Of a stretch of DNA of 64,000 nt, positions 1 to 64,000 are shown piece by piece. This DNA is from Asticcacaulis taihuensis (GTDB taxonomy: Bacteria > Pseudomonadota > Alphaproteobacteria > Caulobacterales > Caulobacteraceae): the NCBI RefSeq assembly GCF_900100255.1, contig NZ_FMTS01000002.1, positions 211,400 through 275,399 of the forward strand. The letters are read 5' to 3'. Position numbers and translations under genes: made by a program. Within the stretch, counting starts at the first letter, position 1, and every line of letters begins with the position of its first letter. The notes under the pieces are model-generated. The model was not told where the DNA came from. It did no database searches and saw nothing but the letters and a program-made list of their open reading frames with translations.

Positions 1-881
1 GCCAATGCTTCCGGATCTTCCGCCGCGCACAGTTGGCCCAGCGCCCCGTGTTGTAAAATCTCCTTCGGCCCGTCGATATCGGTCGCCACCACCGGCACGC
101 CCGCCGCCATGCTTTCGGCCACCACCAGCCCGAACGGCTCGACGCGCGACGGCAGAACGAACAGGTCGAGGCCGTGCAGGTAATCCGCCGGCCCTTCGAT
201 CCAGCCGGCGAACTGGACGCGGCCGGAAACGCCCTCATCGATGATCAGGCGTGTCAGGCGCGGCAATTCCGGGCCGTCGCCGGCAATTTTCAGCACGGCC
301 TTAACGCCCTGCGCCTTGAGCAAAGCCATGGCACGCACCATGACGTCTATGCCCTTGTTGACATGCAGGCGGCCGAGTGTCCCCAGCACCGGCGTGCCCG
401 CGGGCGCCGGCTTGACCGGGCGTTCGGTGAGCGGGCCGAAATTGGCGACCGTGAACAGGGGCATATCCGGATGCACCGCGGCCACGCTGTCATGCACCGA
501 ATCGGAGACGCAAATCGCGGCGCGCAAACGGCTGAGCTGGCCCTTGTGGCGGAAATTATGCACCACCTGCACCGTCTTTTCCGCCGTGCCGAGAAAGGGC
601 AGGAGCGCAATGCCGGTGGCGCGGTTGCCGTGGGTCAGCACGATATCCGGCCGGAAGTCGCGGGCGATGCGGCGCAGGGCCCAGGCAGCGAACGGATCAT
701 GATTGACCAGGGCATTGACCGGCCGGAAGCACTCAGCCGGCAGGTGATGCGCCAGCACGCCATCGCTGTGGCCAAGACTGAGAACATCGATACCGGCGGC
801 CGTCATCGCCTCATGATAGCGCAGGGACATGGTTTCGACGCCACCACGCACCTGGGCCAGCATGATATTGAGGACGCGCAT
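1..881 (-). CDS. GT4-family glycosyltransferase, partial (C-terminus beyond window)
   Basis: Reading the minus strand from the ATG at 881 gives an unbroken protein that runs off the left edge. It opens MRVLNIMLAQVRGGVETMS, a typical GT-B N-terminal start, and near the window edge shows the retaining GT4 signature: LPSRVEPFGLVVAESMAAG, with the E-x7-E pair that contacts the nucleotide-sugar. The segment LGTLGRLHVNKGIDVMVRA is the usual start of the C-terminal Rossmann domain. It probably transfers a sugar to a lipid or polysaccharide acceptor at the inner membrane; the acceptor cannot be told. Open frames on the plus strand over this region are shadows. It is divergent from the Lrp regulator. 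Confidence 0.9.
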   Translation of the reverse strand, partial: MRVLNIMLAQVRGGVETMSLRYHEAMTAAGIDVLSLGHSDGVLAHHLPAECFRPVNALVNHDPFAAWALRRIARDFRPDIVLTHGNRATGIALLPFLGTAEKTVQVVHNFRHKGQLSRLRAAICVSDSVHDSVAAVHPDMPLFTVANFGPLTERPVKPAPAGTPVLGTLGRLHVNKGIDVMVRAMALLKAQGVKAVLKIAGDGPELPRLTRLIIDEGVSGRVQFAGWIEGPADYLHGLDLFVLPSRVEPFGLVVAESMAAGVPVVATDIDGPKEILQHGALGQLCAAEDPEAL

Positions 882-1098
882 GAAAGGACTTATCCGGAGG
901 CAGACGAAAATGTAGGCGGTATCGTACATATATTCGGCGGAATTACAGCCCTTTGCCGCCAATTTCCTGCGTGGATGTCCATTAGCCGCAGTTTTGTGGC
1001 CTTTGACACCCGTTGGTGCTTTTTTGGGTAGAAATTTCCACTGTTTATGCCCAGTAATAGAGGACTGCTGTGCATTGCCGCGTTTTTGGGGGTAAATT

Positions 1099-1617
1099 TT
1101 GTCAGATCTGATCGATGAACTCGACGCACGTATCCTGGAACTGATCCAGGAAGACGCCTCGCTCTCCGTGGCCGACCTGGCGGAGCGCGTCGGGCTGTCT
1201 CCCTCGCCCTGCTGGCGCCGCATCAAGCGGCTGGAAGATCTGGGCGTGATCCGCAAACGGGTGACGGTGCTCGATTCTGAAAAGCTGGGTCTGGGCTTCG
1301 AGGTCTATATTTCGGTCAAGCTGGCCCTGCCCTCGCGCGCCAATCTGGAAGCCTTCGAGGCGCGGCTGGAAAACTGGCCGGAGGTCGTCAGTTGTCAGAC
1401 CGTCACCGGCCACGAGGACTATATGCTGCGGGTGATGACGCGCGACATGCACGCCTATGACGATTTCCTGCGCGACAAGCTGCTGGCCTCGGACCTCGTT
1501 TCCGGCGTCGAAAGCCGCATCATCATGCGCAGCGTCCGCCAGACGACGGCGGTGCCGATCAGCCTGGTGGTCGACATGACGAAAACAGAAGCACCCAAAA
1601 CGGCTGCCGGCAAATGA
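1099..1617 (+). CDS. Lrp/AsnC family transcriptional regulator
   Basis: The 172-aa protein has an N-terminal winged HTH (LIDELDARILELIQEDA to roughly residue 60, with SLSVADLAERVGLSPSPCWRR as the helix-turn-helix) and a C-terminal RAM/ligand domain (about 70-150, including VTGHEDYMLRV). Family members bind DNA as octamer-like assemblies and respond to amino acids. The start is TTG at 1099, chosen because it gives MSDLIDELD right before the HTH and is preceded by a G-rich stretch at 1088-1092. Its last codons overlap the ATG of the next gene (ATGA at 1614-1617), so the two are translationally coupled. The C-terminal 15 residues are Lys/Thr/Ala-rich and look like a lineage-specific tail. Confidence 0.92.
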   Translation: MSDLIDELDARILELIQEDASLSVADLAERVGLSPSPCWRRIKRLEDLGVIRKRVTVLDSEKLGLGFEVYISVKLALPSRANLEAFEARLENWPEVVSCQTVTGHEDYMLRVMTRDMHAYDDFLRDKLLASDLVSGVESRIIMRSVRQTTAVPISLVVDMTKTEAPKTAAGK

Positions 1618-2879
1618 AACGCCTGATCCTTGTCTCGACCCTGATTATGGTCCTGGCCGCAACCGCTCAGGCCCAGACCGTCGATCCGGCCTCCGATCTC
1701 GGCCGGTTCCGCACCCTTCGCGGCGACGGCATGACGGCGCTCGATAAGGGCGACACCGCCACGGCGCTCGATGATTTCGACAAGGCCCAGGCCATACTGC
1801 CGGACTCGCCCTCCATTCCGCTGCTGCGCGCGCAGGTCTTCCTGGCGCAGAAGCGCAAATCGGAAGCCAGGGCTGCCCTGCTCGATTACCTGAAGCGCGG
1901 CAACCAACTGGACCTCGCCAAAAATACCGATTTCAACGCCGTCTGGAACACGGATCTGGAAAACCAGCTTCAGCTTAACCAGACAACTGTGGGCGACATG
2001 GAGGGGCTGACAGCGCTTAAGGGTTTCAATATCGTGGAGGGGCTGGCCTATCTGCCGGACCAGCAACAGCTTTACCTGACCAGTATCCATGACGGCAAGG
2101 TCATCGCCATGTCGCCGGAAGGGGCGCGCGATGTCATCAATTTTCGCCCCGGCGTCGCCGCCTATGGTCTGGGCCTGCGCGACGGCACGCTTTATGCCGC
2201 CACGGTCCACAGCCGCCTGACCCAGGGTTATGATGCGGCCAAGCCGATCAATTCCAAGATTGTCGCCTTCAGCGCCGCCGACGGCAAGGTGCTGAGGGCG
2301 GTCAGCGATCCGGCCAAGAAAGACCGCGAATTCGGCCATCTGCTGCTGGGCCGTGACGATCTTTATGTCACCGATACGGCGCATGGCGAGGTGCTGCGCC
2401 TGACCGGCTATGGCGACACGCTGGAAACCCTGATCCCCGAAGGCTATATGGACAGCCCGCAGGGCCTGGCCGAAAACGCCGACGCCACGGCCCTGATGGT
2501 GACGGACTTCACCTCCGGCCTCTATCGCGTCGACCTGACCACCGGCGCCATGGCGCGCCTGCTGCCGCCGGCGGACGGCAACCTTTTAGGCATCACCTCC
2601 CTGAGCCGCTATGGCAATGACCTGATCGCGGTGCAGAACGGCCTGAAGCCCAACCGCATCCTGCGCCTGCACATGTCGGCAGACTGGAACCAGGTGGATT
2701 CAGTTGAAATCCTGCTGCGGTCGCCGAAGCTGTTGTCCCAGCCGACGCAAGGCACAGTGTCCGGTGACGAGTTCGTCTTTGTCGCCGACAGCCAGTGGAG
2801 CAATCTCGACGATCAGGGCAATGCGAAAAGCGATGCCCCCGCCCCGGCGGTGATCGGCGTGATCAAGCTCAAGCCTTAA
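1614..2879 (+). CDS. exported TPR plus beta-propeller (SMP-30/NHL-like) protein
   Basis: This 421-aa protein begins with a cleavable signal peptide (MKRLILVSTLIMVLAATAQA) followed by a TPR-like helical stretch (about 30-100, with GMTALDKGDTATALDDFDKA) and a long beta-propeller part resembling SMP-30/gluconolactonase or NHL repeats (EGLAYLPDQQQLYLTS, DSPQGLAENADATALMVTD). It should act in the periplasm. Substrate and activity are unknown; a lactonase role is only a fold-based possibility. It overlaps the Lrp gene by four bases, so the regulator may control it. Confidence 0.75.
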   Translation: MKRLILVSTLIMVLAATAQAQTVDPASDLGRFRTLRGDGMTALDKGDTATALDDFDKAQAILPDSPSIPLLRAQVFLAQKRKSEARAALLDYLKRGNQLDLAKNTDFNAVWNTDLENQLQLNQTTVGDMEGLTALKGFNIVEGLAYLPDQQQLYLTSIHDGKVIAMSPEGARDVINFRPGVAAYGLGLRDGTLYAATVHSRLTQGYDAAKPINSKIVAFSAADGKVLRAVSDPAKKDREFGHLLLGRDDLYVTDTAHGEVLRLTGYGDTLETLIPEGYMDSPQGLAENADATALMVTDFTSGLYRVDLTTGAMARLLPPADGNLLGITSLSRYGNDLIAVQNGLKPNRILRLHMSADWNQVDSVEILLRSPKLLSQPTQGTVSGDEFVFVADSQWSNLDDQGNAKSDAPAPAVIGVIKLKP

Positions 2880-2983
2880 CGCCTGCAAGCTCTGGACGAA
2901 CGGGCGCCGCCACTGTAGAGGGCTGCCCGATGCCGCGCACATCCTCTGCGGCCCTGTCCCATACCTGAGTTAGTAAGCCCCGC

Positions 2984-4612
2984 ATGATCCGCCTCGATAA
3001 TATCAGCAAGCAAAACGGCCACCAGATCCTGTTCATCGACGCTTCGATGTCCATCCAGAAAGGCGAAAAGGTCGGGCTGGTCGGGCCGAACGGCGCTGGC
3101 AAAACGACGCTTTTCCGCATGATCACCGGCCAGGAACAGCCTGATGACGGACTGGTCGGCATCGATCCCGGCATGACCATCGGCTATTTCAGCCAGGAGG
3201 TCGGCGAGATGTCCGGTCAGAGCGCCGTGGCGGCGGTGATGGATGGCGTCGGCCCCGTCAGCGCGCTGGCGGCCGAAATGGCCGAACTGGAAGCCGCCAT
3301 GGCCGATCCGGATCAGGCGGATGGGTTTGACGCCATTATCGAGCGCTATGGCGACGTGCAGGCGCGCTTCGAGGAACTGGACGGTTATTCGGTTGAGGCC
3401 CGCGCGCGCGAGGTGCTGGCGGGCCTGAGCTTCTCGCAGGAACGCATGGATGGCGATGTGAGGCTTCTTTCCGGCGGCTGGAAGATGCGCGTGGCCCTGG
3501 CCCGTATTCTTTTGATGCGACCGGACGGCATGTTGCTCGACGAACCCTCCAACCACCTCGACCTCGAAAGCCTGATCTGGCTGGAAGCCTTCCTCAAGAA
3601 TTATGACGGCGCCCTGCTGATGACCTCGCACGACCGCGCCTTCATGAACCGCATCATCGGCAAGGTGGTCGAAATCGATGGCGGCTCACTGATCACCTAT
3701 TCCGGCGATCTCGATTTTTACGAACAGCAGCGCGCGCTCACTGAAGCCCAGCGGCAGGCGCAATATGAGCGCCAGCAGGCCATGCTGGCCAAGGAAATCA
3801 AGTTCATCGAGCGCTTCAAGGCGCGCGCCTCACACGCCGCGCAGGTGCAGAGCCGGGTGAAGAAGCTCGACAAGATCGAGAAGGTCGAGGCGCCGCGCCG
3901 CCGCCAGAATATCCAGTTTGAATTCCGCTCGCCGCCGCGGTCTGGCGACGACGTGCTGAACCTGCGCAATGTCCACAAGAGCTATGGCAGCCAGTCGATC
4001 TATTCCGGGCTGGATTTCCTGGTGCGCCGCAAGGAGCGCTGGTGTGTGCTGGGCGCCAATGGCGCGGGCAAGTCCACCCTGCTCAAGCTGGTGGCCGGCG
4101 ACACGAAACCCGATCAGGGGTCTGTCAGTATCGGCGCCAGCGTGAAGATGGGCTATTTCGCGCAGCATTCCATGGACCTGCTCGACGGCGAGGAAACCAT
4201 CTTCGAGTCGCTGGATGGTTCCTTCCCGCAGGCGGGACAAGGCGCCTTGCGTACCCTGGCCGGCTGTTTTGGTTTCTCCGGCGATGATGTCGAAAAGCCC
4301 TGCCGCGTGCTTTCCGGCGGCGAGAAGGCCCGCCTGGTCATGGCCAAGATGCTGTTCGATCCGCCCAATCTTTTGGTTCTCGACGAACCGACCAACCACC
4401 TCGACATGGCGACCAAGGAAATGTTGGTCGCGGCCCTGGCGGATTTCGAGGGCACCATGCTGTTCGTCTCCCACGACCGCCATTTCCTGTCGGCGCTGTC
4501 GAACCGCGTGCTGGAACTGACACCGGAAGGCGTGCATCGCTATGAAGGTGGCTACAGCGAATATGTGGCGCGCACGGGGCAGGAAGCGCCGGGCCTGCAT
4601 CCGGGCGGATAA
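2984..4612 (+). CDS. ABC-F family ATPase (ribosome-associated type)
   Basis: A 542-aa soluble protein with two ABC nucleotide-binding domains and no membrane segment, the ABC-F layout. Domain 1 has Walker A GPNGAGKTT at residues 34-42, an LSGGW signature near 165 and Walker B MLLDEPSNHLD near 181. A charged linker follows (about 240-310, rich in Arg/Lys/Gln). Domain 2 has GANGAGKST, LSGGEKARL and LLVLDEPTNHLD. Characterised family members (EttA, Uup, YheS) act on the ribosome to relieve stalled translation. This one looks closest to the YheS/Uup side, by general appearance only. It stands alone after a 100-bp gap. Confidence 0.9.
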   Translation: MIRLDNISKQNGHQILFIDASMSIQKGEKVGLVGPNGAGKTTLFRMITGQEQPDDGLVGIDPGMTIGYFSQEVGEMSGQSAVAAVMDGVGPVSALAAEMAELEAAMADPDQADGFDAIIERYGDVQARFEELDGYSVEARAREVLAGLSFSQERMDGDVRLLSGGWKMRVALARILLMRPDGMLLDEPSNHLDLESLIWLEAFLKNYDGALLMTSHDRAFMNRIIGKVVEIDGGSLITYSGDLDFYEQQRALTEAQRQAQYERQQAMLAKEIKFIERFKARASHAAQVQSRVKKLDKIEKVEAPRRRQNIQFEFRSPPRSGDDVLNLRNVHKSYGSQSIYSGLDFLVRRKERWCVLGANGAGKSTLLKLVAGDTKPDQGSVSIGASVKMGYFAQHSMDLLDGEETIFESLDGSFPQAGQGALRTLAGCFGFSGDDVEKPCRVLSGGEKARLVMAKMLFDPPNLLVLDEPTNHLDMATKEMLVAALADFEGTMLFVSHDRHFLSALSNRVLELTPEGVHRYEGGYSEYVARTGQEAPGLHPGG

Positions 4613-4732
4613 GGGGCGCAGCAGCTAAAATATTACCCGCTGAAAAAGGTGCTGTTGTCGCATTAACCCTGTTTGTTATCACAGCCTTTAGCTGCACGCC
4701 TTACAACCCTGGCGACACACCCAGGGGGACAC

Positions 4733-5422
4733 ATGGACAGTAAAACTCTCATTGCAGGCGGAAGCGTTTTCGCAGTTATTTTCGCCGGCGTTCTGTTTTT
4801 GCCGTTTGATCAACTGCTTAAACCAGCGCCTCCAACCTATGAGATCGGACCGCTGACGGGCCGCGTCGAATCTACTTTTCACAAAGTTCCGACCGATGAT
4901 CGCCCCCAGGCCGTTAAGGACGCCGAGCAGATTGACTCGGAGGTAAAGAATACCGAAGTCTATGCCAAAATAGAAGGCCGCCCGGTGCGACCGGAAGCCG
5001 AGGTGCGCGCCGCTGTCGATGATGCCCCGAAACTGCAGACCTATGTCGGCTATGCCACCCTTTCAAAAATGAGCGGGCCGATGGCGGGACTGAACGATAT
5101 CGACACGACGGATATGAAGATCGCTTGCTTTTCGATCCGGCAACCCGCTTTCGGTACAGCCGCTGACAGCGACACCTCGCTTTCGTCGATCCATCAAATG
5201 TTCCTTTATGATGCGGCGCGGTTTATTCCATTGGAAGCGCCCGCCCTTTATACGTGGGTCTATTCCGGCTGTGCCGAAGCGGTGCGATCCTCGCCGACGA
5301 TTAGTATGACGCAGTACAAGATAACCCTGCGCGACCTGCTTCCCGCGACACCTCAGTATGATACGCAACGCCAGCAGATTATCCAGAGCCTGAACAGCAA
5401 GCCGAAAAAGGCAGGAGCATAG
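4733..5422 (+). CDS. membrane-anchored protein, tandem paralogue 1 of 3, unknown family
   Basis: A 229-aa protein with one N-terminal transmembrane anchor (about residues 7-24, LIAGGSVFAVIFAGVLFLPF) and an exported domain. The start is the ATG at 4733 after AGGGGGAC; an upstream in-frame ATG at 4673 would add 20 residues that do not fit the sister genes. The exported domain shares with the next two genes a DDAPxLxxY segment, a Cys in ACFSIR, a W-x-x-SGC motif (TWVYSGCAEAVRSS) and a following L-L-P. The two conserved cysteines could form a disulfide. I do not recognise the family. The gene overlaps nothing and is three bases from gene 2 of the set. Confidence 0.7.
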   Translation: MDSKTLIAGGSVFAVIFAGVLFLPFDQLLKPAPPTYEIGPLTGRVESTFHKVPTDDRPQAVKDAEQIDSEVKNTEVYAKIEGRPVRPEAEVRAAVDDAPKLQTYVGYATLSKMSGPMAGLNDIDTTDMKIACFSIRQPAFGTAADSDTSLSSIHQMFLYDAARFIPLEAPALYTWVYSGCAEAVRSSPTISMTQYKITLRDLLPATPQYDTQRQQIIQSLNSKPKKAGA

Positions 5423-5424
5423 GC

Positions 5425-6117
5425 TTGAACAGGACAACCCTTCTTCTTGCCGCCGGCATCGCCACCCTGGTGTTTCTCGCTGTTCTGTTTATGCCGGAGC
5501 TGAATTTACCCCACGGCGCGTCGGGAGGTAAATCTTCAAAGAGCGACGCTGAAATCGCGCTCGACGCCGGCACATTGGATACCAAAACTGCGCGCGAGGT
5601 GCTTGCCTTGAAACGCGCAGGCATACACCTGACACTTGCCGATCTCGATTCGGCCAGAAATGATGCACCCGAAAACCGCATTTACGGCGCTGTCGCGGAA
5701 ATTGCTCATCCTGTCTTCGAAACGGTGAACCCGCGTGACGCTGACCACAAGTCGCATCAGGCGGTATGTTTCGCTATTCGGCGCGATAGTGGCGTCGCCC
5801 ATGAGATCGTTTATTACAATGCCGAGAACCTGTATGAGATGGGCGGGACAGGGCTGTATGGCTGGATTCGCAGCGGCTGCGCCGCCGCCGTTCGTGCGTC
5901 CAAGCAAACCCTGTCTGAGACCAGTTACATGGTGAAGATACTGGCGCTGGTGCCGAAAGACGAGACGCACGCCAGTATTCGTTCATCCATTTCCGGCAAC
6001 CTGTATATGGCGTGCGGCGAGGAAACCCGTCAGCATCTCAAAGGGTTAAGCGAAGCGGCACGCGCCGGTATGGAAGCGCGTGAAAGCGAACGCTGCCGTA
6101 AGCTGAGCGGAATGTAA
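5425..6117 (+). CDS. membrane-anchored protein, tandem paralogue 2 of 3, unknown family
   Basis: A 230-aa protein starting at TTG (5425), two bases after the previous stop, with GGAG just upstream. It has an N-terminal anchor (NRTTLLLAAGIATLVFLAV), a spacer with helical heptad character (about 40-75) and the shared exported domain: NDAPENRIY, AVCFAIRRD, LYGWIRSGCAAAVRAS and ALVP. It also has a C-terminal extension with two further Cys (MACGEE and ERCRKL) that paralogue 1 lacks. The next gene starts at the base after its stop, so the three form one transcription unit. Function unknown. Confidence 0.7.
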   Translation: MNRTTLLLAAGIATLVFLAVLFMPELNLPHGASGGKSSKSDAEIALDAGTLDTKTAREVLALKRAGIHLTLADLDSARNDAPENRIYGAVAEIAHPVFETVNPRDADHKSHQAVCFAIRRDSGVAHEIVYYNAENLYEMGGTGLYGWIRSGCAAAVRASKQTLSETSYMVKILALVPKDETHASIRSSISGNLYMACGEETRQHLKGLSEAARAGMEARESERCRKLSGM

Positions 6118-6671
6118 ATGCAACACCTCCCACAGCGCTGGCGGCTGGTGAGTGCCTTGACCGTGATTAGCCTGCTCTTTCTGGGCCTTTGGAGGTTTCA
6201 GGCGATATCAAATACGGCGCCAGGCTTACAAATGCCGCCAGATGAGCCACAGACGTGGCCGCCATCGATCGACGACGCGCCCCGCCTCAACGGCTATTAC
6301 GCCTATGCTCGCTTTGACAGCGACGCCGGTCCTTTTTTGAATCGCGATCTGCCGGTAATTATCTGGACAAGGCCAAACGCCAGACAGCGTGTTTTTCCGG
6401 GCGTATCGATGGGCATCTCAGGCACATCATCGTTGCGACCGAGTTTGGCAGAGTGATCACGCACGATCCGGAGACAGACGTCGGGTGGGCCGTCAGTGGC
6501 TGCAGCGATGCGCTGATCTCAGGCAGCCATATACTGACCACGCACGAGTACTGGCAAACCCGCCTGACACTATTGCCTGACGTACCGGCCAATGCCCAGG
6601 AACGCCAAGCAGTGACGCAACATATAAAAGCGCTTCGCCCTTGGTGGTGGCCATGGTCCGCTCGTCATTGA
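6118..6671 (+). pseudogene. membrane-anchored protein, tandem paralogue 3 of 3, frameshifted at a T6 run
   Basis: The gene opens with ATG at 6118 and a transmembrane anchor (LVSALTVISLLFLGLWRF), then DDAPRLNGYYAYARFDSDAGPF. The open frame then strays and stops at 6456. Reading minus one base from the T6 run at 6333-6338 restores the family sequence to the stop at 6671: QTACFSGRIDG, then VGWAVSGCSDALISGS and LTLLP, matching ACFSIR and SGCAxA of the two sister genes. One extra T would make a single intact gene of about 184 aa. The cause may be a real mutation, a homopolymer base-calling error, or slippage at the heptamer T TTT TTG formed by the codons there. Confidence 0.75.
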
Positions 6672-7074
6672 GGTCAGACGCATCACTTTCCTCCACATAC
6701 ACCGAAATGTGACGCATTGATCGCTTGCCAATTTCATGATGCAATTTATTCTCAATTGCAGAATTGGAGTCGCATTTATGATGTTACTGAGCCTCGGACC
6801 GGACGCCCTGGTCGCCCTTTTGCGCACACATGACCGCCGGACCGCGCCAAACAACCGGCGCCTGTGCGCGGAAACCGTCACTGAGCTACCTCTGAACACC
6901 AATCCGTCGGCCGCATTTCCTTCATTTTTACAATCGTCTAATTAGTTAACAAATTATTATTGTCATCCGCCCGCCTCTGTGGCAAATCTGGCACCGGCCT
7001 TGCGTGAACCCCACGCAAAGGGTTTGAGACTGTACCGAAAACGGACAGCCGGCCCGCAGGTTATAGGTGTGGAA
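6672..7074. other. intergenic region, no convincing gene
   Basis: About 400 bp after the frameshifted triplet. It carries a 69-codon open frame at 6736-6945 with no recognisable domain, no good ribosome-binding site and drifting composition, which I do not accept as a gene. The right half (6940-6960) is AT-rich and is a likely promoter area for the downstream secreted protein. Confidence 0.4.
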
Positions 7075-7599
7075 ATGCGTATGCGAACCGTTGTTTTGGG
7101 AACTCTTCTGGCCGGTCTGGCCGCCGGCGGCCAGATGATCGCTTCCCTGGCGAATGCCTCTACCCTGACACCTGATTTCAACACGTTCAGCCGCTCCGGC
7201 CAATCCATCGCGCGCAGCGGTGATTTCGACGGCGATGGCCGCAGCGACGAACTCTACATGGTCAGCGAAGCCGATACGGGCCGCGTCGCCGTCCATGTCC
7301 GCCTGAATACGGTGAAGGGCGAGCAGGATATCCGCGTCACCAGCATCGACAGCGGCAACACCACACCCAATCTGCATGTCGCCGCCGCCGGCGTTTATCA
7401 GGCGGATTGCGGCACCTACACCACCGATTGCGTCGCCACCGGCATCCGCACCACGCAGGACAGCCTGATTCTCGGCCTTGATGGCGACACCACCGTGCTT
7501 CTGCACTGGCAAGGCGATCACTTTGAAACCGATTTCATCAGAAATGATGAAGCCCGCATGGCGCGCGCCTTTTCCGCGCTCTACGCCCTCAATCGCTGA
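7075..7599 (+). CDS. secreted protein with FG-GAP/VCBS-like Ca-binding loop
   Basis: A 174-aa protein starting at ATG 7075 (the 32 codons in frame upstream lack signal character). It has a signal peptide (MRTVVLGTLLAGLAAGGQM…LANA) and then GDFDGDGRSDELYMV, an Asp-rich loop typical of FG-GAP/VCBS repeat proteins that bind calcium. Only one clear loop is present, so it is a minimal or degenerate member. Two cysteines (DCGTYTTDC) may pair. Location is periplasmic or extracellular; function unknown. Confidence 0.7.
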   Translation: MRMRTVVLGTLLAGLAAGGQMIASLANASTLTPDFNTFSRSGQSIARSGDFDGDGRSDELYMVSEADTGRVAVHVRLNTVKGEQDIRVTSIDSGNTTPNLHVAAAGVYQADCGTYTTDCVATGIRTTQDSLILGLDGDTTVLLHWQGDHFETDFIRNDEARMARAFSALYALNR

Positions 7600-7638
7600 T
7601 CGCGCTAATAAATAAATACAAACAATAAGATGGTCGAG

Positions 7639-7658
7639 CCGCCTTATTTATAAGGCGG
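7639..7658. other. perfect hairpin after the VCBS-like gene
   Basis: CCGCCTTAT-TT-ATAAGGCGG is a perfect 9-bp stem with a two-base centre. It lies 40 bp after the upstream stop codon and 135 bp before the HxlR gene. It has no T tract on either strand, so it may be a transcript-end processing hairpin or a protein-binding palindrome rather than a classical terminator. Confidence 0.5.
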
Positions 7659-7793
7659 TAAGATAAGCCTGTGCGCCATATTATCTTTGCATTATCTTTC
7701 ATTCTCCACCTATTGTTAAAATTATTTTGCTTGGTTATGCGCCGCCGGCATGGCTAGAATGCTTCGCAATAACCGAAAAAGTAAGAGTTTCAG

Positions 7794-8297
7794 ATGGGCC
7801 GATCCGCAGACTACAGCAAGCAGAGGTGTGCCATAGCGGCCAGCCTTGAAATCGTTGGCGAGCCCTGGACCTTGCTGATTATCCGCGATGCCTTTGACGG
7901 CCTGTGCCGCTTCGAGCAGTGGCAGGAAGCCCTGGGCCTGGCGCGCAATGTGCTGGCCGCCCGCCTGAAACACCTCGTCGCCCACGGCATCTTCGAGCAG
8001 CGGCTCTATTGCGAACGTCCGCGTCGCTACGAATATATCCTGACCCAGAAGGGCCGCGAACTGCGCCCGATGATCGTCTTCATGAGCGACTGGGGCGCCC
8101 GCCATGTCTATGGCGAGGAAAAGCCGGTCACCGAGTTCATCCATGAAGCCTGCGGCCATTCGCTCAGCCCGGTGGCCCACTGCGCCCACTGCGAACAGCG
8201 CGTGCAGATGACCGACCTGTTCTCGCAGCAGAATCCCGACGCCAAGTCGATCGGCGAACTGAACCGCGCCCGCCTCGTCGCTGAAGAAATTGATTAG
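7794..8297 (+). CDS. HxlR-family winged-helix regulator
   Basis: A 167-aa protein with the HxlR/DUF24 domain: N-terminal CAIAASLEIVGEPWTLLIIRD (residues about 12-32) is the family hallmark and includes a Cys often used for redox or electrophile sensing. LARNVLAARLKHLVAHGIF is the recognition helix region, followed by the wing (RRYEYILTQKGREL). A C-terminal extension carries a Cys/His cluster (CGHS and CAHCEQ) that could bind a metal. It is followed after about 70 bp by the EEP hydrolase on the same strand; joint control is possible but unproven. Confidence 0.88.
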   Translation: MGRSADYSKQRCAIAASLEIVGEPWTLLIIRDAFDGLCRFEQWQEALGLARNVLAARLKHLVAHGIFEQRLYCERPRRYEYILTQKGRELRPMIVFMSDWGARHVYGEEKPVTEFIHEACGHSLSPVAHCAHCEQRVQMTDLFSQQNPDAKSIGELNRARLVAEEID

Positions 8298-8366
8298 GGT
8301 CAAATCCTTACCGTCCGGTTGCGTTAGGCTCATGAGTGTGACCTGATGCCCGGCGGAGGATTGAAC

Positions 8367-9194
8367 ATGCGCATAGTAAGTCTGGCGGCCGCCCTGATCC
8401 TGCTGGCCGCGCCGGCACACGCCGAAACCCTGCGGCTGATGAGCTACAACATCCGTGTCGATGTCAGCGGCGATAATCCGCGCTGGGCCGAACGCCGCGA
8501 TCCGATGGCAAAGCAGATCGCCTTCACGGCACCGGATATTTTCGGCGTACAGGAAGCCGCCCAAGGCGCCGTGGCCGACCTGGCCGACCGCCTGCCGGGC
8601 TATGACCATTACGGCATCGGCCGCGATGACGGCGTCAATGGCGAAACCACCACGCTTTTCTATGATCACACGCGGTTTTTGCGGGTCGACGCCTCTACGC
8701 AATGGTGCTCGAAGACGCCCAACGTGCCCGGCAAGGACGCCGACGCCGCCTATCCCCGCACCATTACCCGCGTGATTCTCCGCGACCGTGACAGCGAGCG
8801 TCTGCTCGATGTCCGCAATACCCATTTCGACAATATAGGCGAGGTGGCCCGTGAAAACTGCGCCCGCCAGATCATGGCCATCCCACCCTATCCGGGCGCG
8901 ATTGTGCTGATCATGGGCGACTTTAATACCGGCACGGACAGCGCGCCCTACCGCATCCTGACGGGGGACGGCGGCCTGAACCTGAAGGATGCCCGCGTGG
9001 GCGCCGCCATTGATTTCGGCCCGCCGGGCACCTTCAACGGCTTTGATATAAAAAAGACGAATGGCGAGGCGATCGACCATATCTTTGTTGGCCGCACACT
9101 CACCGTTTCACGCTTCGGCGTGCTCACCGACAGCATCGGCGGGCGGGTGATCTCGGATCACTTCCCGATCGTCGCCGATGTGGTCCTGCCATAA
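8367..9194 (+). CDS. exported endonuclease/exonuclease/phosphatase (EEP) family protein
   Basis: A 275-aa protein with signal peptide (MRIVSLAAALILLAAPAHA). The start is ATG 8367, preceded by GGCGGAGGA; an ATG seven codons upstream is less well placed. EEP-fold residues are visible: SYNIR at the first strand, the metal-binding Glu in FGVQEA, the DVRNTHFDN segment, MGDFN with catalytic Asp/Asn, and the final SDHFP with the catalytic His. It is likely a periplasmic metal-dependent phosphodiesterase or phosphatase acting on nucleic acid, sugar phosphate or lipid head groups; the substrate is not predictable. Confidence 0.87.
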   Translation: MRIVSLAAALILLAAPAHAETLRLMSYNIRVDVSGDNPRWAERRDPMAKQIAFTAPDIFGVQEAAQGAVADLADRLPGYDHYGIGRDDGVNGETTTLFYDHTRFLRVDASTQWCSKTPNVPGKDADAAYPRTITRVILRDRDSERLLDVRNTHFDNIGEVARENCARQIMAIPPYPGAIVLIMGDFNTGTDSAPYRILTGDGGLNLKDARVGAAIDFGPPGTFNGFDIKKTNGEAIDHIFVGRTLTVSRFGVLTDSIGGRVISDHFPIVADVVLP

Positions 9195-9197
9195 GAA

Positions 9198-9227
9198 AAG
9201 CCCGCGCGGATCAAACCGGGCGGGCTT
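9198..9227. terminator. convergent terminator hairpin
   Basis: AAGCCCGC (9198-9205) pairs with GCGGGCTT (9220-9227), placed between the stop of the EEP gene and the stop of the convergent DUF883 gene, so it can serve both strands. Confidence 0.75.
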
Positions 9228-9233
9228 AAATAT

Positions 9234-9536
9234 TTAGCGGCGGTCGCCGCGGATCAGCAGGGCACCGAGAATAAACCCTACCCCCAAGGCGATCGCCACC
9301 GAGGGCAGCGGGTTTTCCTCGATCTTGTGCTTTGCCTGGCCGGTATAGCGCTTCACGTCGTCCGCCGCATGATCGGCGAAATCACGCACCTTCGCCTCGG
9401 CTTCCTTGGCACGCTCGGCCACCACATGCGTGGCGTGCTCGACCTCGTGCTTGATCATCTCGGAAATCGACTGGACATCGCCCTCGTTTAGCGACTCGAT
9501 CTTCTTGGCGGCGGCCTTGGCCTTGGCAGACAGCAT
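9234..9536 (-). CDS. DUF883 (ElaB/YqjD-like) membrane-anchored protein
   Basis: A 100-aa protein: an amphipathic, Ala/Lys/Glu-rich helical region (about 1-75) with long coiled-coil character, then a short C-terminal membrane segment (PSVAIALGVGFILGALLI) ending RGDRR. This is the ElaB/YqjD/YgaM layout, whose E. coli members tether ribosomes to the inner membrane in stationary phase. It ends eight bases from the convergent terminator. The role here is by family only. Confidence 0.8.
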   Translation of the reverse strand: MLSAKAKAAAKKIESLNEGDVQSISEMIKHEVEHATHVVAERAKEAEAKVRDFADHAADDVKRYTGQAKHKIEENPLPSVAIALGVGFILGALLIRGDRR

Positions 9537-9641
9537 AACGGGCTCCTCAGAATTATGGTCAGGATCAAACCTAACCTTAATATAGTGATTAAACGGTTCG
9601 GATTTCAGTCGGTTTTATAATTTTTTTGTGTGCCGCCGCCC

Positions 9642-9670
9642 TTGACTCGTTCCCGCCCCGGCACTACTTC
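9642..9670 (+). promoter_or_regulatory. putative groESL promoter
   Basis: TTGACT (9642-9647) and TACTTC (9665-9670) with 17-bp spacing, directly upstream of CIRCE. The C before the -35 and the C-rich spacer (CCCGCCCC) would also suit an alphaproteobacterial sigma-32 promoter; the two cannot be separated by eye. Confidence 0.55.
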
Positions 9671-9679
9671 AAGGCCGCC

Positions 9680-9706
9680 TTAGCACTCACTGAGGGTGAG
9701 TGCTAA
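9680..9706. promoter_or_regulatory. CIRCE operator (HrcA binding site)
   Basis: TTAGCACTC-N9-GAGTGCTAA is a perfect match to the CIRCE consensus, 36 bp before groES. HrcA repressor bound here holds down groESL outside heat shock. hrcA itself is not in the window. Confidence 0.97.
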
Positions 9707-9742
9707 CACGCATATTACATCACAATGGAATGGAGACATCCA

Positions 9743-10033
9743 ATGAGCTTTCGCCCGTTAGGCGACCGCGTTCTGGTCAAGAGAGTCGAAGAAGAAGCCA
9801 AGACCAAGGGTGGCATCATCATCCCCGACACCGCCAAGGAAAAGCCGCAGGAAGGCGAAGTCGTCGCCGTTGGCCCTGGCACACGCAATGACAAGGGCGA
9901 TGTCGTCGCTCTCGACGTCAAGGCCGGCGACCGCGTCCTGTTCGGCAAGTGGGGCGGCACGGAAGTCAAGATCGACGGCGAAGACCTGCTGATCCTGAAG
10001 GAATCCGACATCCTGGGCATCGTTACCCGCTAA
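9743..10033 (+). CDS. groES: co-chaperonin GroES
   Basis: A 96-aa protein, normal length for GroES, starting [14 protein letters not shown]. The mobile loop (about residues 17-32, [16 protein letters not shown]) carries the GGIIIP motif that docks on GroEL. The start at 9743 is preceded by GGAGAC; an upstream ATG at 9725 is in the leader. It is cytoplasmic, caps the GroEL ring, and is the first gene of the CIRCE-controlled operon, with groEL 56 bp downstream. Confidence 0.98.
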
Positions 10034-10050
10034 TCGCGGACGCCTCCTGA

Positions 10051-11736
<1,686 letters not shown>

Positions 11737-11763
11737 TCCATCCCAACCACCGACTGAAAATGG

Positions 11764-11794
11764 AAAGAGCGGGTCGCAAGACCCGCTCTTTTTT
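11764..11794 (+). terminator. Rho-independent terminator of groESL
   Basis: AAAGAGCGGGTC (11764-11775), GCAA tetraloop, GACCCGCTCTTT (11780-11791), then more T. The stem is a perfect 12 bp, 27 bp after the groEL stop. Confidence 0.95.
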
Positions 11795-11871
11795 GTATTT
11801 AGCAGCCATTACGATCGCTAATCGCCCGGAGCAGCCGTTCGGCTTTTGTTGAGGGATTCCAAAAGTAGACT

Positions 11872-12453
11872 TTAAGGGTAAACTTCAGTTCCCCAGAATT
11901 TATATGTTTTCACAGGTATGGCCGCTCCAGAGTCTTTTAGAAATCGGAACCATGCGGGCAGGACAACACTAACATCACCAAGAAACTTCCAAGATTTGCC
12001 GGACTTGTCGCGTACCAAAACCTCTACGCCCCCCATCTTTCCGACGCCGAACCCATCAAGCCCATAACCCAAGCCAACCACCAAGATATCATTAAAATCA
12101 TTGATAACCTGTTTGGGGTCGGTAAGTGTAGAGTGCTTATAGGCGTTGGCTACGCTATTCACTCGCTCGAAGGCCTGCAGCCTGAAATTACCGCTCTGAG
12201 GATAAAAACACAGTGACGAAACGGCGTTCCGGACTTCAGTTATCGTCTTGGAGAGTTCACCTTTTGCCCGGTCTGACAAGCCATCAATAGCAATTGCTAG
12301 TTCCGAGGCTTTCCTTTTTGCGGTAATCGCTTGACTAGACCACTCGCCTTCAGAATGGGCTTTGCTCAACGCTATTTCCACGTCTTGATATTCGGAGGCA
12401 GCCGCCAGAACATTATTCAAAAGGTGTTCGATGGTGCCGTTTAAAATCGTCAT
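11872..12453 (-). CDS. hypothetical protein, 193 aa, accessory islet
   Basis: An intact 193-aa frame whose codons are clearly less GC-rich than those of groEL next door, which suggests recent transfer. The N-terminal half is helical (MTILNGTIEHLLNNVLAAAS to about 95); the middle has a striking segment RVNSVANAYKHSTLTDP followed by VVGLGYGLDGFGVGKMGGV, and the C-terminus looks beta-rich. No signal peptide or membrane span. The helical half with NAYKH faintly recalls HEPN-like proteins but I cannot support that. It sits between the groEL terminator and a broken antitoxin fragment. Confidence 0.65.
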   Translation of the reverse strand: MTILNGTIEHLLNNVLAAASEYQDVEIALSKAHSEGEWSSQAITAKRKASELAIAIDGLSDRAKGELSKTITEVRNAVSSLCFYPQSGNFRLQAFERVNSVANAYKHSTLTDPKQVINDFNDILVVGLGYGLDGFGVGKMGGVEVLVRDKSGKSWKFLGDVSVVLPAWFRFLKDSGAAIPVKTYKFWGTEVYP

Positions 12454-12522
12454 GACACCATTTTAATTTATTTTCTCAGTTTGAAGTAGTGATTTCGGTG
12501 ACAGATAACCTCCACAGGTAGT

Positions 12523-12677
12523 TCAGGTCCTCTTTTGGGGCTTCTCCACATACTGCTGCAAAGCACGATTGATGTGTGTCTGTAGCCGTCGCCAACATCC
12601 TTGAACCACCCCACGACATCGGCATCGAGCCGAATGATAGCTGCTGTTTGACCGGCCGGTAGAACATCCTCGCTCAC
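12523..12677 (-). pseudogene. BrnA-like antitoxin remnant, truncated and frameshifted
   Basis: On the minus strand the frame gives QTAAIIRLDADVVGWFKDVGDGY, close to the BrnA C-terminal pattern (LRLDPDVLxWFxxxGxGYQTRIN). Straight after GY the frame breaks. Shifting it restores THINRALQQYVEKPQKRT and a stop at 12523, so one base (probably the C of a Gln codon, Y-Q-T) is missing near 12585. The 5' part of the gene is absent: it runs straight into interspersed repeat copy a at 12681. No BrnT toxin gene is visible beside it. It is a dead toxin-antitoxin relic. Confidence 0.7.
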
Positions 12678-12680
12678 GCT

Positions 12681-12750
12681 TATACCTCCCCGGCTATGCC
12701 GGGGAGGGGGACCATGAGCGCAGCGAAATGGTGGTGGGGTTTCTGGCTTG
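12681..12750 (+). repeat. interspersed two-hairpin repeat, copy a
   Basis: Opens CCTCCCCGGC-TAT-GCCGGGGAGG (10-bp stem), continues GGGACCATGAGC and ends GGTGGTGGGGTTTC. Orientation here called forward. It abuts the BrnA remnant and faces copy b 50 bp away in inverted orientation. Confidence 0.85.
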
Positions 12751-12800
12751 CTTCCTGCAAAAACCCGTGCGGCGCGACCGTCAGGCCGCCACCTTTTTAA

Positions 12801-12870
12801 GTAAGATACCCCACCACCCCGCCCTGCGGGCGCGGTCCCCCTCCCCATCGAAGATGGGGAGGTATAAGAA
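12801..12870 (-). repeat. interspersed two-hairpin repeat, copy b
   Basis: Reverse orientation: GATACCCCACCACC, a small CGCCC-TGC-GGGCG hairpin, CGGTCCCC, then CCTCCCCATC-GAA-GATGGGGAGG. It ends two bases before the stop codon of the DUF559 gene. Confidence 0.85.
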
Positions 12871-12871
12871 G

Positions 12872-13243
12872 TTATTTGCGTTGTGTGGCGCGTTCCAGCG
12901 CCAACAGGCGGATGCCGTCTGCAACGGCTTCCACGTCGCGGTAAACTTCGGCGGCGGATAAGCGGTAAACCTCAAGCCCTTCGCCACGTAAATAGGCGTC
13001 GCGTTGCGCGTCTTTCAGGATTGCCGCGTCCTCGCCATGCGTCGCGCCATCGACTTCAACTGCCAGCCGTGCCTTGAAGCAATAGAAGTCGAGGATATAC
13101 GGCCCAAAGGCATGTTGCCGCTTAAAGACCAGCCCATCATCCAGCCGCCGTTTCAGGCGCTCCCACAGCAGCCATTCCGGACTGGTCATGGCTTTGCGCA
13201 TCTGACGGGCCAAAGCGGTTTTTCGTTTTGGTGTGTCGGTCAT
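12872..13243 (-). CDS. DUF559 (Vsr/restriction-endonuclease-fold) protein
   Basis: A 123-aa protein beginning MTDTPKRKTALARQMRKAM. DUF559 features are clear: TSPEWLLWERLKRR, the core FKRQHAFGPYILDFYCF, the acidic pair in LAVEVDGATH (candidate metal ligands with the Asp of ILDFY), and GLEVYRLSAAEV. The fold is related to very-short-patch-repair and other PD-(D/E)xK-type nucleases; its biological role is not established. The start is ATG 13243; a longer frame would only translate repeat copy c. Repeat copies lie two bases after its stop and eight bases before its start, in direct orientation, so the gene fills the gap between two repeats. Confidence 0.88.
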   Translation of the reverse strand: MTDTPKRKTALARQMRKAMTSPEWLLWERLKRRLDDGLVFKRQHAFGPYILDFYCFKARLAVEVDGATHGEDAAILKDAQRDAYLRGEGLEVYRLSAAEVYRDVEAVADGIRLLALERATQRK

Positions 13244-13250
13244 GATAGAA

Positions 13251-13325
13251 AAGTAAGTACCCCACCACCAACGCGCAAGAGCGCGTCGGTCCGCCTCCCC
13301 AGCAAAGCTGGGGAGGCATAAGTAG
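13251..13325 (-). repeat. interspersed two-hairpin repeat, copy c
   Basis: Same orientation as copy b: GTACCCCACCACC, ACGCGC-AAGA-GCGCGT hairpin, CGGTCCG, then CCTCCCCAGC-AAA-GCTGGGGAGG. It occupies the leader of the DUF559 gene. Confidence 0.85.
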
Positions 13326-13365
13326 CATTTCTCCCCGGCCATGCAATCACCCGCATAATCGCTGC

Positions 13366-14115
13366 ATGGATGAGGCCAGCGAAATCGAAAACGACCAGGC
13401 GGAACTGAAAGCAGCCCGCACGCGGTTGCGCGCCTTCGCGGCGCTGGTGGCCGAGGCCGTCGAATCCATCGACATGCCCGAAACCTTTCTGGAGGGCGAA
13501 CGCGCCGCGCGCGCTGTCATCATGGCCGACCGCCTGGTCACCAACCTGCCGGTCGCGGAAATCCCGGAAGCGGAAGACGCGTCCGAAGCCGCCCCCATTA
13601 TCGCGCCCGCCCGCAAGCGTTTGCGCCTCTATGCCCATCGCCTGCTCGATACCATCGAACGCCTGCCCCTGCCGAAAACCTTCCTCGAAGGTGAGCGCGC
13701 CGGCCGCTGCGTGCTGGCCACGGACCGCATGTTGTCCCAGCTTTACGAAGCCCCACGGCCGGAAGTCACCCGTAGGGAAGTGCCCGGTTTCACCGGTTTG
13801 AAGACCGCCCGGCCGGTCGCCAAATCCGCCGCCGGACGTTTCGATGACGACGAGGACGACGCGGACCGCGAACCGACCGGCGATGACTATAAGGCGGTCC
13901 TGGCCTTCCGCCTCGATCATATCGTGCGCGGCCGCGCTAAACAAAGCGGCTTCTGGAATGATGGCCACCCTTACGATCCCGCCGATCCGGATTATGGCTG
14001 CATCTATCAGAACTTCGCCATCCCCGGCTTCGATCCGCTCGATGGCCTGCCCCCTGCCGACCGCTTCACCCTCTCCCATGCCCGCAAGGCCGGCGATCCC
14101 ATCGCCCCGCCCTGA
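13366..14115 (+). CDS. hypothetical protein with an internal tandem duplication
   Basis: A 249-aa soluble protein, no signal peptide. Two related helical units follow each other: residues about 15-62 (ARTRLRAFAALVAEAVESID, then MPETFLEGERAARAVIMADR) and about 82-128 (ARKRLRLYAHRLLDTIERLP, then LPKTFLEGERAGRCVLATDR). Each ends with the nearly identical FLEGERAxR…DR. An acidic linker (FDDDEDDADREPTGDD) leads to a C-terminal part with YDPADPDYGCIYQNF. I do not recognise the family; it may be a regulator or terminase-like HTH pair, but nothing in the sequence proves this. It starts 24 codons after repeat c. Confidence 0.75.
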   Translation: MDEASEIENDQAELKAARTRLRAFAALVAEAVESIDMPETFLEGERAARAVIMADRLVTNLPVAEIPEAEDASEAAPIIAPARKRLRLYAHRLLDTIERLPLPKTFLEGERAGRCVLATDRMLSQLYEAPRPEVTRREVPGFTGLKTARPVAKSAAGRFDDDEDDADREPTGDDYKAVLAFRLDHIVRGRAKQSGFWNDGHPYDPADPDYGCIYQNFAIPGFDPLDGLPPADRFTLSHARKAGDPIAPP

Positions 14116-14193
14116 GATCGAACCGGCCGACCAAAAAGGACTTCACCCGCGCGCGGGGATTTGCCAGACTGCGGCCAAACCAGGGAGACATCC

Positions 14194-14811
14194 ATGATCC
14201 GGCGGCAATTTCTGACCTTAACCGGCGCGCTCGGCCTTTTCGCCTGCCAGAAGCCCGCTGAAAAAGCCCCGCCGGCGCCGACCCTGCCGAAGCGTCTGCC
14301 GGAAACCGGCCTCGACGTGCCGCCCGATACGGTGCGCGTGGCGATCGAGACCAGCGAGGGCCAGATCGTCCTCGAACTCGATGGCAAGCACGCGCCGCAA
14401 TCGACCGCCAATTTCCTGCACTATGTCGATACGCACAAGCTGGACGCCGGCACCTTCTACCGCGCCATCCGGGCGGGAGATGCCGGCTTTATTCAGTTCA
14501 ACAGCGGTGACCGGACCTATCCGCCGATCCCGCACGAACCGACGACACAAACCGGCCTCTCCCATACCGATGGCGCCATCTCAACCGCGCGCTATGCCAT
14601 AGGCACGGCGTCGAACGAATTCACCATCTGCGTCGGCGACATGACCTATCTCGATGCCGGCGGCACCGCTACGCCGGACAAACAAGGCTATGCCGTCTTC
14701 GGTCATGTGATCTCCGGCATGGATATCGTCAGACGCATTCTGAAAAGCCGCCTCAATGGCGAAAACCTGGTGACCCCGGTGGTCATCACCTCGGCCCATC
14801 GCATAACCTGA
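14194..14811 (+). CDS. cyclophilin-like peptidyl-prolyl isomerase lipoprotein
   Basis: A 205-aa protein starting at ATG 14194 after AGGGAG. The N-terminus MIRRQFLTLTGALGLFACQ combines a twin-arginine-type RR-x-FL with a lipobox (LFAC), so it is probably a Tat-exported lipoprotein. The cyclophilin domain is recognisable (VRVAIETSEGQIVLELDGKHAP, TANFLHYV, FYRAIRAGDAGFIQF, VFGHVISGMDIV) but the core differs from classical cyclophilins: the usual MIQGGD is replaced by FIQFNSGD. The Arg of the FHR-like motif is kept as FYR. A paralogue lies at 22138-22842. Confidence 0.85.
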   Translation: MIRRQFLTLTGALGLFACQKPAEKAPPAPTLPKRLPETGLDVPPDTVRVAIETSEGQIVLELDGKHAPQSTANFLHYVDTHKLDAGTFYRAIRAGDAGFIQFNSGDRTYPPIPHEPTTQTGLSHTDGAISTARYAIGTASNEFTICVGDMTYLDAGGTATPDKQGYAVFGHVISGMDIVRRILKSRLNGENLVTPVVITSAHRIT

Positions 14812-14879
14812 CGGACTCCATAGGCCGGGCCGGCCATAAACTGATCGATTCCTGATTTCGGCCTCCCTACGCTTTGCGC

Positions 14880-16991
14880 ATGATAAGCAAGGCAGACATC
14901 GGACGGCGCATCGCCGATATCGAGGGTCGCGTCCTCGACGGGCTGCGCCGGGCGTGGGCATGGCTGAAGCCTTTGCCGCGGGCCATCTGGCGGCGTATCC
15001 GCGCCTTGCCGCGCTGGGGCCAGGGCCTGCTGGCGGCGATTGTGCTGATCATTGGCGCAGTGCTGATCTTCCTGGCGCAGCCGAACTGGAACTGGGCGCG
15101 GCCGCTGGTCTCCTCCATCGCTGCGGGAAAGCTGCATCGGCCGGTGGCGATCGACGGCAATCTGCGCGTCCATCTGTTCAGCCTTACACCTTCCGCCACG
15201 GTCGGCGGGCTGAAAATCGGCCAGCCGGACTGGGGCGCGAAAGCCGGTCTGAAGCCCTATCTGGCGGAGGTGGATTCCGTGGCGGTCACGGCCGAGCTGA
15301 TGCCGGTATTTATCGGCCGCATCGTCCTGCCGCGTCTTGAGGTCGACCGGCCGAATGTGACACTTTTCCAGGACAAGGACGGCCGCGCCAACTGGGATTT
15401 CAGCGACGGCACCAATAAGGGCAAGCCGACCAAATTGCCGCCGATCAGGAATTTTATCATCACGGACGGCCACCTGACCCTGACCAGCCTTCAGCGCAAA
15501 CTGACCTTTACCGGCACGGTCAATGCTCATGAAACGGCTGACGCCGGCGGCCAGGCCTTTGCCCTGACCGGCGACGGCAGCCTGAATAATCGCAGGTTCG
15601 ACCTGAGCGCCACCGGCGGCCCTCTGCTCAATGTCCGCACCAGTGTGCCCTACCCGTTCGATATGGCGGTGCGTGCCGGCGATACTCGGATCACGGCGAA
15701 AGGCCGCGTGCTGCATCCGTTCAATCTCGGCGAACTGGCCGGCGCGGTCACGGTCAGTGGCCGCGATATGGCTGATCTCTACTACCTCACCGGTCTGAGC
15801 CTGCCAAATACGCCGGCCTACAAAATAGCCGCCAATGTGACGCGCAATGACCGCATCTATAATATTGCCGGCATCAATGGCCGGGTCGGCGGCAGCGATC
15901 TTGAAGGCGCGTTGAAGGTCGATACAAGCCGCAACAACCGCCCCTACCTGACCGGCGACCTGCGTTCGCGCCTGCTCGATTTCAAGGACTTAGGCTCGCT
16001 GTTTGGCGCCACCGCGGCCAATGCGCCGCAAGGGGCGGAGATTTCGGCGACCCCGACCGCGCCAACCGCCGCGCGCCGCCTGCTGCCGGATGCTACGCTC
16101 GATATCGAACGCATCCGCGGCATGGACGCCAAGGTTCGCTATAAGGCGCTTTCGGTAAAGGCCAGCCCCAAACTGCCGTTGCGCGAGGTCAGCCTGGGTG
16201 TCGATCTCGATCATGGTTTATTGGTGCTCGATCCGGTAGAGTTCAGCTTCCCGCAGGGCCGTTTGCAGGGTACGGCGCGGATCAATGCGCGCAACGCCGT
16301 GCAGCAGAACAGCCTCGATATGCGCCTGACCGGCCTGGCCGTGCAGGATTTCGTGCCCGCTATCGGCGGCTCGAAGCCTCTGGAAGGCATACTCGATGCG
16401 CGGGTGAAGGCCACCGGCACCGGCAATTCGGTGCATAAGGCGGCGGCGAATGCCAATGGCCAGCTTACCCTGGTCATGCCCAGCGGCACCATCCGGCAGA
16501 GTTTTGCCGAACTGATGGGCGTCAATGCCACCAAGGGTCTTTTCCAGCTCCTGACCAAGGACCCGCATGAGACCGATATTCGCTGTGGCGTAGCCGATTT
16601 TCAGATCCGCAATGGAGTCATGCAGACGAACAATGCCGTCTTCGACACTGGCGTCACACGGGTAAACGGCAGCGGCACGATCAATCTCAATGATGAGCAT
16701 CTGAAGCTGGTCTTCAAGGGCAAGCCGAAGAAATTCCGCCTGACCCGCGTCAATGTGCCGATCGTCGTCGGCGGTCATTTATCGGCGCCGAAGTTTGGCG
16801 TCGATCCCGGTCCGGCCGCGGTTCAGGGCGGGCTGGCCCTGGCGCTGAATACCCTCCTGCCCTTCGTCGGTATCGATTACGCCAAGAATGCCAACTGCGC
16901 CGGCCTGATGGCGGATATACAGGCCAAGGGAACGCCGACCACCACAAAAGCGGCCGCCAAAAAAGCCGTTCCGCCACCTGTCCAGAAATAG
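14880..16991 (+). CDS. AsmA-family inner-membrane protein
   Basis: About 703 aa. A single N-terminal membrane span (LLAAIVLIIGAVLIFLAQ, residues about 50-68) precedes a long periplasmic beta-rich region with AsmA hallmarks: VAIDGNLRVHLFSLTPSATV and VGGLKIGQPDW near the start, and a C-terminal AsmA_2-type part (GTINLNDEHLKLVFKGKPKK, then SAPKFGVDPG). AsmA-like proteins form bridge-shaped lipid conduits between the membranes. Start could be ATG 14880 or TTG 14874. The preceding gene is 60 bp away on the same strand. Confidence 0.88.
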   Translation: MISKADIGRRIADIEGRVLDGLRRAWAWLKPLPRAIWRRIRALPRWGQGLLAAIVLIIGAVLIFLAQPNWNWARPLVSSIAAGKLHRPVAIDGNLRVHLFSLTPSATVGGLKIGQPDWGAKAGLKPYLAEVDSVAVTAELMPVFIGRIVLPRLEVDRPNVTLFQDKDGRANWDFSDGTNKGKPTKLPPIRNFIITDGHLTLTSLQRKLTFTGTVNAHETADAGGQAFALTGDGSLNNRRFDLSATGGPLLNVRTSVPYPFDMAVRAGDTRITAKGRVLHPFNLGELAGAVTVSGRDMADLYYLTGLSLPNTPAYKIAANVTRNDRIYNIAGINGRVGGSDLEGALKVDTSRNNRPYLTGDLRSRLLDFKDLGSLFGATAANAPQGAEISATPTAPTAARRLLPDATLDIERIRGMDAKVRYKALSVKASPKLPLREVSLGVDLDHGLLVLDPVEFSFPQGRLQGTARINARNAVQQNSLDMRLTGLAVQDFVPAIGGSKPLEGILDARVKATGTGNSVHKAAANANGQLTLVMPSGTIRQSFAELMGVNATKGLFQLLTKDPHETDIRCGVADFQIRNGVMQTNNAVFDTGVTRVNGSGTINLNDEHLKLVFKGKPKKFRLTRVNVPIVVGGHLSAPKFGVDPGPAAVQGGLALALNTLLPFVGIDYAKNANCAGLMADIQAKGTPTTTKAAAKKAVPPPVQK

Positions 16992-17070
16992 GTCTGTTAT
17001 TACCGTCTGGAAATAGCCCGTCTTTTCAGGCTATGAACAGTTTGGTTAAGGTGCGTGCGGGAGATCGGGG

Positions 17071-17718
17071 ATGGAGAACGAGGCGGCAGGGATAGAGGCG
17101 CTGACAAAGCGCCACAAGGAAATCCTGCGGCTGGTTTACCAGCACTACCAGACCAAGGAAATCGCGCGCGCGCTGAATATCAGCGAACGCACGGTCAAGA
17201 CACATACCGAAGAAATACGCCGCCGGCTGGACGTGACCACCAGCCGCGACGCCGCCCGGCTGCTGGCGGCGCACGAGACCACCCTCGGTCGTGACGACCG
17301 ATGGTCAGCGGGACCGATGGCGGACTACGAGGCAGGCGAAATAGTCTTGCCGCATGAACAAGCCGCTCTCTCCAAACCCGTATCACTTGGCAATCCGTTG
17401 GGATCAGCTCGAAATGGCCTGGCGCGAGATGGCGGCGCCGCAGAAGCAGTCCTCGATCCGGAGCATACTGGAGGACATCCAGGCCCTGCACCAGACCAGT
17501 GGCGCGGAAGCGGCCTTGTTCGACCTGATCGCGGCAACCGCCTGGCTGACCGACGAGGGGACAGTCTCGAACAGAGGCTGGCCCGGCTGAACGCCTTTCA
17601 GTGGCTGGGGCTGATCGTGGTCTTGGGGGTACTCTCTGCCGTTGTGGTCAGCGGGCTCATCGCGGCGGTCATCGGCACGCTGGAAGGTCTTCAGGTTTTG
17701 AATCGCCAGATCGGCTGA
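17071..17718 (+). CDS. LuxR-type HTH protein with C-terminal membrane span
   Basis: A 215-aa frame. Residues 8-65 are a GerE/LuxR HTH (EALTKRHKEILRLVYQHYQT, KEIARALNISERTVKTHTEE). There is no receiver domain. The C-terminus holds one membrane helix (WLGLIVVLGVLSAVVVSGLI). The linker between (about residues 90-170) is low in conserved character and in this frame has unusual codon third positions; a second frame there (17354-17590) looks more gene-like. Caulobacterales carry many such HTH-linker-TM proteins of unknown signal. Confidence is high for both ends and moderate for the linker frame. Confidence 0.75.
   Translation: MENEAAGIEALTKRHKEILRLVYQHYQTKEIARALNISERTVKTHTEEIRRRLDVTTSRDAARLLAAHETTLGRDDRWSAGPMADYEAGEIVLPHEQAALSKPVSLGNPLGSARNGLARDGGAAEAVLDPEHTGGHPGPAPDQWRGSGLVRPDRGNRLADRRGDSLEQRLARLNAFQWLGLIVVLGVLSAVVVSGLIAAVIGTLEGLQVLNRQIG
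17354..17590 (+). CDS. possible nested 78-aa gene inside the LuxR-type frame
   Basis: ATG 17354 opens a 78-codon frame, shifted from the HTH gene, just after an in-frame stop. Its product is protein-like: IRWDQLEMAWREMAAPQKQS, IRSILEDIQALHQTSGAEAA, LFDLIAATAWLTDEG. Read by eye, its third codon positions are overwhelmingly G or C while those of the covering frame are near even, the reverse of what a shadow frame should show. No good ribosome-binding site precedes it, so coupled translation or misassigned linker frame are alternatives. No known domain. Confidence 0.4.
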   Translation: MNKPLSPNPYHLAIRWDQLEMAWREMAAPQKQSSIRSILEDIQALHQTSGAEAALFDLIAATAWLTDEGTVSNRGWPG

Positions 17719-17762
17719 GGGGGCAGGTCTGGCGATTTCTCTTATGGCCAGGCGCAAAACAC

Positions 17763-17873
17763 ATGACCATCGAGTTTCTTTACCGCACAACCGGCAATGT
17801 CCTGCTTTTCACCACCCTCACCCTGATGGCCGGCATGTGGCAGGTAGAGCGGCGAAGGTCACGCCCGACATGA
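17763..17873 (+). pseudogene. C-terminal remnant of a duplicated membrane protein (36 codons)
   Basis: MTIEFLYRTTGNVLLF then TLMAGMWQVERRR mirrors the C-terminus of the next gene (MYTQITAVGLWGGYAI then ALMAGMWQVERRR). It appears to be the tail of a tandem duplicate whose front was lost. Its TGA overlaps the ATG of the next gene (ATGA at 17870), so it could still be translated as a small membrane peptide. Confidence 0.5.
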
Positions 17874-18301
17874 TCATTCATTTTGTCTGGGTATGGCTCA
17901 GCACCATCCTGCTGGTCGGCAGTTGCCTTTGGGCCTTCTGGCGGGGTGAGGCGGCGGAACGCTGGGGCGGCGGCATTCTGCTGATCGGCTTTGGTCTGAC
18001 CGTAGTCGCGCAGATATGCCAGCCAAAGGGCGTTTATGATGGCGCCGGCATTGTTGCGGTCGATGTGGCCGGTTTGCTGGCCTTTGTCATCCTGTCGCTG
18101 TGGTCAAGGCGTATCTGGACGCTTTTTATCGCCGCTTTCCAGCTCAATGCGGTGATTTCCCATTTCGCCGTCCATCTCTCCTCGCATGTCGATATGTATA
18201 CACAGATTACCGCGGTCGGCCTGTGGGGCGGCTATGCCATCACCTTCGCCCTGATGGCCGGCATGTGGCAGGTCGAGCGCCGGCGTTTAGGCCGGAATTA
18301 G
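17870..18301 (+). CDS. small polytopic membrane protein, unknown
   Basis: A 143-aa protein from ATG 17870 with four predicted membrane helices: WVWLSTILLVGSCLWAFW, ILLIGFGLTVVAQICQ, VAVDVAGLLAFVILSLW and TQITAVGLWGGYAITFALMA. The C-terminus is basic (QVERRRLGRN). A longer frame back to 17744 has no coding character. It overlaps the 36-codon remnant by four bases and is followed by DUF6629 after 57 bp. No family recognised. Confidence 0.65.
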   Translation: MIIHFVWVWLSTILLVGSCLWAFWRGEAAERWGGGILLIGFGLTVVAQICQPKGVYDGAGIVAVDVAGLLAFVILSLWSRRIWTLFIAAFQLNAVISHFAVHLSSHVDMYTQITAVGLWGGYAITFALMAGMWQVERRRLGRN

Positions 18302-18358
18302 GTTTACATTGCCGACGAAGCCCCTAAGCTGACCGGAACAATCAAGGGGTTGGCCAGC

Positions 18359-19015
18359 ATGTGTTTTTCCGCGCCCGTGAGTTTCGCCGCCAGCGCTTTT
18401 GTCGCCGGGGCCGGGGCACTGGCCCTGCGGGAGACACGCACCGTGACCGAGCGGCCCCTCGCCAGTGTGCCGCTTTTGTTTGCCATGCAGCAGTTCGTCG
18501 AGGGCGTTTTATGGCTGCTGCTGCCGCAGATCGGCACCGGCGGGGCGTCTCATCTGCTGGTGCAAATCTATGCTTTCTTCATCGGCGTCATCTGGCCGAT
18601 GGTGATTCCGCTCGGCATATTGCTGATCGAGCCTGACCGGTTACGCAAGCGCCTGATGACGGGTGTGTTGGCGATCGGCGTGATTGTGGCGATCGGCACC
18701 TTTATCATCATCCTGCGCTATGGCGTGGAGGTGGCGGTGGTCAATCACTGCCTGGTTTACTCAAATCCCTTTGGCGGCGGGCTGCTGGTACGTTCGGCCT
18801 ATGTCATCGCCACCTGCGCCGCTTACTTTCTGTCGTCGCATCGCAGCGTGCGCTGGATCGGCATTGCCATGATCGGCGGCTTCGGTGTCGCCTACAGCTT
18901 CTACCACCTGAACTGGCCTTCGGTCTGGTGCTTCTTCGCCGCACTGGTGAGCGCTTTAATCTACTATCACTTCCGCCGTTCACGGGTAGCGGCCGAGGCC
19001 ATCGCCGCTCAGTAA
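18359..19015 (+). CDS. DUF6629 family membrane protein
   Basis: A 218-aa protein with about seven membrane helices. The opening MCFSAPVSFAASAFVAGAG is the family hallmark and fixes the start at ATG 18359, preceded by AAGGGG. Conserved polar spots in the membrane include FAMQQFVEGVLWL and YSFYHLNWPSVWCF. The function of the family is unknown. Its stop overlaps the stop region of the convergent DUF899 gene by seven bases. Confidence 0.85.
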   Translation: MCFSAPVSFAASAFVAGAGALALRETRTVTERPLASVPLLFAMQQFVEGVLWLLLPQIGTGGASHLLVQIYAFFIGVIWPMVIPLGILLIEPDRLRKRLMTGVLAIGVIVAIGTFIIILRYGVEVAVVNHCLVYSNPFGGGLLVRSAYVIATCAAYFLSSHRSVRWIGIAMIGGFGVAYSFYHLNWPSVWCFFAALVSALIYYHFRRSRVAAEAIAAQ

Positions 19016-19707
19016 TCCAGCTTCGGATACCAGGCCTCGCCGCGGCCTTCCGGCGTGCAATCGAGCACATTCCACAGCGGCGCCATATCCGGCGCGCCGC
19101 GCGGGTCCTGACCGGGATCGGCGGTCTGGCCGGTCATCTCGCCCGACCAGAAATGACGGATCGTGCCGTCGCGCTTCGTGAAGAAATTAAAAGCCGGGAT
19201 TTCAGCGCCATCGGGCAGGATACCGAAATAGTCGCGTGAATAATTGTCGTTCATGTCGGTATAGAGCAGCAGATGCTTCCAGCCGCGATGCGCCTTCCAC
19301 GCCTTAAGCTTTTCGATCGGCGAACGCGCCACGACGACCAGTGATATCCGCTGCGCCAGGTCTTCGGCATTGGCATCGAGCGGCCCGAGCAGGTTGGTAC
19401 ACATCGGGCATGGTTTTTCACGCTGCGGACCGAACATGTAGGAATAGACGGCCAGGGTTTGCTTGTCGCCGAACAGGCCGGCGAAATCGACCGCCCCCTC
19501 CTCGCCCATAAACCGGTATTCCCCTTCCACCGGACCGCCCGGCGGCAGGGCGCGGCGCTGGGCGGCCACGCGCTCCAGGTGGCGGCGCAGTTCTATCTCT
19601 TCGGCCAGAAGCGCGGTGCGGGCCGCGCGATATTCGGCGCTTTCATTGCGGATACGGACAGGGTTATCGCGCGCCAGTTCGGCGGCGGGAATGAGCGGTT
19701 CGGTCAT
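19009..19707 (-). CDS. DUF899 family thioredoxin-fold protein
   Basis: A 232-aa protein starting at ATG 19707 (GGAGGC upstream). Family signs: ELRRHLERVAAQRRALPPGG near the N-terminus, the central YSYMFGPQREKPCPMCTNLL with a C-P-M-C redox-like pair, SLVVVARSPIEKL, and YFGILPDGAEIPAFNFF with a final W-x-x-LDxTPEGR. DUF899 proteins look like predicted thioredoxin-like or dithiol-disulfide isomerases. There is no signal peptide, so it is cytoplasmic. It is divergent from the GH3 gene, sharing a 178-bp promoter region. Confidence 0.88.
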   Translation of the reverse strand: MTEPLIPAAELARDNPVRIRNESAEYRAARTALLAEEIELRRHLERVAAQRRALPPGGPVEGEYRFMGEEGAVDFAGLFGDKQTLAVYSYMFGPQREKPCPMCTNLLGPLDANAEDLAQRISLVVVARSPIEKLKAWKAHRGWKHLLLYTDMNDNYSRDYFGILPDGAEIPAFNFFTKRDGTIRHFWSGEMTGQTADPGQDPRGAPDMAPLWNVLDCTPEGRGEAWYPKLDY

Positions 19708-19885
19708 GGCTGTGCCTCCGGTTTGCGAAACCTTATGCCGCCCCGCACTTAAACATGGCAGCAATATGCGCCGGAAATGAGGCTTGTCAGCGCCATTTTC
19801 GTATGACAAATTTCACCGATAACTGCCCGTTGCGTCGGTAAAATCGCTCCGATCGAGAAGCAGACTTTTTCAGGAGAAGATACGC

Positions 19886-22078
19886 ATGACAGGTCAAATG
19901 TGGCGCGCCTTCGCGCTGGCGGTTGCAACGGTTTGTATGGCCCTGCCGGCCATGGCCCAGACCGGGGCGCAGGATAAGTACCCGTTCCAGAATCCGGACC
20001 TGCCCGTCGAGCAGCGCATCGACAATATCCTCTCCCTGATGACGATCGACGAGAAGATCGATGTCCTTGGCACCCAGACCGGCGTGCCGCGCTTAGGCAT
20101 TCCCAATATCGGCAGTTCGGAAGGCATTCACGGCGTCGTCCAGCGCGGCGGCGGCAAGCGCAACCTGACACCGATCACTACCACTCAGTTTCCGCAGCCG
20201 CCCGGCATGGGCGAGACCTGGGATCCGGAGATGGTGCGCAGGGCCGCCGGCGTGGAAGGCTACGAGGCGCGCTATATCTCGCAGACCGAAAAATACGGCC
20301 GCCAGATTCTGATGCTGTGGGGTCCGCAATCCGATCTGGCGCGCGATCCGCGCTGGGGGCGCAGCGAGGAGGTCTATGGCGAAGACCCCTTTTTCAACGG
20401 CACCATGGCAACGGCCTTCGTGAAGGGGCTGCAAGGTGATGATCCCAAATATTGGCAGTCGGCTGCCCTGCTGAAGCACTTCCTGGCCAACAGTAACGAG
20501 AACGGTCGTGGCGGATCATCATCCGATTTCGACGAGCACCTGTTCTGGGAATATTATTCCGTGCCCTTCCGCATGGCCTTTGAGGACGGCGGCGCCAAGG
20601 CCGTCATGGCGTCCTATAATGCCTGGAACGGCACGCCGATGACCATCCATCCGATCCTTGACAGCATCCTCACCAAACAGTGGGGCGTCGAAGTGCTGTC
20701 TTCCGATGGCGGCGCCGTGACCAATCTGGTCAAGTGGCACAAGACCTTCCCCAACCAGAAAGATGCCGTGGCGGCCAGCGTCAAGGCCGGGATCAACCAG
20801 TTTCTCGATACCTATAAGGACGAGGTCCATGCGGCGCTTAACGATGGGTCGCTGACGACGGCCGATATCGACTACGCCGTGCGGCGCAAGATGCGTATCG
20901 CCATCAGGCTCGGCCTGCTCGATCCGCCGGACCGGGTGCCGTATTCGAAAATCCACGATGGCGTTGAGCCGTGGAATACCGACCAGAGCCGCGACGTGTC
21001 GAAGCAAATCGCGCTGGAATCAGTGGTCTTACTGAAGAATGACAAGGGTGCGCTGCCGCTGCAAAAATCCGGGTTGAAATCGGTGGCGGTGATCGGGCCA
21101 CTGGCCGACAGCGTCCACTGGGACTGGTACGGCGGCCTGCCACCTTACGCCGTAACGCCGCTGGCGGGCATCAAGGCCGCGTTGGGGCCGGATGTGGCCG
21201 TGACCTACGCCGCCGATAACGCCAATGGCGCTGCCGTCGCCGCCGCAAAAGCCGCCGATGTCGCCATTGTCGTTGTCGGCAATGACCCGACGTGCGGCCC
21301 CAACATGGCGCATGACTGGAACGACGCCGGCACCAACCCGTGCGCCGATCCGGGCGATGGCCGCGAAGGCCGCGACAGAGAGACACTGACGCTGGCGCAG
21401 GAAGATTTGGTGAAAGCCGTTTACGCTGCCAATCCGAAGACCATTATGGTGCTCATTTCGAGCTTTCCCTACACCATCAACTGGTCACAGGATCATATCC
21501 CCGCCATCCTGCACATGACCCATTCGTCGCAGGACGAAGGCACGGCCCTGGCCCAGGTGATCTTCGGCGACTACAATCCCGGCGGCCATCTGGTGACCAC
21601 CTGGCCGGCCTCCATGGACCAGTTGCCGCCGATGATGGACTATAATATCCGTCATGGCCGCACCTATATGTACGCAAAAGGCAAGCCGCTTTATCCCTTC
21701 GGCTACGGCCTGAGCTACACCACCTTCCGCTATACCAATCTGAAAACCAGCGCGCCGCAGATCGCCAAAGACGGCGAGATCACCGTCAGTGTCGATGTCA
21801 GCAATACCGGCCAGATGGCGGGGGATACGGTTGTTCAGCTTTATGTGAGCTATCCGAACTCGAAGGTCGAGCGGCCGATGAAAGAACTGGAAGGCTTCAG
21901 GCGGGTGCATCTGGTCGCCGGCGAAACACGGACCGTGACCATCCCTCTGAAAGCCTCACAACTGGCCTGGTGGAATGTCGCTGCCAAAGCCTTCACAGTC
22001 GAGACCGCACCGGTCAATCTGATGATCGGAGAATCCTCGGCCGATATCAAACTGAGTCAGCGCCTTTCCGTGCAGTAG
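19886..22078 (+). CDS. exported GH3 beta-glycosidase
   Basis: A 730-aa protein with signal peptide (residues 1-24, ending AMAQ). Layout: GH3 N-terminal barrel (about 35-350), C-terminal alpha/beta sandwich (about 395-600) and fibronectin-III-like domain (about 650-725). Visible signatures: PRLGIPNIGSSEGIHGV, GRSEEVYGEDPF, ALLKHFLANSNENGR and the nucleophile region VLSSDGGAV with Asp. The shape resembles bacterial xylosidase/glucosidase-type GH3 enzymes that cut plant-wall oligosaccharides in the periplasm; exact sugar cannot be read. No TonB receptor or sugar regulator is adjacent. Confidence 0.93.
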   Translation: MTGQMWRAFALAVATVCMALPAMAQTGAQDKYPFQNPDLPVEQRIDNILSLMTIDEKIDVLGTQTGVPRLGIPNIGSSEGIHGVVQRGGGKRNLTPITTTQFPQPPGMGETWDPEMVRRAAGVEGYEARYISQTEKYGRQILMLWGPQSDLARDPRWGRSEEVYGEDPFFNGTMATAFVKGLQGDDPKYWQSAALLKHFLANSNENGRGGSSSDFDEHLFWEYYSVPFRMAFEDGGAKAVMASYNAWNGTPMTIHPILDSILTKQWGVEVLSSDGGAVTNLVKWHKTFPNQKDAVAASVKAGINQFLDTYKDEVHAALNDGSLTTADIDYAVRRKMRIAIRLGLLDPPDRVPYSKIHDGVEPWNTDQSRDVSKQIALESVVLLKNDKGALPLQKSGLKSVAVIGPLADSVHWDWYGGLPPYAVTPLAGIKAALGPDVAVTYAADNANGAAVAAAKAADVAIVVVGNDPTCGPNMAHDWNDAGTNPCADPGDGREGRDRETLTLAQEDLVKAVYAANPKTIMVLISSFPYTINWSQDHIPAILHMTHSSQDEGTALAQVIFGDYNPGGHLVTTWPASMDQLPPMMDYNIRHGRTYMYAKGKPLYPFGYGLSYTTFRYTNLKTSAPQIAKDGEITVSVDVSNTGQMAGDTVVQLYVSYPNSKVERPMKELEGFRRVHLVAGETRTVTIPLKASQLAWWNVAAKAFTVETAPVNLMIGESSADIKLSQRLSVQ

Positions 22079-22137
22079 GGCTTGCCAAAGCCGGCGGAAT
22101 TTCGATAACTGCGGGCCTGAGTTATGGAGATGACGGT

Positions 22138-22842
22138 ATGAAAAGACGGGGATTTATCGGCGCAGGACTGGCGCTTGTGGCCACAGCGGTCGCTGCCTGC
22201 TCGAAAAAACCGGAAAAGGCCGCTGCCCCAAATGCAGAAAATGGCGCTGAAAAGCCGAAGGCCCCGCCCGCCCCGCCACCGAAGCCGGAGACCGTCACCG
22301 TGCGCCTGACCACCACCAAGGGCGATATCGAAATCCTGCTGGAAGCGAAGAAGGCGCCGCTGACCACCGCCAACTTCCTGCACTATCTCGACGCCGGCAA
22401 GATTGTCGGCGCCAATTTCTGGCGCGCCGCCCATTCCGGCCCCAGCGGCTTTATCCAGGCCAGCATCCAGGGGCCGACCTTCCCACCGATCGCCCATGAA
22501 TCGACGAAGATGACCGGCCTGTCCCATACCAGCGGCGCCATTTCGATGTCGCGCTTCGCCCCCGGCACCGCGACCGGCGACTTCATACTGTGCGTCGGCG
22601 ACAATACCTTCCTGGATGCCGGCAAATCCGGTTCCGACGACAAGCTGGGCTATGCGGCTTTCGGCCACGTCACCAAGGGTATGGACGTGGTCAAGGCCAT
22701 TCTCAAGGGCAAGATCGACAGCCATACACGCGAAGGCGGCTGGGCCGGCCAGATGCTGGCCGCGCCGATCGAAATCACGGGCGCGGAGCGTATCGGCGAG
22801 ACCTTTGCGGATAGCTCGGAGTCGGCCTCGGCTTCGTCCTAA
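22138..22842 (+). CDS. cyclophilin-like peptidyl-prolyl isomerase lipoprotein (paralogue)
   Basis: A 234-aa protein starting at ATG 22138. The N-terminus MKRRGFIGAGLALVATAVAAC has a twin-arginine-type RRGF and a lipobox ending in Cys. A Pro/Ala/Lys spacer (about 25-50) leads to the same divergent cyclophilin domain as the gene at 14194: TVRLTTTKGDIEILLEAKKA, TANFLHYLDAG, FWRAAHSGPSGFIQ, SHTSGAISMSR, AFGHVTKGMDVV. The FHR-type Arg is kept (FWR) and the classical MIQGGD is missing. The C-terminal tail is Ser/Ala rich. Its stop overlaps that of the convergent M24 gene by four bases. Confidence 0.85.
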   Translation: MKRRGFIGAGLALVATAVAACSKKPEKAAAPNAENGAEKPKAPPAPPPKPETVTVRLTTTKGDIEILLEAKKAPLTTANFLHYLDAGKIVGANFWRAAHSGPSGFIQASIQGPTFPPIAHESTKMTGLSHTSGAISMSRFAPGTATGDFILCVGDNTFLDAGKSGSDDKLGYAAFGHVTKGMDVVKAILKGKIDSHTREGGWAGQMLAAPIEITGAERIGETFADSSESASASS

Positions 22843-24071
22843 ATTGGATCGTCAATGGACCTGGCCAGGGGCGTGAAGAGCTTCGGGCCGGCTTCCGTCA
22901 TGTGCCAGCAGTCTTCCAGACGGATGCCAAATTCGCCGGGGATATAGAGGCCCGGCTCATCCGAGAAGCACATGCCGGCGGCCAGCGGCGTCAGGTCGCT
23001 ATGCACCAGATAAGGCGACTCGTGGCCATCCATGCCGATGCCGTGACCGGTGCGATGCGACAGCCCCGGCAGACGGTAACCCGGCCCCCAGCCTTCCTTT
23101 TCATAATAGGTACGTACGGCATCATCGATGCTGCCGACCGGCACGCCCGAACGCGCCGCCGCCAGCGCGATTTCCTGCCCGCGTTTGACCGTTTCCCACA
23201 CCTTGCGCTGTTTGGCCGATGGCTCACCGTAAACCCAACTGCGTGAGATGTCGGACTCGTAGCCATGCACGCTGCATCCGCAATCCATCAGGATCACCGA
23301 GCCTTCGCGCACCGTTTGCGCCTGTTTCGAGCCGTGCGGATAGGCGCTGGCCTCATTGAGCAGCACCATCGAAAATTCCGGTGCACCACCCAGCGCCACG
23401 GTCGCCTGGTTCATCAGGGTGGAGATATCATGGCTCGTCATGCCCGCCTTGACCGCACTATGAACCTGGCGCAGGGCCGCGATGGTGATGTCATTGGCCA
23501 CCTGTATCAGGGCCAGTTCAGCGGGAGACTTGATCTGGCGGCAGGCATTGACCAGCCCCTGGCCGGAAACCAGCTCATAGGCCGGTGACTGCGCTTTCAG
23601 GGCATCGACGATGAAGAAGCGGACATCGGGTTCGATGGCGATCCGGCCGGAGGTGAACCCACGATCTTTGAGGGCCTGGACAATCAGGGCTTCCGGGTTT
23701 TCATGCTCGTTCCACGGCCGGACATCGGCCTCGATCTGCAGGGTTTCGCGGACGCTCGGTTCCTCGAAGGCCGGGGTAACGATAATGGCCGCGCCTTTCG
23801 CCGGCAGGACGGCCGCTGTGACGCGTTCGGAAGTCCACCACTGGATGCCGGTGAAATAATCGAGCGTGGAGCCGAATTCAACCAGCAGGGCGGCAATACC
23901 TTGCGCCTGCATCAGCCCTTGCAGTTTATCGATGCGGGCCAGCCGCTCGGCGGCGTCAATCGGTTTGGCATTGGCGGCCAGAGATGCGGGGACCGTCTGA
24001 GTCTGAGCCAGGGCCGGACCAGCCACGGCCGAGGCTGCCAATCCGGTCAGAAAGGCGCGTTTCGAGATCAT
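22839..24071 (-). CDS. exported M24 family metallopeptidase (aminopeptidase P-like)
   Basis: A 410-aa protein. MISKRAFLTGLAASAVAGPALA is a Tat-like signal (KR-x-FL). Residues about 30-165 are the creatinase-type N-terminal domain; the rest is the pita-bread catalytic domain. All five metal ligands can be seen: the two Asp in ILMDCGCSVHGYESDISRSW, His in HRTGHGIGMDGHE, Glu in FSDEPGLY and Glu in IRLEDCWHM. It probably removes residues before proline from peptides in the periplasm. The start (24071) is one base after the stop of the upstream frameshifted gene, so they share an operon with yjbR. Confidence 0.9.
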   Translation of the reverse strand: MISKRAFLTGLAASAVAGPALAQTQTVPASLAANAKPIDAAERLARIDKLQGLMQAQGIAALLVEFGSTLDYFTGIQWWTSERVTAAVLPAKGAAIIVTPAFEEPSVRETLQIEADVRPWNEHENPEALIVQALKDRGFTSGRIAIEPDVRFFIVDALKAQSPAYELVSGQGLVNACRQIKSPAELALIQVANDITIAALRQVHSAVKAGMTSHDISTLMNQATVALGGAPEFSMVLLNEASAYPHGSKQAQTVREGSVILMDCGCSVHGYESDISRSWVYGEPSAKQRKVWETVKRGQEIALAAARSGVPVGSIDDAVRTYYEKEGWGPGYRLPGLSHRTGHGIGMDGHESPYLVHSDLTPLAAGMCFSDEPGLYIPGEFGIRLEDCWHMTEAGPKLFTPLARSIDDPI

Positions 24072-24072
24072 C

Positions 24073-24602
24073 TTATTGCCCCACATCGTTATATATCCAC
24101 ACTTCACCTACCTCTTCAAAAGGTGGCTCAAATGAGTCATCGCGTGCGTATGTCGAGTAGCCTTGCTCATGAAAACCTGGCGGAACTATAAATCCCAATC
24201 TGGTAGCCAGGCTACTTTCGGGCGGCAACGGTTTCCACCTTTCCTCATCGCTGTCACGATCAGCAAAGCTTAACCAATAGCTTTCGTCAAAAAAACACAA
24301 ACTTCGCTTGAAAACATATCCGGGTATCCGACTATACCGGCCACTTTTGCCAATTTAGCCTTCTCAGGCTTGGCATTGGATATATTTACTGCGGCTCGAA
24401 GTATTTCCCGTGCACAGCGCTCATAGGCTTGCCGCATAGCTACTGGCGGCGTCAACAAAGTTCGCGAACCGGGTATCTTATAATGGTTGTAGCCATACCC
24501 TTCGCGAACCGGTGACGCCGGGAAAAAGCCAACCATCTTATCCGCCCAATCGGCCAGGCACTTCATCATGGCCTCAGTCTCTTCGCTGACACTATCGGTC
24601 AT
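24073..24602 (-). pseudogene. DUF3916-like gene broken by a frameshift at a T7 run
   Basis: The first frame (24602 to 24270) gives MTDSVSEETEAMMKCLADWA, then YGYNHYKIPGSRTLLTPP and GYPDMFSSEVCVF before straying to a stop. Moving one base at the T7 run (minus strand, 24289-24295) continues smoothly: FDESYWLSFADRDSDEERW, then ATRLGFIVPPGFHEQGYS and a stop at 24073. Joined they make about 175 aa; the junction SSEVCVFFDESY resembles the SEICIFFD core I recall from DUF3916. One missing T explains the break. Composition is lower in GC than the neighbours. It lies in an operon between yjbR (10-bp gap) and the M24 peptidase (1-bp gap). Confidence 0.7.
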
Positions 24603-24612
24603 TCGATCGACT

Positions 24613-24942
24613 TCAACCGGCCTGCACCTTTTTCGGCAAGCTGTTACGTATGATCCGGTAAGACTCGAGAATGCGGACGCGCAGTTCGTCTTCCGGCGTG
24701 CCCCACGGCAGTTGTATCCAGGATCGGTGCATGTATTTGTCGCGCTGGCCGATGCCGGCCTCGACCAGCATGTCGGCCACTTCGATGCCGGCCGTCTTGA
24801 CCGAAACGGCCGGCGTGACCGCGCCGATGGAGGCAAACATCTTGCCGCCGACCTTCCAGGTATCATGGCCGCCGCCCCACGGATCGGAGACTTCGGCGCC
24901 GGGCAGGGTGGCGCATAACGCATTGACAAATTCTCGGCTCAT
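24613..24942 (-). CDS. MmcQ/YjbR family protein
   Basis: A 109-aa protein with the YjbR double-wing fold signature: an N-terminal helix and acidic patch (MSREFVNALCATLPGAEVSD), then WGGGHDTWKVGGKMFASIGA, a middle VSVKTAG and the terminal HRSWIQLPW…ILESYRIIRNSLPKK. Members are putative DNA-binding proteins of unproven function. It is the first gene of the minus-strand group leading to the M24 peptidase. Confidence 0.88.
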   Translation of the reverse strand: MSREFVNALCATLPGAEVSDPWGGGHDTWKVGGKMFASIGAVTPAVSVKTAGIEVADMLVEAGIGQRDKYMHRSWIQLPWGTPEDELRVRILESYRIIRNSLPKKVQAG

Positions 24943-25099
24943 GCGGCGACGCTATCACGCGGACAGGCAGGGTGAAATCCCGTGCGTTCGCTTTTGAGGC
25001 GCATTTTTTTAATTGACGCCCGCCCGTTAACCGGTGTTAAGAGATTATAAATCCGGCGATCGTAAAAGTTAAAATGTCATAAGTTGTGGAGACGCGTAC

Positions 25100-25303
25100 A
25101 TGTCTTTGACTGAAAAACTGCTGATGCCGAAGAAGCTGATGATCGCGGGCCTGGTGATGATCGCCACGCTGATCCTGTGCATCGGCCTGCAATATTTCTA
25201 CGACATCCAGACCGTGAAACTGGTCAAGACCGTTTTCTACTATCTGGTGCTCGACTATATCTGGGCCTCGATCCGCCGCGAGTTTTTCCCGGACCGTTCC
25301 TGA
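25100..25303 (+). CDS. small membrane protein, 67 aa
   Basis: ATG 25100 follows GTGGAGAC. MSLTEKLLMPKKLMIAGLVM leads into one strong membrane helix (LMIAGLVMIATLILCIGLQYF) and a second hydrophobic stretch (VKTVFYYLVLDYIWASI). The C-terminus is charged. No family recognised. It is followed by a clear terminator, which supports it as a real, separately transcribed gene. Confidence 0.65.
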   Translation: MSLTEKLLMPKKLMIAGLVMIATLILCIGLQYFYDIQTVKLVKTVFYYLVLDYIWASIRREFFPDRS

Positions 25304-25324
25304 TATTCACCCTCCGCTGAATAG

Positions 25325-25358
25325 AACGCTTCCCCGCCGCCTCAGGGAAGCGTTTTTT
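25325..25358. terminator. Rho-independent terminator
   Basis: AACGCTTCCC (25325-25334) pairs with GGGAAGCGTT (25345-25354), followed by T's. It lies between convergent genes (25303 and 25362). Confidence 0.9.
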
Positions 25359-25361
25359 GCT

Positions 25362-26087
25362 TTAGGCGGCCACCGACAGGCTGGAGGCCGAGGCCGAAGC
25401 CATTGATTGCAGGCTGCCCTGACTGTAGGATTCGATGGCGTTTTGCAGGTCTTTCAGCAGGCTGGCAAGATCCGTTGCGGTATCGCTGCTGCTGAAGGCG
25501 CTGGAGGCCGACGAAGTGGCGTCGCCGCCGCCCATACCGCCCATGCCACCGGGAGGTGGTCCCGATGGCGGACCGCCAGCCCCATGCGGACCATTCGCCT
25601 GCATCTGGTCGTCGAAAGCCGACTTTTCAGATGAGGTGACCGAACCATCGCCGTCCGTGTCCATCGATGCGAACATCTGGTCGGCCCGCGTCGTATCCGT
25701 GCTGCCGGATTTCGACGTGTCGAAGGCTTCCATTTCGGTCTTGCTGATCGCGCCATCGCCATCGCTGTCCATATCGGACAGGGAGGGCGGGCCATTTTCC
25801 CCGCCGTGGCCATGACCACCCTGATGGCCTTCAGCCCCCTGGCTTTGCAGCAGGGCGCCCATCAGTTGATCGGACATCTGGCTGAGGAAGTAGCTTAAAT
25901 CTTCGCTGACACTGGTGGTTGATGATGCAGAGGTTGTCGAACTGGTCGAGGACGACGCCGCGCTGCTGCCCGAAGCACTGGAGGTGCTTGAGGTCGTAGA
26001 CGCGGAGGACGTTTGGGACGCCAGTTTGGCCTGCATCTGGGACAATAGCTGGCTGAGGGATGGCCCCGCCGTGCTGCCTATCTGCAT
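25362..26087 (-). CDS. EF-hand protein with Ser/Thr-rich low-complexity region
   Basis: A 241-aa protein from ATG 26087, with AGGAG eight bases upstream. No classical signal peptide. Residues about 20-60 are a Ser/Thr/Ala low-complexity tract. Two canonical EF-hand loops follow: DMDSDGDGAISKTE and SMDTDGDGSVTSSE, so calcium binding is likely. A His/Gly-rich patch (GHQGGHGHGGE) and a Gly/Pro/Met-rich patch ([15 protein letters not shown]) flank them. It resembles the XopAW-like EF-hand proteins of Proteobacteria. Cell location uncertain. Confidence 0.8.
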   Translation of the reverse strand: MQIGSTAGPSLSQLLSQMQAKLASQTSSASTTSSTSSASGSSAASSSTSSTTSASSTTSVSEDLSYFLSQMSDQLMGALLQSQGAEGHQGGHGHGGENGPPSLSDMDSDGDGAISKTEMEAFDTSKSGSTDTTRADQMFASMDTDGDGSVTSSEKSAFDDQMQANGPHGAGGPPSGPPPGGMGGMGGGDATSSASSAFSSSDTATDLASLLKDLQNAIESYSQGSLQSMASASASSLSVAA

Positions 26088-26426
26088 GTTAATCTCCTGA
26101 AAATACCGGAGAAAGAAATCCGGCAAGATAACAAGAGAAAATATTCAAGTTAACAGGATATTATTTTAATCTATATTTCAATATGGTAACAAAAATACCA
26201 AATTTATGACTTAAAATATACAGCAATTCATTCTGAATATATCACAGTAAACATACATACAAGCAAAATTTACTGTAGGAAAAAACGCATAGGCAAGCTT
26301 TTCCCTGTTACAAAGCCCACTTGCCTATTCAACTCATGGCGGCTAATCTGAAAAGCGGCCTAAAATTGACCACAAAAAGCCCCTAACCGATCGTTCAGCC
26401 CTCCATTCCTTGACAGTGACATCGCC
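26088..26426. promoter_or_regulatory. AT-rich divergent promoter region between two EF-hand genes
   Basis: About 340 bp without a gene. From roughly 26100 to 26300 it is strongly AT-rich, unlike the rest of the window. It contains an inverted repeat ACAGTAAA (26244-26251) / TTTACTGT (26269-26276) and several short A/T tracts. It must hold the promoters of both divergent EF-hand genes and is a natural target for AT-binding nucleoid proteins. Confidence 0.6.
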
Positions 26427-27116
26427 ATGCGCCCTTACCGCTTCCTTTTTACGCTTCTCATCGCTGGCGCGGGCCTTGGCACCGCAGCGAACGCGCAGGA
26501 CTATGTCGGCGCAGGGATGAGCCTGAACGTCTTCTTCTCGCCCTCGGGCCAGCCCTTCCGCGCCGCACCCGGCCAGCCCTACCCGGTGATGGCATGGTTC
26601 GCGCAGGCCGATACGGACAAGGACGGCAAGATCAGCCATGACGAGTTCGTCAACGACGCTACCACCTTCTTCAACAAGCTCGACACCAATCACGACGGCT
26701 ATATCAACAGCCCGGAAAACAGCGCCTACGAAAATGATGTGGCCCCGGAGATCACGCGCATCGATCCGCGCATCAAACAGCCCAAAAACTATGTTGCCCA
26801 GGCGGATGACTCCGGCGAGAACAGCGATCCGACCGCCGGGCGTTATCAGAAGCAGATCGTGGGCGCTTCCCAATATGGCATGATCGATGAGCCGCAGCCG
26901 ATCCGCGCCGCCGACAGCAATCTCGATTTCCGCGTCAGGACCGACGAATGGCTCAATGCGACGAACCAGCGCTTTTCCATCCTGGACAGCAACCAGGACG
27001 GCTTTATCACCCCGGAAGAACTGCTGAAAACGCCGGCCCAGTTCGCCAGCGAAGCGCCGGCGCCGGGTGGTAAGAAGGGCAAGGGCGACAAGAAAAAACG
27101 TTTCATGGGAAACTGA
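26427..27116 (+). CDS. exported EF-hand protein with four calcium loops
   Basis: A 229-aa protein with signal peptide (MRPYRFLFTLLIAGAGLGTA, cleaved near NAQ). EF-hand loops: DTDKDGKISHDE (about residue 63), DTNHDGYINSPE (about 84), a weaker DSNLDFRVRTDE (about 165) and DSNQDGFITPEE (about 190). The C-terminus is Lys/Gly-rich (GGKKGKGDKKKRF). It is a periplasmic or surface calcium-binding protein; its role may be calcium buffering or signalling. Divergent from the other EF-hand gene. Confidence 0.85.
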   Translation: MRPYRFLFTLLIAGAGLGTAANAQDYVGAGMSLNVFFSPSGQPFRAAPGQPYPVMAWFAQADTDKDGKISHDEFVNDATTFFNKLDTNHDGYINSPENSAYENDVAPEITRIDPRIKQPKNYVAQADDSGENSDPTAGRYQKQIVGASQYGMIDEPQPIRAADSNLDFRVRTDEWLNATNQRFSILDSNQDGFITPEELLKTPAQFASEAPAPGGKKGKGDKKKRFMGN

Positions 27117-27259
27117 ATTTCCGGCAAATCCGTCCGCATAACGGCGGCGATGCAGTTAAATTCGCCCCTGAATATACACCAGTCAGGATATTTTATCTCG
27201 CCTTGCCTAAACTTTCGTGGTACGCCGCCCGCTTCATTTTTATCTGAGGCAGGGACAAA

Positions 27260-28018
27260 GTGTCCAAATCGGTTCGCAAATTGGGATTATTTGGTCTGGG
27301 GGCGTTCGGCCGCCTGATCGTCAAGCACCTCTCCCCCTATTTCGACATCTATGCCTGCGACCCCAGCCCGGAAGCCCGCGCCTTCGCCCGGCGCCATAAT
27401 GTCACCCTGGTGGACCTGCCGGTGGCCGCGGCCTGCGACATCGTGGTTCTGGCCACGCCGATCCGCACGCTGGAAGCTCTGGCGAAGGCCGTAGCGCCCT
27501 ATGTAAAGCCTTACGGGCTGGTGATCGATGTAGGTTCGGTCAAGATCAAGCCAGCCAAATGGCTGGTCGATGCTCTGCCCGCCACGGTTTCGATCCTGTG
27601 TACCCATCCGTTGTTCGGCCCGCAATCGGCGCGCAAGGGCATTCATGATCTGGAAATCGTCCTGTGCCCGGTGCGTGTGCGCCACATGGACACCCTGGTG
27701 CGCTTTTTCAGTCAGACGCTCGACCTGAAGGTCTCCGTCGCCACGCCCGAACAGCACGACAAGGCCCTGGCGGCCGTGCAGGGCCTGACCCACCTGATCG
27801 CCAAGGTGCTGAGCGGCCTGGAGCCCCTGCCGACCGTCCACACCACGCGCTCGTATGACCTGATGATGCAGGGCGTGGGCCTCGTTTCAGGCGATTCCGA
27901 CGAACTGTTCCTGTCGATCGAACGCGACAATCCGTTCGCCGCCGAAATCCGCAAGCGTTTCTTCAGCGAGATCGACGCCCTGCGCAACCGGCTGGAAGCG
28001 CACGACAGCGGCAAATAG
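27260..28018 (+). CDS. prephenate/arogenate dehydrogenase (TyrA-like)
   Basis: A 252-aa protein from GTG 27260 (AGGGA upstream). The N-terminal Rossmann fold has LGLFGLGAFGRLIVKHL with G-x-G-x-x-G for NAD(P), followed by DIVVLATPIRTLE and VIDVGSVKIKP. The catalytic region THPLFGPQSA contains the His and GPxxA expected in the TyrA family. The C-terminal helical domain (LTHLIAKVLSGLEPL) is shorter than in many enzymes and no ACT domain is present. It would make 4-hydroxyphenylpyruvate or tyrosine in aromatic amino-acid synthesis. Confidence 0.87.
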   Translation: MSKSVRKLGLFGLGAFGRLIVKHLSPYFDIYACDPSPEARAFARRHNVTLVDLPVAAACDIVVLATPIRTLEALAKAVAPYVKPYGLVIDVGSVKIKPAKWLVDALPATVSILCTHPLFGPQSARKGIHDLEIVLCPVRVRHMDTLVRFFSQTLDLKVSVATPEQHDKALAAVQGLTHLIAKVLSGLEPLPTVHTTRSYDLMMQGVGLVSGDSDELFLSIERDNPFAAEIRKRFFSEIDALRNRLEAHDSGK

Positions 28019-28036
28019 GCCATATTGGCAGAGCAA

Positions 28037-29911
28037 TCAGGTGCCGGCGGCTTTTTCAACCGCAGCCGCCGCCACCTCCTCCAGCGACCGCTTCGGTCTG
28101 ACCGGGGCTTCCGGCTTGCGGATGCCGAACATCTTGCGGAAGACATCGCGGCGTTCATGGACGCTGGCCAGGACCAGCCCCATAGGCACGCCCAGATCGA
28201 TCAGGGTATTTTCCGCCAGTTGCAGCGACGCCTCGATGGTTTCCGGAACGGCATCGGTGGCCCCCATCTGATAGAGACGCTGGGCATGGGCGGCATCACG
28301 CGCGCGCGCAATGATATGGACATCGGCGCGCATGGCCCGCACCGCCTTGACCACCTCATCGGTAAAGGCCGGATTGGAGGCCGTGACCACCACGGCGCGG
28401 GCGCGCTCAATGCCCAGACTATGCAGGAATTCCGCCGCTGAGGCATCGCCGTACCAGGCTTCGATATGCTGCGCGCGGGCGCGCTGGGTAACCTGCGGAT
28501 TGATATCGACCACCATGTAGTCGATATTGTGCAGTTTCAGCATGTCGGTGACCAGCTCGCCGACGCGGCCGAAACCCACAACAATGACCTTGGCCGCTTC
28601 GCTGACGACGTCCGGCGCCACGCTTGTGGGCGCTTCGCCGTTTTTCGCCAGAGCTTTCGACAGGCGCCCGGCGCCGGCGGCGAGGAAGGGAATGCAGAAC
28701 AGCGAGATGATCGAGGCCAGGATGACCGTCTGGCCAAATTCGGCATTCAGCACCTTGTGGCCGATCGCCTGGTCGATGATGACAAAGGCGAACTCACCCG
28801 CCGGCCCCAGCACCGCCGCCGTCTCGATGGCGCTGCGGTTAATGAGACCGAACAGGCGCGCCACCGGATAGATGACCGCCATCTTGATAGCTATCAGTAC
28901 CGCCGCCAGACCGAAGACGAGCATTGGCTGGCTGATGACGGCAGCGACTTCGAGCCGCGCGCCGACGGTCACGAAGAACAGGCCGAGCAGCAGCCCCTTG
29001 AAGGGCTCGACCATATTTTCGATCTCGCGCCGGTATTCGGTTTCGGCCAGCAGCACGCCGGCGACGAAGGCGCCCAGCCCCATGCTGAGGCCGGCCATGA
29101 CCGATATCTGTCCCGCCACCAGCACGCACAGCAGACAGGCGGCCATGAACAGTTCGCGTGACCGCGAGAAGGCGACGGTATTGAACAACGGACGCAGCAG
29201 CCAGCGACCGCCTATGACCAGTATGCCGATGCCGATCAGGGCAGGAATCAGGGCCAGCAGGCCGGAAAGGCTGCGGCCATCTCCCGCCGCGCCGCCGGCC
29301 AGCATGACCACGGTGATCAGGATTGGGGCGACGGCGATATCCTGGGCCAGCAGGACCGCGAAAACGCTGCGGCCGGAGGCGGTCTTGAGCGCCTTGCGGT
29401 CGGCCAGGACGGGAATGACGACGGCGGTGGAGGACAGGGCCAGCGCCATGCCGAGTGCCACCGACGAAATGAAGCTGCGCCCGATCAGCAGAAACAGGCC
29501 GGTCAGGGCCAGGGCGCATAGCACAACCTGTAGCGCGCCAAGGCCGAAGACCAGGCGTCGCATCGATTTCAGACGCTCGAAGGTCAGTTCCAGCCCGATG
29601 GTGAACAACAGGAAGACAACCCCCAGCTCGGCGAGCTGGTGGACGGTATGGGAGCGCATGACGCTGAAGGCATCGAGCACCGGCCAGGCAGTGGCCAGAC
29701 GCCCCATGACATCCGGCCCCAAAAGGACGCCGATCAGCAGGAAGCCCAGGACGCTGGAGACCTTGTAGCGCTGAAAGATGGGCACGACGACCGCGGAAGC
29801 CAGAAGAAAGACGATGATGAAGATGTAATAGCCCTGCGCCTCGGCATTCAGCACCGGGGCCAGGGTTTCTTTCGCAATCGCGGACATGTGGCTCGCGGCG
29901 GATGCGTTCAT
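28037..29911 (-). CDS. Kef-type monovalent cation:proton antiporter (CPA2) with TrkA-N domain
   Basis: A 624-aa protein. Residues about 25-415 hold 12-13 membrane helices of the CPA2 family (VLGFLLIGVLLGPDVMGRLA, LAELGVVFLLFTIGLELTFE). A cytoplasmic Rossmann RCK/TrkA-N domain starts near 440 (KVIVVGFGRVGELVTDML, DYMVVDINPQVTQRA) and ends in a charged tail. Proteins of this design export potassium or sodium against protons, gated by nucleotide or glutathione adducts. No KefF/KefG subunit gene lies next to it. It is convergent with the TyrA gene (18-bp gap). Confidence 0.9.
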   Translation of the reverse strand: MNASAASHMSAIAKETLAPVLNAEAQGYYIFIIVFLLASAVVVPIFQRYKVSSVLGFLLIGVLLGPDVMGRLATAWPVLDAFSVMRSHTVHQLAELGVVFLLFTIGLELTFERLKSMRRLVFGLGALQVVLCALALTGLFLLIGRSFISSVALGMALALSSTAVVIPVLADRKALKTASGRSVFAVLLAQDIAVAPILITVVMLAGGAAGDGRSLSGLLALIPALIGIGILVIGGRWLLRPLFNTVAFSRSRELFMAACLLCVLVAGQISVMAGLSMGLGAFVAGVLLAETEYRREIENMVEPFKGLLLGLFFVTVGARLEVAAVISQPMLVFGLAAVLIAIKMAVIYPVARLFGLINRSAIETAAVLGPAGEFAFVIIDQAIGHKVLNAEFGQTVILASIISLFCIPFLAAGAGRLSKALAKNGEAPTSVAPDVVSEAAKVIVVGFGRVGELVTDMLKLHNIDYMVVDINPQVTQRARAQHIEAWYGDASAAEFLHSLGIERARAVVVTASNPAFTDEVVKAVRAMRADVHIIARARDAAHAQRLYQMGATDAVPETIEASLQLAENTLIDLGVPMGLVLASVHERRDVFRKMFGIRKPEAPVRPKRSLEEVAAAAVEKAAGT

Positions 29912-30108
29912 CTTCGGGTACTTATCCTCTTTAGGGGTGTGCCTTAACTATAAGGGGAGCCCGGCGCGAATTGTAACCCCCGCTGCGCACGTTTTCGTGA
30001 AACATGACGGAAAATTCATGTTGGCTGCGTTCATAAAAGCGTTAAGGTCAAAACAAGTATCTTTTTCAATCAATCGGACCCGGTGCGTAAAACCGGTTCA
30101 TTTTAGTC

Positions 30109-30152
30109 GCGCAATTTATCCGAAAAGTGGTGTCCACTTTATCGGATTGCGC
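30109..30152. repeat. imperfect inverted repeat in the leader of the first M13 gene
   Basis: GCGCAAT…CCGAAAAGTGG (left) against CCACTTTATCGG-ATTGCGC (right) around a TGT centre. The core CGAAAAGTGG/CCACTTT resembles a palindrome I know from many alphaproteobacterial intergenic regions. The rest of the 258-bp gap 29912-30169 holds no gene and must carry the promoters of the two divergent genes. Confidence 0.55.
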
Positions 30153-30169
30153 TTTAGGGGTGCCTCCAT

Positions 30170-32305
30170 ATGAAATTGCTGAAAATCCTTGCCTGCTCGA
30201 CGGCCCTCAGCGGCCTTGCGCTTTCCGTCGTACCGGCCCATGCCGCTGAGTGTTTCGACGCCTACTGCCACATGCAGAGCCTGGAAAGCGTCGACGCCCT
30301 GCTGGCCGCCGACACCTCTTCCGGCAGCGACGACGCCGCCCCCAATACGGTGGCGAAAAAATACGGCACCTGGGGGATCGATATTTCGGGCATGGATACC
30401 TCGGTCAAGCCGGGCGACAGCTTCTTTGATTACGTCAACGGCACGGCGGTGAAGGAAATGGTCATCCCGGCCGACCGCACCTCCTACGGCAGCTTCCTAG
30501 CCCTGCGCGAACTCTCCGAAAACCGCATGAAGGTGCTGGTGACGGGCCTCGCCTCGCAAACCGGCCTGACCGGCGACGACGCCAAGATCGCCAATCTCTA
30601 TAACGCCATGATGGATGAGGCGACGATCCAGAAGCTGGATGTCGCGCCCCTGGCCCCGGCGCTTACCGCCATCCGCAACATCAAGACCAAGCCGCAGATG
30701 GCCCGTTACATGGGCAAGACCAGCGCAGAGTTCGGCTCCAGCTTCTTCGGCGCCTATATCGATGGCGACGCCAAGAACCCGCAGATCAACGTGCTCTATC
30801 TCGGCCAGTCGGGCCTGGGCCTGCCGGACCGCGACTACTATCTCAAGGACACCTACGCCGACAAGAAGACCAAGTACGAAGCCTATGTGGCCAAGATGCT
30901 GACCATGGTCGGCTACCCCAATGCCGCCCAGGCGGCGAAGGATATCGTGGCGATGGAGACGAAGATCGCCGAGGTGAGCTGGACCCGTATCGACCGCCGC
31001 GACGACACCAAGACCTATAACCCGATGTCGCCGGCCAAACTGGCGAAATACGCCCCGGCCTTTGAATGGAAGGCTTATTTCGAGGGCGCCGACCTGACGC
31101 AGGCGAAGAAGATCATCATCAGCGAAAATACCGCCTTCCCGAAGATCGCCCAAATCTACGCCGATACCCCGCTGGAGACCCTGAAAGCCTGGCAGACCTT
31201 CCGCACGGTCGATCAGGCTGCCCCCTATCTTTCCGAACGCTTTGCCACCGCCCAGTGGGAATTCCGCTCGCGTGACCTTTCCGGCGCCCAGGCCCAGCGC
31301 GAACGCTGGAAGCGCGCCATCAGCGTTACCGACGGCGCGCTCGGTGAAGCCATCGGCCGCGCCTATGTGGCGCAGTATTTCCCCGCCGACTCCAAGACCA
31401 AAATGGAAGGGCTCGTGGCCGACCTGCGCGCCGCCCTCAAGATCCGTATCGAGAACCTGACCTGGATGAGCGCCCCCACCAAGGAAAAGGCGCTGGAAAA
31501 GCTCTCCAAGTTCGGCGTCAAGATCGCCTATCCGGATAAGTGGCGTGACTATTCCGCCCTCGATATCAAGCCGGGCGATCTCTATGGCAATGTCGAGCGC
31601 TCTTCGGCCTTTGAATGGGCCTGGAATGTCGCCAAGATAGACAAGCCGGTCGATCCGCTCGAATGGGGCATGACGCCGCAAACGGTCAACGCCTACTATT
31701 CGCCGACGCGCAACGAGATCGTCTTCCCCGCCGCCATCCTGCAACCGCCCTTCTTTGATCCGAGCGCCGATATGGCCGTCAATTACGGCGGCATCGGCGG
31801 CGTCATCGGCCACGAAATCACCCACGGTTTCGACGACCAGGGCCGCAACTATGACGGCAACGGTTTCCTCAAGAGTTGGTGGACCGACGAGGACTCGGCC
31901 AAGTTCAATGCCCAGGCCAAAAAGTACGGCGAACAATACGATGCCTTCGAGCCCCTGCCCGGCGTCCACGTTCAGGGCGGCCTGACCATGGGCGAAAACA
32001 TCGCCGATCTCGGCGGCAACCTGCTCGGCCTCGACGCCTACCGCATTTCGCTGCATGGCGCCGAAGCGCCGGTGCTCGATGGCTTCACCGGTGATCAGCG
32101 CGTCTTCATGGGCTTCGCCCAGGTGTGGCGCTCGAAATATCGTGACGACGCCGTCAAGCAGCAGGTCGCCACCGACCCGCACTCACCGGCCGTCTTCCGC
32201 GTCATCGGCCCGGTGCGCAATATCGACGACTGGTACAAGGCCTTCAATGTCCAGCCAGGTGAGAAATATTACCTGGCGCCGGAAGACCGCGTCCGCATCT
32301 GGTGA
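30170..32305 (+). CDS. exported M13 (neprilysin-type) zinc metallopeptidase
   Basis: A 711-aa protein with signal peptide (MKLLKILACSTALSGLALSV…AHA). The N-terminal M13 domain starts at GIDISGMDTSVKPGDSFFDY. The zinc site is complete: HEITH (about 549-553) in VIGHEITHGFDDQG and the third ligand in GENIADLGG; NAYYSPTRNEIVFPAAIL is the substrate-strand NAYY motif. The C-terminus ends near the conserved RVRIW. It degrades peptides up to about 40 residues in the periplasm. An extra Cys-bearing segment (ECFDAYCHMQS) follows the signal peptide and is absent from its paralogue at 34100-36187. Confidence 0.95.
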   Translation: MKLLKILACSTALSGLALSVVPAHAAECFDAYCHMQSLESVDALLAADTSSGSDDAAPNTVAKKYGTWGIDISGMDTSVKPGDSFFDYVNGTAVKEMVIPADRTSYGSFLALRELSENRMKVLVTGLASQTGLTGDDAKIANLYNAMMDEATIQKLDVAPLAPALTAIRNIKTKPQMARYMGKTSAEFGSSFFGAYIDGDAKNPQINVLYLGQSGLGLPDRDYYLKDTYADKKTKYEAYVAKMLTMVGYPNAAQAAKDIVAMETKIAEVSWTRIDRRDDTKTYNPMSPAKLAKYAPAFEWKAYFEGADLTQAKKIIISENTAFPKIAQIYADTPLETLKAWQTFRTVDQAAPYLSERFATAQWEFRSRDLSGAQAQRERWKRAISVTDGALGEAIGRAYVAQYFPADSKTKMEGLVADLRAALKIRIENLTWMSAPTKEKALEKLSKFGVKIAYPDKWRDYSALDIKPGDLYGNVERSSAFEWAWNVAKIDKPVDPLEWGMTPQTVNAYYSPTRNEIVFPAAILQPPFFDPSADMAVNYGGIGGVIGHEITHGFDDQGRNYDGNGFLKSWWTDEDSAKFNAQAKKYGEQYDAFEPLPGVHVQGGLTMGENIADLGGNLLGLDAYRISLHGAEAPVLDGFTGDQRVFMGFAQVWRSKYRDDAVKQQVATDPHSPAVFRVIGPVRNIDDWYKAFNVQPGEKYYLAPEDRVRIW

Positions 32306-32366
32306 GGGCCACGAGCCCTCAACCCGGAATCGTGACGGTGGCGGTGGCGCCGCCGTCGCGGTTCTC
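32303..32366 (+). promoter_or_regulatory. structured 3' UTR of the M13 gene (copy 1)
   Basis: Hairpin 1 includes the stop codon: TGAGGGC (32303-32309) / GCCCTCA (32315-32321). Hairpin 2 is GACGGTGGCG (32334-32343), GTGG loop, CGCCGCCGTC (32348-32357). The segment 32321-32366 is nearly identical to the reverse complement of 34036-34082, downstream of the other M13 gene. Confidence 0.7.
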
Positions 32367-32407
32367 ATCGTCTTTCCAATACAGAGAATGATCGCAACGA
32401 TATACTG

Positions 32408-32437
32408 AAAGCTCGCCTCTCAGGAGACGGGCTTTTT
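32408..32437 (+). terminator. terminator of the first M13 gene
   Basis: AAAGCTCGCCTC / GAGACGGGCTTT with a TCAG loop, one mismatch, followed by T's. It resembles the hairpin at 34005-34034. Confidence 0.85.
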
Positions 32438-32500
32438 TATACCTCCCCAGTTTACTGGGGAGGGGGACCACCCTTCGCTAAAGCTACGGGCGGCAAGCCG
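32438..32500 (+). repeat. interspersed two-hairpin repeat, copy d (divergent second half)
   Basis: TACCTCCCCAGT-TT-ACTGGGGAGG then GGGACCACCC. The first hairpin fits the family; the second half departs from copies a and h. Confidence 0.7.
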
Positions 32501-32581
32501 CATGTGAATGGCTTGTCCCGCGAAGCCTTGGCGAAGTGGGATGGTTCGGGCTTCTTACTTCAGATGGCATATCCGTTAAGG

Positions 32582-32653
32582 GAAGTAAGATACCCCACCA
32601 CCAACGCGCGAAGGGCGCGTCGGTCCCCCTCCCCACCGAAGGTGGGGAGGTAC
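32582..32653 (-). repeat. interspersed two-hairpin repeat, copy e
   Basis: GTAAGATACCCCACCACC, ACGCGC-GAAGG-GCGCGT hairpin, CGGTCCCC, then CCTCCCCACC-GAA-GGTGGGGAGG. It faces copy d in inverted orientation and ends 12 bp before the stop of the small membrane protein gene. Confidence 0.85.
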
Positions 32654-32664
32654 AGGTGGTCTGG

Positions 32665-32880
32665 CTATTTCTTCCGATTTGCGAAACGGACAACCGCCAC
32701 AACGATTCCAATAATCGTTAGAATACTGCCAATTCCAACTGATAGAGGCATGACCGTCATGCCGAACAATGCACCCGCGTTATCGCTTTCATATTCAAAA
32801 AAATACCACGTCAGCCATATGCTGCCTACAATCAGCAGCAAGCCGGTCACAACCAAACTGATCGGCAAAGCTATACGCAT
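32665..32880 (-). CDS. small two-helix membrane protein
   Basis: A 71-aa protein starting MRIALPISLVVTG at 32880. Two membrane helices: LPISLVVTGLLLIVGSIWLT and GMTVMPLSVGIGSILTIIGI, ending in NRKK. Its ATG shares a base with the stop of the TetR gene (TAATG), so it is translated with the regulator and is probably under the same operators. AT content is higher than in the neighbours. Function unknown. Confidence 0.65.
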   Translation of the reverse strand: MRIALPISLVVTGLLLIVGSIWLTWYFFEYESDNAGALFGMTVMPLSVGIGSILTIIGIVVAVVRFANRKK

Positions 32881-33497
32881 TATCGACACCCAGCCCGGAT
32901 CAACCATTCGATCTCATCCGCCAGTTTTTGTGGCGGTACGGCGATCAGGCGTTCTTCCAGGCCGATATAGACCACCCCATGCACAGCGGAAAACAAGGTG
33001 CGGGCACGGATGGTCAGGGCCTCCGGCGATGCTTCCGGCATAATCACCGACAGAGGCGCCCCGACATGGCGGAACAGCCCAAGCTGCGCCTCAACCGCCC
33101 ATTCCGGCAGCGGCGTAGTGATGCGCACCTCGAACATCATCCGCCACAGGGGCAGGTTTTCGCGGGCGAAGGTGAAATAGGCCAGCGCCACCGCCACCAG
33201 ACGATCCAGCGCCTGCGCGCGCGTCGTCATCGGCCGATGCGCGGTCTCACGCTCGAACAGGGCATCCAGCCGCCCTTGCGTGCGCACCGTGACGCGCAGC
33301 AGCAGGTCGTCCATGTCCTGCACGATATTATAGAGCCCGCCCAGGGCCACGCCAATATCCGCCGCCAGATCGCGCGCCTTCAGGGCATGGGAGCCTGTTT
33401 CGCAGATGCGTTTTTCCGCCGCCGTCAGCAGGGCTTCAAGCTGGGCCTGACGGCGATCGGCGGTCGCACTGGAAACGGCTTTGGCGGGCATGAGCAT
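32880..33497 (-). CDS. TetR/AcrR family regulator
   Basis: A 205-aa protein. The N-terminal HTH is clear (residues about 17-63: LEALLTAAEKRICETGSHAL, ARDLAADIGVALGGLYNIV, the GxLYNxV/F helix typical of TetR). The C-terminal ligand domain (about 85-205) includes RMMFEVRIT and ARTLFSAVHGVVYIGLEERL. Start is ATG 33497 or 33491. Three copies of TGAAC-N3-GTTCA lie just upstream, so autoregulation is likely. The inducer is unknown; the only co-transcribed gene is the small membrane protein. Confidence 0.9.
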   Translation of the reverse strand: MLMPAKAVSSATADRRQAQLEALLTAAEKRICETGSHALKARDLAADIGVALGGLYNIVQDMDDLLLRVTVRTQGRLDALFERETAHRPMTTRAQALDRLVAVALAYFTFARENLPLWRMMFEVRITTPLPEWAVEAQLGLFRHVGAPLSVIMPEASPEALTIRARTLFSAVHGVVYIGLEERLIAVPPQKLADEIEWLIRAGCR

Positions 33498-33514
33498 TCA
33501 ATCCGAAAATATTT

Positions 33515-33584
33515 TGAACAAAGTTCATCTTTATATTGAACAACGTTCAAGCTTGCGATACATAACAATTGTGAACGGCGTTCA
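33515..33584. promoter_or_regulatory. three TGAAC-N3-GTTCA operators
   Basis: TGAACAAAGTTCA (33515-33527), TGAACAACGTTCA (33537-33549) and TGAACGGCGTTCA (33572-33584). All share the same 5-bp arms and 3-bp spacer; centres are 22 and 35 bp apart. The site nearest the TetR start begins 18 bp upstream of its ATG. Likely TetR operators, possibly also controlling the plus-strand gene at 33764. Confidence 0.8.
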
Positions 33585-33682
33585 TATCATGGTTCGCCCC
33601 TGTGAGAAAGCGCTGTTTCACACCCTTGGGGGACCGGACGTTTTACCATCCGGAAATGAGGGGGGATTGCACAGTAGCGTAA

Positions 33683-33714
33683 CCGGGCGGCGGTGGGATA
33701 GCGCCGCCGCCCGG
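33683..33714 (+). other. strong hairpin in the leader of the 79-aa gene
   Basis: CCGGGCGGCGG (33683-33693) pairs perfectly with CCGCCGCCCGG (33704-33714) over a 10-base loop. No T tract follows. A second small hairpin (CCGGA/TCCGG, 33634-33653) precedes it. Leader structure or attenuator-like element between the TetR operators and 33764. Confidence 0.55.
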
Positions 33715-33763
33715 CCTGCTCCGCCGGTGGAGAGTCGCCGGCATCCATTCGAGGTTTCGAGAG

Positions 33764-34003
33764 ATGAAACGCCTGATCTTCGCCATTACCGCCGCTAGCC
33801 TGCTCACGCTTGCCCTGTGGATCGCCTTCCAGGCCGCCAGCCCGAATATGCGCGGTTTCGCCTATGCCGACCGTGACTGGAACCGCGACCTGGCTCTGGC
33901 GGGCAATGACCTGCCGGTGCTGCTGAAATATAATCCGACCGATGGCGCCAGCTATTCCGGCCAGGTGCGGACCTCGATGAAGCTGACCAGCGTGCAGCCG
34001 TAA
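33764..34003 (+). CDS. small exported protein, 79 aa
   Basis: ATG 33764 opens with a signal or anchor helix (MKRLIFAITAASLLTLALWI), then a short polar domain (MRGFAYADRDWNRDLALAGN, VLLKYNPTDGASYSGQVRTS). GAGAG upstream could serve as ribosome site. No family recognised. It ends just before a bidirectional terminator shared with the convergent M13 gene. Confidence 0.6.
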   Translation: MKRLIFAITAASLLTLALWIAFQAASPNMRGFAYADRDWNRDLALAGNDLPVLLKYNPTDGASYSGQVRTSMKLTSVQP

Positions 34004-34004
34004 G

Positions 34005-34034
34005 AAAAGCCCGCCTCCTGCGAGACGGGCTTTT
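34005..34034. terminator. bidirectional terminator
   Basis: AAAAGCCCGCCTC / GAGACGGGCTTTT-type stem with A's before and T's after, between the convergent 79-aa gene and second M13 gene. Similar in sequence to the terminator at 32408-32437. Confidence 0.85.
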
Positions 34035-34035
34035 G

Positions 34036-34102
34036 TGAGAACCGCGACGGCGGCGCGATTACCACCGTCACGATTCCGGGTTAAGGGTGCCTCGCACCCT
34101 TA
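34036..34102 (-). promoter_or_regulatory. structured 3' UTR of the second M13 gene (copy 2)
   Basis: On the minus strand, the stop codon starts a hairpin TAAGGGTGC / GCACCCTTA with a GAG loop (34102-34082). The following segment (34082-34036) repeats 32321-32366 in inverted orientation and folds as GACGGTGG…CCGCCGTC. Same order as copy 1: stop-codon hairpin, second hairpin, terminator. Confidence 0.7.
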
Positions 34103-36187
34103 CCAGATTTTCACGCGATCGGCCGGTTTGACATAGTAGGTCTGGCCCGGCTTGACATCGAAGGCCGAATACCAGGCATCGACATTGCGCACGGCGCCGA
34201 TGGCGCGGAACTTATCCGGCGAGTGCGGATCGGACGACACCAGAAACTTCAGGAAATCCGGCTGGTATTTCGACTGCCAGACCTGTGCGAAGCCTAAGAA
34301 GACCCGCTGGTCGCCGGTATAACCGTCGATGACCGGCGCCGGTTTGCCGCCGAGCGACATGTGGTAGGCATCGAGCCCCAGCAGCACGCCGCCGAGATCG
34401 GCGATGTTTTCGCCCATGGTCAGGCCGCCCTGCACACGAACGCCGGCCACCGGTTCGTAGGTGTCATATTGCGCGCCCAGCGCCTTGGTCTGGGCCTCAA
34501 ACTTGGCGGCGTCTTCCGGCGTCCACCATTCCACCAGCGCGCCGGTCGAATCGTAATGACGGCCCTGGTCATCAAAGCCGTGGGTGATTTCGTGGCCGAT
34601 GACCGCGCCGATGGCGCCGTAATTGACCGCCATGTCGGCCTTCGGATCGAAGAAGGGCGGCTGCAGGATGGCGGCCGGGAAGACGATTTCGTTCTTGGTC
34701 GGTGAATAATAGGCGTTGACGGTCTGCGGCGTCATTTCCCAGTCTTCTGGATCGATCGGCTGGTCGATATGCGACACCTGATAGGCCCATTCGAAGGCCG
34801 AGGAACGTTCGATATTGCCGTAGAGGTCATCGGCCTTGATGTTCAGGGCCGAATAGTCGCGCCACTTGTTCGGGTAACCGATCTTGACGCCAAAGGTGGA
34901 GAGCTTTTCCAGCGCCTTGGCCTTGGTGGGGGCGCTCATCCAGGTCAGGTTTTCGATGCGCAGTTTCATGGCCGCCAGCAGGCCATGCACAAGGTCTTCC
35001 ATCTTGGCCTTGGATTCCGGCGGGAAGTAATCGCGGACATAGGCGCGGCCCAGCGCTTCGCCCATCTTGTCATCGGTCGTGCCGACGGCGCGCTTCCATA
35101 AGGGGCGTTGCTCGGCAATGCCGTACATGGTCTTGGAACGGAACTCGAAGCGGCGGGTATAGAAGCGATCCGACAGATAGGCAGAGCCCTGGTCGAGCGC
35201 GTTGAAGGCTTCCCAGGCTTTCAGGGTTTCCAGCGGGGTATCGGCATAGATCTTGGCGATCTTCGGAATGGCGGTATTCTGCGCCACGATCACCTTCTGC
35301 GCCTGTGAAACATGGGCCGCCGCGAAGAAGCCGTCCCAGTTGAAGCCCGGCGCGTAGGCATTGAGGTCTTTCAGCGCCATCGGGTTATAGGTCTTGGTGT
35401 CGTCGCGGCTTTCTATCTTGGTCCAGCTCACCTCGGCGATCTTCGTTTCCATCGCCACGATATCCTTGGCCGCCTGTTCGGCGCCGGGATAGCCGGCCAT
35501 GGTCAGCATGTCCTTGATGTAGACCTCATAGGCGGCCTTCTTGTCGGCAAACCCGTCCTGCAGGTAGTAGTCGCGGTCGGGCAGACCCAGGCCGCCTTGC
35601 GACATCTGCAGGGCGCGGTAGCCCGGCTTCTTGGCGTCGTCATAGACAAAAATGCCGAAAAAGGCCGACCCGAAGGTTTCCGAGGTCGCGCCCATGAAGG
35701 CGGCCATGTCGTCCTTGTTTGAGATGGCGGCGATCTTCGCCAGTTCGGCCTGTGCCGGCTTGAGATCGAGCTGGTTTTTTAGGTCGACATTCATGGCCGA
35801 GCGGTAGAGGTCAGCGATCTTCAGGTCTTCGCCGGTCAGGTCGGTGCGGGCGGCCAGGCCGGTGACCAGGGCCTTGAGGCGCAATTCGGAGAGATCATAA
35901 AGGGCGTTGAAGCTGCCATAGCCGGGCTGGTCGCCGGGGATGACCATATTCTTCAGTGCCGTGCCGTTGGCGTAGTCGAAGAAGTCGTCGCCCGGCTTGA
36001 TGGACTTGTCCATGCCGGCGGTATCGAAGCCCCAGGTGCCGTAGGTCTTGGCGACCGTGCTTTCCGGGACGGCAACGGCAGCCGGGGCTGCGGCAAAGGC
36101 CGGCATGGCGGCTATAGGGGCGCTCAGCAAGGCGGCCGCGACGGCCAATGAAGAAATAAGGGATTTGGCCAAGGGTTTAAAATGCAT
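34100..36187 (-). CDS. exported M13 (neprilysin-type) zinc metallopeptidase, paralogue
   Basis: A 695-aa protein from ATG 36187 (GGAGAG upstream; a TTG five codons earlier is less likely). Signal peptide with hydrophobic core SLISSLAVAAALLSAPIAAM. M13 hallmarks: NAYYSPTKNEIVFPAAILQP, VIGHEITHGFDDQG (HEITH near 533) and GENIADLGGVLLGLD. It is closely similar along its length to the gene at 30170, ends PADRVKIW, and points toward it. Likely periplasmic endopeptidase. The pair probably arose by inverted duplication. Confidence 0.95.
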   Translation of the reverse strand: MHFKPLAKSLISSLAVAAALLSAPIAAMPAFAAAPAAVAVPESTVAKTYGTWGFDTAGMDKSIKPGDDFFDYANGTALKNMVIPGDQPGYGSFNALYDLSELRLKALVTGLAARTDLTGEDLKIADLYRSAMNVDLKNQLDLKPAQAELAKIAAISNKDDMAAFMGATSETFGSAFFGIFVYDDAKKPGYRALQMSQGGLGLPDRDYYLQDGFADKKAAYEVYIKDMLTMAGYPGAEQAAKDIVAMETKIAEVSWTKIESRDDTKTYNPMALKDLNAYAPGFNWDGFFAAAHVSQAQKVIVAQNTAIPKIAKIYADTPLETLKAWEAFNALDQGSAYLSDRFYTRRFEFRSKTMYGIAEQRPLWKRAVGTTDDKMGEALGRAYVRDYFPPESKAKMEDLVHGLLAAMKLRIENLTWMSAPTKAKALEKLSTFGVKIGYPNKWRDYSALNIKADDLYGNIERSSAFEWAYQVSHIDQPIDPEDWEMTPQTVNAYYSPTKNEIVFPAAILQPPFFDPKADMAVNYGAIGAVIGHEITHGFDDQGRHYDSTGALVEWWTPEDAAKFEAQTKALGAQYDTYEPVAGVRVQGGLTMGENIADLGGVLLGLDAYHMSLGGKPAPVIDGYTGDQRVFLGFAQVWQSKYQPDFLKFLVSSDPHSPDKFRAIGAVRNVDAWYSAFDVKPGQTYYVKPADRVKIW

Positions 36188-36623
36188 GTGGCTCTCCGGC
36201 AATGGACGGCCGGACTATCAGCGCGCCCCCAAAATCAGGTCCGCACATTGATACAGTTTAACAAAGCTGTCTCATGAACATTTGGTAATCTTGTTGCGAA
36301 AGTTACCGCCGCACCAGAATCGCCACTTTTTGACACACGCGTCACTTTTCTCGAATTTTCAGGGTAAAAAAAAGCCCGCCTGGGGGGATAAACCCGGCGA
36401 GCTTTTTATTCTGTAAATTAAAGAGCGTTTCCTCCCCGAAACGCCGGAGCTGACTTCTCTCTACGGGAAAAGTTCTGCTCTCTTGGAGTGGAGAAAACAT
36501 TTTTTTGCCAGGACTGTCAACCGGTTTTGTCACATTACGTCAAAATTATTTCAGCAATGCGGCCATATTGTCTTTTAGCGTCAAAAATTAACCGGTATTG
36601 GGACCGCTACCATCCCGAATAGG
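36188..36623. other. intergenic region with promoter of M13 paralogue and a weak terminator
   Basis: About 430 bp without a convincing gene. It should carry the M13 promoter on the minus strand. At 36370-36405 AAAGCCCGCC / GGCGAGCTTTTT forms an imperfect terminator-like hairpin. A 63-codon minus-strand frame (36342-36533) crosses it and is not gene-like. The part 36500-36600 is AT-rich. Confidence 0.45.
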
Positions 36624-38093
36624 TTACGATTCCACTATGGATTTCAGATGCTTGACGGCTTCGGCACGGGGCAGGGTTACCTGTCCGGGCCGACCTTCAC
36701 GCCAGGCCTTATTGTCACTTATTTGCATCGCCAGGTCACGGCCGAGATCGAGATCCTTGATGGTCACCGTACCCGATTTTAGCTCATCTTCGCCGATCAT
36801 GACCGCAGCGGGGCTGAATCGACGGTCGGCATATTTCATCTGCGCCTTCATGCCGGAACGGCCGAGATAGACTTCGGCTGGCAGACCGGCAGCGCGCAAC
36901 TCGGCGGCGAATCCGAAATATTCGCCCATATCCGAATCTGAGAAGGCGATAATGACGATCGGCCCGCGGGCACCGCTGCGCTTGCCCGCATCGATCAGGC
37001 TGAGCGCCGCCGCCAGACGCGACACACCGAACGAGAAACCGGTAGCCGGCGTCTGCTGGCCGGTGAAACGCGCCACGAGATCATCATAGCGTCCGCCACC
37101 GCCGACACTGCCCATCTGGACCAGATTGCCCTTGTCGTCGCGCAGTTCACGCAGGAATTCAGCCTCGAACACCGGGCCGGTATAGTATTCCAGACCGCGC
37201 ACGATGCCGGGATCGAAAATGGCTTCGTCTTCGCTAACGCCCATGGCCGAAACGGCGGCATTGATGCGCGCCAGGTCCTCCAGACCGGCCTGCCCTTCGG
37301 CCGAATTGGCGAGCACGGCCGCCAGCTTTTCGAGCACGCCGGAGCGGGTATCGGCCCCGCCGGCCAGAACGAAATCGAGCACCGGCTGGATGGCGGCGTC
37401 GGGCAGTTGCGCGCCCTTTGTATAGTCTCCGCTCTCGTCCTTGCGGCCGGCGCCGAGCAACAGGGCCACGCCTTCGGGGCCAAAACGGTCCATCTTGTCG
37501 ATGGCGCGCAGCACACCCAGTTGTTGCCCTGAGTCGGTGACGCCAAGGCTCACCAGCAGGCCATTGAGCAGCTTGCGGTTATTGATGCGAATGCGCGCCG
37601 GCACATCGAGCGCCTTATAGCCGGCCACGGCCAGGGCGATCATTTCAGCATCGGCTTCCGGACGATCGGAGCCGATGATATCGGCGTCGCACTGCATGAA
37701 TTCGCGCAGGCGGCCGGGGCCCGGCTTTTCATTGCGCCAGACAGGGCCGAAGGCATAGCGGCGGAAGGGCTTGGGCAGGGTTTCCCAGTTCTGCGCTACG
37801 AAACGGGCCAGCGGCGCGGTCAGGTCGTAGCGCAGGGCCATCCACTGATCGTCATCATCCTGCTGGGCGAAAACGCCGACATTTGGGCGGTCCGAATCGG
37901 GCAGGAACTTGCCGAGCGCATCGGCATATTCAAAGGCCGGGGTTTGCAGGGCCTCGAAGCCGAAATCCTCATACACCTTCGAGACGGTTTCGATCAGCCG
38001 GCGCTCGATGGCGATCTGGCCGCTGCGCTTATCGATAAAACCGCGCGGGCTGCGGGCTTCCGGACGGAAGGTAGTTTCGTTGTTCTGGGTCAT
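36624..38093 (-). CDS. hisS: histidyl-tRNA synthetase (alphaproteobacterial type)
   Basis: A 489-aa class II synthetase starting MTQNNETTFRPEARSPRGF at 38093. Motif 2 reads RRYAFGPVWRNEKPGPGRLR then EFMQCDADIIGS; histidine-specific regions include GLEYYTGPVFEAE and the GGGGRYDDL loop; motif 3 is GFSFGVSRL. The C-terminal anticodon-binding domain starts near 395 (PIVIIAFSDSDMGEYFGFAA). The motif 2 region differs from the E. coli type and fits the group of alphaproteobacterial HisRS known to charge a tRNA-His lacking the extra G at -1. No tRNA gene is in the window to test this. Confidence 0.95.
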   Translation of the reverse strand: MTQNNETTFRPEARSPRGFIDKRSGQIAIERRLIETVSKVYEDFGFEALQTPAFEYADALGKFLPDSDRPNVGVFAQQDDDDQWMALRYDLTAPLARFVAQNWETLPKPFRRYAFGPVWRNEKPGPGRLREFMQCDADIIGSDRPEADAEMIALAVAGYKALDVPARIRINNRKLLNGLLVSLGVTDSGQQLGVLRAIDKMDRFGPEGVALLLGAGRKDESGDYTKGAQLPDAAIQPVLDFVLAGGADTRSGVLEKLAAVLANSAEGQAGLEDLARINAAVSAMGVSEDEAIFDPGIVRGLEYYTGPVFEAEFLRELRDDKGNLVQMGSVGGGGRYDDLVARFTGQQTPATGFSFGVSRLAAALSLIDAGKRSGARGPIVIIAFSDSDMGEYFGFAAELRAAGLPAEVYLGRSGMKAQMKYADRRFSPAAVMIGEDELKSGTVTIKDLDLGRDLAMQISDNKAWREGRPGQVTLPRAEAVKHLKSIVES

Positions 38094-38272
38094 GGCGGGC
38101 GAATTAAAGCATCCCGCCGCCGGAGACAAGCCGAAACAAAAACCCGTTCGCCTGCAAGGGGAAATAAGGACACAACGGTATTTTGACACTTAAGTCAAAA
38201 AAATGCGATCAACCCCTTCAAAATGCGGTAAAACAGTGTTATAAATATGGTTCCCTTAAGGAGGGCAAAACA

Positions 38273-38443
38273 ATGAGTAAGTCGCATACAGCAGAGAACT
38301 TTTCGCGTTTTGTCGTAGCCATGGTCGTCGTCGTCGCCCTGATCGGCGCTGTCGTCTGGGCCTTCTCGACCTTCGACTCGATAGGTTGTGCCGCCGGTGT
38401 TCCGTGTCACAAGGGCGGTGAGCCCACGCACGTCAGTTACTGA
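38273..38443 (+). CDS. small single-span membrane protein, 56 aa
   Basis: ATG 38273 with a near-perfect AAGGAGG eight bases upstream. MSKSHTAENFSRF leads to one membrane helix (VVAMVVVVALIGAVVWAF) and a short exported tail with two Cys (IGCAAGVPCHKGG), which may pair. The strong ribosome site argues it is real. Unknown family. Confidence 0.7.
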   Translation: MSKSHTAENFSRFVVAMVVVVALIGAVVWAFSTFDSIGCAAGVPCHKGGEPTHVSY

Positions 38444-38545
38444 CGAAGCTCCAGGCTTCGCCATCCGTCATTTGCAGGAATGTCCTCCGGCTCAGTCCAT
38501 GTGATCGAGCCGCTTGGCAGGTGCATTCCTGATACGCGGCCATTA

Positions 38546-38575
38546 ACGCCGCTCCGTGCCCCATCGGAGCGGCGT
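38546..38575. terminator. long hairpin, terminator-like without T tract
   Basis: ACGCCGCTCCG (38546-38556) pairs perfectly with CGGAGCGGCGT (38565-38575) over an 8-base loop, in the 230-bp gap between two small genes. Possible transcript end; no run of T directly after it. Confidence 0.55.
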
Positions 38576-38674
38576 CAGTGGTGTCTTTTGTAATGGCGTC
38601 ACCTTTTCGTTAACGCTTTCTTGGCCGCCATATTGCATAGTGCCGGACAGTTTGTGTCACTCCCGGAGCGCGCC

Positions 38675-39175
38675 GTGAAACGTCCTCTCATTACCGCCTG
38701 TGTGGTCAGCCTGCTGCTGGCTTGCGGCGCGCCTGTTTTCGCCGCAGAGGCCGCCGCCGGTTCGCTGGCGAAAAGCGCCATATCGCAGGAACCCTTCTTC
38801 GCCGGGTTGGTGACAGAAGCCGGACGCCTGAAAGCCGAAACCGAAGGCTTCACGCCGACCCCCTCCCTCCTGACACACCCGGATTTCCAGACCTATGCCC
38901 AGGCGATCAGGGCTCTTTCCGCCGGTGACCTGCAGGGCCACATTACGCTGAAAGCGCGCGGCACCGACCGTGACCTGAAATGCATCCTCACCGGCCTGTC
39001 ACGCGATCTGCCGATCAAGCTGACCGCGATAGAGGCGGCGAAAAGCGACGCCGACATGAAAACGGCGCTGAACAACATGGCAAGCCTGCTGAGCGACAAT
39101 ATCGATGTGATCATGACGCCGGCCACCGCCGATTCCGGGCTGGACTGCACCGTCGAATTCGGACCCGACGCCTGA
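38675..39175 (+). CDS. exported protein of unknown function, 166 aa
   Basis: Starts at GTG 38675 (CGGAG upstream), giving a clean signal peptide MKRPLITACVVSLLLACGAP with the cleavage region VFAAEA. The Cys in LLLAC could also make it a lipoprotein. Mature part is helical (AGSLAKSAISQEPFFAGLVT, SDADMKTALNNMASLLSDNI) with two further Cys (LKCIL, LDCTV). Its stop shares a base with the next ATG (TGATG), so the two are coupled. Family unknown. Confidence 0.7.
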   Translation: MKRPLITACVVSLLLACGAPVFAAEAAAGSLAKSAISQEPFFAGLVTEAGRLKAETEGFTPTPSLLTHPDFQTYAQAIRALSAGDLQGHITLKARGTDRDLKCILTGLSRDLPIKLTAIEAAKSDADMKTALNNMASLLSDNIDVIMTPATADSGLDCTVEFGPDA

Positions 39176-39624
39176 TGCGCCGCATTGCCGGGCTGGCCCT
39201 TATCGCGTTGCTCGCGCTTTCGGCCTGCGACAAGCCAAAACCGGCGGCCACGCCCGCTGCGCAAGGCACGTCCCTGCCGGCGAGCCAGACCGCCTTTCTG
39301 GCCATTCCCCGCACCGGCTCGGCCTCGGACGATTTTTGTACGAAATTCAAGACCTTTGACCGGTTTGAAAACTGGCAGGGCCGGGTGCAGGATCTGCGCA
39401 TTTCGACGCTGGATGGCACGGCCGACCTGGAAATCAATATCGGCCAGGGTATAAGGCTGGAGGCCATCGTGGCGAAAAACGGTCCGGTCTATCCGTCATT
39501 GCTCAAGCTGGGCCTTGGACAGGCGATTATCGTTTCCGGTCAGTTCACCCACGCCAATAACGATGCCGACTGCCTCTATTATCGCGGCCCGTTCGGCGTG
39601 CATCTGACCGGTCTTAAGAGTTAA
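39175..39624 (+). CDS. lipoprotein of unknown function, 149 aa
   Basis: MRRIAGLALIALLALSACDK is a typical lipoprotein signal with lipobox LSAC. After a Pro/Ala-rich spacer the mature part (about 45-149) contains FCTKFKTFDRFENWQGRVQD, DLEINIGQGIRLEAIVAKNG and ADCLYYRGPFGVHLTGL, with two Cys likely paired; the pattern resembles OB-fold-like periplasmic domains but I do not claim a family. Translationally coupled to the upstream exported protein. Confidence 0.7.
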   Translation: MRRIAGLALIALLALSACDKPKPAATPAAQGTSLPASQTAFLAIPRTGSASDDFCTKFKTFDRFENWQGRVQDLRISTLDGTADLEINIGQGIRLEAIVAKNGPVYPSLLKLGLGQAIIVSGQFTHANNDADCLYYRGPFGVHLTGLKS

Positions 39625-39638
39625 AAAGATAGAGTGAT

Positions 39639-39804
39639 CCACAGATTACACAGATTACACAGATTTTTTAGTGCCAGATTTTTTAGCGCCTGACTGGCTT
39701 GGTGCGCATAGGCGGCACAAAAATCGGTGCTTTGCGCCCAGGCTAAGCTGGCCCCTATCCATAAGAGGCTGAACAATCTGTGCAATCTGTGCAATCTGTG
39801 GATA
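39639..39804. repeat. inverted-repeat element built from ACAGATT units
   Basis: Left arm 39639-39667 has three ACAGATT units (TCCACAGATTACACAGATT and so on); right arm 39774-39804 is its reverse complement with TG instead of TA in the joins. About 105 bp of unrelated sequence separates the arms. The element fills the 222-bp gap before the DsbD gene. Confidence 0.75.
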
Positions 39805-39846
39805 CCCCTTCCCTTCTATGGAAAGGGAGGCGTGGAATGCCACAAG

Positions 39847-41922
39847 TTACTTTCCCCGGATCACCTTCACTACATCGGCGGTCTTGAGCAATTGCGGCAG
39901 GACCACCGGTTCGGCGTTATTGGGGCCATAATAGACATAGAGCGGCACGCCGGAGCGGCCAAACAGGGTCAGGTAACGGGCGATGGCGGCATCCTGATTG
40001 GTCCAGTCGCCCACCATATAGATGGTGTCGGTATCGGCCACGGCCTTTTCAAAATCCCCGGTGGTCAGGACCAGCCGCTCATTGACCTTGCAGGTGACGC
40101 ACCAGGCGGCGGTCAGGTCGACGAAGACCGGCTTGCCCTCGGCGCGCAAACTCGCCAGTGTCTCGACGCTGAAATCCCTGTGCGGCAAAAGCCCAGACGG
40201 CAAAGACTGGATCTTTTCGGCGTGCGGCAGGGAAGCTGACAGCCCGCACAACACAAGCCCGCCCGCCAGCACCAGCGGCTTGACGAACTTCGGCAGCGGA
40301 CTTTTCAGCACGGCGATAACGACCAGCGCCAGGGCGAAGATCAGCAGGATCAGGCCATACGGCTCGACCTGTTGCGCGAACACCCAGACCAGCCACAGGC
40401 AGGCGGCATACATCAAGAGAGACAGAACGTGCTTGAGGACATCCATCCACTTGCCGGGCTTCGGCAAGACGCGGGCGAAACCCGGCACCAGGGTAATCAG
40501 GAAGGTCAGGACAACGAACGGCAGGGCGAAACCGACACCTAAGCTCACGAACACGGCGAAGGACACCAGTCCCCCTTGCGCCAGGGCAACGCCGATGGCG
40601 GTGGCCATGAAGGGTGCGGTGCAGGGCGCGGCCACGACCACAGCCAGCACACCAGTCAGGAGGGCGCTGAGCCGCGGGCGTTTCGATGATACCTGGATGC
40701 CGCCCACCGCCTGCAGGGACGAACCGATCTCGAAAACGCCGGACATATTGAGCGCCACCAGCAGCATGACGAGGCTCAATCCGGCGGTGACATAGGGGGA
40801 TTGAAGCTGGAAGCCCCAGCCGATCGACTGCCCGAAGGCGCGCGCCGCCATGAGGATCAGGGCCAGGCTGACAAAGGTAATGATGGTGCCAGCGCCATAG
40901 AACAGGGCTTCCTGTTGCGCCAGCCCCTTGTCATGGCCGGAGCGCGCCAGGCTGAGCAGTTTCATGGAGAGGACCGGGAAGACGCACGGCATCAGGTTGA
41001 GGATCAGCCCGCCGATAAAGGCACCGACGATGGCGATCAGGATGCCGGATAAGGAAGCAACCGCCTTGGCCTGGGACACGGCGCCAAGACCATGGACCGA
41101 CGGATCAAGCGGAGCGCGGTTCAGATTGATGGCATAGGCTGTGCCATCCGCCAGTTTCAGCACGCCTGAGAGATCACCTTCCGGCAGGGCCGTTCCCGCC
41201 GCTTTTGTGCGCAAGGTAAAGCCCTTCGCGCCCATATCGAGCGCCTGCGGCACCGGTGCGCTGGTCATGCCACCCTGTGCGGGAAAGAAATAAGCCCCTT
41301 GCGCGGTTACATCCGCCATAGGGAAGCCGAGTTCGATTTGACCATTGCGCAGGTCGATGGTGGCGGCGGCAGAATTGGCGATAGGCAGGGCTTTGCGGGC
41401 CTTGTCTATAACAACGGCCTCGCTGCCCGGTTTGGGCGCACCCACCTTAAGATCGAGGCTGACATCGAGGCTTTCGGGGATACAGACATCGGCACAGACG
41501 AGGAAATCGACATGAGCCTTGATGGGCAGGGTGTCTCCCGCCGAGAGGCTGGAACCGTTATGCGCCGGGATCAGCAGGACCGTGCGGCCGGTAAAGCCAT
41601 AGTTCATCAGGCCAAAGGCCGGCAGCAATTCCGGTGCCGGGAACTGCGCGTCCGATGTGGTCACGCCGTCCGGCAGGTTCCATTTGAATTTGGGCGGCAG
41701 GCCGGTATCGCCCGGATTGATCCAATAGGTATGCCAGCCGGGAGCCGGGGTATAATCGAGCGCCAGGATGATGTTGCCATTCGGCGCAACCGTGGCGGAC
41801 TCGGCGATCAGGCGGGCGGTGATATGGGGGGACTTCCCTTCGATGGTGCCATCCTGGGCATTGGCCGGCAGGGCAAAAGCAAGCACGAAGAGACAGACAA
41901 CAAACCGCAGAATTGAAGACAC
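39847..41922 (-). CDS. DsbD/ScsB-type thiol:disulfide interchange protein
   Basis: About 691 aa. Likely start GTG 41922, giving signal peptide VSSILRFVVCLFVLAFALPA. N-terminal periplasmic domain (about 30-280) has FLVCADVCIPESL, the C-x3-C pair of the ScsB-like alpha domain. The eight-helix membrane domain (about 315-580) holds the transmembrane Cys in LNLMPCVFPVLSMK and AAPCTAPFMATAIG. The C-terminal thioredoxin-like domain has TAAWCVTCKVNERL (active C-V-T-C). It passes electrons from cytoplasmic thioredoxin to periplasmic disulfide isomerases, cytochrome maturation or copper-stress proteins. The frame upstream of the GTG has little coding character. Confidence 0.9.
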   Translation of the reverse strand: MSSILRFVVCLFVLAFALPANAQDGTIEGKSPHITARLIAESATVAPNGNIILALDYTPAPGWHTYWINPGDTGLPPKFKWNLPDGVTTSDAQFPAPELLPAFGLMNYGFTGRTVLLIPAHNGSSLSAGDTLPIKAHVDFLVCADVCIPESLDVSLDLKVGAPKPGSEAVVIDKARKALPIANSAAATIDLRNGQIELGFPMADVTAQGAYFFPAQGGMTSAPVPQALDMGAKGFTLRTKAAGTALPEGDLSGVLKLADGTAYAINLNRAPLDPSVHGLGAVSQAKAVASLSGILIAIVGAFIGGLILNLMPCVFPVLSMKLLSLARSGHDKGLAQQEALFYGAGTIITFVSLALILMAARAFGQSIGWGFQLQSPYVTAGLSLVMLLVALNMSGVFEIGSSLQAVGGIQVSSKRPRLSALLTGVLAVVVAAPCTAPFMATAIGVALAQGGLVSFAVFVSLGVGFALPFVVLTFLITLVPGFARVLPKPGKWMDVLKHVLSLLMYAACLWLVWVFAQQVEPYGLILLIFALALVVIAVLKSPLPKFVKPLVLAGGLVLCGLSASLPHAEKIQSLPSGLLPHRDFSVETLASLRAEGKPVFVDLTAAWCVTCKVNERLVLTTGDFEKAVADTDTIYMVGDWTNQDAAIARYLTLFGRSGVPLYVYYGPNNAEPVVLPQLLKTADVVKVIRGK

Positions 41923-42009
41923 GCGCCACCCGATGAATTGGTTTCGCCTATCTATACGTCGAAGACCGCGTTTTGGTGACAGAAAATTTTTGGCGACGGC
42001 ATATTGGAA

Positions 42010-42098
42010 AGTAAGAAGCCCCACCATCAACGCGCAAGAGAGCGTCGGTCCCCGGCCCCGGCCGCCCGCCTCCCCGGCAAGTCGGGGAGGTATAAGAA
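42010..42098 (-). repeat. interspersed two-hairpin repeat, copy f (longer variant)
   Basis: GTAAGAAGCCCCACCATC, ACGCGCAAGAGAGCGT, CGGTCCCC, then an insertion (GGCCCCGGCCGCC) before CCTCCCCGG…CGGGGAGG. The first hairpin has lost one base pair through a deletion. It separates the DsbD gene from the next gene. Confidence 0.8.
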
Positions 42099-42101
42099 GG
42101 G

Positions 42102-42776
42102 TCAGGGCTCGACGGAGGTTTCGCAGTCACGGTTGCCGTTCATCCGCGTCACCCAGACCGGCTCGACATAGCGGTCGCCATCACGGAACCCCGGCGCGCA
42201 GCCTTCGGGGGTGCTTTTGCCGCTGCGGTTCTGGCCGGTCATGTCAAGCGACAGGCCCACGGACTGCGACGTGCCGCCGCGACGGCCCCAGCCACGCCCG
42301 TAACCGTAACCGTCATAGCCATAAGGATCGCCGTAATAGCCAAAGCCGCCATTCTTGCCGTAATCGGTCTGGCTGACAGCTATGCCCAAAGTGCCGCTTT
42401 CGCCAAGTGGAATGAGCGACGAGACATAGGCGCTGCGGTAACCGCCGGTGCCGACGGTCACGCTGGCCACGCCATGCACCTGGCGCCTGGCCCCATCATC
42501 ATTATCGGCGGGCCACAGGGCGTCCTGATCGTCGGAGCGGCTGATTTTCGGGGAACGGGCGGTCCAGGCGGCCACCTGTTCCTCGGTGGTCAGGGGGCGC
42601 GACGCCTGCGATGCCTTGGCCTGCAAGTCCGCCTTGGCCTTGGTTTGCTCGGCCTCGGTCGGCAGCGGCGCCGGACGCGAGGCGGCGACCACCTCTTCAT
42701 CGGCAGCAAAAGCGTAAGACGCCATCAAGGAACCGGCCGCCAGCGCCAAAGCGAGAGCAATACGGGATGCAACCAT
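42102..42776 (-). CDS. exported protein with Gly/Tyr-rich C-terminal region
   Basis: A 224-aa protein starting MVASRIALALALAAGSLMAS at 42776, with GGAGGG upstream. Signal peptide ends at FAADEE. The mature region contains an Ala/Lys-rich helix (AEQTKAKADLQAKASQAS), a beta-like part (GVASVTVGTGGYRSAYVSSL) and a Gly/Tyr tract (YYGDPYGYDGYGYGRGWGRR). Two Cys near the end. The family is not known to me; it may be a surface or envelope protein. Confidence 0.7.
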   Translation of the reverse strand: MVASRIALALALAAGSLMASYAFAADEEVVAASRPAPLPTEAEQTKAKADLQAKASQASRPLTTEEQVAAWTARSPKISRSDDQDALWPADNDDGARRQVHGVASVTVGTGGYRSAYVSSLIPLGESGTLGIAVSQTDYGKNGGFGYYGDPYGYDGYGYGRGWGRRGGTSQSVGLSLDMTGQNRSGKSTPEGCAPGFRDGDRYVEPVWVTRMNGNRDCETSVEP

Positions 42777-42856
42777 GACCAAACCCTCCAACCGGGCCAT
42801 ACTGTACCCGGTCTGCAACCAAATTATGGCCTTAATATATCCTTGAGGCAAGCGGC

Positions 42857-45148
42857 CTACATATCCAGATCGAGCTTGCGCGCCAGGGAGAGGATTTCGT
42901 TGCGCACGCTGCCATTGGAGCTGGTCATCAGCTTGGTAATCGCCTTGGCGGCGGCCTCGCGGTCGCATGACAGGATCATGCGCTTGACCTGACCAAGACC
43001 GGCCGGCGGCATGGAGAGACGCTCGAAACCCAGGGCGATCAGCACGAAGGCTTCCAGCGGCCGGCCGGCGATCTCACCGCACACCGATACCGGCGTGCCC
43101 GACTCCTTTGCCGCCTTCTGGATCATCGACAGGGCGGTCAGGAAGGGCGGCGACAGCGGATCGTAGCGATCCGACATCTTCGGATTGGTGCGGTCGGCCG
43201 CGAAAATATACTGCATCAGGTCATTGGTGCCGACCGAGGCAAAATCGACCAGCGGCAGCAGGGCATCGAGGTGGAACAGCAGGGACGGACACTCGATCAT
43301 CACGCCCACGCGCAGTAGCGCCGGCAGGGCACGACCGCGGCGCTTGGCCCAGGCGCATTCGATATCGACCATTTCGCGCGCCTGGCGGAATTCATCGATC
43401 GAGGCCACCATCGGGAACATGATGCGCAGTTCGCGGCCACGCGCCGCCGTGATCAGGGCGCGAAGCTGCATCCGCAGCAGTGCCGGACGATCCAGCCCCA
43501 TGCGGATGGCGCGCCAGCCAAGCGCCGGGTTTTCCTCGCGCTCCATCTCCATGTAGGGCAGGATCTTGTCGCCGCCGAGATCGAGCGTACGGAAGGTTAC
43601 CGGCCGTTCGCCGGCGCCATCCATGATGCGCTCGTAAAGCTCGGTCTGGCGTTTCAGGCGCGGCAGGTCGTCGGACACCATGAACTGGAATTCGGTACGG
43701 AACAGGCCAATGCCTTCTGCCCCCGTCTCGTTCAGAATATCGATATCGAATTCCAGGCCGGCATTCATCAGCAGGGTGACGCGCTGGCCGTCGCGCGTGA
43801 CCGCCTCGACGTCCTTGATCTTGCTGAATTCGGCGCGCTGGGCAGCACGGACCTCGATCCGCATCGTCGCCGCCTCGATGATATCCGGACGCGGCCGCAG
43901 GTAAGCTTCGCCGGTCTCGCCATCGACAATGACCGGGTCGCCCTGGCTGACCTTGTCGCGCAAGCCTTGCAGCCGGCCGACGCAGGGGATTTGCAGCGCG
44001 CGCGCCACGATGGCGGCGTGATTCGAGGCCGAGCCTTCTTCGAGCAGTATCCCCTTCAGGCGGGTGCGGTCATATTCGAGCAGGTCGGCCGGACCGAGAT
44101 CGCGGGCGACGAGGATCGAATTTTCGGGAATTTCCCGGACCGTGGTGTTCTTGCCGGCCAGGACGCGCAGCAGGCGGTTGGCCAGGTCTTCGAGATCGTG
44201 CAGCCGCTCGCGCATATAGGCGTCGCGGGCATTGTTCAGCTTCGCCCGCTGCTCATTACGCACGCGGTCAACCGCCGCCTCGGCCGTCAGTCCGTTGCGC
44301 ACGGCCTCGGTCAGGTTGCGCACCCAGCTCGTCGAGTGGGCGAACATGCGGTAGGTTTCCAACACGTCGAAGGTGGGCCCCGCCAGACCATGCGTGCCCT
44401 CGAACATGGCGTCGATCTGTTCGCGCAGGGTATCGATGGCGGCCAGCAGGCGCGCTTCTTCGGCCACCGAATCGTCGCTCAGCAGGTGCTCGGAGGTCAC
44501 CGGCACCTCGTGCAGGATGACGACGCCCAAGCTGATGCCGTCGGCGAAGATCGAGCCCTTCAGGCGCTCCGGGCGCGACGGCGCCAGTTCGATGTCCTTC
44601 AGTTCTTCCAGGCCGACCAGTTCGCCCGCCGTCACGATCTCGGACAGCACCATGGCGATGATCTGCAGATCCTCGACCTCTTCTTCCTCGTACTTGCGCG
44701 CCGCCATGTTCTGCACGACCAGCACGCCGATGGTGCGGCCGCCGCGCAGCAGGGGCACGCCGAGGAAGGACTTGTAAGGGTCTTCACCGGTTTCCGGACG
44801 GTAGGAGAAGCTGGGGTGCGAGGTCGCGTCCATCAGGTTGAGCGGCACGCCGGCGCGCGCCACCTCGCCGACCAGACCTTCGGACAGCCGCATCCGCGTC
44901 TTGTGGACGGCGGCGGCGTTCAGGCCCTCGGTGGCAAACAGTTCCAGTTCTTCGGAAGTACGACGCAGATAGATCGAGCAGACCTCGGCCACCATGCTGG
45001 AGGCGATGATGCGCACCACCGTATCGAGGCGCGCCTGGGCGGACTGCCCCTCCTCCATCGTCTCGCGGATCTGGCGCAGCAGGCCGCGCTGGCCGCGAAC
45101 AGCCATGAAGGGTTTCGGAATACCTTCAAACGGACCCAGTTTTACCAC
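42857..45148 (-). CDS. ptsP: phosphoenolpyruvate-protein phosphotransferase PtsP (EI-Ntr)
   Basis: About 763 aa. Start taken as GTG 45148, preceded by AAGGA eight bases away; longer frame to 45232 lacks a ribosome site. Domains in order: GAF (about 30-165, LFATEGLNAAAVHKTRMRLS), PEP-utilising N domain (about 190-310), phosphohistidine domain with EGSASNHAAIVARALQIPCV (His phosphorylated by PEP), and the TIM-barrel PEP-binding domain (AEGIGLFRTEFQFM, VGTNDLMQYIFAADR, CGEIAG). EI-Ntr starts the nitrogen PTS phosphorelay to NPr and EIIA-Ntr. The GAF domain senses nitrogen status through glutamine. Confidence 0.95.
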   Translation of the reverse strand: MVKLGPFEGIPKPFMAVRGQRGLLRQIRETMEEGQSAQARLDTVVRIIASSMVAEVCSIYLRRTSEELELFATEGLNAAAVHKTRMRLSEGLVGEVARAGVPLNLMDATSHPSFSYRPETGEDPYKSFLGVPLLRGGRTIGVLVVQNMAARKYEEEEVEDLQIIAMVLSEIVTAGELVGLEELKDIELAPSRPERLKGSIFADGISLGVVILHEVPVTSEHLLSDDSVAEEARLLAAIDTLREQIDAMFEGTHGLAGPTFDVLETYRMFAHSTSWVRNLTEAVRNGLTAEAAVDRVRNEQRAKLNNARDAYMRERLHDLEDLANRLLRVLAGKNTTVREIPENSILVARDLGPADLLEYDRTRLKGILLEEGSASNHAAIVARALQIPCVGRLQGLRDKVSQGDPVIVDGETGEAYLRPRPDIIEAATMRIEVRAAQRAEFSKIKDVEAVTRDGQRVTLLMNAGLEFDIDILNETGAEGIGLFRTEFQFMVSDDLPRLKRQTELYERIMDGAGERPVTFRTLDLGGDKILPYMEMEREENPALGWRAIRMGLDRPALLRMQLRALITAARGRELRIMFPMVASIDEFRQAREMVDIECAWAKRRGRALPALLRVGVMIECPSLLFHLDALLPLVDFASVGTNDLMQYIFAADRTNPKMSDRYDPLSPPFLTALSMIQKAAKESGTPVSVCGEIAGRPLEAFVLIALGFERLSMPPAGLGQVKRMILSCDREAAAKAITKLMTSSNGSVRNEILSLARKLDLDM

Positions 45149-45306
45149 CCTAATATTCCTTCCGGCCCTTGGGGCGCCGATACGCGACAGGCGCTTATTC
45201 TGAAACCCTTTTCGCGCGCTGTCTAGCGGCACCCGTCGTCGCAGCGCAAGTCACGAAGGGGTTATAATCACATTGATTTAACAGTCTGATACAATTGGCC
45301 CGGCAT

Positions 45307-45903
45307 TCATTGCGGCGGACGGATATCTATCTTGGCCAAAAAAATACGGAACAACACCATATCCCTTTCAAATCGGCCAGAAGTGGTCGTCAACGACGCC
45401 CGATAACTCAGGTACGGCGTCTGTAAATCCGGGTCGGAACTGGTATCTGCCCCCTTCCACCTGCCCGTAAAGGCAACGACATCGACCTCAATCACGCCAT
45501 CCGCTTTTCTACTAATGCAGCTTACAGATCTATACCCTTTGAACGATAAATTTCTCTGGGCTGCCATAGGCTTGGCTGTTTGACACGAGGGCTGCAACTC
45601 TTCCCATGGTGTTTTCCAGAATGCAGAATTGTAGCTTGCGTACAGGCTAAGCGAACTGGCAGCCGGATCGACATGCGTCGAACCGCAGAGTGTGGATTGC
45701 GCATGATACCAGGCATAGAAGCCATGCGCATGATCGCCAGACAGCGCAGGACAGACTTTACCGCCCGCCGGAAAGGTCACGCGCATACCGAATTCGTCAT
45801 TGTGAAATGTCCTGTCGCCCGCCGCCTGGCTGGAGACAGGACATCCGCTTAGCACCACAGCCCCCAAAAGCCAGGCCGCCATTTCTGATTTGCGCTGCTG
45901 CAT
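45307..45903 (-). CDS. lipoprotein of unknown function, 198 aa
   Basis: ATG 45903 with a purine-rich GGAGGGGGAG upstream. MQQRKSEMAAWLLGAVVLSG then Cys gives a lipobox (LSGC). The mature domain starts FHNDEFGMRVTFPAGGKVCP and holds six Cys, including LCGST, PSCQTA and VSCIS, suggesting disulfides. The pattern recalls small periplasmic domains of Caulobacteraceae and Sphingomonads, but no family name can be given. It sits between ptsP and the chemoreceptor pair. Confidence 0.65.
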   Translation of the reverse strand: MQQRKSEMAAWLLGAVVLSGCPVSSQAAGDRTFHNDEFGMRVTFPAGGKVCPALSGDHAHGFYAWYHAQSTLCGSTHVDPAASSLSLYASYNSAFWKTPWEELQPSCQTAKPMAAQRNLSFKGYRSVSCISRKADGVIEVDVVAFTGRWKGADTSSDPDLQTPYLSYRASLTTTSGRFERDMVLFRIFLAKIDIRPPQ

Positions 45904-45970
45904 CTCCCCCTCCGCACAACCAGAGGAGGACAATGCTGCGGTATTGTCAAATCAAAAGCAGCCAATCGAG

Positions 45971-47683
45971 CTAAGCCGCCTGCAACTGCTTCACGAAGTT
46001 CTGAACTTCCTTTTGCAAGTCGCCGGCCTGTTCGCTGAGATTACCGGAGAGGCCCATCAGTTGGGTGGACGCCGCGCCGGTCATTTCCGCCGCCCGGCCG
46101 ACGCCGAAGATGTTCTCGGTCACCTGTTGCGTGCCGTCCGACGCTTTCACCGTATTGCCGGCGATTTCGTGCGTGGCCGCGCCCTGCTGCTCAACCGCCG
46201 AGGCGATATTGGCCGAGATATTGCGCATGTCGGTAATGGTGGCGACGATCTTCTCGATCGAGGCGACCGTGCGCTGGGTGGCCTCCTGAATCTGCGACAC
46301 ACGGTCGCCGATATCCTGGGTGGCGCGCGCCGTCTGGCTGGCCAGGGTCTTGACCTCGGAGGCCACGACGGCGAAGCCCTTGCCGGACTCGCCGGCGCGC
46401 GCCGCTTCGATGGTGGCATTCAGCGCCAGCAGATTGGTCTGGGCGGCGATATCGTTGATCAGGCTGACCACGGCGCCGATACCGGACGCCGCTTCAGAGA
46501 GGGCGCGGATTTCATGCTCCGTGCTGCCGATCTCACTGGCGGCTTCGCTGGCTACCTGGGCGGCGCGCAAAACCTGGCCGTTGATTTCGGAGACGGAGGC
46601 TGACATTTCCTCGGTAGCGGCGGCAACCGTCTGGACATTGACGGCGGCTTCCTCGGCGGCGCCCGAAACCACCATCGCCTGGCGGCTGGTCTCCTCGGCC
46701 GTAGCAGAGAGGCTCTGCGCCGCATCCGAGACTTCAGACGACGATCGTACAAAGGAATCGGCAAGATCGACCATCTTGCCCTGGAAGGTTTCGACCACCT
46801 GGCGCTCACGCTGGAGGCGCGCCAGTTCGGCGGCCTTGGCGGCCTCGGCGGCTTGGCGCAGTTTTACGCCCTCCGCAAGCCCCTGGCGGAAGGTTTCGAG
46901 GCTGCGGGCCATGCCGCCCAGTTCATCCCTGCGGTCCTGGCCGGGGACGGTGATATCAAGCGCGCCCTTGTCCATCTCGCTCATGGTGGCATTCAGCGCC
47001 GACAACGGCTGCACGATACCCATGCGCGTCACCATTATGGCCCCCACCATGACGATCACCAGGCCAAAACCAAGCCCCGCCCAGGTGATGCCGATGGTAT
47101 GCTGCGTATCGGCACCGGCAGCGGCGGAGGCGGCGACATTGTCGGCGATGGTGTCATCGACCACCTGCGCCATGGTCTTTTCCAGTTGCGATATGGCCGG
47201 ATCGCAGGTGGTGCGCATCAAACGCAGGGCATCGGCATCATCGCCGCTCTCGGCCAGGCGGCGGGTCTCGGCACAGGTCTCGTCGATGGCGGCATTATAG
47301 CTGGCCTGGATGCCCTGGATGCGTTTGGTTTCGGAAGGCAGCGCCTTCAGGGCCTCGTTGGTTTCCTTGGAGAAGGAGCTTTGGGCCAGTTTCAGTTCGC
47401 TGGTGGCGTCGGCTATATCCTGGGGATCATTGAAGGAGACCAGTTTGTAGAAGGCCGTCTGGACGCGCTGAATATTCTTGCTGGCGCGCTCCATATCGAC
47501 CGCAGCCGTGCCCGGTCCGGAAATCACCCGGCCGTAATCGGCGCTGATGGCGCTCATGCGCGAGGTCGTGAAAAAGACCGCCGCAATAACGATGAGCGAC
47601 AGAAAACCCAGCAGACTTAAGATCTTGCCCAGCATGGGCATGTTTTTGAACGACACGGACAACCTCAGAAGCGAAGGACGCAT
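45971..47683 (-). CDS. methyl-accepting chemotaxis protein (paralogue 1)
   Basis: A 570-aa receptor. One membrane helix near residues 20-41 ([20 protein letters not shown]), a periplasmic helical-bundle sensor (about 42-193, with conserved Cys in DETCAETRR and TTCDPAIS), second helix (about 195-218), HAMP (about 218-270) and a long signalling domain with the tip [29 protein letters not shown]. Ala-rich end lacks a CheR-binding pentapeptide. Sister gene at 47824. A perfect CtrA-type box lies about 90 bp upstream, so expression is probably linked to the swarmer cell cycle. Confidence 0.95.
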
Positions 47684-47773
47684 ACGCTTGGATCTCGAAC
47701 GGAACGCCCCCGGATTCGTCCGGACCGTCGATCTTCGTGCATGTCAGGTGATGTATTATGTAACGAACTGTAG

Positions 47774-47788
47774 TTAATGCCGGTTTAA
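47774..47788. promoter_or_regulatory. CtrA-type box upstream of chemoreceptor 1
   Basis: TTAA-TGCCGGT-TTAA, an exact TTAA-N7-TTAA, 91 bp before the start of the gene ending at 45971. Confidence 0.75.
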
Positions 47789-47823
47789 TTGTGGTAACGG
47801 CCAGACCTTATAATATCTCGGTT

Positions 47824-49524
47824 TCAGGCCGTGCGGAGTTGGCTGACGAACGCATCGACCTCGCGTTGCAGATCGTCGGCCTGGGCGGACAGAGTGCCGG
47901 AGAGGCCCATCAGCTGGGTGGAGGCCGCGCCCGTCATTTCCGCTGCCCGGCCAACACCGAAAATGTTCTCGGTCACCTGTAGCGCACCCGTCGAGGCACG
48001 GGCGGTATTGCCGGCGATTTCGTGCGTCGCCGCGCCCTGCTGCCCGACCGCCGAAGCAATGGCGGTGGAGATTGAACGAACATCGCCGATGGTGGCGACG
48101 ATCCGGCCAATGGAGGCGACCGTGCGCTCTGTCGCGTCCTGAATTTGTGCGACCTTGGCGCCGATATCGCCAGTCGCCTTCGCCGTCTGGGTGGCCAGTT
48201 GCTTGACCTCAGAAGCCACGACCGCAAACCCCTTGCCGGCCTCGCCCGCGCGGGCGGCTTCGATGGTAGCATTGAGCGCCAGCAGGTTGGTCTGTGACGC
48301 GATATCGCTGATCAGACTCAGCACGGCGCCGATTTCCTCCGCCGCCTCAGACAGTTCGCGGATATCGGTTTCCGAGCGTGCAGCCTCGTTCGCGGCTTCG
48401 ACCGTGACACCGGCGGCAGCGGTCACCTGGCTGTCGATCTCGCGGATCGAGACGGTCATTTCCTCGGTGGCGGCAGCGACCGTCTGGACATTGACCGCGG
48501 CCTCTTCCGCCGCGCCGGAAACCACCTGGGCCTGGCGGCTGGTTTCCTCGGCCGTGGCGGCCAGGCTTTGCGCAGCCTCGGAAACTTCGCGCGACGAGCG
48601 GACGAATGACTCCGCCAACACGCCCATTTTCGACTGAAAGCTGTCGGCGATGCGTTCGCGTTCGGCCTGCATCTTCTCGGCATTGAGCCGCTCGGCATCG
48701 GCGGCCTGGGCACGCAGGGCTTCGGTTTCCTGCAAACCCCTGCGGAAAATATCGGAGGCGCGCGCCATGGCGCCGATCTCATCCTTGCGGTCCTGCCCCG
48801 GCACCTCGACCGCCAGGTCACCGCCGGTCATGGCCGTCATGGTGCCGGTCAGGCTTTTCAGCGGCCGGACGATAAACATCAGGGTCATCCAGACCGCCAG
48901 GGCCAGAACGATTCCCAGCCCGGCGATGACGCCCGTCCATGACAGGCCGATGGTCTGGCGGGTTTCAGCGCCGGCAGCCGCCGAGGCCGCGGCATTATCG
49001 GCCAGGGTGTCATCGACGACCTTCGACATGGTGCTGGTCAGTTGGCCAATGGCCGGGTCGCAGACATCCTGAAGTTGCCTGACCGCGCCGGCGTCATTAT
49101 CGGCATCGGCCAGTTCGCGGGTGGGCGCGCAGGCGTCATCTATGGCGGCCACATAGCTGGCCTGCATGTCGGATATGCGTTTCGTTTCAGCGGGCAAGGC
49201 TTTCATGGCCTCGCCGGTTTCCTGGGTAAAGGCGGCCTGGGCCTTTTTGAGGTCGGCCTCGGCCTTGGCCCGGTCCTGCGGACTCATGGCGACGGCCAGT
49301 TTGTAAAAGGCGGATTCGGAGCGTTCGATCTGGCGACTCGCGCGTTCCATATCGACTGAGGCGACGCCTGGCCCGGAGATGACCGCGCTGTAATCGGCGC
49401 CGATCTTCGCCATCTTGGTTGTGGTGAATGCGACGGCGGCAATGACGACGACGGCAAGCGACAACAGCATGGCCAGGGCCTTGCCGAGCATGGGTATATT
49501 CTTGAACGACACCGGAAACCTCAT
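47824..49524 (-). CDS. methyl-accepting chemotaxis protein (paralogue 2)
   Basis: A 566-aa receptor with the same design as its neighbour: [19 protein letters not shown] then [14 protein letters not shown] as first membrane helix, periplasmic bundle with Cys in [10 protein letters not shown] and DVCDPAIG, second helix, HAMP, and signalling tip [20 protein letters not shown]. The two are plainly tandem duplicates that diverged most in the sensor domain. It ends with SQLRTA and has no CheR pentapeptide. Its own CtrA-type box lies about 105 bp upstream. Confidence 0.95.
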
Positions 49525-49628
49525 GAAAACAAGGACGGCATTCGCGCAGATGTCAGAGAAAGCAGGCCCCGGGTACGCTTACAGAGACGATCTTCGTGGA
49601 TGTCCCGGCGAAAGGTAGAGCGACACGG

Positions 49629-49643
49629 TTAACAGCACCTTAA
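49629..49643. promoter_or_regulatory. CtrA-type box upstream of chemoreceptor 2
   Basis: TTAA-CAGCACC-TTAA, an exact TTAA-N7-TTAA, 105 bp before the start at 49524. Confidence 0.75.
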
Positions 49644-49745
49644 GGTTGTAAGGCGTGAGATTGGTCATTCTTTTTTGGAGTTTACTGTCGTGTATACGTC
49701 GCTGCGATGAGCCGAGAAGCATTGGCGTCCGAGCACCTGCTGCGA

Positions 49746-49763
49746 CGTGTACACTTGTACACG
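49746..49763. promoter_or_regulatory. 18-bp palindrome in the chemoreceptor 2 upstream region
   Basis: CGTGTACACTTGTACACG: arms CGTGTACA and TGTACACG around CT. It lies between the lysC stop and chemoreceptor 2. Possible operator of an unknown regulator, or part of lysC transcript ending. Confidence 0.45.
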
Positions 49764-49816
49764 AGCAAGGGCGCGCAGGACGACGGCGCTTCGCAGGCCA
49801 TCGCAGTAGACTTAGA

Positions 49817-51085
49817 TCAGGCGCCGATTTTGTCGAGGCCATAGGCCGCGTGGAGCGCGCGGACTGCCAGCTCGGTATAGGCTTCGTCGATCAGGACGCT
49901 GATCTTGATTTCCGAGGTCGAGATGACCTGGATATTGATGCCTTTTTCCGACAACGCGCGGAACATGGTCTCGGCCACACCGGTGTGCGAGCGCATCCCG
50001 ACGCCGACGATCGAGATTTTCGACACGCCTTCGTCGACCTTGATGTCGTCGAAGCCGAGTTCCTCTTTCGCGGCCGTCATGATCTCGGCGGCGCGCTGGG
50101 CATCGCGGCGGCCGACGGTGAAGAGCTGGTTGGCGTATTCGCCAGAGCGCTTTTCCGACTGGACGATCATGTCGACATTAATATTGGCGGCGGCCAGGCG
50201 GCCGAAGACGGCGGCGGAGACGCCGATCTTGTTGGGCAGGCCCAGCAGGGTGATCTTGGCCTCATCACGGCTGTAGGCCACGCCGGAAACGATATGTTTT
50301 TCCACGATTTCTTCCTCGTCGCACACCAGGGTGCCTTGATCTAGGTTTTCGCCGGGTTCGACGAAGGATGACAGAACGCGCACAGGCATCCGGTAGGCCA
50401 TGGCCAGCTCGACCGAACGGGTCTGGAGCACCTTGGCGCCGAGCGAGGCCATTTCCAGCATTTCCTCGAAGGAAATCTTCGGCAGGCGCTTGGCCTTGGC
50501 CTCGATGCGCGGATCGGTGGTGTAGACACCGTCGACGTCGGTATAGATGTCGCAACGGATGGCCTTGGCGGCGATGGCCACCGCAACCGCCGAGGTATCG
50601 GAACCGCCACGGCCGAGCGTTGTAATGCGGTCATCATCCGTCACACCCTGGAAGCCAGGGACCACGACGATCTGGCCGGAATTGAGCACATTGATCAGGT
50701 TGTCGGCCTCGAAATCGCCGATGCGCGCCTTGCCGTGCAGGTTGGAGGTCTTGATCGGCAACTGCCAGCCCATCATGGAGCGCGCCGGATAGCCGAGATT
50801 GCGCAGGGTCATAGCCAGAAGGCCTGCGGTCACCTGTTCACCGGAGGCCACGACCACGTCATATTCATCATCACTGTTGGCGTGAACTTCGGCGGCCTTG
50901 CCGGTGGGCTGGCCGGCGCCGTCTGTCCAGGCGACCAGTTCATTGGTCTTGCCGGCCATGGCCGAGACCACCACCGCTACCTTGTGACCGGCGTCAACCT
51001 CGGCCGCGACCAGCCGTGCCGCCCTGCGGATGCGTTCGAGGTCGGCCATCGAGGTGCCGCCGAACTTCATCACTAAACGCGTCAT
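49817..51085 (-). CDS. lysC: aspartate kinase
   Basis: A 422-aa protein starting MTRLVMKFGGTSMADLERIR at 51085. The kinase domain shows KFGGTSM, VVVSAMAGKTNELV, TTLGRGGSDTSAVAVA and YTDVDGVYTTDPR. Two C-terminal ACT domains (ITLLGLPNKIGVSAAVFGRL; SIVGVGMRSHTGVAETMF, EKGINIQVISTSEIKISVLI) bind lysine or threonine for feedback control. It catalyses the first step to lysine, threonine and methionine. In many alphaproteobacteria lysC is next to ptsP and divergent from ubiG; here the chemoreceptor pair and a lipoprotein lie between lysC and ptsP. Confidence 0.96.
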   Translation of the reverse strand: MTRLVMKFGGTSMADLERIRRAARLVAAEVDAGHKVAVVVSAMAGKTNELVAWTDGAGQPTGKAAEVHANSDDEYDVVVASGEQVTAGLLAMTLRNLGYPARSMMGWQLPIKTSNLHGKARIGDFEADNLINVLNSGQIVVVPGFQGVTDDDRITTLGRGGSDTSAVAVAIAAKAIRCDIYTDVDGVYTTDPRIEAKAKRLPKISFEEMLEMASLGAKVLQTRSVELAMAYRMPVRVLSSFVEPGENLDQGTLVCDEEEIVEKHIVSGVAYSRDEAKITLLGLPNKIGVSAAVFGRLAAANINVDMIVQSEKRSGEYANQLFTVGRRDAQRAAEIMTAAKEELGFDDIKVDEGVSKISIVGVGMRSHTGVAETMFRALSEKGINIQVISTSEIKISVLIDEAYTELAVRALHAAYGLDKIGA

Positions 51086-51214
51086 TTCGCCACTTTCTTT
51101 CTGACGGACAGGCATCTATCCTTGTCCGGACTTGTTGCGCGGCCTAATTAGCGGTTAAGCCCCTGTGCCGCAAGGCCGATTCCGGCGACAAAAGATGAGA
51201 AATGGGCAGCCAAA

Positions 51215-52003
51215 ATGACCGAAACACTAAACAGTTTGGATTCAGGTTCCGCCGCCGGTTTCAGCATCGACGAAGGCGAAGTCTCGCGCTTTTCGGCCCT
51301 GGCCGCCAAGTGGTGGGATGTGAAGGGTGAATTCGCACCGCTGCACAAATTCAACCCGACACGCGTGAAATTCATCCGCGAGACCTGCCTGGACCATTTC
51401 GCGCTTGATTACCGCAAACGCGCGCCGTTCGAGGGCCTGCAACTGCTCGATGTCGGCTGCGGCGGCGGTTTGCTCAGTGAGCCGATGCGCCGGATGGGTT
51501 TCACCGTTACGGGGCTCGATGCCTCGGAAAAGAATATCGGTACGGCCAGCGCCCATGCGGCGCAAGGGGGCCTCGATATCCGCTACCTCAACCAGACGGT
51601 CGAGCAACTGGCTGAATCTGACGAGGTTCTGTACCACGTGGTCCTGACCATGGAGGTCATCGAACACGTCAGCGATCCGGAAGCCTTCCTCAGAACCTGC
51701 GCCTCTCTGGTCAAGCCGGGTGGCCTGCTGTTCGTGGCCACGCTCAACCGCACTGCCAAGGCCTATGGGCTGGCGATCGTCGGCGCCGAATATGTCCTGC
51801 AATGGGTGCCCAAGGGTACGCACGACTGGAAGAAGTTCCTGATGCCGGAAGAGATCCGCAGCTTCCTCGATGGCACGGAACTGATGCCGGAGCCCCCGGT
51901 TGGGGTCAGTTATAACCCGCTGACGCAGGAATGGGCCTTGTCGGACGATACCGATGTGAACTACATGGTGGTCGCGAAATATCCGGTTACGGCCGTTCTT
52001 TAA
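51215..52003 (+). CDS. ubiG: bifunctional 2-polyprenyl-6-hydroxyphenol methylase/3-demethylubiquinol 3-O-methyltransferase
   Basis: A 262-aa class I SAM methyltransferase. [20 protein letters not shown] then [11 protein letters not shown] is the UbiG N-terminal signature; [20 protein letters not shown] is the SAM-binding motif [19 protein letters not shown] and [17 protein letters not shown] follow. It performs both O-methylations of ubiquinone biosynthesis at the membrane surface. Divergent from lysC, the arrangement common in alphaproteobacteria. Confidence 0.96.
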
Positions 52004-52005
52004 CC

Positions 52006-52084
52006 AAGCAAGCAAGATACCCCACCACCCCGCCGCTGAAGCGGCGCGGTCCCCCTCCCCGGCAAAGCCGGGGAGGTATAAAAG
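52006..52084 (-). repeat. interspersed two-hairpin repeat, copy g
   Basis: GATACCCCACCACC, CGCCGCT-GA-AGCGGCG hairpin, CGGTCCCC, then CCTCCCCGGC-AAA-GCCGGGGAGG. It starts three bases after the ubiG stop. Confidence 0.85.
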
Positions 52085-52099
52085 AATGACTTTATTCTT

Positions 52100-52168
52100 G
52101 TACCTCCCCAACTTGTTGGGGAGGGGGACCATGAGCAAAGCGAAATGGTGGTGGGGTTTCTTGCTTTA
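52100..52168 (+). repeat. interspersed two-hairpin repeat, copy h
   Basis: CCTCCCCAAC-TT-GTTGGGGAGG, GGGACCATGAGC, then GGTGGTGGGGTTTC. Same orientation as copy a, inverted relative to copy g 15 bp away. It ends 17 bp before the prmC start. Confidence 0.85.
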
Positions 52169-52185
52169 GAAATCTGAAGAATCTC

Positions 52186-53046
52186 ATGCCCCTTACTCTC
52201 GTCAAAGCCTGGACCGGCGCGCAGCAACGCCTCAAGGCCGCCTTTATCGACTCGCCGGCCATAGATGCGCGCCTGTTGCTGGAGGCAGCCACCGGCGCCA
52301 CCCGCGCCGATATCCTGACCGATCCCTACCGTGAACTGACCGACGACCAGGTCAATACGCTGGAGGAGTTCCTGGCCCGCCGTGAAAAGCGCGTGCCGGT
52401 GGCGCGAATTCTGGGCCGCAAGGGCTTCTGGAAACTGTTGCTCAACCTCTCCGAACATGTGCTGATCCCGCGGCCGGAAACCGAGGTGATCGTCGACATG
52501 ATCCTCAAGCGCAGCCAGCCGGGCGACGCCTTCCAGTTGGCCGATCTCGGCACCGGCTCCGGCGCCATCCTGCTGTCGGTGCTGTCCGAGCGCCCTGCGG
52601 CGAAAGGTCTCGGCACCGATATCAGCGAGGACGCCCTGGCCGTGGCGCGCGACAATGCCGCCAATCTCGGCCTGTCGCACCAGACCGCCTTCCTGCGCAC
52701 CTCGTGGGGCTCGGGCCTGCATGACGGCACCTTCGATATCGTGGCCTCGAACCCGCCCTATATCCGTTCCGACGTGATTCCGACCCTGGAGCCCGAAGTC
52801 AAGGAGCATGATCCGATTCTCGCACTCGATGGCGGCGCATCGGGGCTGGACGCCTATATCGAGCTGGCGCCGGAGATTTTCCGCCTGTTGAAACCGGGCG
52901 GCATGGCCTATCTCGAAATCGGGTTCGACCAGGCGATGGATGTGGAAAACCTAATGAGATCAGCGGGTTTTGATGACGTCACAACCTATCTCGATCTCTC
53001 CAACCTGCCGCGCGTGGTGACAGGTCAGAAACCGCATCAGGGCTGA
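52186..53046 (+). CDS. prmC: peptide chain release factor N5-glutamine methyltransferase
   Basis: A 286-aa protein. N-terminal helical domain (about 1-75) is followed by the catalytic domain with VLIPRPETEVIVD, the SAM motif LADLGTGSGAILLSVLSERP, and the target-binding SNPPYIRSD (NPPY) plus DGGASGLDAY. It methylates the Gln of the GGQ motif in release factors. prfA, its usual upstream partner, is not here; instead ubiG and two repeat copies precede it. Confidence 0.95.
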   Translation: MPLTLVKAWTGAQQRLKAAFIDSPAIDARLLLEAATGATRADILTDPYRELTDDQVNTLEEFLARREKRVPVARILGRKGFWKLLLNLSEHVLIPRPETEVIVDMILKRSQPGDAFQLADLGTGSGAILLSVLSERPAAKGLGTDISEDALAVARDNAANLGLSHQTAFLRTSWGSGLHDGTFDIVASNPPYIRSDVIPTLEPEVKEHDPILALDGGASGLDAYIELAPEIFRLLKPGGMAYLEIGFDQAMDVENLMRSAGFDDVTTYLDLSNLPRVVTGQKPHQG

Positions 53047-53333
53047 CATAAAATTCCGCTTGGCAGAAAGCTTCGGAAAGGCTAGACATAATCGTCTTCC
53101 TCACATCGCAGCAGGCCCGGCCTAAAACAGACGGTATGAACGCGGCGGAGGACTGTGAGAGCGCGAGGTTTCTTCGGGTCATAAAAGGCCCCCGCGCCCC
53201 TTAAAGCCAGGACAATTGCAAGGTTCAGGACCGCTCGACACGACGATAGCCAACGGTCCGACCTGACATTTATGCACATATTTCGCCGCCCCAGGAACAG
53301 ACCGGGCGGAGCGTAAGAGAGACGAAATTACCG
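53047..53333. other. intergenic region before the DUF4167 gene
   Basis: About 290 bp with no convincing gene on either strand. It should carry the promoter and leader of the DUF4167 gene. I see no hairpin or operator that stands out. Confidence 0.4.
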
Positions 53334-54338
53334 ATGAAAGACTTCAGGGGCATGAAACGGCAACGCAGCCGTAACCGCAAACCCGCCGGCAATTCAAACA
53401 ATCCCAATCGCGCCTACGAATCGAACGGGCCGGAAGGCACCAAGGCGCGCGGCAACGCCCAGACCATTTACGAAAAATACCAGCAACTGGCGCGCGACGC
53501 CAATTCCGCCGGCGACCGCGTACTGGCTGAAAACCACCTGCAGCACGCCGAACACTATTTCCGCATGATCCGCCAGATGCAGCCGACGCGGCCGGTCTCA
53601 GAATTCGTACAGCGCGATCCGTTCTCCAGCGGCTTCGACGACGATTACGAGGATGTGGAAGTAGAGGCCACCGACACGGAATCCGACGCCTCCGGCGACG
53701 AGCAGCCCTCGGACGAGCCCCGTTATGAAAACCGCGAGCGCGACAATCGCAATAACCGAGACAATGGCGACCGCAATCGTGACCGTAACAACCGGGACCG
53801 CGACCGCGGCGACCGTAACTTCAAGGACCGCGACCGCGGAGAACGCAATAACGAACAGCGCAGTTTCGAGCCGCGCAATAATAATCAGCCGCGTGATTCC
53901 GAACCGCAATATGACGAGAACGGTAACCGCCGCGAAACCCGCCGTGAGCGCTATGAGCGCCGCCGCCAGCAGCGTTTTGCCGAGCAGGAAGCCAATATGA
54001 ACGCGCCCGTAAATGTTTCGGCGCCCGCCGCTGAATATACCGCGCCGGCCTTTATCGCCTCTACTCAGCCCTTGGGCGCCAGGCCGGCGGCGCAAGCCGA
54101 TCTCGGTTTTGAGGCGCCAGCCGCCGAAGCGCCGCCGAAGCAAAAGCGCGAACGCCCGGAACGCAAGCCGCGCGCCGAGGCTTCGGATGATGTGTCGCAA
54201 TTGCCGGCCTTCCTGCATCGGCCCGCACCGGTCACCGGCGCCCCAGTGGCCGGTGACGCGCCTGCGCCGGAACCGGAAGCCAAGCCGAAGCGCACCCGGA
54301 AGAAAAAAGAAGACGCCAGCGCGTCCGAAGAAGCCTAA
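53334..54338 (+). CDS. DUF4167 protein, putative RNA-binding, strongly disordered
   Basis: A 334-aa protein. The conserved N-terminal DUF4167 domain (about 1-90) is basic then helical: MKRQRSRNRKP, NRAYESNGPEGTKARGNAQT, IYEKYQQLARDANSAGDRVL, HAEHYFRMIRQMQP. The middle (about 130-220) is a long run of Arg/Asn/Asp repeats (such as RDNGDRNRDRNNRDRDRGDR), and the C-terminus is Pro/Ala/Lys rich. Such charged repeats are typical of RNA-interacting disordered proteins. The prmC-DUF4167 order is common in alphaproteobacteria. Function unproven. Confidence 0.9.
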   Translation: MKDFRGMKRQRSRNRKPAGNSNNPNRAYESNGPEGTKARGNAQTIYEKYQQLARDANSAGDRVLAENHLQHAEHYFRMIRQMQPTRPVSEFVQRDPFSSGFDDDYEDVEVEATDTESDASGDEQPSDEPRYENRERDNRNNRDNGDRNRDRNNRDRDRGDRNFKDRDRGERNNEQRSFEPRNNNQPRDSEPQYDENGNRRETRRERYERRRQQRFAEQEANMNAPVNVSAPAAEYTAPAFIASTQPLGARPAAQADLGFEAPAAEAPPKQKRERPERKPRAEASDDVSQLPAFLHRPAPVTGAPVAGDAPAPEPEAKPKRTRKKKEDASASEEA

Positions 54339-54340
54339 AA

Positions 54341-54372
54341 AAAAGCCTCCGATGAAAATCGGAGGCTTTTTT
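54341..54372 (+). terminator. Rho-independent terminator
   Basis: AAAAGCCTCCGAT (54341-54353), GAAA loop, ATCGGAGGCTTTT (54358-54370), then T's. Perfect 13-bp stem immediately after the DUF4167 gene. Confidence 0.95.
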
Positions 54373-54380
54373 ACTTAATC

Positions 54381-54508
54381 TCCCCCTCTTGGAGGGGGAG
54401 GTGGCACGTAGTGCCGGAGGGGGTAAATGCCAGAACCTGTTACCTTACCCCCTCTTGAAAATTGCTACTCGCAATTTCCAAGCTCCCCCTCCAAGAGGGG
54501 GAGATTAT
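54381..54508. repeat. inverted-repeat-bounded element, different family
   Basis: Bounded by CTCCCCCTCTTGGAGGGGGAG and its reverse complement; each end is itself a hairpin. Inside are GTGGCACGTAGTGCC and AAATTGC-TACTC-GCAATTT hairpins. It fills the gap between the DUF4167 terminator and DUF1178. Distinct in sequence from copies a-h. Confidence 0.75.
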
Positions 54509-54991
54509 TTAATTCAGCTTCTTATCAATAATCGATGCAACAGGCATCACTGGCGGAATTTTCGCCTCCCCGTCTGTTGCCGGCGAAAAAACCGGCACAG
54601 CCGCCACGGGCACGCCATCCTCAACCAGCCCCTTGACCTCGTCCGGCGTCGCCTCGCCATAGATCGGCCGTTCCGGCGTCAACCCCTCGTGCATGTCGCG
54701 CGCCTCGCTGGCAAATGCCTTGCCGACATAATCATGCGTCGTCTCGACATGGCGACGCAGGCGATGCAGGGCCTCGGCCACGGCCTGCTGCGCTTCCGCC
54801 AGCGATTGCGGCGCCTCCCTGCCCTTGGTGGTGCGCACCATCGGCGCCATGATCGCCTTGGTCACCGCTTTCGAGCCGCACATCGGGCATTCGACCAGTC
54901 CCTTGGCCACCTGCTCGTCAAAGCCATCGGATGACGAAAACCAGGCTTCGAACTCGTGTTCGACAATACACTTCAACGCGTAACGGATCAT
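54509..54991 (-). CDS. DUF1178 family protein
   Basis: A 160-aa protein starting MIRYALKCIVEHEFEAWFSS. The N-terminus is the family signature (IRYALxCxxxHxFExWF) and with VECPMCGSKAV gives two Cys pairs that look like a zinc ribbon. The middle is helical (LAEAQQAVAEALHRLRRHVE). The ATG overlaps the stop of the nitrilase gene (ATGA at 54988-54991), so it is translated as the last gene of the operon. Function unknown. Confidence 0.92.
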   Translation of the reverse strand: MIRYALKCIVEHEFEAWFSSSDGFDEQVAKGLVECPMCGSKAVTKAIMAPMVRTTKGREAPQSLAEAQQAVAEALHRLRRHVETTHDYVGKAFASEARDMHEGLTPERPIYGEATPDEVKGLVEDGVPVAAVPVFSPATDGEAKIPPVMPVASIIDKKLN

Positions 54992-55815
54992 ACTCGGAAC
55001 TCTCTGTCGTGCTGCAAGCTCGGCAGGGCCTGCCGCGCACGGGTCACTTCAGTGAAATCGATACTGGCCTCCAGAACCGCCGGGCGGTCATGGTCCAGCC
55101 GGGCGATAACCTCGCCCCAGGGCGAGATCACCATGGAATGGCCATAGGTGGTGCGGCCGTCCTCGTGCAGACCGCCCTGCGCCGGGGCTAGCACGAAACA
55201 GCCGGTCTCGATGGCGCGGGCCCGCAGCAGCACCTCCCAGTGCGCCCGGCCGGTCGGCACCGTAAAGGCGGCGCAGACGGCGATCATGTTGGCGCCCTGC
55301 CGCGCCAGTGTGCGATGAAGGTGCGGGAAACGCACATCGTAGCAGATGGTGAGGCCCAGACCGCCCCACGGCGTGACGGCGACGGCCGCCGCCTCCCCCG
55401 GCCGCATGGTGGCGCTTTCGCGGTAGGACCGGCCATCGGGCGTATCAGCATCGAAGAGATGGATCTTGTCATAACGGGCGACGATCTCGCCGCTGGCATT
55501 GATCAGCAGGCTGCGATTGGCGGCCCTTTCGTCAATCTCCGACTTTACAATGGCCGAACCAATCAGGATTTCAACACGCAATGACTGCGCCAGCTCGCGC
55601 ACGCCCTGGATAAAAACATCCTCAGCCTCGGTCGTCACCACCTGCGCCTTATGCTCCTTGCGCGCCTCCATCAGATTGGCGCATTCGGGCAGCAGGATAA
55701 GCTGCGCGCCATTGGTGGCGGCTTGCAGGATCAGCGGACGCGCATGATCCAGAGCCGCCGCCGGCGTGGCCGGGGTGCGCGTCTGGATCAGGGCGAGGTT
55801 GAGGATGTCGGTCAT
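54988..55815 (-). CDS. carbon-nitrogen hydrolase (nitrilase superfamily)
   Basis: A 275-aa protein from ATG 55815. The catalytic triad is visible: Glu in ILLPECANLM, Lys in ARYDKIHLFDAD, Cys in LTICYDVRFPHLHR. Sequence resembles the Nit1/Nit2 group, whose members hydrolyse deaminated glutathione or omega-amidated keto acids; next to a glutaredoxin gene, deaminated glutathione amidase is a reasonable guess. Overlaps DUF1178 by four bases and starts one base after the grxC stop. Confidence 0.9.
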   Translation of the reverse strand: MTDILNLALIQTRTPATPAAALDHARPLILQAATNGAQLILLPECANLMEARKEHKAQVVTTEAEDVFIQGVRELAQSLRVEILIGSAIVKSEIDERAANRSLLINASGEIVARYDKIHLFDADTPDGRSYRESATMRPGEAAAVAVTPWGGLGLTICYDVRFPHLHRTLARQGANMIAVCAAFTVPTGRAHWEVLLRARAIETGCFVLAPAQGGLHEDGRTTYGHSMVISPWGEVIARLDHDRPAVLEASIDFTEVTRARQALPSLQHDREFRV

Positions 55816-55816
55816 G

Positions 55817-56071
55817 CTATGCCGCCAGCAGCGGATCGAGACCGCCGCGGGCATTCAGCGCCATCAGGTCATCGCAGCCACCGACATGGGTGCCGTTGAT
55901 GAAGATCTGCGGATAGGTATAGCGCCCGGAACGTTCGTTCATTTCGGCGCGCAGGGCGGGATCGTGCGAGGCGACGATCTCGTTATATTCGGCGCCCTTT
56001 TCTTGAAGCAACGCCTTGGCGCGCTCGCAATAGGGGCAATAGGGCTTGGTATAGATATCGATCTTTGACAT
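55817..56071 (-). CDS. grxC: glutaredoxin 3
   Basis: An 84-aa protein, normal length, starting MSKIDIYTKPYCPYCERAKA. C-P-Y-C is the dithiol active site; TYPQIFINGTHVGGCDDLMA supplies the cis-Pro and glutathione-binding GG. It is a cytoplasmic glutathione-dependent reductase. It lies between comF and the nitrilase gene in the conserved comF-grxC-nit-DUF1178 order. Confidence 0.96.
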   Translation of the reverse strand: MSKIDIYTKPYCPYCERAKALLQEKGAEYNEIVASHDPALRAEMNERSGRYTYPQIFINGTHVGGCDDLMALNARGGLDPLLAA

Positions 56072-56136
56072 GAGGCACTCGGTACAAAATGAAACTGAAT
56101 CGAGAATATAGGAAAACGTGTAAGAATTTAAAGCGG

Positions 56137-56952
56137 TTAATGTTTTACCGCCCTTGCCAGCACGCACACATCCACTGACGCCGCGCCGGCTTTCAGCAGG
56201 GTGGCGGCACAGGCACGAAGCGTGGCGCCGGTGGTGAACACGTCATCGATCAAGACGATCCGCTTATCCCTGATGCGTTTCTGATCGCGCGCACTCACCG
56301 CGAAGGCGCCGCGCACATTTTCCCAGCGCGCCTGGGCGCCCTTGCCGCGCTGATGAGTCTGGCGGGTGCGTTTCAGGGTATTGCCAAGATAGGTCCGGCC
56401 AAGACGCCGCGCCACTGGCCGGGCCAGTTCGGCGGCCTGGTTGAAGCGGCGATGCAGCAGCCGCAAGGGGTGCAGCGGCACCGGCATGACGATATCGGCC
56501 TCAGCGATGATATTGGCACCCGCGCGTTCCAGCCAGCGGGTCAGCATGGGGGCGAGATCGAGCCGGTCGCCATTCTTGAAGCCGAGGATCAGGCCACTGA
56601 CCGCTTCATCATAGATACAGGCGGCGCGGGCACGGCGAAACGGGAAGGGCTTTTCGGTACAGTCATCGCAGTGTGAACCCGCGCCCAGAAACAGGCCGCC
56701 CTCAAACGGCCGGGCGCACATATCGCAGCCATCATGATCGAGGAAGCGGATACGCGACCAGCCGGCGGCGGCCAGTCCAGCGCCCATCAGGGCCTCCGGT
56801 GGCGCGTCTTCCACGCTGTCAAAGCGGTGCGGCGGGAAAACCGTATCAAGCGCGTGGGCCAGGGAGGCGCGGATATGAGCGGCGGTCAGGCGGTCATCGA
56901 CAAAAGCCTTAACCTCTGAGCGGATTTGGCCTAAACGGGAGGCTAGTCGCAT
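56137..56952 (-). CDS. comF: ComF family phosphoribosyltransferase-like protein
   Basis: A 271-aa protein from ATG 56952. A zinc-ribbon-like N-terminal part has CDMCARPFEG and HCDDCTEKPF (four Cys). The PRTase domain shows VMPVPLHPLRLLHRRFNQAA, KRTRQTHQRGK and the PRPP loop IVLIDDVFTTGATLRACAAT. ComF proteins support DNA uptake or nucleotide salvage in naturally competent bacteria; in alphaproteobacteria the role is unproven. It is divergent from the methyltransferase, 15 bp away. Confidence 0.92.
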   Translation of the reverse strand: MRLASRLGQIRSEVKAFVDDRLTAAHIRASLAHALDTVFPPHRFDSVEDAPPEALMGAGLAAAGWSRIRFLDHDGCDMCARPFEGGLFLGAGSHCDDCTEKPFPFRRARAACIYDEAVSGLILGFKNGDRLDLAPMLTRWLERAGANIIAEADIVMPVPLHPLRLLHRRFNQAAELARPVARRLGRTYLGNTLKRTRQTHQRGKGAQARWENVRGAFAVSARDQKRIRDKRIVLIDDVFTTGATLRACAATLLKAGAASVDVCVLARAVKH

Positions 56953-56967
56953 ATAGAGTCCCCCACC

Positions 56968-57867
56968 ATGTCGCTGCCTCCCCGCCTTTTCGATCGTTCG
57001 CTTCTGGCCCACCGACTTGATCGCGCGGCCGGCGGCTTTACGCAAGCGCATTTTCTGCGCGAACGGGCGGTGGAAGACCTGATCGAGACGCTCTCCGCCA
57101 TCAACCGGCAATTCGATGTGGCGCTCGACATGGCCGCGCGCGACGGCGCCTTTGGTCGGGCGATTGCCGGCACACCGGTCGCCGACAAGATCGACATGCT
57201 GATTGAAGGGGAGTTGTCGGAACGGCTTTCCGCGCAGCAGTCAGGTTCGGCACGGCTGGTGATGGATGAGGAAGCCCTGCCCTTTGGCGACGATAGCCTG
57301 AACCTGGTGGTCAACGCCCTGGGGCTGCATACGGTCAATGATCTGCCGGGCGTATTGGTGCAGGTCAGGCGGGCGTTGAAGCCGGATGGCCTGTTTATCG
57401 GCTCCCTATTCGGCGGCGAAACCCTGACCGAACTGCGCGCCTGCCTGATGGAGGCCGAGCTTGAGGTGCGCGGTGGCTATGGCCCGCGCATTGCCCCCTT
57501 CGCCGAAAGCCCGGATCTGATCGACCTGCTGAAACGCACCGGCTTTTCCATGCCGGTGGTCGACTCAGACCGCGTAAGCGTCAGCTATGAGCATCCCTTG
57601 CGCCTGATGGCCGACCTGCGGCTGATGGGCGAGAGCAATATCCTGCTCAAGCGGCCGCGCAAGGGCCTGAACCGCGCCATTCTGGAAAAAGCCTCCGCGC
57701 TTTATTTCGGCCGCCATGCCGATGCTGAGGGACGCATTACCGCCACCTTCGAGATCATCACGCTTTCCGGCTGGAAAGCACATGACAGCCAGCAAAAGCC
57801 GCTGCGGCCGGGCTCGGCGAAGATGCGCCTGGCGGACGCTTTGGGCGTCAAGGAAGGCAAGCTTTAA
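56968..57867 (+). CDS. SAM-dependent methyltransferase-fold protein, NDUFAF5-like
   Basis: A 299-aa protein. N-terminal PRLFDRSLLAHRLDRAAGGF and FLRERAVEDLIETLSAINRQ followed by FDVALDMAARDGAFGRAI and LNLVVNALGLHTVNDLPGVL match the alphaproteobacterial homologues of the mitochondrial complex I assembly factor NDUFAF5, an arginine hydroxylase on a methyltransferase fold. LIGSLFGGETLTELRACLME is also characteristic. The canonical motif I glycine-rich loop is weak (DMAARDGAFG). By homology it may modify NADH dehydrogenase. It overlaps the convergent lipoprotein gene by four bases. Confidence 0.85.
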   Translation: MSLPPRLFDRSLLAHRLDRAAGGFTQAHFLRERAVEDLIETLSAINRQFDVALDMAARDGAFGRAIAGTPVADKIDMLIEGELSERLSAQQSGSARLVMDEEALPFGDDSLNLVVNALGLHTVNDLPGVLVQVRRALKPDGLFIGSLFGGETLTELRACLMEAELEVRGGYGPRIAPFAESPDLIDLLKRTGFSMPVVDSDRVSVSYEHPLRLMADLRLMGESNILLKRPRKGLNRAILEKASALYFGRHADAEGRITATFEIITLSGWKAHDSQQKPLRPGSAKMRLADALGVKEGKL

Positions 57868-58412
57868 AGCGAACTGGCCTCGGCGTTCGATTTGACAAGC
57901 CAGTCATGCAGGCTGGGCATGTCCTTGGTGGCGATATCGTGAATACGCCAATCATCGCCCTCCTTCACCAGATCATAGGTAAATTTGCGGGGCTTTCGGG
58001 CTTCCGCACTAAAGGCAGCATCAGTTTCCGTGACGATGATATTTGCCCTGGCCGCTGCGGCTGATATTTTTTCAATTTTGATATCGGCTGACAGCTTGCC
58101 GAAGTCCTGACAACCGCAAACCGGATCACCATCCAAGGCGCCAACCTCGCCATTGGCCAGACGGCTGTCTTCAGCCATGAGCGCGACCATTTCCTTGTCA
58201 AACCATTGCGACGCCTGATCGCCCGTCGGTGAAAAGGAAGTATTAGTCGCATCACCGTTATAATGGGAATAAAGTCGGGCCAGAAAGGCTTCCGGTGCCG
58301 GAGCCGCAACTGACGATGAAATGGCAGTGGACGAAGTTCCAGCCGGTACTTTATCGCACGCTGAAAGACTGCACATCACAGCCAATACTATTCCGACAGG
58401 AATTGATTTCAT
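57864..58412 (-). CDS. DUF3828-like lipoprotein
   Basis: A 182-aa protein with lipoprotein signal MKSIPVGIVLAVMCSLSAC (lipobox LSAC). The mature part has FLARLYSHYNGDATNT near the start, WFDKEMVALMAEDSRL, GDPVCGCQDFGKL and the closing YDLVKEGDDWRIHDI, which fits DUF3828-type NTF2-like domains. Periplasmic, function unknown. More AT-rich than its neighbours. Confidence 0.75.
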   Translation of the reverse strand: MKSIPVGIVLAVMCSLSACDKVPAGTSSTAISSSVAAPAPEAFLARLYSHYNGDATNTSFSPTGDQASQWFDKEMVALMAEDSRLANGEVGALDGDPVCGCQDFGKLSADIKIEKISAAAARANIIVTETDAAFSAEARKPRKFTYDLVKEGDDWRIHDIATKDMPSLHDWLVKSNAEASSL

Positions 58413-58470
58413 ACGCCCCTCCTCAGATTTGAAGGGGCGTTAACATATTCCGGCTTTTTGGCCATGCTGC

Positions 58471-58806
58471 TCAGACGGCGCAGGCAATGCCCTTGTGTCG
58501 CGGATCAAGATAAGACCAGTAGCCGGGCTCGCCGCGACGCGCCGGCGCCAGATGGACCACGCGGGCGATATCACAGCCGCCGCTGGCCGCCAGATGGCGC
58601 AGGGTGGTCGGCACATCCCACGGACTGAACTGGGTCAGAGCCAGATAAAGGCCCAGGCCGATCAGAACGAACGTACTGATCAGTTTCAGGCGATCGGAAA
58701 TCTCGCTCTGCGCGCTCAGGCGTTTCGAGTTTGCGCCCAGGCGTTGCCGCAGGAATTGGGCGTCGTGTGTTTCAGACTGTCTTCCGTAACTTGGTCCATG
58801 CGTCAT
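58471..58806 (-). CDS. membrane-anchored excalibur-like protein
   Basis: A 111-aa protein. One central membrane helix (LISTFVLIGLGLYLALTQF, about 42-60) after a basic cytoplasmic N-terminus. The exported tail GCDIARVVHLAPARRGEPGY then WSYLDPRHKGIAC matches the excalibur calcium-binding domain pattern (paired Cys, ApxRRGxPGY, DxDxDGIAC), but with the acidic DxDxDG loop degraded to DPRHKG, so calcium binding is doubtful. Confidence 0.75.
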   Translation of the reverse strand: MTHGPSYGRQSETHDAQFLRQRLGANSKRLSAQSEISDRLKLISTFVLIGLGLYLALTQFSPWDVPTTLRHLAASGGCDIARVVHLAPARRGEPGYWSYLDPRHKGIACAV

Positions 58807-58875
58807 TGCCCGGCCCTCCGGATAACCAGGTTACACCGAAGGCTCTAACAGTGGGTTTTCAAAAACACTTAACGA

Positions 58876-59274
58876 TCAGATAAAATCGCGCAGCCAGGCG
58901 ACCAGCGGATCATCGGCCGGCGGCATGGGATACTGGCCCATATCATTGGGGCGCACCCATTTTAGCGCCTTGTGTTCCTTCGATTCCGGCTCGCCTTCCC
59001 AGCGACGGATCAGGTAAAGCGGCATCAACAGGTGAAAGGTTTCATAGGTATGGGAGGCGAAGACGAACGGCGCCAGGCACGCCTGTTTGACGACGATGCC
59101 AAGCTCTTCCTCCAGTTCGCGGATCAGGGCGGTTTCCGGCGTCTCTCCGGGCTCGACCTTGCCGCCTGGAAATTCCCACAGACCGGCCAGTTGCTTGCCT
59201 TCCGGCCGCTGGGCGATCAGCACCCGGCCATCGGAATCCACAAGGGCAGCGGCAACAACGAGGATGGTTTTCAT
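58876..59274 (-). CDS. mutT: Nudix 8-oxo-dGTP diphosphatase (MutT)
   Basis: A 132-aa protein starting MKTILVVAAALVDSDGRVLI at 59274. The Nudix box is complete: GGKVEPGETPETALIRELEE then ELGI. LAGLWEFPGGKVE is the typical MutT lead-in. It removes oxidised dGTP to prevent mutation. Its ATG is one base after the stop of the PemK-like toxin gene, so it is co-transcribed with the toxin-antitoxin pair. Confidence 0.92.
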   Translation of the reverse strand: MKTILVVAAALVDSDGRVLIAQRPEGKQLAGLWEFPGGKVEPGETPETALIRELEEELGIVVKQACLAPFVFASHTYETFHLLMPLYLIRRWEGEPESKEHKALKWVRPNDMGQYPMPPADDPLVAWLRDFI

Positions 59275-59275
59275 A

Positions 59276-59704
59276 TCAATCACGCTTTACGATACGGGTC
59301 CGATGCTGTTGTGCGGCTGACAAGACCGACTGCCGGACCTTTTCAAACAGGTTTGGCGGCAAGAAGCCATAGGCAAAACCATTTGTGCCGCCTTTGACAG
59401 GGCGCAGGTCGAAGCCTGGCCAGACGAATTGATTGAGCTCATCCGTGATGATCCAGGACGGCTGGTCATCCAGCCCCAAATGCGTCTTCACCCGTGGCGG
59501 CAGTTCGACGGCTGCGTCGAATGCCGGCCTACTGTGTGTAACGGGCGCCAGGCTCACCAGGGTGCGATCATCTGCCTGTTCGACGGCCAGTATGATAACG
59601 CACGGCCTGTCTTTTCGCCCTTCCTGCTGACCGGCGCGATCTTCATACCGCCAGACATAGGCATAGGAAATGACCAGGCCCGGTTCAGGCTTTGGCAGGC
59701 TCAT
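59276..59704 (-). CDS. PemK/MazF-like toxin
   Basis: A 142-aa protein: MSLPKPEPGLVISYAYVWRY then GQQEGRKDRPCVIILAV and TLVSLAPVTHSRPAFDAAVE, the beta-strand pattern of PemK-like (MazF fold) endoribonuclease toxins, with the conserved KDRPCVI. It follows the Phd-type antitoxin with ATGA overlap (59701-59704), the standard order for a type II module. Downstream mutT is coupled, which is unusual for such a pair. Confidence 0.8.
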   Translation of the reverse strand: MSLPKPEPGLVISYAYVWRYEDRAGQQEGRKDRPCVIILAVEQADDRTLVSLAPVTHSRPAFDAAVELPPRVKTHLGLDDQPSWIITDELNQFVWPGFDLRPVKGGTNGFAYGFLPPNLFEKVRQSVLSAAQQHRTRIVKRD

Positions 59705-59967
59705 TCGTCCAGAAGCGCATTCAGGTGGTCGTGCCGGTCATCCATCCGGGCATTGTGCAGTGCCTGCAAGGTCTCGGCGGGCACTTCATGGGCGGCATAG
59801 GCTCTGGGTAACATGGCTTTCAGGCGCTGATAGGTCTCGTAGTCCTCGCTGGACAGGAAATAACCGGCTATGCGTTCATGCGACGTCACCGCCACCGGCT
59901 CCCGGTGGACGGCTTCGCGGTAGCGTCCAAAATTCTTGGCAAATTCAGTAGCGGTAACCGTAACCAT
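59701..59967 (-). CDS. Phd/YefM-type antitoxin
   Basis: An 88-aa protein: MVTVTATEFAKNFGRYREAV then REPVAVTSHERIAGYFLSSE is the Phd/YefM DNA-binding N-terminus. The C-terminal part (YQRLKAMLPRAYAAHEVPAE, LQALHNARMDDRHDHLNALL) would wrap the toxin. GGAGG precedes the ATG. A 17-bp palindrome sits 15 bp upstream, a likely site for autorepression. Confidence 0.88.
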   Translation of the reverse strand: MVTVTATEFAKNFGRYREAVHREPVAVTSHERIAGYFLSSEDYETYQRLKAMLPRAYAAHEVPAETLQALHNARMDDRHDHLNALLDE

Positions 59968-59981
59968 TGGCAGCCTCCATA

Positions 59982-59998
59982 TTGTGCATTATGCACAA
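59982..59998. promoter_or_regulatory. palindromic operator of the toxin-antitoxin operon
   Basis: TTGTGCAT-T-ATGCACAA, perfect 8-bp arms, upstream of the antitoxin ATG. Typical place for an antitoxin-toxin autoregulatory site. Confidence 0.8.
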
Positions 59999-60018
59999 AT
60001 TACGGAATTTTGCAAGAC

Positions 60019-61467
60019 TTAGCTTCTATAGTCACCATTAATGCTGATATACCCATGCGTCAGGTCGCAGGTATAGACGTGCGCCAGCGCCCGGCCGACA
60101 CCGACATCGACGCTGATTTCCAGTTCGGCGTTTTTCATATAGGCCGACATCGCCGCTTCGTCATAGGTGCGTGATACGGCGCCATGCTCGGCCGCCACCA
60201 GGTCGCCAAAGCGGATGGCGATGCGGTCGCGGTCCACCGGCTCCTCGGTCTTGCCGACGGCCATGACGATGCGGCCCCAGTTGGCGTCTTCGCCGGCCAG
60301 GGCCGTCTTGACCAGCGGGCTTTCGGCGATCGACTTGGCGATTTTCCGCGCCGAGGCCGGGCTGGACGCACCGGTGACATTGACCTTGACGAACTTGGTA
60401 GCGCCCTCGCCGTCACGGATCAGTTGGGTGGCCAGGGAGTGCATAACCTTTTCCAGCTTGGCCTTGAAATCGGCTAGGCGCTTGTCGCCGGCGCGGGAAA
60501 TCTTCGGCGCCCCGGCAGCCCCCGTGGCGAACAGCAGGCAGGTGTCGTTGGTCGAGGTATCGCCATCGACCGTCACCGAGTTGAAGGTGGTGCGGGTATA
60601 GAGGGCCAGCAGGCTTTGCAGAACGCCGGGCGACAGCGTGGCATCAGTAGCGATAAAGGCCAGCATGGTGGCCATGTCCGGCGCGATCATGCCCGAGCCC
60701 TTGGCGATGCCGTTGATGCGCACCGTCACGCCCTCGATCACCGCGGTTTCCGAGGCGCCCTTGGGGAAGGTATCGGTGGTCATGATGGTGGCGGCGGCAT
60801 CGGCCCAGGCATCGGCGCGCAGGTCTTTTTCGAGGTCGAACAGGCGGGCGGCGATCTTGGAATCGTCAAGCACCACGCCGATCACGCCCGTGCTGGCCAG
60901 CATGATGTCGCGCTGGCGGCAATCGATGCGGCGGGAAAGCGCGGAGGCCGTGCGGCGGGCGGCGTCGGCGCCGGGCTTGCCGGTAAAGGCATTGGCGCAG
61001 CCGGCATTACAGATCAGGGCGCGGACATCGCCGCCCTCATTGGCGTCGAGCTGCTTCTTGCACCAGTCCACCGGCGCGGAGCCGACCGTATGGCGGGTGA
61101 AGACGCCGGCGCAGGTCGTGCCTTCGGCGAACTTCATCAGCAGGGTGTCTTTCCGGTCGTGCTTATAGAAGCCGGAACGGGCGGTCGAAAGCTGCACGCC
61201 ACCCACCGGCGGCATGTCCGGCAGAGGCACGGCCAGGGGCGATACGGCCAGGCCGGGTTTTCCCGGCGCCGCCTTGGGCGACTCGGATTCAGAATGCGTC
61301 AGGTTGGCGACCGCATCGGCGCCGGTCTGGACCGCGCGCTTCACCGCGCTGGTAAAGGGATCAAGCGCGCGTTCCAGCCCTCCGGCCAACCCCCCAGCCA
61401 AGCCCTCAGCGGCGCGCTGGGTAATGCGGCTGGCGGATGGGGTCTTTGAAGGGGGCGTCTTCGTCAC
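60019..61467 (-). CDS. argJ: bifunctional glutamate N-acetyltransferase/amino-acid acetyltransferase
   Basis: A 482-aa protein. The ArgJ core begins near residue 76 (VSPLAVPLPDMPPVGGVQLS) and includes the self-cleavage region APDMATMLAFIATDA, where Thr becomes the nucleophile after splitting into two chains. CNAGCANAFTG and NSVTVDGDTSTNDTCLLFA are family marks. It recycles the acetyl group in arginine synthesis. The first ~75 residues are an Ala/Pro/Ser-rich extension (AEGLAGGLAGGLERALDPFT) not in typical ArgJ; either a lineage-specific tail or a start chosen too early. Confidence 0.93.
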   Translation of the reverse strand: MTKTPPSKTPSASRITQRAAEGLAGGLAGGLERALDPFTSAVKRAVQTGADAVANLTHSESESPKAAPGKPGLAVSPLAVPLPDMPPVGGVQLSTARSGFYKHDRKDTLLMKFAEGTTCAGVFTRHTVGSAPVDWCKKQLDANEGGDVRALICNAGCANAFTGKPGADAARRTASALSRRIDCRQRDIMLASTGVIGVVLDDSKIAARLFDLEKDLRADAWADAAATIMTTDTFPKGASETAVIEGVTVRINGIAKGSGMIAPDMATMLAFIATDATLSPGVLQSLLALYTRTTFNSVTVDGDTSTNDTCLLFATGAAGAPKISRAGDKRLADFKAKLEKVMHSLATQLIRDGEGATKFVKVNVTGASSPASARKIAKSIAESPLVKTALAGEDANWGRIVMAVGKTEEPVDRDRIAIRFGDLVAAEHGAVSRTYDEAAMSAYMKNAELEISVDVGVGRALAHVYTCDLTHGYISINGDYRS

Positions 61468-61598
61468 TGGCGCGGTTCCTTTGGACTTACGTAATACGGG
61501 TCTTGCCCCTTAACAGAGACACCGTAAGGACGCCATAGGCAATACCGATACACGCACTGTTACGGCAGGTTTTGCCAAATGTGATGAAGAGAGGGCTT

Positions 61599-61635
61599 TT
61601 TCGCAGGTGCGAAATATGTTATGACAGCGCTGTCA
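61599..61635. promoter_or_regulatory. two adjacent perfect palindromes
   Basis: TTTCGCAGGTGCGAAA (61599-61614) and TGACAGCGCTGTCA (61622-61635). The second has the GCGC-centred shape of LacI-family operators. They lie between argJ (divergent) and the small ORF at 61677. Confidence 0.6.
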
Positions 61636-61676
61636 GTAAATTTGAGACGGGCCATTACCCGCAGGAATTAAGTATC

Positions 61677-61754
61677 ATGAAGTCCATCGCCAGCATTTTT
61701 GTGAACCTCGTCATCGGTTGGGCCCGCGCGCACCGCCTGCCTGTCGCCGACTAA
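61677..61754 (+). CDS. possible micro-ORF, 25 aa
   Basis: MKSIASIFVNLVIGWARAHR then LPVAD and stop. AGGAA lies about 11 bases upstream and two palindromes lie farther upstream. The peptide has an amphipathic hydrophobic start. It is too short to judge from codon use; it could be a small membrane peptide or a leader. It is not part of any larger gene-like frame. Confidence 0.35.
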   Translation: MKSIASIFVNLVIGWARAHRLPVAD

Positions 61755-61818
61755 AAGGCCGGAACAACGAAATTCTGATCGCTGACGGCGATCTCCCTTT
61801 TTGAAGGCCGGGTGACGT

Positions 61819-62799
61819 TTACGTCTTTTGCCCTGCCTTTTTCACGGGCACGGCACTCGATGCGGAGGCGCTATCCGCCGATGCGTCATCCGCTTCCATC
61901 GAGGCCGGTGCGGAATCCGGTTCCTGGCCGGACCCCGTCTGGGACGGCTTGACCAGCAGTTCGACCTTCGCCTTCTTGCGCAAGCTGTTCAACATGCCGG
62001 CCACCTGGTTATAGATCAGGTAGCGCATGATGATCGGGCGCTCCTCCTCCAGCGTCGGCAATTGCTCGGGCCGGCGATCCTCGACCCGCAGCAGGGCCCA
62101 GCCGCCATCGACCTGAACCGGGCCGACCGTATCGCCGGTCTTGGCGGTCGCCAGCACGCCCTTATAGGCCTGCGGCATGATGTCCGTGGTGAAATAGCCC
62201 ATGTCGCCGCCATTGAAGCGCGTGCCCTGGTCGATCGATTTTTCCATCGCCATGGCTTCGAACAGGGCGCCCCCCTGGAGTTGCTTCAGGGCCGCGTCGG
62301 CCTCGGCCTTGGTCCGCAGCAGGATCAGCCGGGTGCGGATTTCCTCGGACTGTTTCGACAGCTTGACCTGCTCGTCATAATGATCCTTGACCGCCTTGTC
62401 GTCGATATCACGGTCGATGCTGGTCTCGACCAGCATATCGCCCAGAATGCGGTCATGCGCGGCGCGCAGACGGCGCTGGGCGGTGGTCGATTTTTCCAGC
62501 CCCTTGGCCATGGCCGCCTTGGCCAGCAGGCGCTGATCGATCACTTCTTCCAGGGTACGCGAGAACAGATCGGAGGTGACATCGAGCGGCTCGCCGGGGC
62601 CAATCTGCCCTTGCGCGATCGCCTCGGCACGGACATCCGAAGTCCAGATGGTTTCGCCGTCGATCCGCGCCACGGCGACATCACCGGCTTCCGGCGGCGC
62701 TTCGTTGCTGACGGTCGTCTTGTTACAGGCAGCGACGCTTAAACTCAGGGCCAGCATTGCCGGCAGATATATGAGACGCAAAACAGATGGTTTAGCCAT
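61819..62799 (-). CDS. parvulin-type peptidyl-prolyl isomerase lipoprotein
   Basis: A 326-aa protein from ATG 62799. Signal with lipobox: IYLPAMLALSLSVAAC. The SurA-like N-terminal helical part (about 35-150: VARIDGETIWTSDVRAEAIA, LEEVIDQRLLAKAAMAKG) precedes a parvulin domain (about 165-265: IRTRLILLRTKAEADAALKQ, GTRFNGGDMGYFTTDIMP, GDTVGPVQVDGGWALLRVED). The C-terminus is disordered (Ser/Ala/Asp). It probably folds outer-membrane or periplasmic proteins. Divergent from secA, a functionally fitting neighbour. Confidence 0.9.
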   Translation of the reverse strand: MAKPSVLRLIYLPAMLALSLSVAACNKTTVSNEAPPEAGDVAVARIDGETIWTSDVRAEAIAQGQIGPGEPLDVTSDLFSRTLEEVIDQRLLAKAAMAKGLEKSTTAQRRLRAAHDRILGDMLVETSIDRDIDDKAVKDHYDEQVKLSKQSEEIRTRLILLRTKAEADAALKQLQGGALFEAMAMEKSIDQGTRFNGGDMGYFTTDIMPQAYKGVLATAKTGDTVGPVQVDGGWALLRVEDRRPEQLPTLEEERPIIMRYLIYNQVAGMLNSLRKKAKVELLVKPSQTGSGQEPDSAPASMEADDASADSASASSAVPVKKAGQKT

Positions 62800-63075
62800 G
62801 AATTTCCCCAAAGCGGTCTTACGACAGTCCCGTCCCCCAAGCTGAGCCCAAGCGAAGATTGACATACATCATTCCGCCGCTTAAGTCAGTGCCCGTGCTT
62901 GAAAAGCGCAATTCCGGACCTATTTGACCTGTAAGTCGTTTCAGTCTCGTTACGAACACTACAGATAAATAAGACGTTTTCGCGCCGACTTCACAATTCT
63001 CTACATCTGACAGGCTAATCTGGCCCGATTTGAGGCTATTTCAGACTGATACGAAATTCATAGTTAAGGTTTCTC

Positions 63076-64000
63076 ATGCTGGCCATCGCCAAAATGCTTT
63101 TCGGCTCCTCAAATGATCGCAAGGTTCGCGGCTACATGGCCCGCGCGCAGAAGATCAGCGCGCTTGAGCCCAAAATGAAGGCGATGAGCGATGAGGAACT
63201 GCGCGGCCAGACCCAGGTCTTCAAGGAACGCATCGCCAAGGGCGCCTCGCTCGATTCGCTGATGGACGAAGCCTTCGCCGTGGTGCGCGAAGCCGCCTGG
63301 CGCTCGATCGGCCAGCGCCATTATGATGTCCAGCTCGTCGGCGGCATGATCCTGCACAAGGGCGGCATCGCCGAAATGCGCACCGGTGAAGGCAAGACCC
63401 TGGTGGCCACGGCGCCGGTCTATCTCAACGCCCTCTCCGGCAAGGGCGTCCACCTGATCACGGTCAATGACTATCTGGCCAAGCGCGACGCCGATTTCAT
63501 GGGCCGCGTCTACCGTTTCCTCGGCCTTTCGACCGGCGTCATCGTCCAGGGGCTTTCGCAGGGCCAGCGCAAGCAGGCCTATGGTTCGGATGTCACCTAT
63601 GGCACCAATAACGAATTCGGCTTCGACTATCTGCGCGACAACCTCGCCTACAGCCGCAACGAAATGGTCCAGCGCGGCCACAACTTCGCCATCGTCGATG
63701 AAGTCGACTCGATCCTGATCGACGAAGCCCGCACGCCGCTGATCATCTCCGGCCCGACCGAGGACCGATCCGAGCTTTACAAGATTCTCAACGCCATCAC
63801 CCTGGAACTGATCAAGGATCCGGATACGTTCGAGCTCGATGAAAAGCAGCGCCAGGTTCTGCTCTCCGAACTGGGCTCCGAGCGCCTGGAAGAAATGCTG
63901 GAGGCCGGCGGCCATCTGGCGGAAGATTCGGCCGGCCTCTATGATCCGGTCAATATCTCGCTGGTCCACCACTCCAACCAGGCCCTCCGCGCCAACACGC
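63076..64000 (+). CDS. secA: preprotein translocase ATPase SecA, partial (C-terminus beyond window)
   Basis: ATG 63076 opens [20 protein letters not shown]. Motor-domain motifs are in place: [20 protein letters not shown] (Walker A), [35 protein letters not shown] and [20 protein letters not shown] (DEVD, Walker B), then the start of the preprotein cross-linking domain. The frame stays open to the window end with 308 codons of an expected ~900. SecA drives proteins through SecYEG. The minus-strand open frame over this region is a shadow. Confidence 0.97.

Follow-up and report, generated by a model that had tools for sequence, protein, structure and literature searches.

The gene for a small PD-(D/E)XK nuclease of the DUF559 family in Asticcacaulis taihuensis, together with the inverted palindromic repeats at its flanks, probably constitutes an autonomous mobile element of about 0.5–0.7 kb, and the similar repeats scattered through the genome would be gene-less copies of it. 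A probability of roughly two in three is assigned to this reading. The nuclease is a strong candidate for spreading a bacterial repeat family that is very common and whose origin is unexplained. The gene is located in a 64,000-nucleotide stretch of DNA, analysed at its full length and referred to here as the window, and the positions given in Table 1 are counted from its first letter.

Organization of the DUF559 unit

The DUF559 gene of the window is intact, and its product matches Pfam family PF04480 with an E-value of 4.7e-27 (94.5 bits against a gathering cut-off of 20.6). Repeats b and c lie at the flanks of the gene, in agreement with the preliminary description of this locus. The spacing given there is also correct: the end of repeat b is about 3 base pairs from the stop codon, and the start of repeat c is about 8–14 base pairs from the start of the gene. 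The repeats had been described as two direct copies, and this holds for b and c, which have the same (+) orientation; however, a third copy, repeat a, had been missed. Because repeat a has the opposite orientation, the outermost pair of repeats, a and c, is inverted. The order along the direction of the gene is c(-), DUF559 gene, b(-), a(+), in which repeat c is the left-hand and repeat a the right-hand terminal copy. Repeat b is an extra copy that separates the stop codon from repeat a, and a similar extra copy is present in two orthologues (L236 and L237). The unit is adjoined by a conserved gene of 249 amino acids (13366–14115) that has no Pfam match and parts of which recur in the same genome (contig C18).

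Table 1 Features of the DUF559 unit and dispersed gene-less repeats in the window
Feature	Position	Strand	Details	Basis
DUF559 (PF04480) PD-(D/E)XK nuclease gene, 123 aa	12872–13243	-		Pfam, alignment, AlphaFold/PDB fold, dN/dS
Repeat a	12680–12745	-	TATA tag; hairpin 2 (12685–12707); hairpin 1; GGTGGTGGGG third arm (12730–12741)	
Repeat b	12807–12868	+	TACCCCACCACC third arm (12807–12818); hairpin 1; hairpin 2 (12840–12862); TATAAG tag	
Repeat c	13258–13322	+	Third arm (13258–13269); hairpin 1; hairpin 2 (13294–13316); CATAAG tag	
Block of three repeats and DUF559 gene	12669–13343	.	Missing at the corresponding site in the nearest relative, G409 (L070)	
Dispersed gene-less copy	32437–32475	-	Hairpin 2 (32442–32463)	
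Dispersed gene-less copy	32591–32652	+	Hairpin 2 (32628–32650)	
Dispersed gene-less copy, partly degenerate	42030–42096	+	Hairpin 2 (42069–42090)	
Gene-less inverted pair, REPIN-like form	52018–52158	.	+ copy (52018–52082); - copy (52098–52158)	

Structure of the repeats and their gene-less copies

Hairpins of the form CCTCCCC-N-GGGGAGG occur eight times in the window, compared with 0.03 in shuffled sequences, and 230 times in the whole genome, compared with none for a reversed control pattern. About 35 copies of the repeat were read, and they share a common plan. A C-rich third arm, AAGAAACCCCACCACC, is followed by the variable hairpin 1, which is closed by GGTCC. Hairpin 2 consists of CCTCCCC, a variable stem and loop, and GGGGAGG, and it is followed by TATAAG; the tags of the copies read are CCCCACCACC and TATAAG. 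Covariation is evident in the inner stem of hairpin 2, with 18 cells containing double changes against 4.5 in shuffles, and 98.9% of the stem is paired, whereas the pairing is much lower once the stem is slid. Therefore, it is the fold of hairpin 2 that is conserved and not its letters. Gene-less copies of the repeat are found either solo or as inverted pairs.

Palindromes flank DUF559 genes in many phyla

The genome of A. taihuensis contains four DUF559 genes, all of which have palindromes on both sides, and the palindromes are of differing sorts. DUF559 genes are present in 112 of 150 genomes of the order, with 1–11 genes in each. Of 30 loci drawn from different genomes of the order, nearly all have the gene flanked by C-rich palindromes, and DUF559 genes are likewise flanked at 30 loci from across the phylum. 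When the 20-kb stretches surrounding the DUF559 genes were scanned in nine genomes, the density of palindromes with a pyrimidine arm was 5.1 per kb within 150 base pairs of the gene versus about 0.1 per kb at distances of 1–9 kb. Among 41 DUF559 genes from nine genomes other than that of the window, 36 have a palindrome within 150 base pairs on at least one side, compared with 36 of 472 neighbouring open reading frames (Fisher p 8e-30). Palindromes on both sides are found at 27 of the 41 DUF559 genes, at none of the 472 other open reading frames (Fisher p 5e-35), and at none of 6277 random spans; the rule used for palindromes was fixed (a stem of at least 8 with a pyrimidine arm) and misses diverged sorts. 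Chance is excluded as the cause of the association.

The linkage of DUF559 genes to the repeat was to be counted against chance in related genomes according to the preliminary description, and it holds both there and across many phyla. Of 74 usable named DUF559 loci, 64 have a palindrome within 200 base pairs, compared with 4.3% of control spans, and these loci include records titled Chloroflexi, Planctomycetota, Nitrospirae, Kapabacteria and Gastranaerophilales. Palindrome-flanked DUF559 genes were also recognized by inspection in Cyanobacteriota and Deinococcota, and a DUF559 gene of Neisseria gonorrhoeae, the species from which the solved DUF559 structure NGO0050 (3hrl) comes, similarly inspected, has matching C-rich palindromes on its flanks. 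Some DUF559 loci have a single clear flanking copy. Related DUF559 units are found on two Deinococcus plasmids (L279 and L280), where they occupy different junctions of an hpa gene cluster, and the ends of these units reach past the hairpins as longer inverted repeats.

Specificity and geometry of the flanking repeats

The repeats do not form a single family, as had been assumed; instead, every DUF559 gene is accompanied by a sort of its own. The upstream and downstream flanks of one DUF559 gene match each other with a median local score of 31, whereas the median score between the flanks of different DUF559 genes from the same genome is 10.5 (p = 4e-12). Within one genome, the similarity of the nucleases tracks that of their repeats (54 pairs, rho 0.53, Mantel p 0.0005). 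The borders for the specificity test were set from the catalytic motif, and the test covers 32 genes, because the search for the motif missed 13.

The orientation of the flanking copies was compared among 139 loci. Upstream of the gene, the nearest copy is "-" in 54 of 59 orientable cases; downstream, the nearest copy is "+" in 53 of 59; and both orientations occur jointly in 31 of 37. Therefore, inverted copies frame the DUF559 gene, with the third arm facing towards it. The arrangement of two direct copies proposed from the window thus does not represent the usual form. Orthologues from the genus follow this plan cleanly; one example is L258, which reads TCATTCCTCCCC...gene...GGGGAGGAATGA; the window and orthologues L236 and L237, with their additional direct copy at the stop codon, are exceptions. 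The best matches between flanks in the set of 32 genes comprise 15 inverted and 11 direct pairs, a mixture that results from the extra copies being common and the hairpins being self-complementary. The downstream hairpin starts within the 3' end of the open reading frame in 68% of the loci that have one. Therefore, many DUF559 proteins terminate in a translated repeat (PSPQPSP...GEGE), an example of which is L065:1893-1925, and such C-termini of annotated DUF559 proteins are probably outside the folded enzyme.

The palindromes and DUF559 genes are both intergenic and patchy in distribution, as would be expected if they merely shared tolerant intergenic regions or islands. However, palindromes on both sides are absent from all other open reading frames and random spans sampled, and the fixed distance, orientation and matching sorts of the repeats, as well as their association with DUF559 in many phyla, speak against such hitch-hiking. 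This explanation is largely refuted and is considered highly improbable.

Number of repeats and presence of the unit at individual sites

The abundance of the repeats depends on the presence and copy number of DUF559 genes. CTCCC-N-GGGAG hairpins were counted against the reversed control in the 150 genomes of the order, and their median excess is 29 in those with DUF559 and -4.5 in those without. The corresponding values in 243 genomes of the phylum from outside the order are 79 and -1 (p 1e-13). Hairpin excess correlates with DUF559 copy number within genera of the order (r 0.46, permutation p<2e-4) and with DUF559 within families of the phylum (r 0.54, permutation p<0.001), where the control for kinship consists of the within-genus and within-family permutations and not of a full host tree. 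The relationship between the orthologue of the window gene and the number of sort-A copies is weakly positive among 25 genomes of the genus (38 versus 24, p 0.04). Genome G398, which has no DUF559 match, contains two sort-A repeats. However, the closest relative (G409) has 65 sort-A repeats and no close orthologue of the window gene, and 28 of 185 genomes of the phylum without a strong DUF559 match still show an excess of hairpins. Gene loss could account for these cases.

At two sites compared between genomes, the unit is either present or missing as a whole. In the closest relative (locus L070 of G409), homology to the window ends at 12668 and restarts at 13344, and both the repeats and the DUF559 gene are missing. 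The site is occupied by about 485 base pairs of other sequence, which continues the brnA-like gene that is truncated in the window. In genome G408, the whole unit separates the stop codon of a conserved gene from its terminator. The stop codon adjoins the terminator at this site in G411, G407, G396 and G398, with no repeat in between, and a solo repeat is present at the same junction in G399. TAA is found on both sides of the unit at one site only, the G408 junction, and may be a target-site duplication. Five of the nearest orthologues adjoin the same neighbour as the gene in the window, on the groEL side, and others occupy unrelated places, where their ends are of the same sort.

The truncated gene in the window is a remnant of a BrnA antitoxin-like gene (12468–12668, E 4e-5), which is cut off by the repeat block. 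Since the brnA-like sequence runs on undisturbed in L070, the arrival of the block was accompanied by partial loss of a toxin-antitoxin pair, the brnT member of which is inferred.

The chief rival to the mobile-element reading, which is itself unlikely, is that DUF559 is a homing-type nuclease that has invaded a pre-existing family of repeats, in which it would cleave inverted pairs of a single sort and be copied into them by recombination, and that it does not spread the repeats. Apart from a DUF559 protein, the solved structure nearest in fold to the window protein is that of the homing endonuclease I-Bth0305I, and the position of the gene mid-way in inverted pairs, together with the existence of gene-less inverted pairs, is consistent with homing. 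However, a passive target would not need its abundance to follow the presence and copy number of the nuclease, and the sister genomes at the G408 site do not have a repeat pair into which the gene could have homed.

Structure and conservation of the nuclease

The PD-(D/E)XK catalytic residues D52, E63, D65 and H69 are present in the window protein, and these residues, as well as D78 and R81, are invariant in an alignment of 32 relatives. The AlphaFold model of the protein is confident, with a pLDDT of 91.3. In the PDB, its fold is best matched by NGO0050 (3hrl) and by the catalytic domain of I-Bth0305I (3r3p), the latter with a TM-score of 0.77 on the target and E=6e-5 in Foldseek. The structure of Vsr (1vsr) is a weak fold match; the window protein has no match to the Vsr model TIGR00632, and YcjD of E. 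coli scores E=0.05 and 13.9 bits against this model, compared with the cut-off of 97.85. The dN/dS ratio of the gene relative to its orthologues is 0.07–0.08, at a dS that is near saturation, and the DUF559 gene is under purifying selection. Foldseek additionally matched the DUF559 model to mitochondrial ribosomal proteins from apicomplexans and ciliates; these proteins presumably contain domains of the same fold. A role in anti-phage defence was considered and rejected: the search for defence proteins provided a partial match of 52 residues to DpdF and no full-length match.

The DUF559 protein VsrA of Caulobacter crescentus (CCNA_02930) has been shown genetically to cause DNA damage in vivo and is responsible for a DNA-damage response in cells that lack a cytosine methyltransferase, and it has been interpreted as a mismatch-repair enzyme linked to YGCCGGCR methylation (PMC12907096). 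Therefore, members of the DUF559 family can act on the chromosome. This response and the purifying selection on DUF559 genes would fit a host maintenance nuclease with a Vsr-like function in repair or hairpin processing, the adjacent repeats being regulatory, for example as terminators or attenuators. However, the patchy presence of DUF559 genes, their occurrence in up to 11 copies per genome, the gene-specific sorts of repeats, the terminal inverted geometry, and the presence or absence of the unit as a block are marks of a mobile element and make the maintenance function distinctly improbable.

Repeats at the DUF559 gene of Escherichia coli

To our knowledge, ycjD is the sole DUF559 gene of E. 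coli K-12. It is located at positions 1351407–1351760 of the genome and has two repeats of the PIT/TM_ECO class next to it, one about 170 base pairs off its 3' end and one overlapping the end of the reading frame. Holder et al. list the K-12 repeat at 1351204–1351239 as number 9 in their table (PMC4666352). The ycjD locus was rejected as a clean empty site, because strains that do not have ycjD carry an efflux operon (eef) at this position (PMC12817139). The polymorphism between alx and sstT was rejected as an insertion, since it resembles a deletion between CCCTCTCCC direct repeats, by which one strain seemingly lost half of an inverted PIT pair (L225/L232). Among 5395 complete E. coli genomes, about half have an inverted PIT pair between the divergent enterobactin genes fepB and entC (L229), and it is absent from the rest. 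The filled form of this site is 186 base pairs longer than the empty form and has no clear duplication; the difference may reflect either gain or loss.

Proposed mechanism of repeat propagation

We infer that the nuclease causes the movement of the repeats. The enzyme would recognize its own sort of palindrome, probably when this is extruded into a hairpin or is single-stranded during replication, and would nick or cut the DNA at the foot of the palindrome. The released end could then be copied or inserted elsewhere by the replication and repair machinery of the host, and the new position would often be immediately after a stop codon or at a terminator. Copies without the gene would still be recognized by the nuclease, which would enable inverted pairs and solo repeats to accumulate.

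The broader proposition is that a lone DUF559 PD-(D/E)XK nuclease is the sole enzyme of a new and very widespread class of mobile elements, and that PIT/triplex repeats, including those of E. coli K-12, are gene-less copies of such elements; the chances of this being correct are considered even. Short palindromic repeats of the CCCTCTCCC/GGGAGAGGG type are known from hundreds of genomes, and one study of them states that mobility genes were never found in their vicinity (PMC4666352). If the proposition is true, DUF559 gains a role, the origin of the CCCTCTCCC/GGGAGAGGG-type repeats is explained, and a second, unrelated enzyme joins the way of life represented by REP-RAYT. The idea is directly testable in E. 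coli K-12, in which ycjD adjoins such repeats.

Comparison with known systems

The DUF559 units resemble REP/REPIN-RAYT systems (TnpA_REP, "REPtrons") in having an enzyme gene between inverted short palindromes, many extragenic gene-less copies and inverted pairs in a genome, and several sorts of repeats per genome, each of which is tied to its own gene. By contrast, the DUF559 enzyme is a Vsr/homing-like PD-(D/E)XK nuclease and not a Y1 HUH transposase, and the repeats linked to DUF559 are spread over many phyla. Since the repeats are palindromic, extragenic, and often arranged in REPIN-like inverted pairs, they could be regarded as ordinary REPs that are moved in trans by a RAYT (Y1) transposase. 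However, a search of this genome for Y1_Tnp/RAYT (PF01797) provided no match, whereas the E. coli and Caulobacter controls were positive in the same search, and none of the approximately 35 copies read has a GTAG tag at the base of its palindrome. The earlier observation that no RAYT gene is visible therefore extends to the rest of the genome, and mobilization by RAYT in trans is exceedingly improbable. Both observations that were to refute the preliminary interpretation, a general lack of linkage in related genomes and a RAYT gene, were looked for, and the interpretation withstood both checks. Because the search for the defining enzyme was negative, the DUF559 system is not a member of the REP-RAYT group.

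PIT/TM_ECO "intrastrand triplex" repeats have been found in 262 proteobacterial genomes by Holder et al., who never found mobility genes around them and do not mention a link to DUF559 (PMC4666352). Repeats with the sequence CCCTCTCCC have also been reported from Enterobacter sp. 638 (PMC2869309). Repeats linked to DUF559 share with this class the layout of C-tract, C-tract, loop and G-tract, and the copies flanking ycjD in E. coli are such repeats. The PIT layout CCCTCNCCC-N3-6-GGGNGAGGG-N3-GGGNGAGGG is found at ycjD, and similar layouts occur at many DUF559 loci. By contrast, the sort of repeat from the window departs from this layout, as a variable hairpin separates the third arm from the main hairpin. 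The suggestion that the locus represents an undescribed system is supported in part. The repeat class is known, its commonest sort being PIT/TM_ECO (PMC4666352); however, a published report of a link between DUF559 and palindromic repeats was not found in a full-text literature search, the range of which excluded preprints and most subscription journals.

CGTC-tagged REPs, which have a CGTC tag and a CCA tail, are common in alphaproteobacteria and have no dedicated transposase according to the authors who described them (PMC3733652); the sort of repeat from the window is without the CGTC tag by inspection. The EDxHD homing endonuclease I-Bth0305I (3r3p) and the DUF559 protein NGO0050 (3hrl) have the same catalytic fold as the window protein; however, unlike the genes of EDxHD homing endonucleases, the DUF559 gene is free-standing, intergenic, and located between repeats, and not in an intron or intein. 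VsrA from C. crescentus has the DUF559 domain in common with the window protein. Finally, the DUF559 units are similar to insertion sequences and MITEs, with which they share terminal inverted repeats and the existence of gene-less derivatives.
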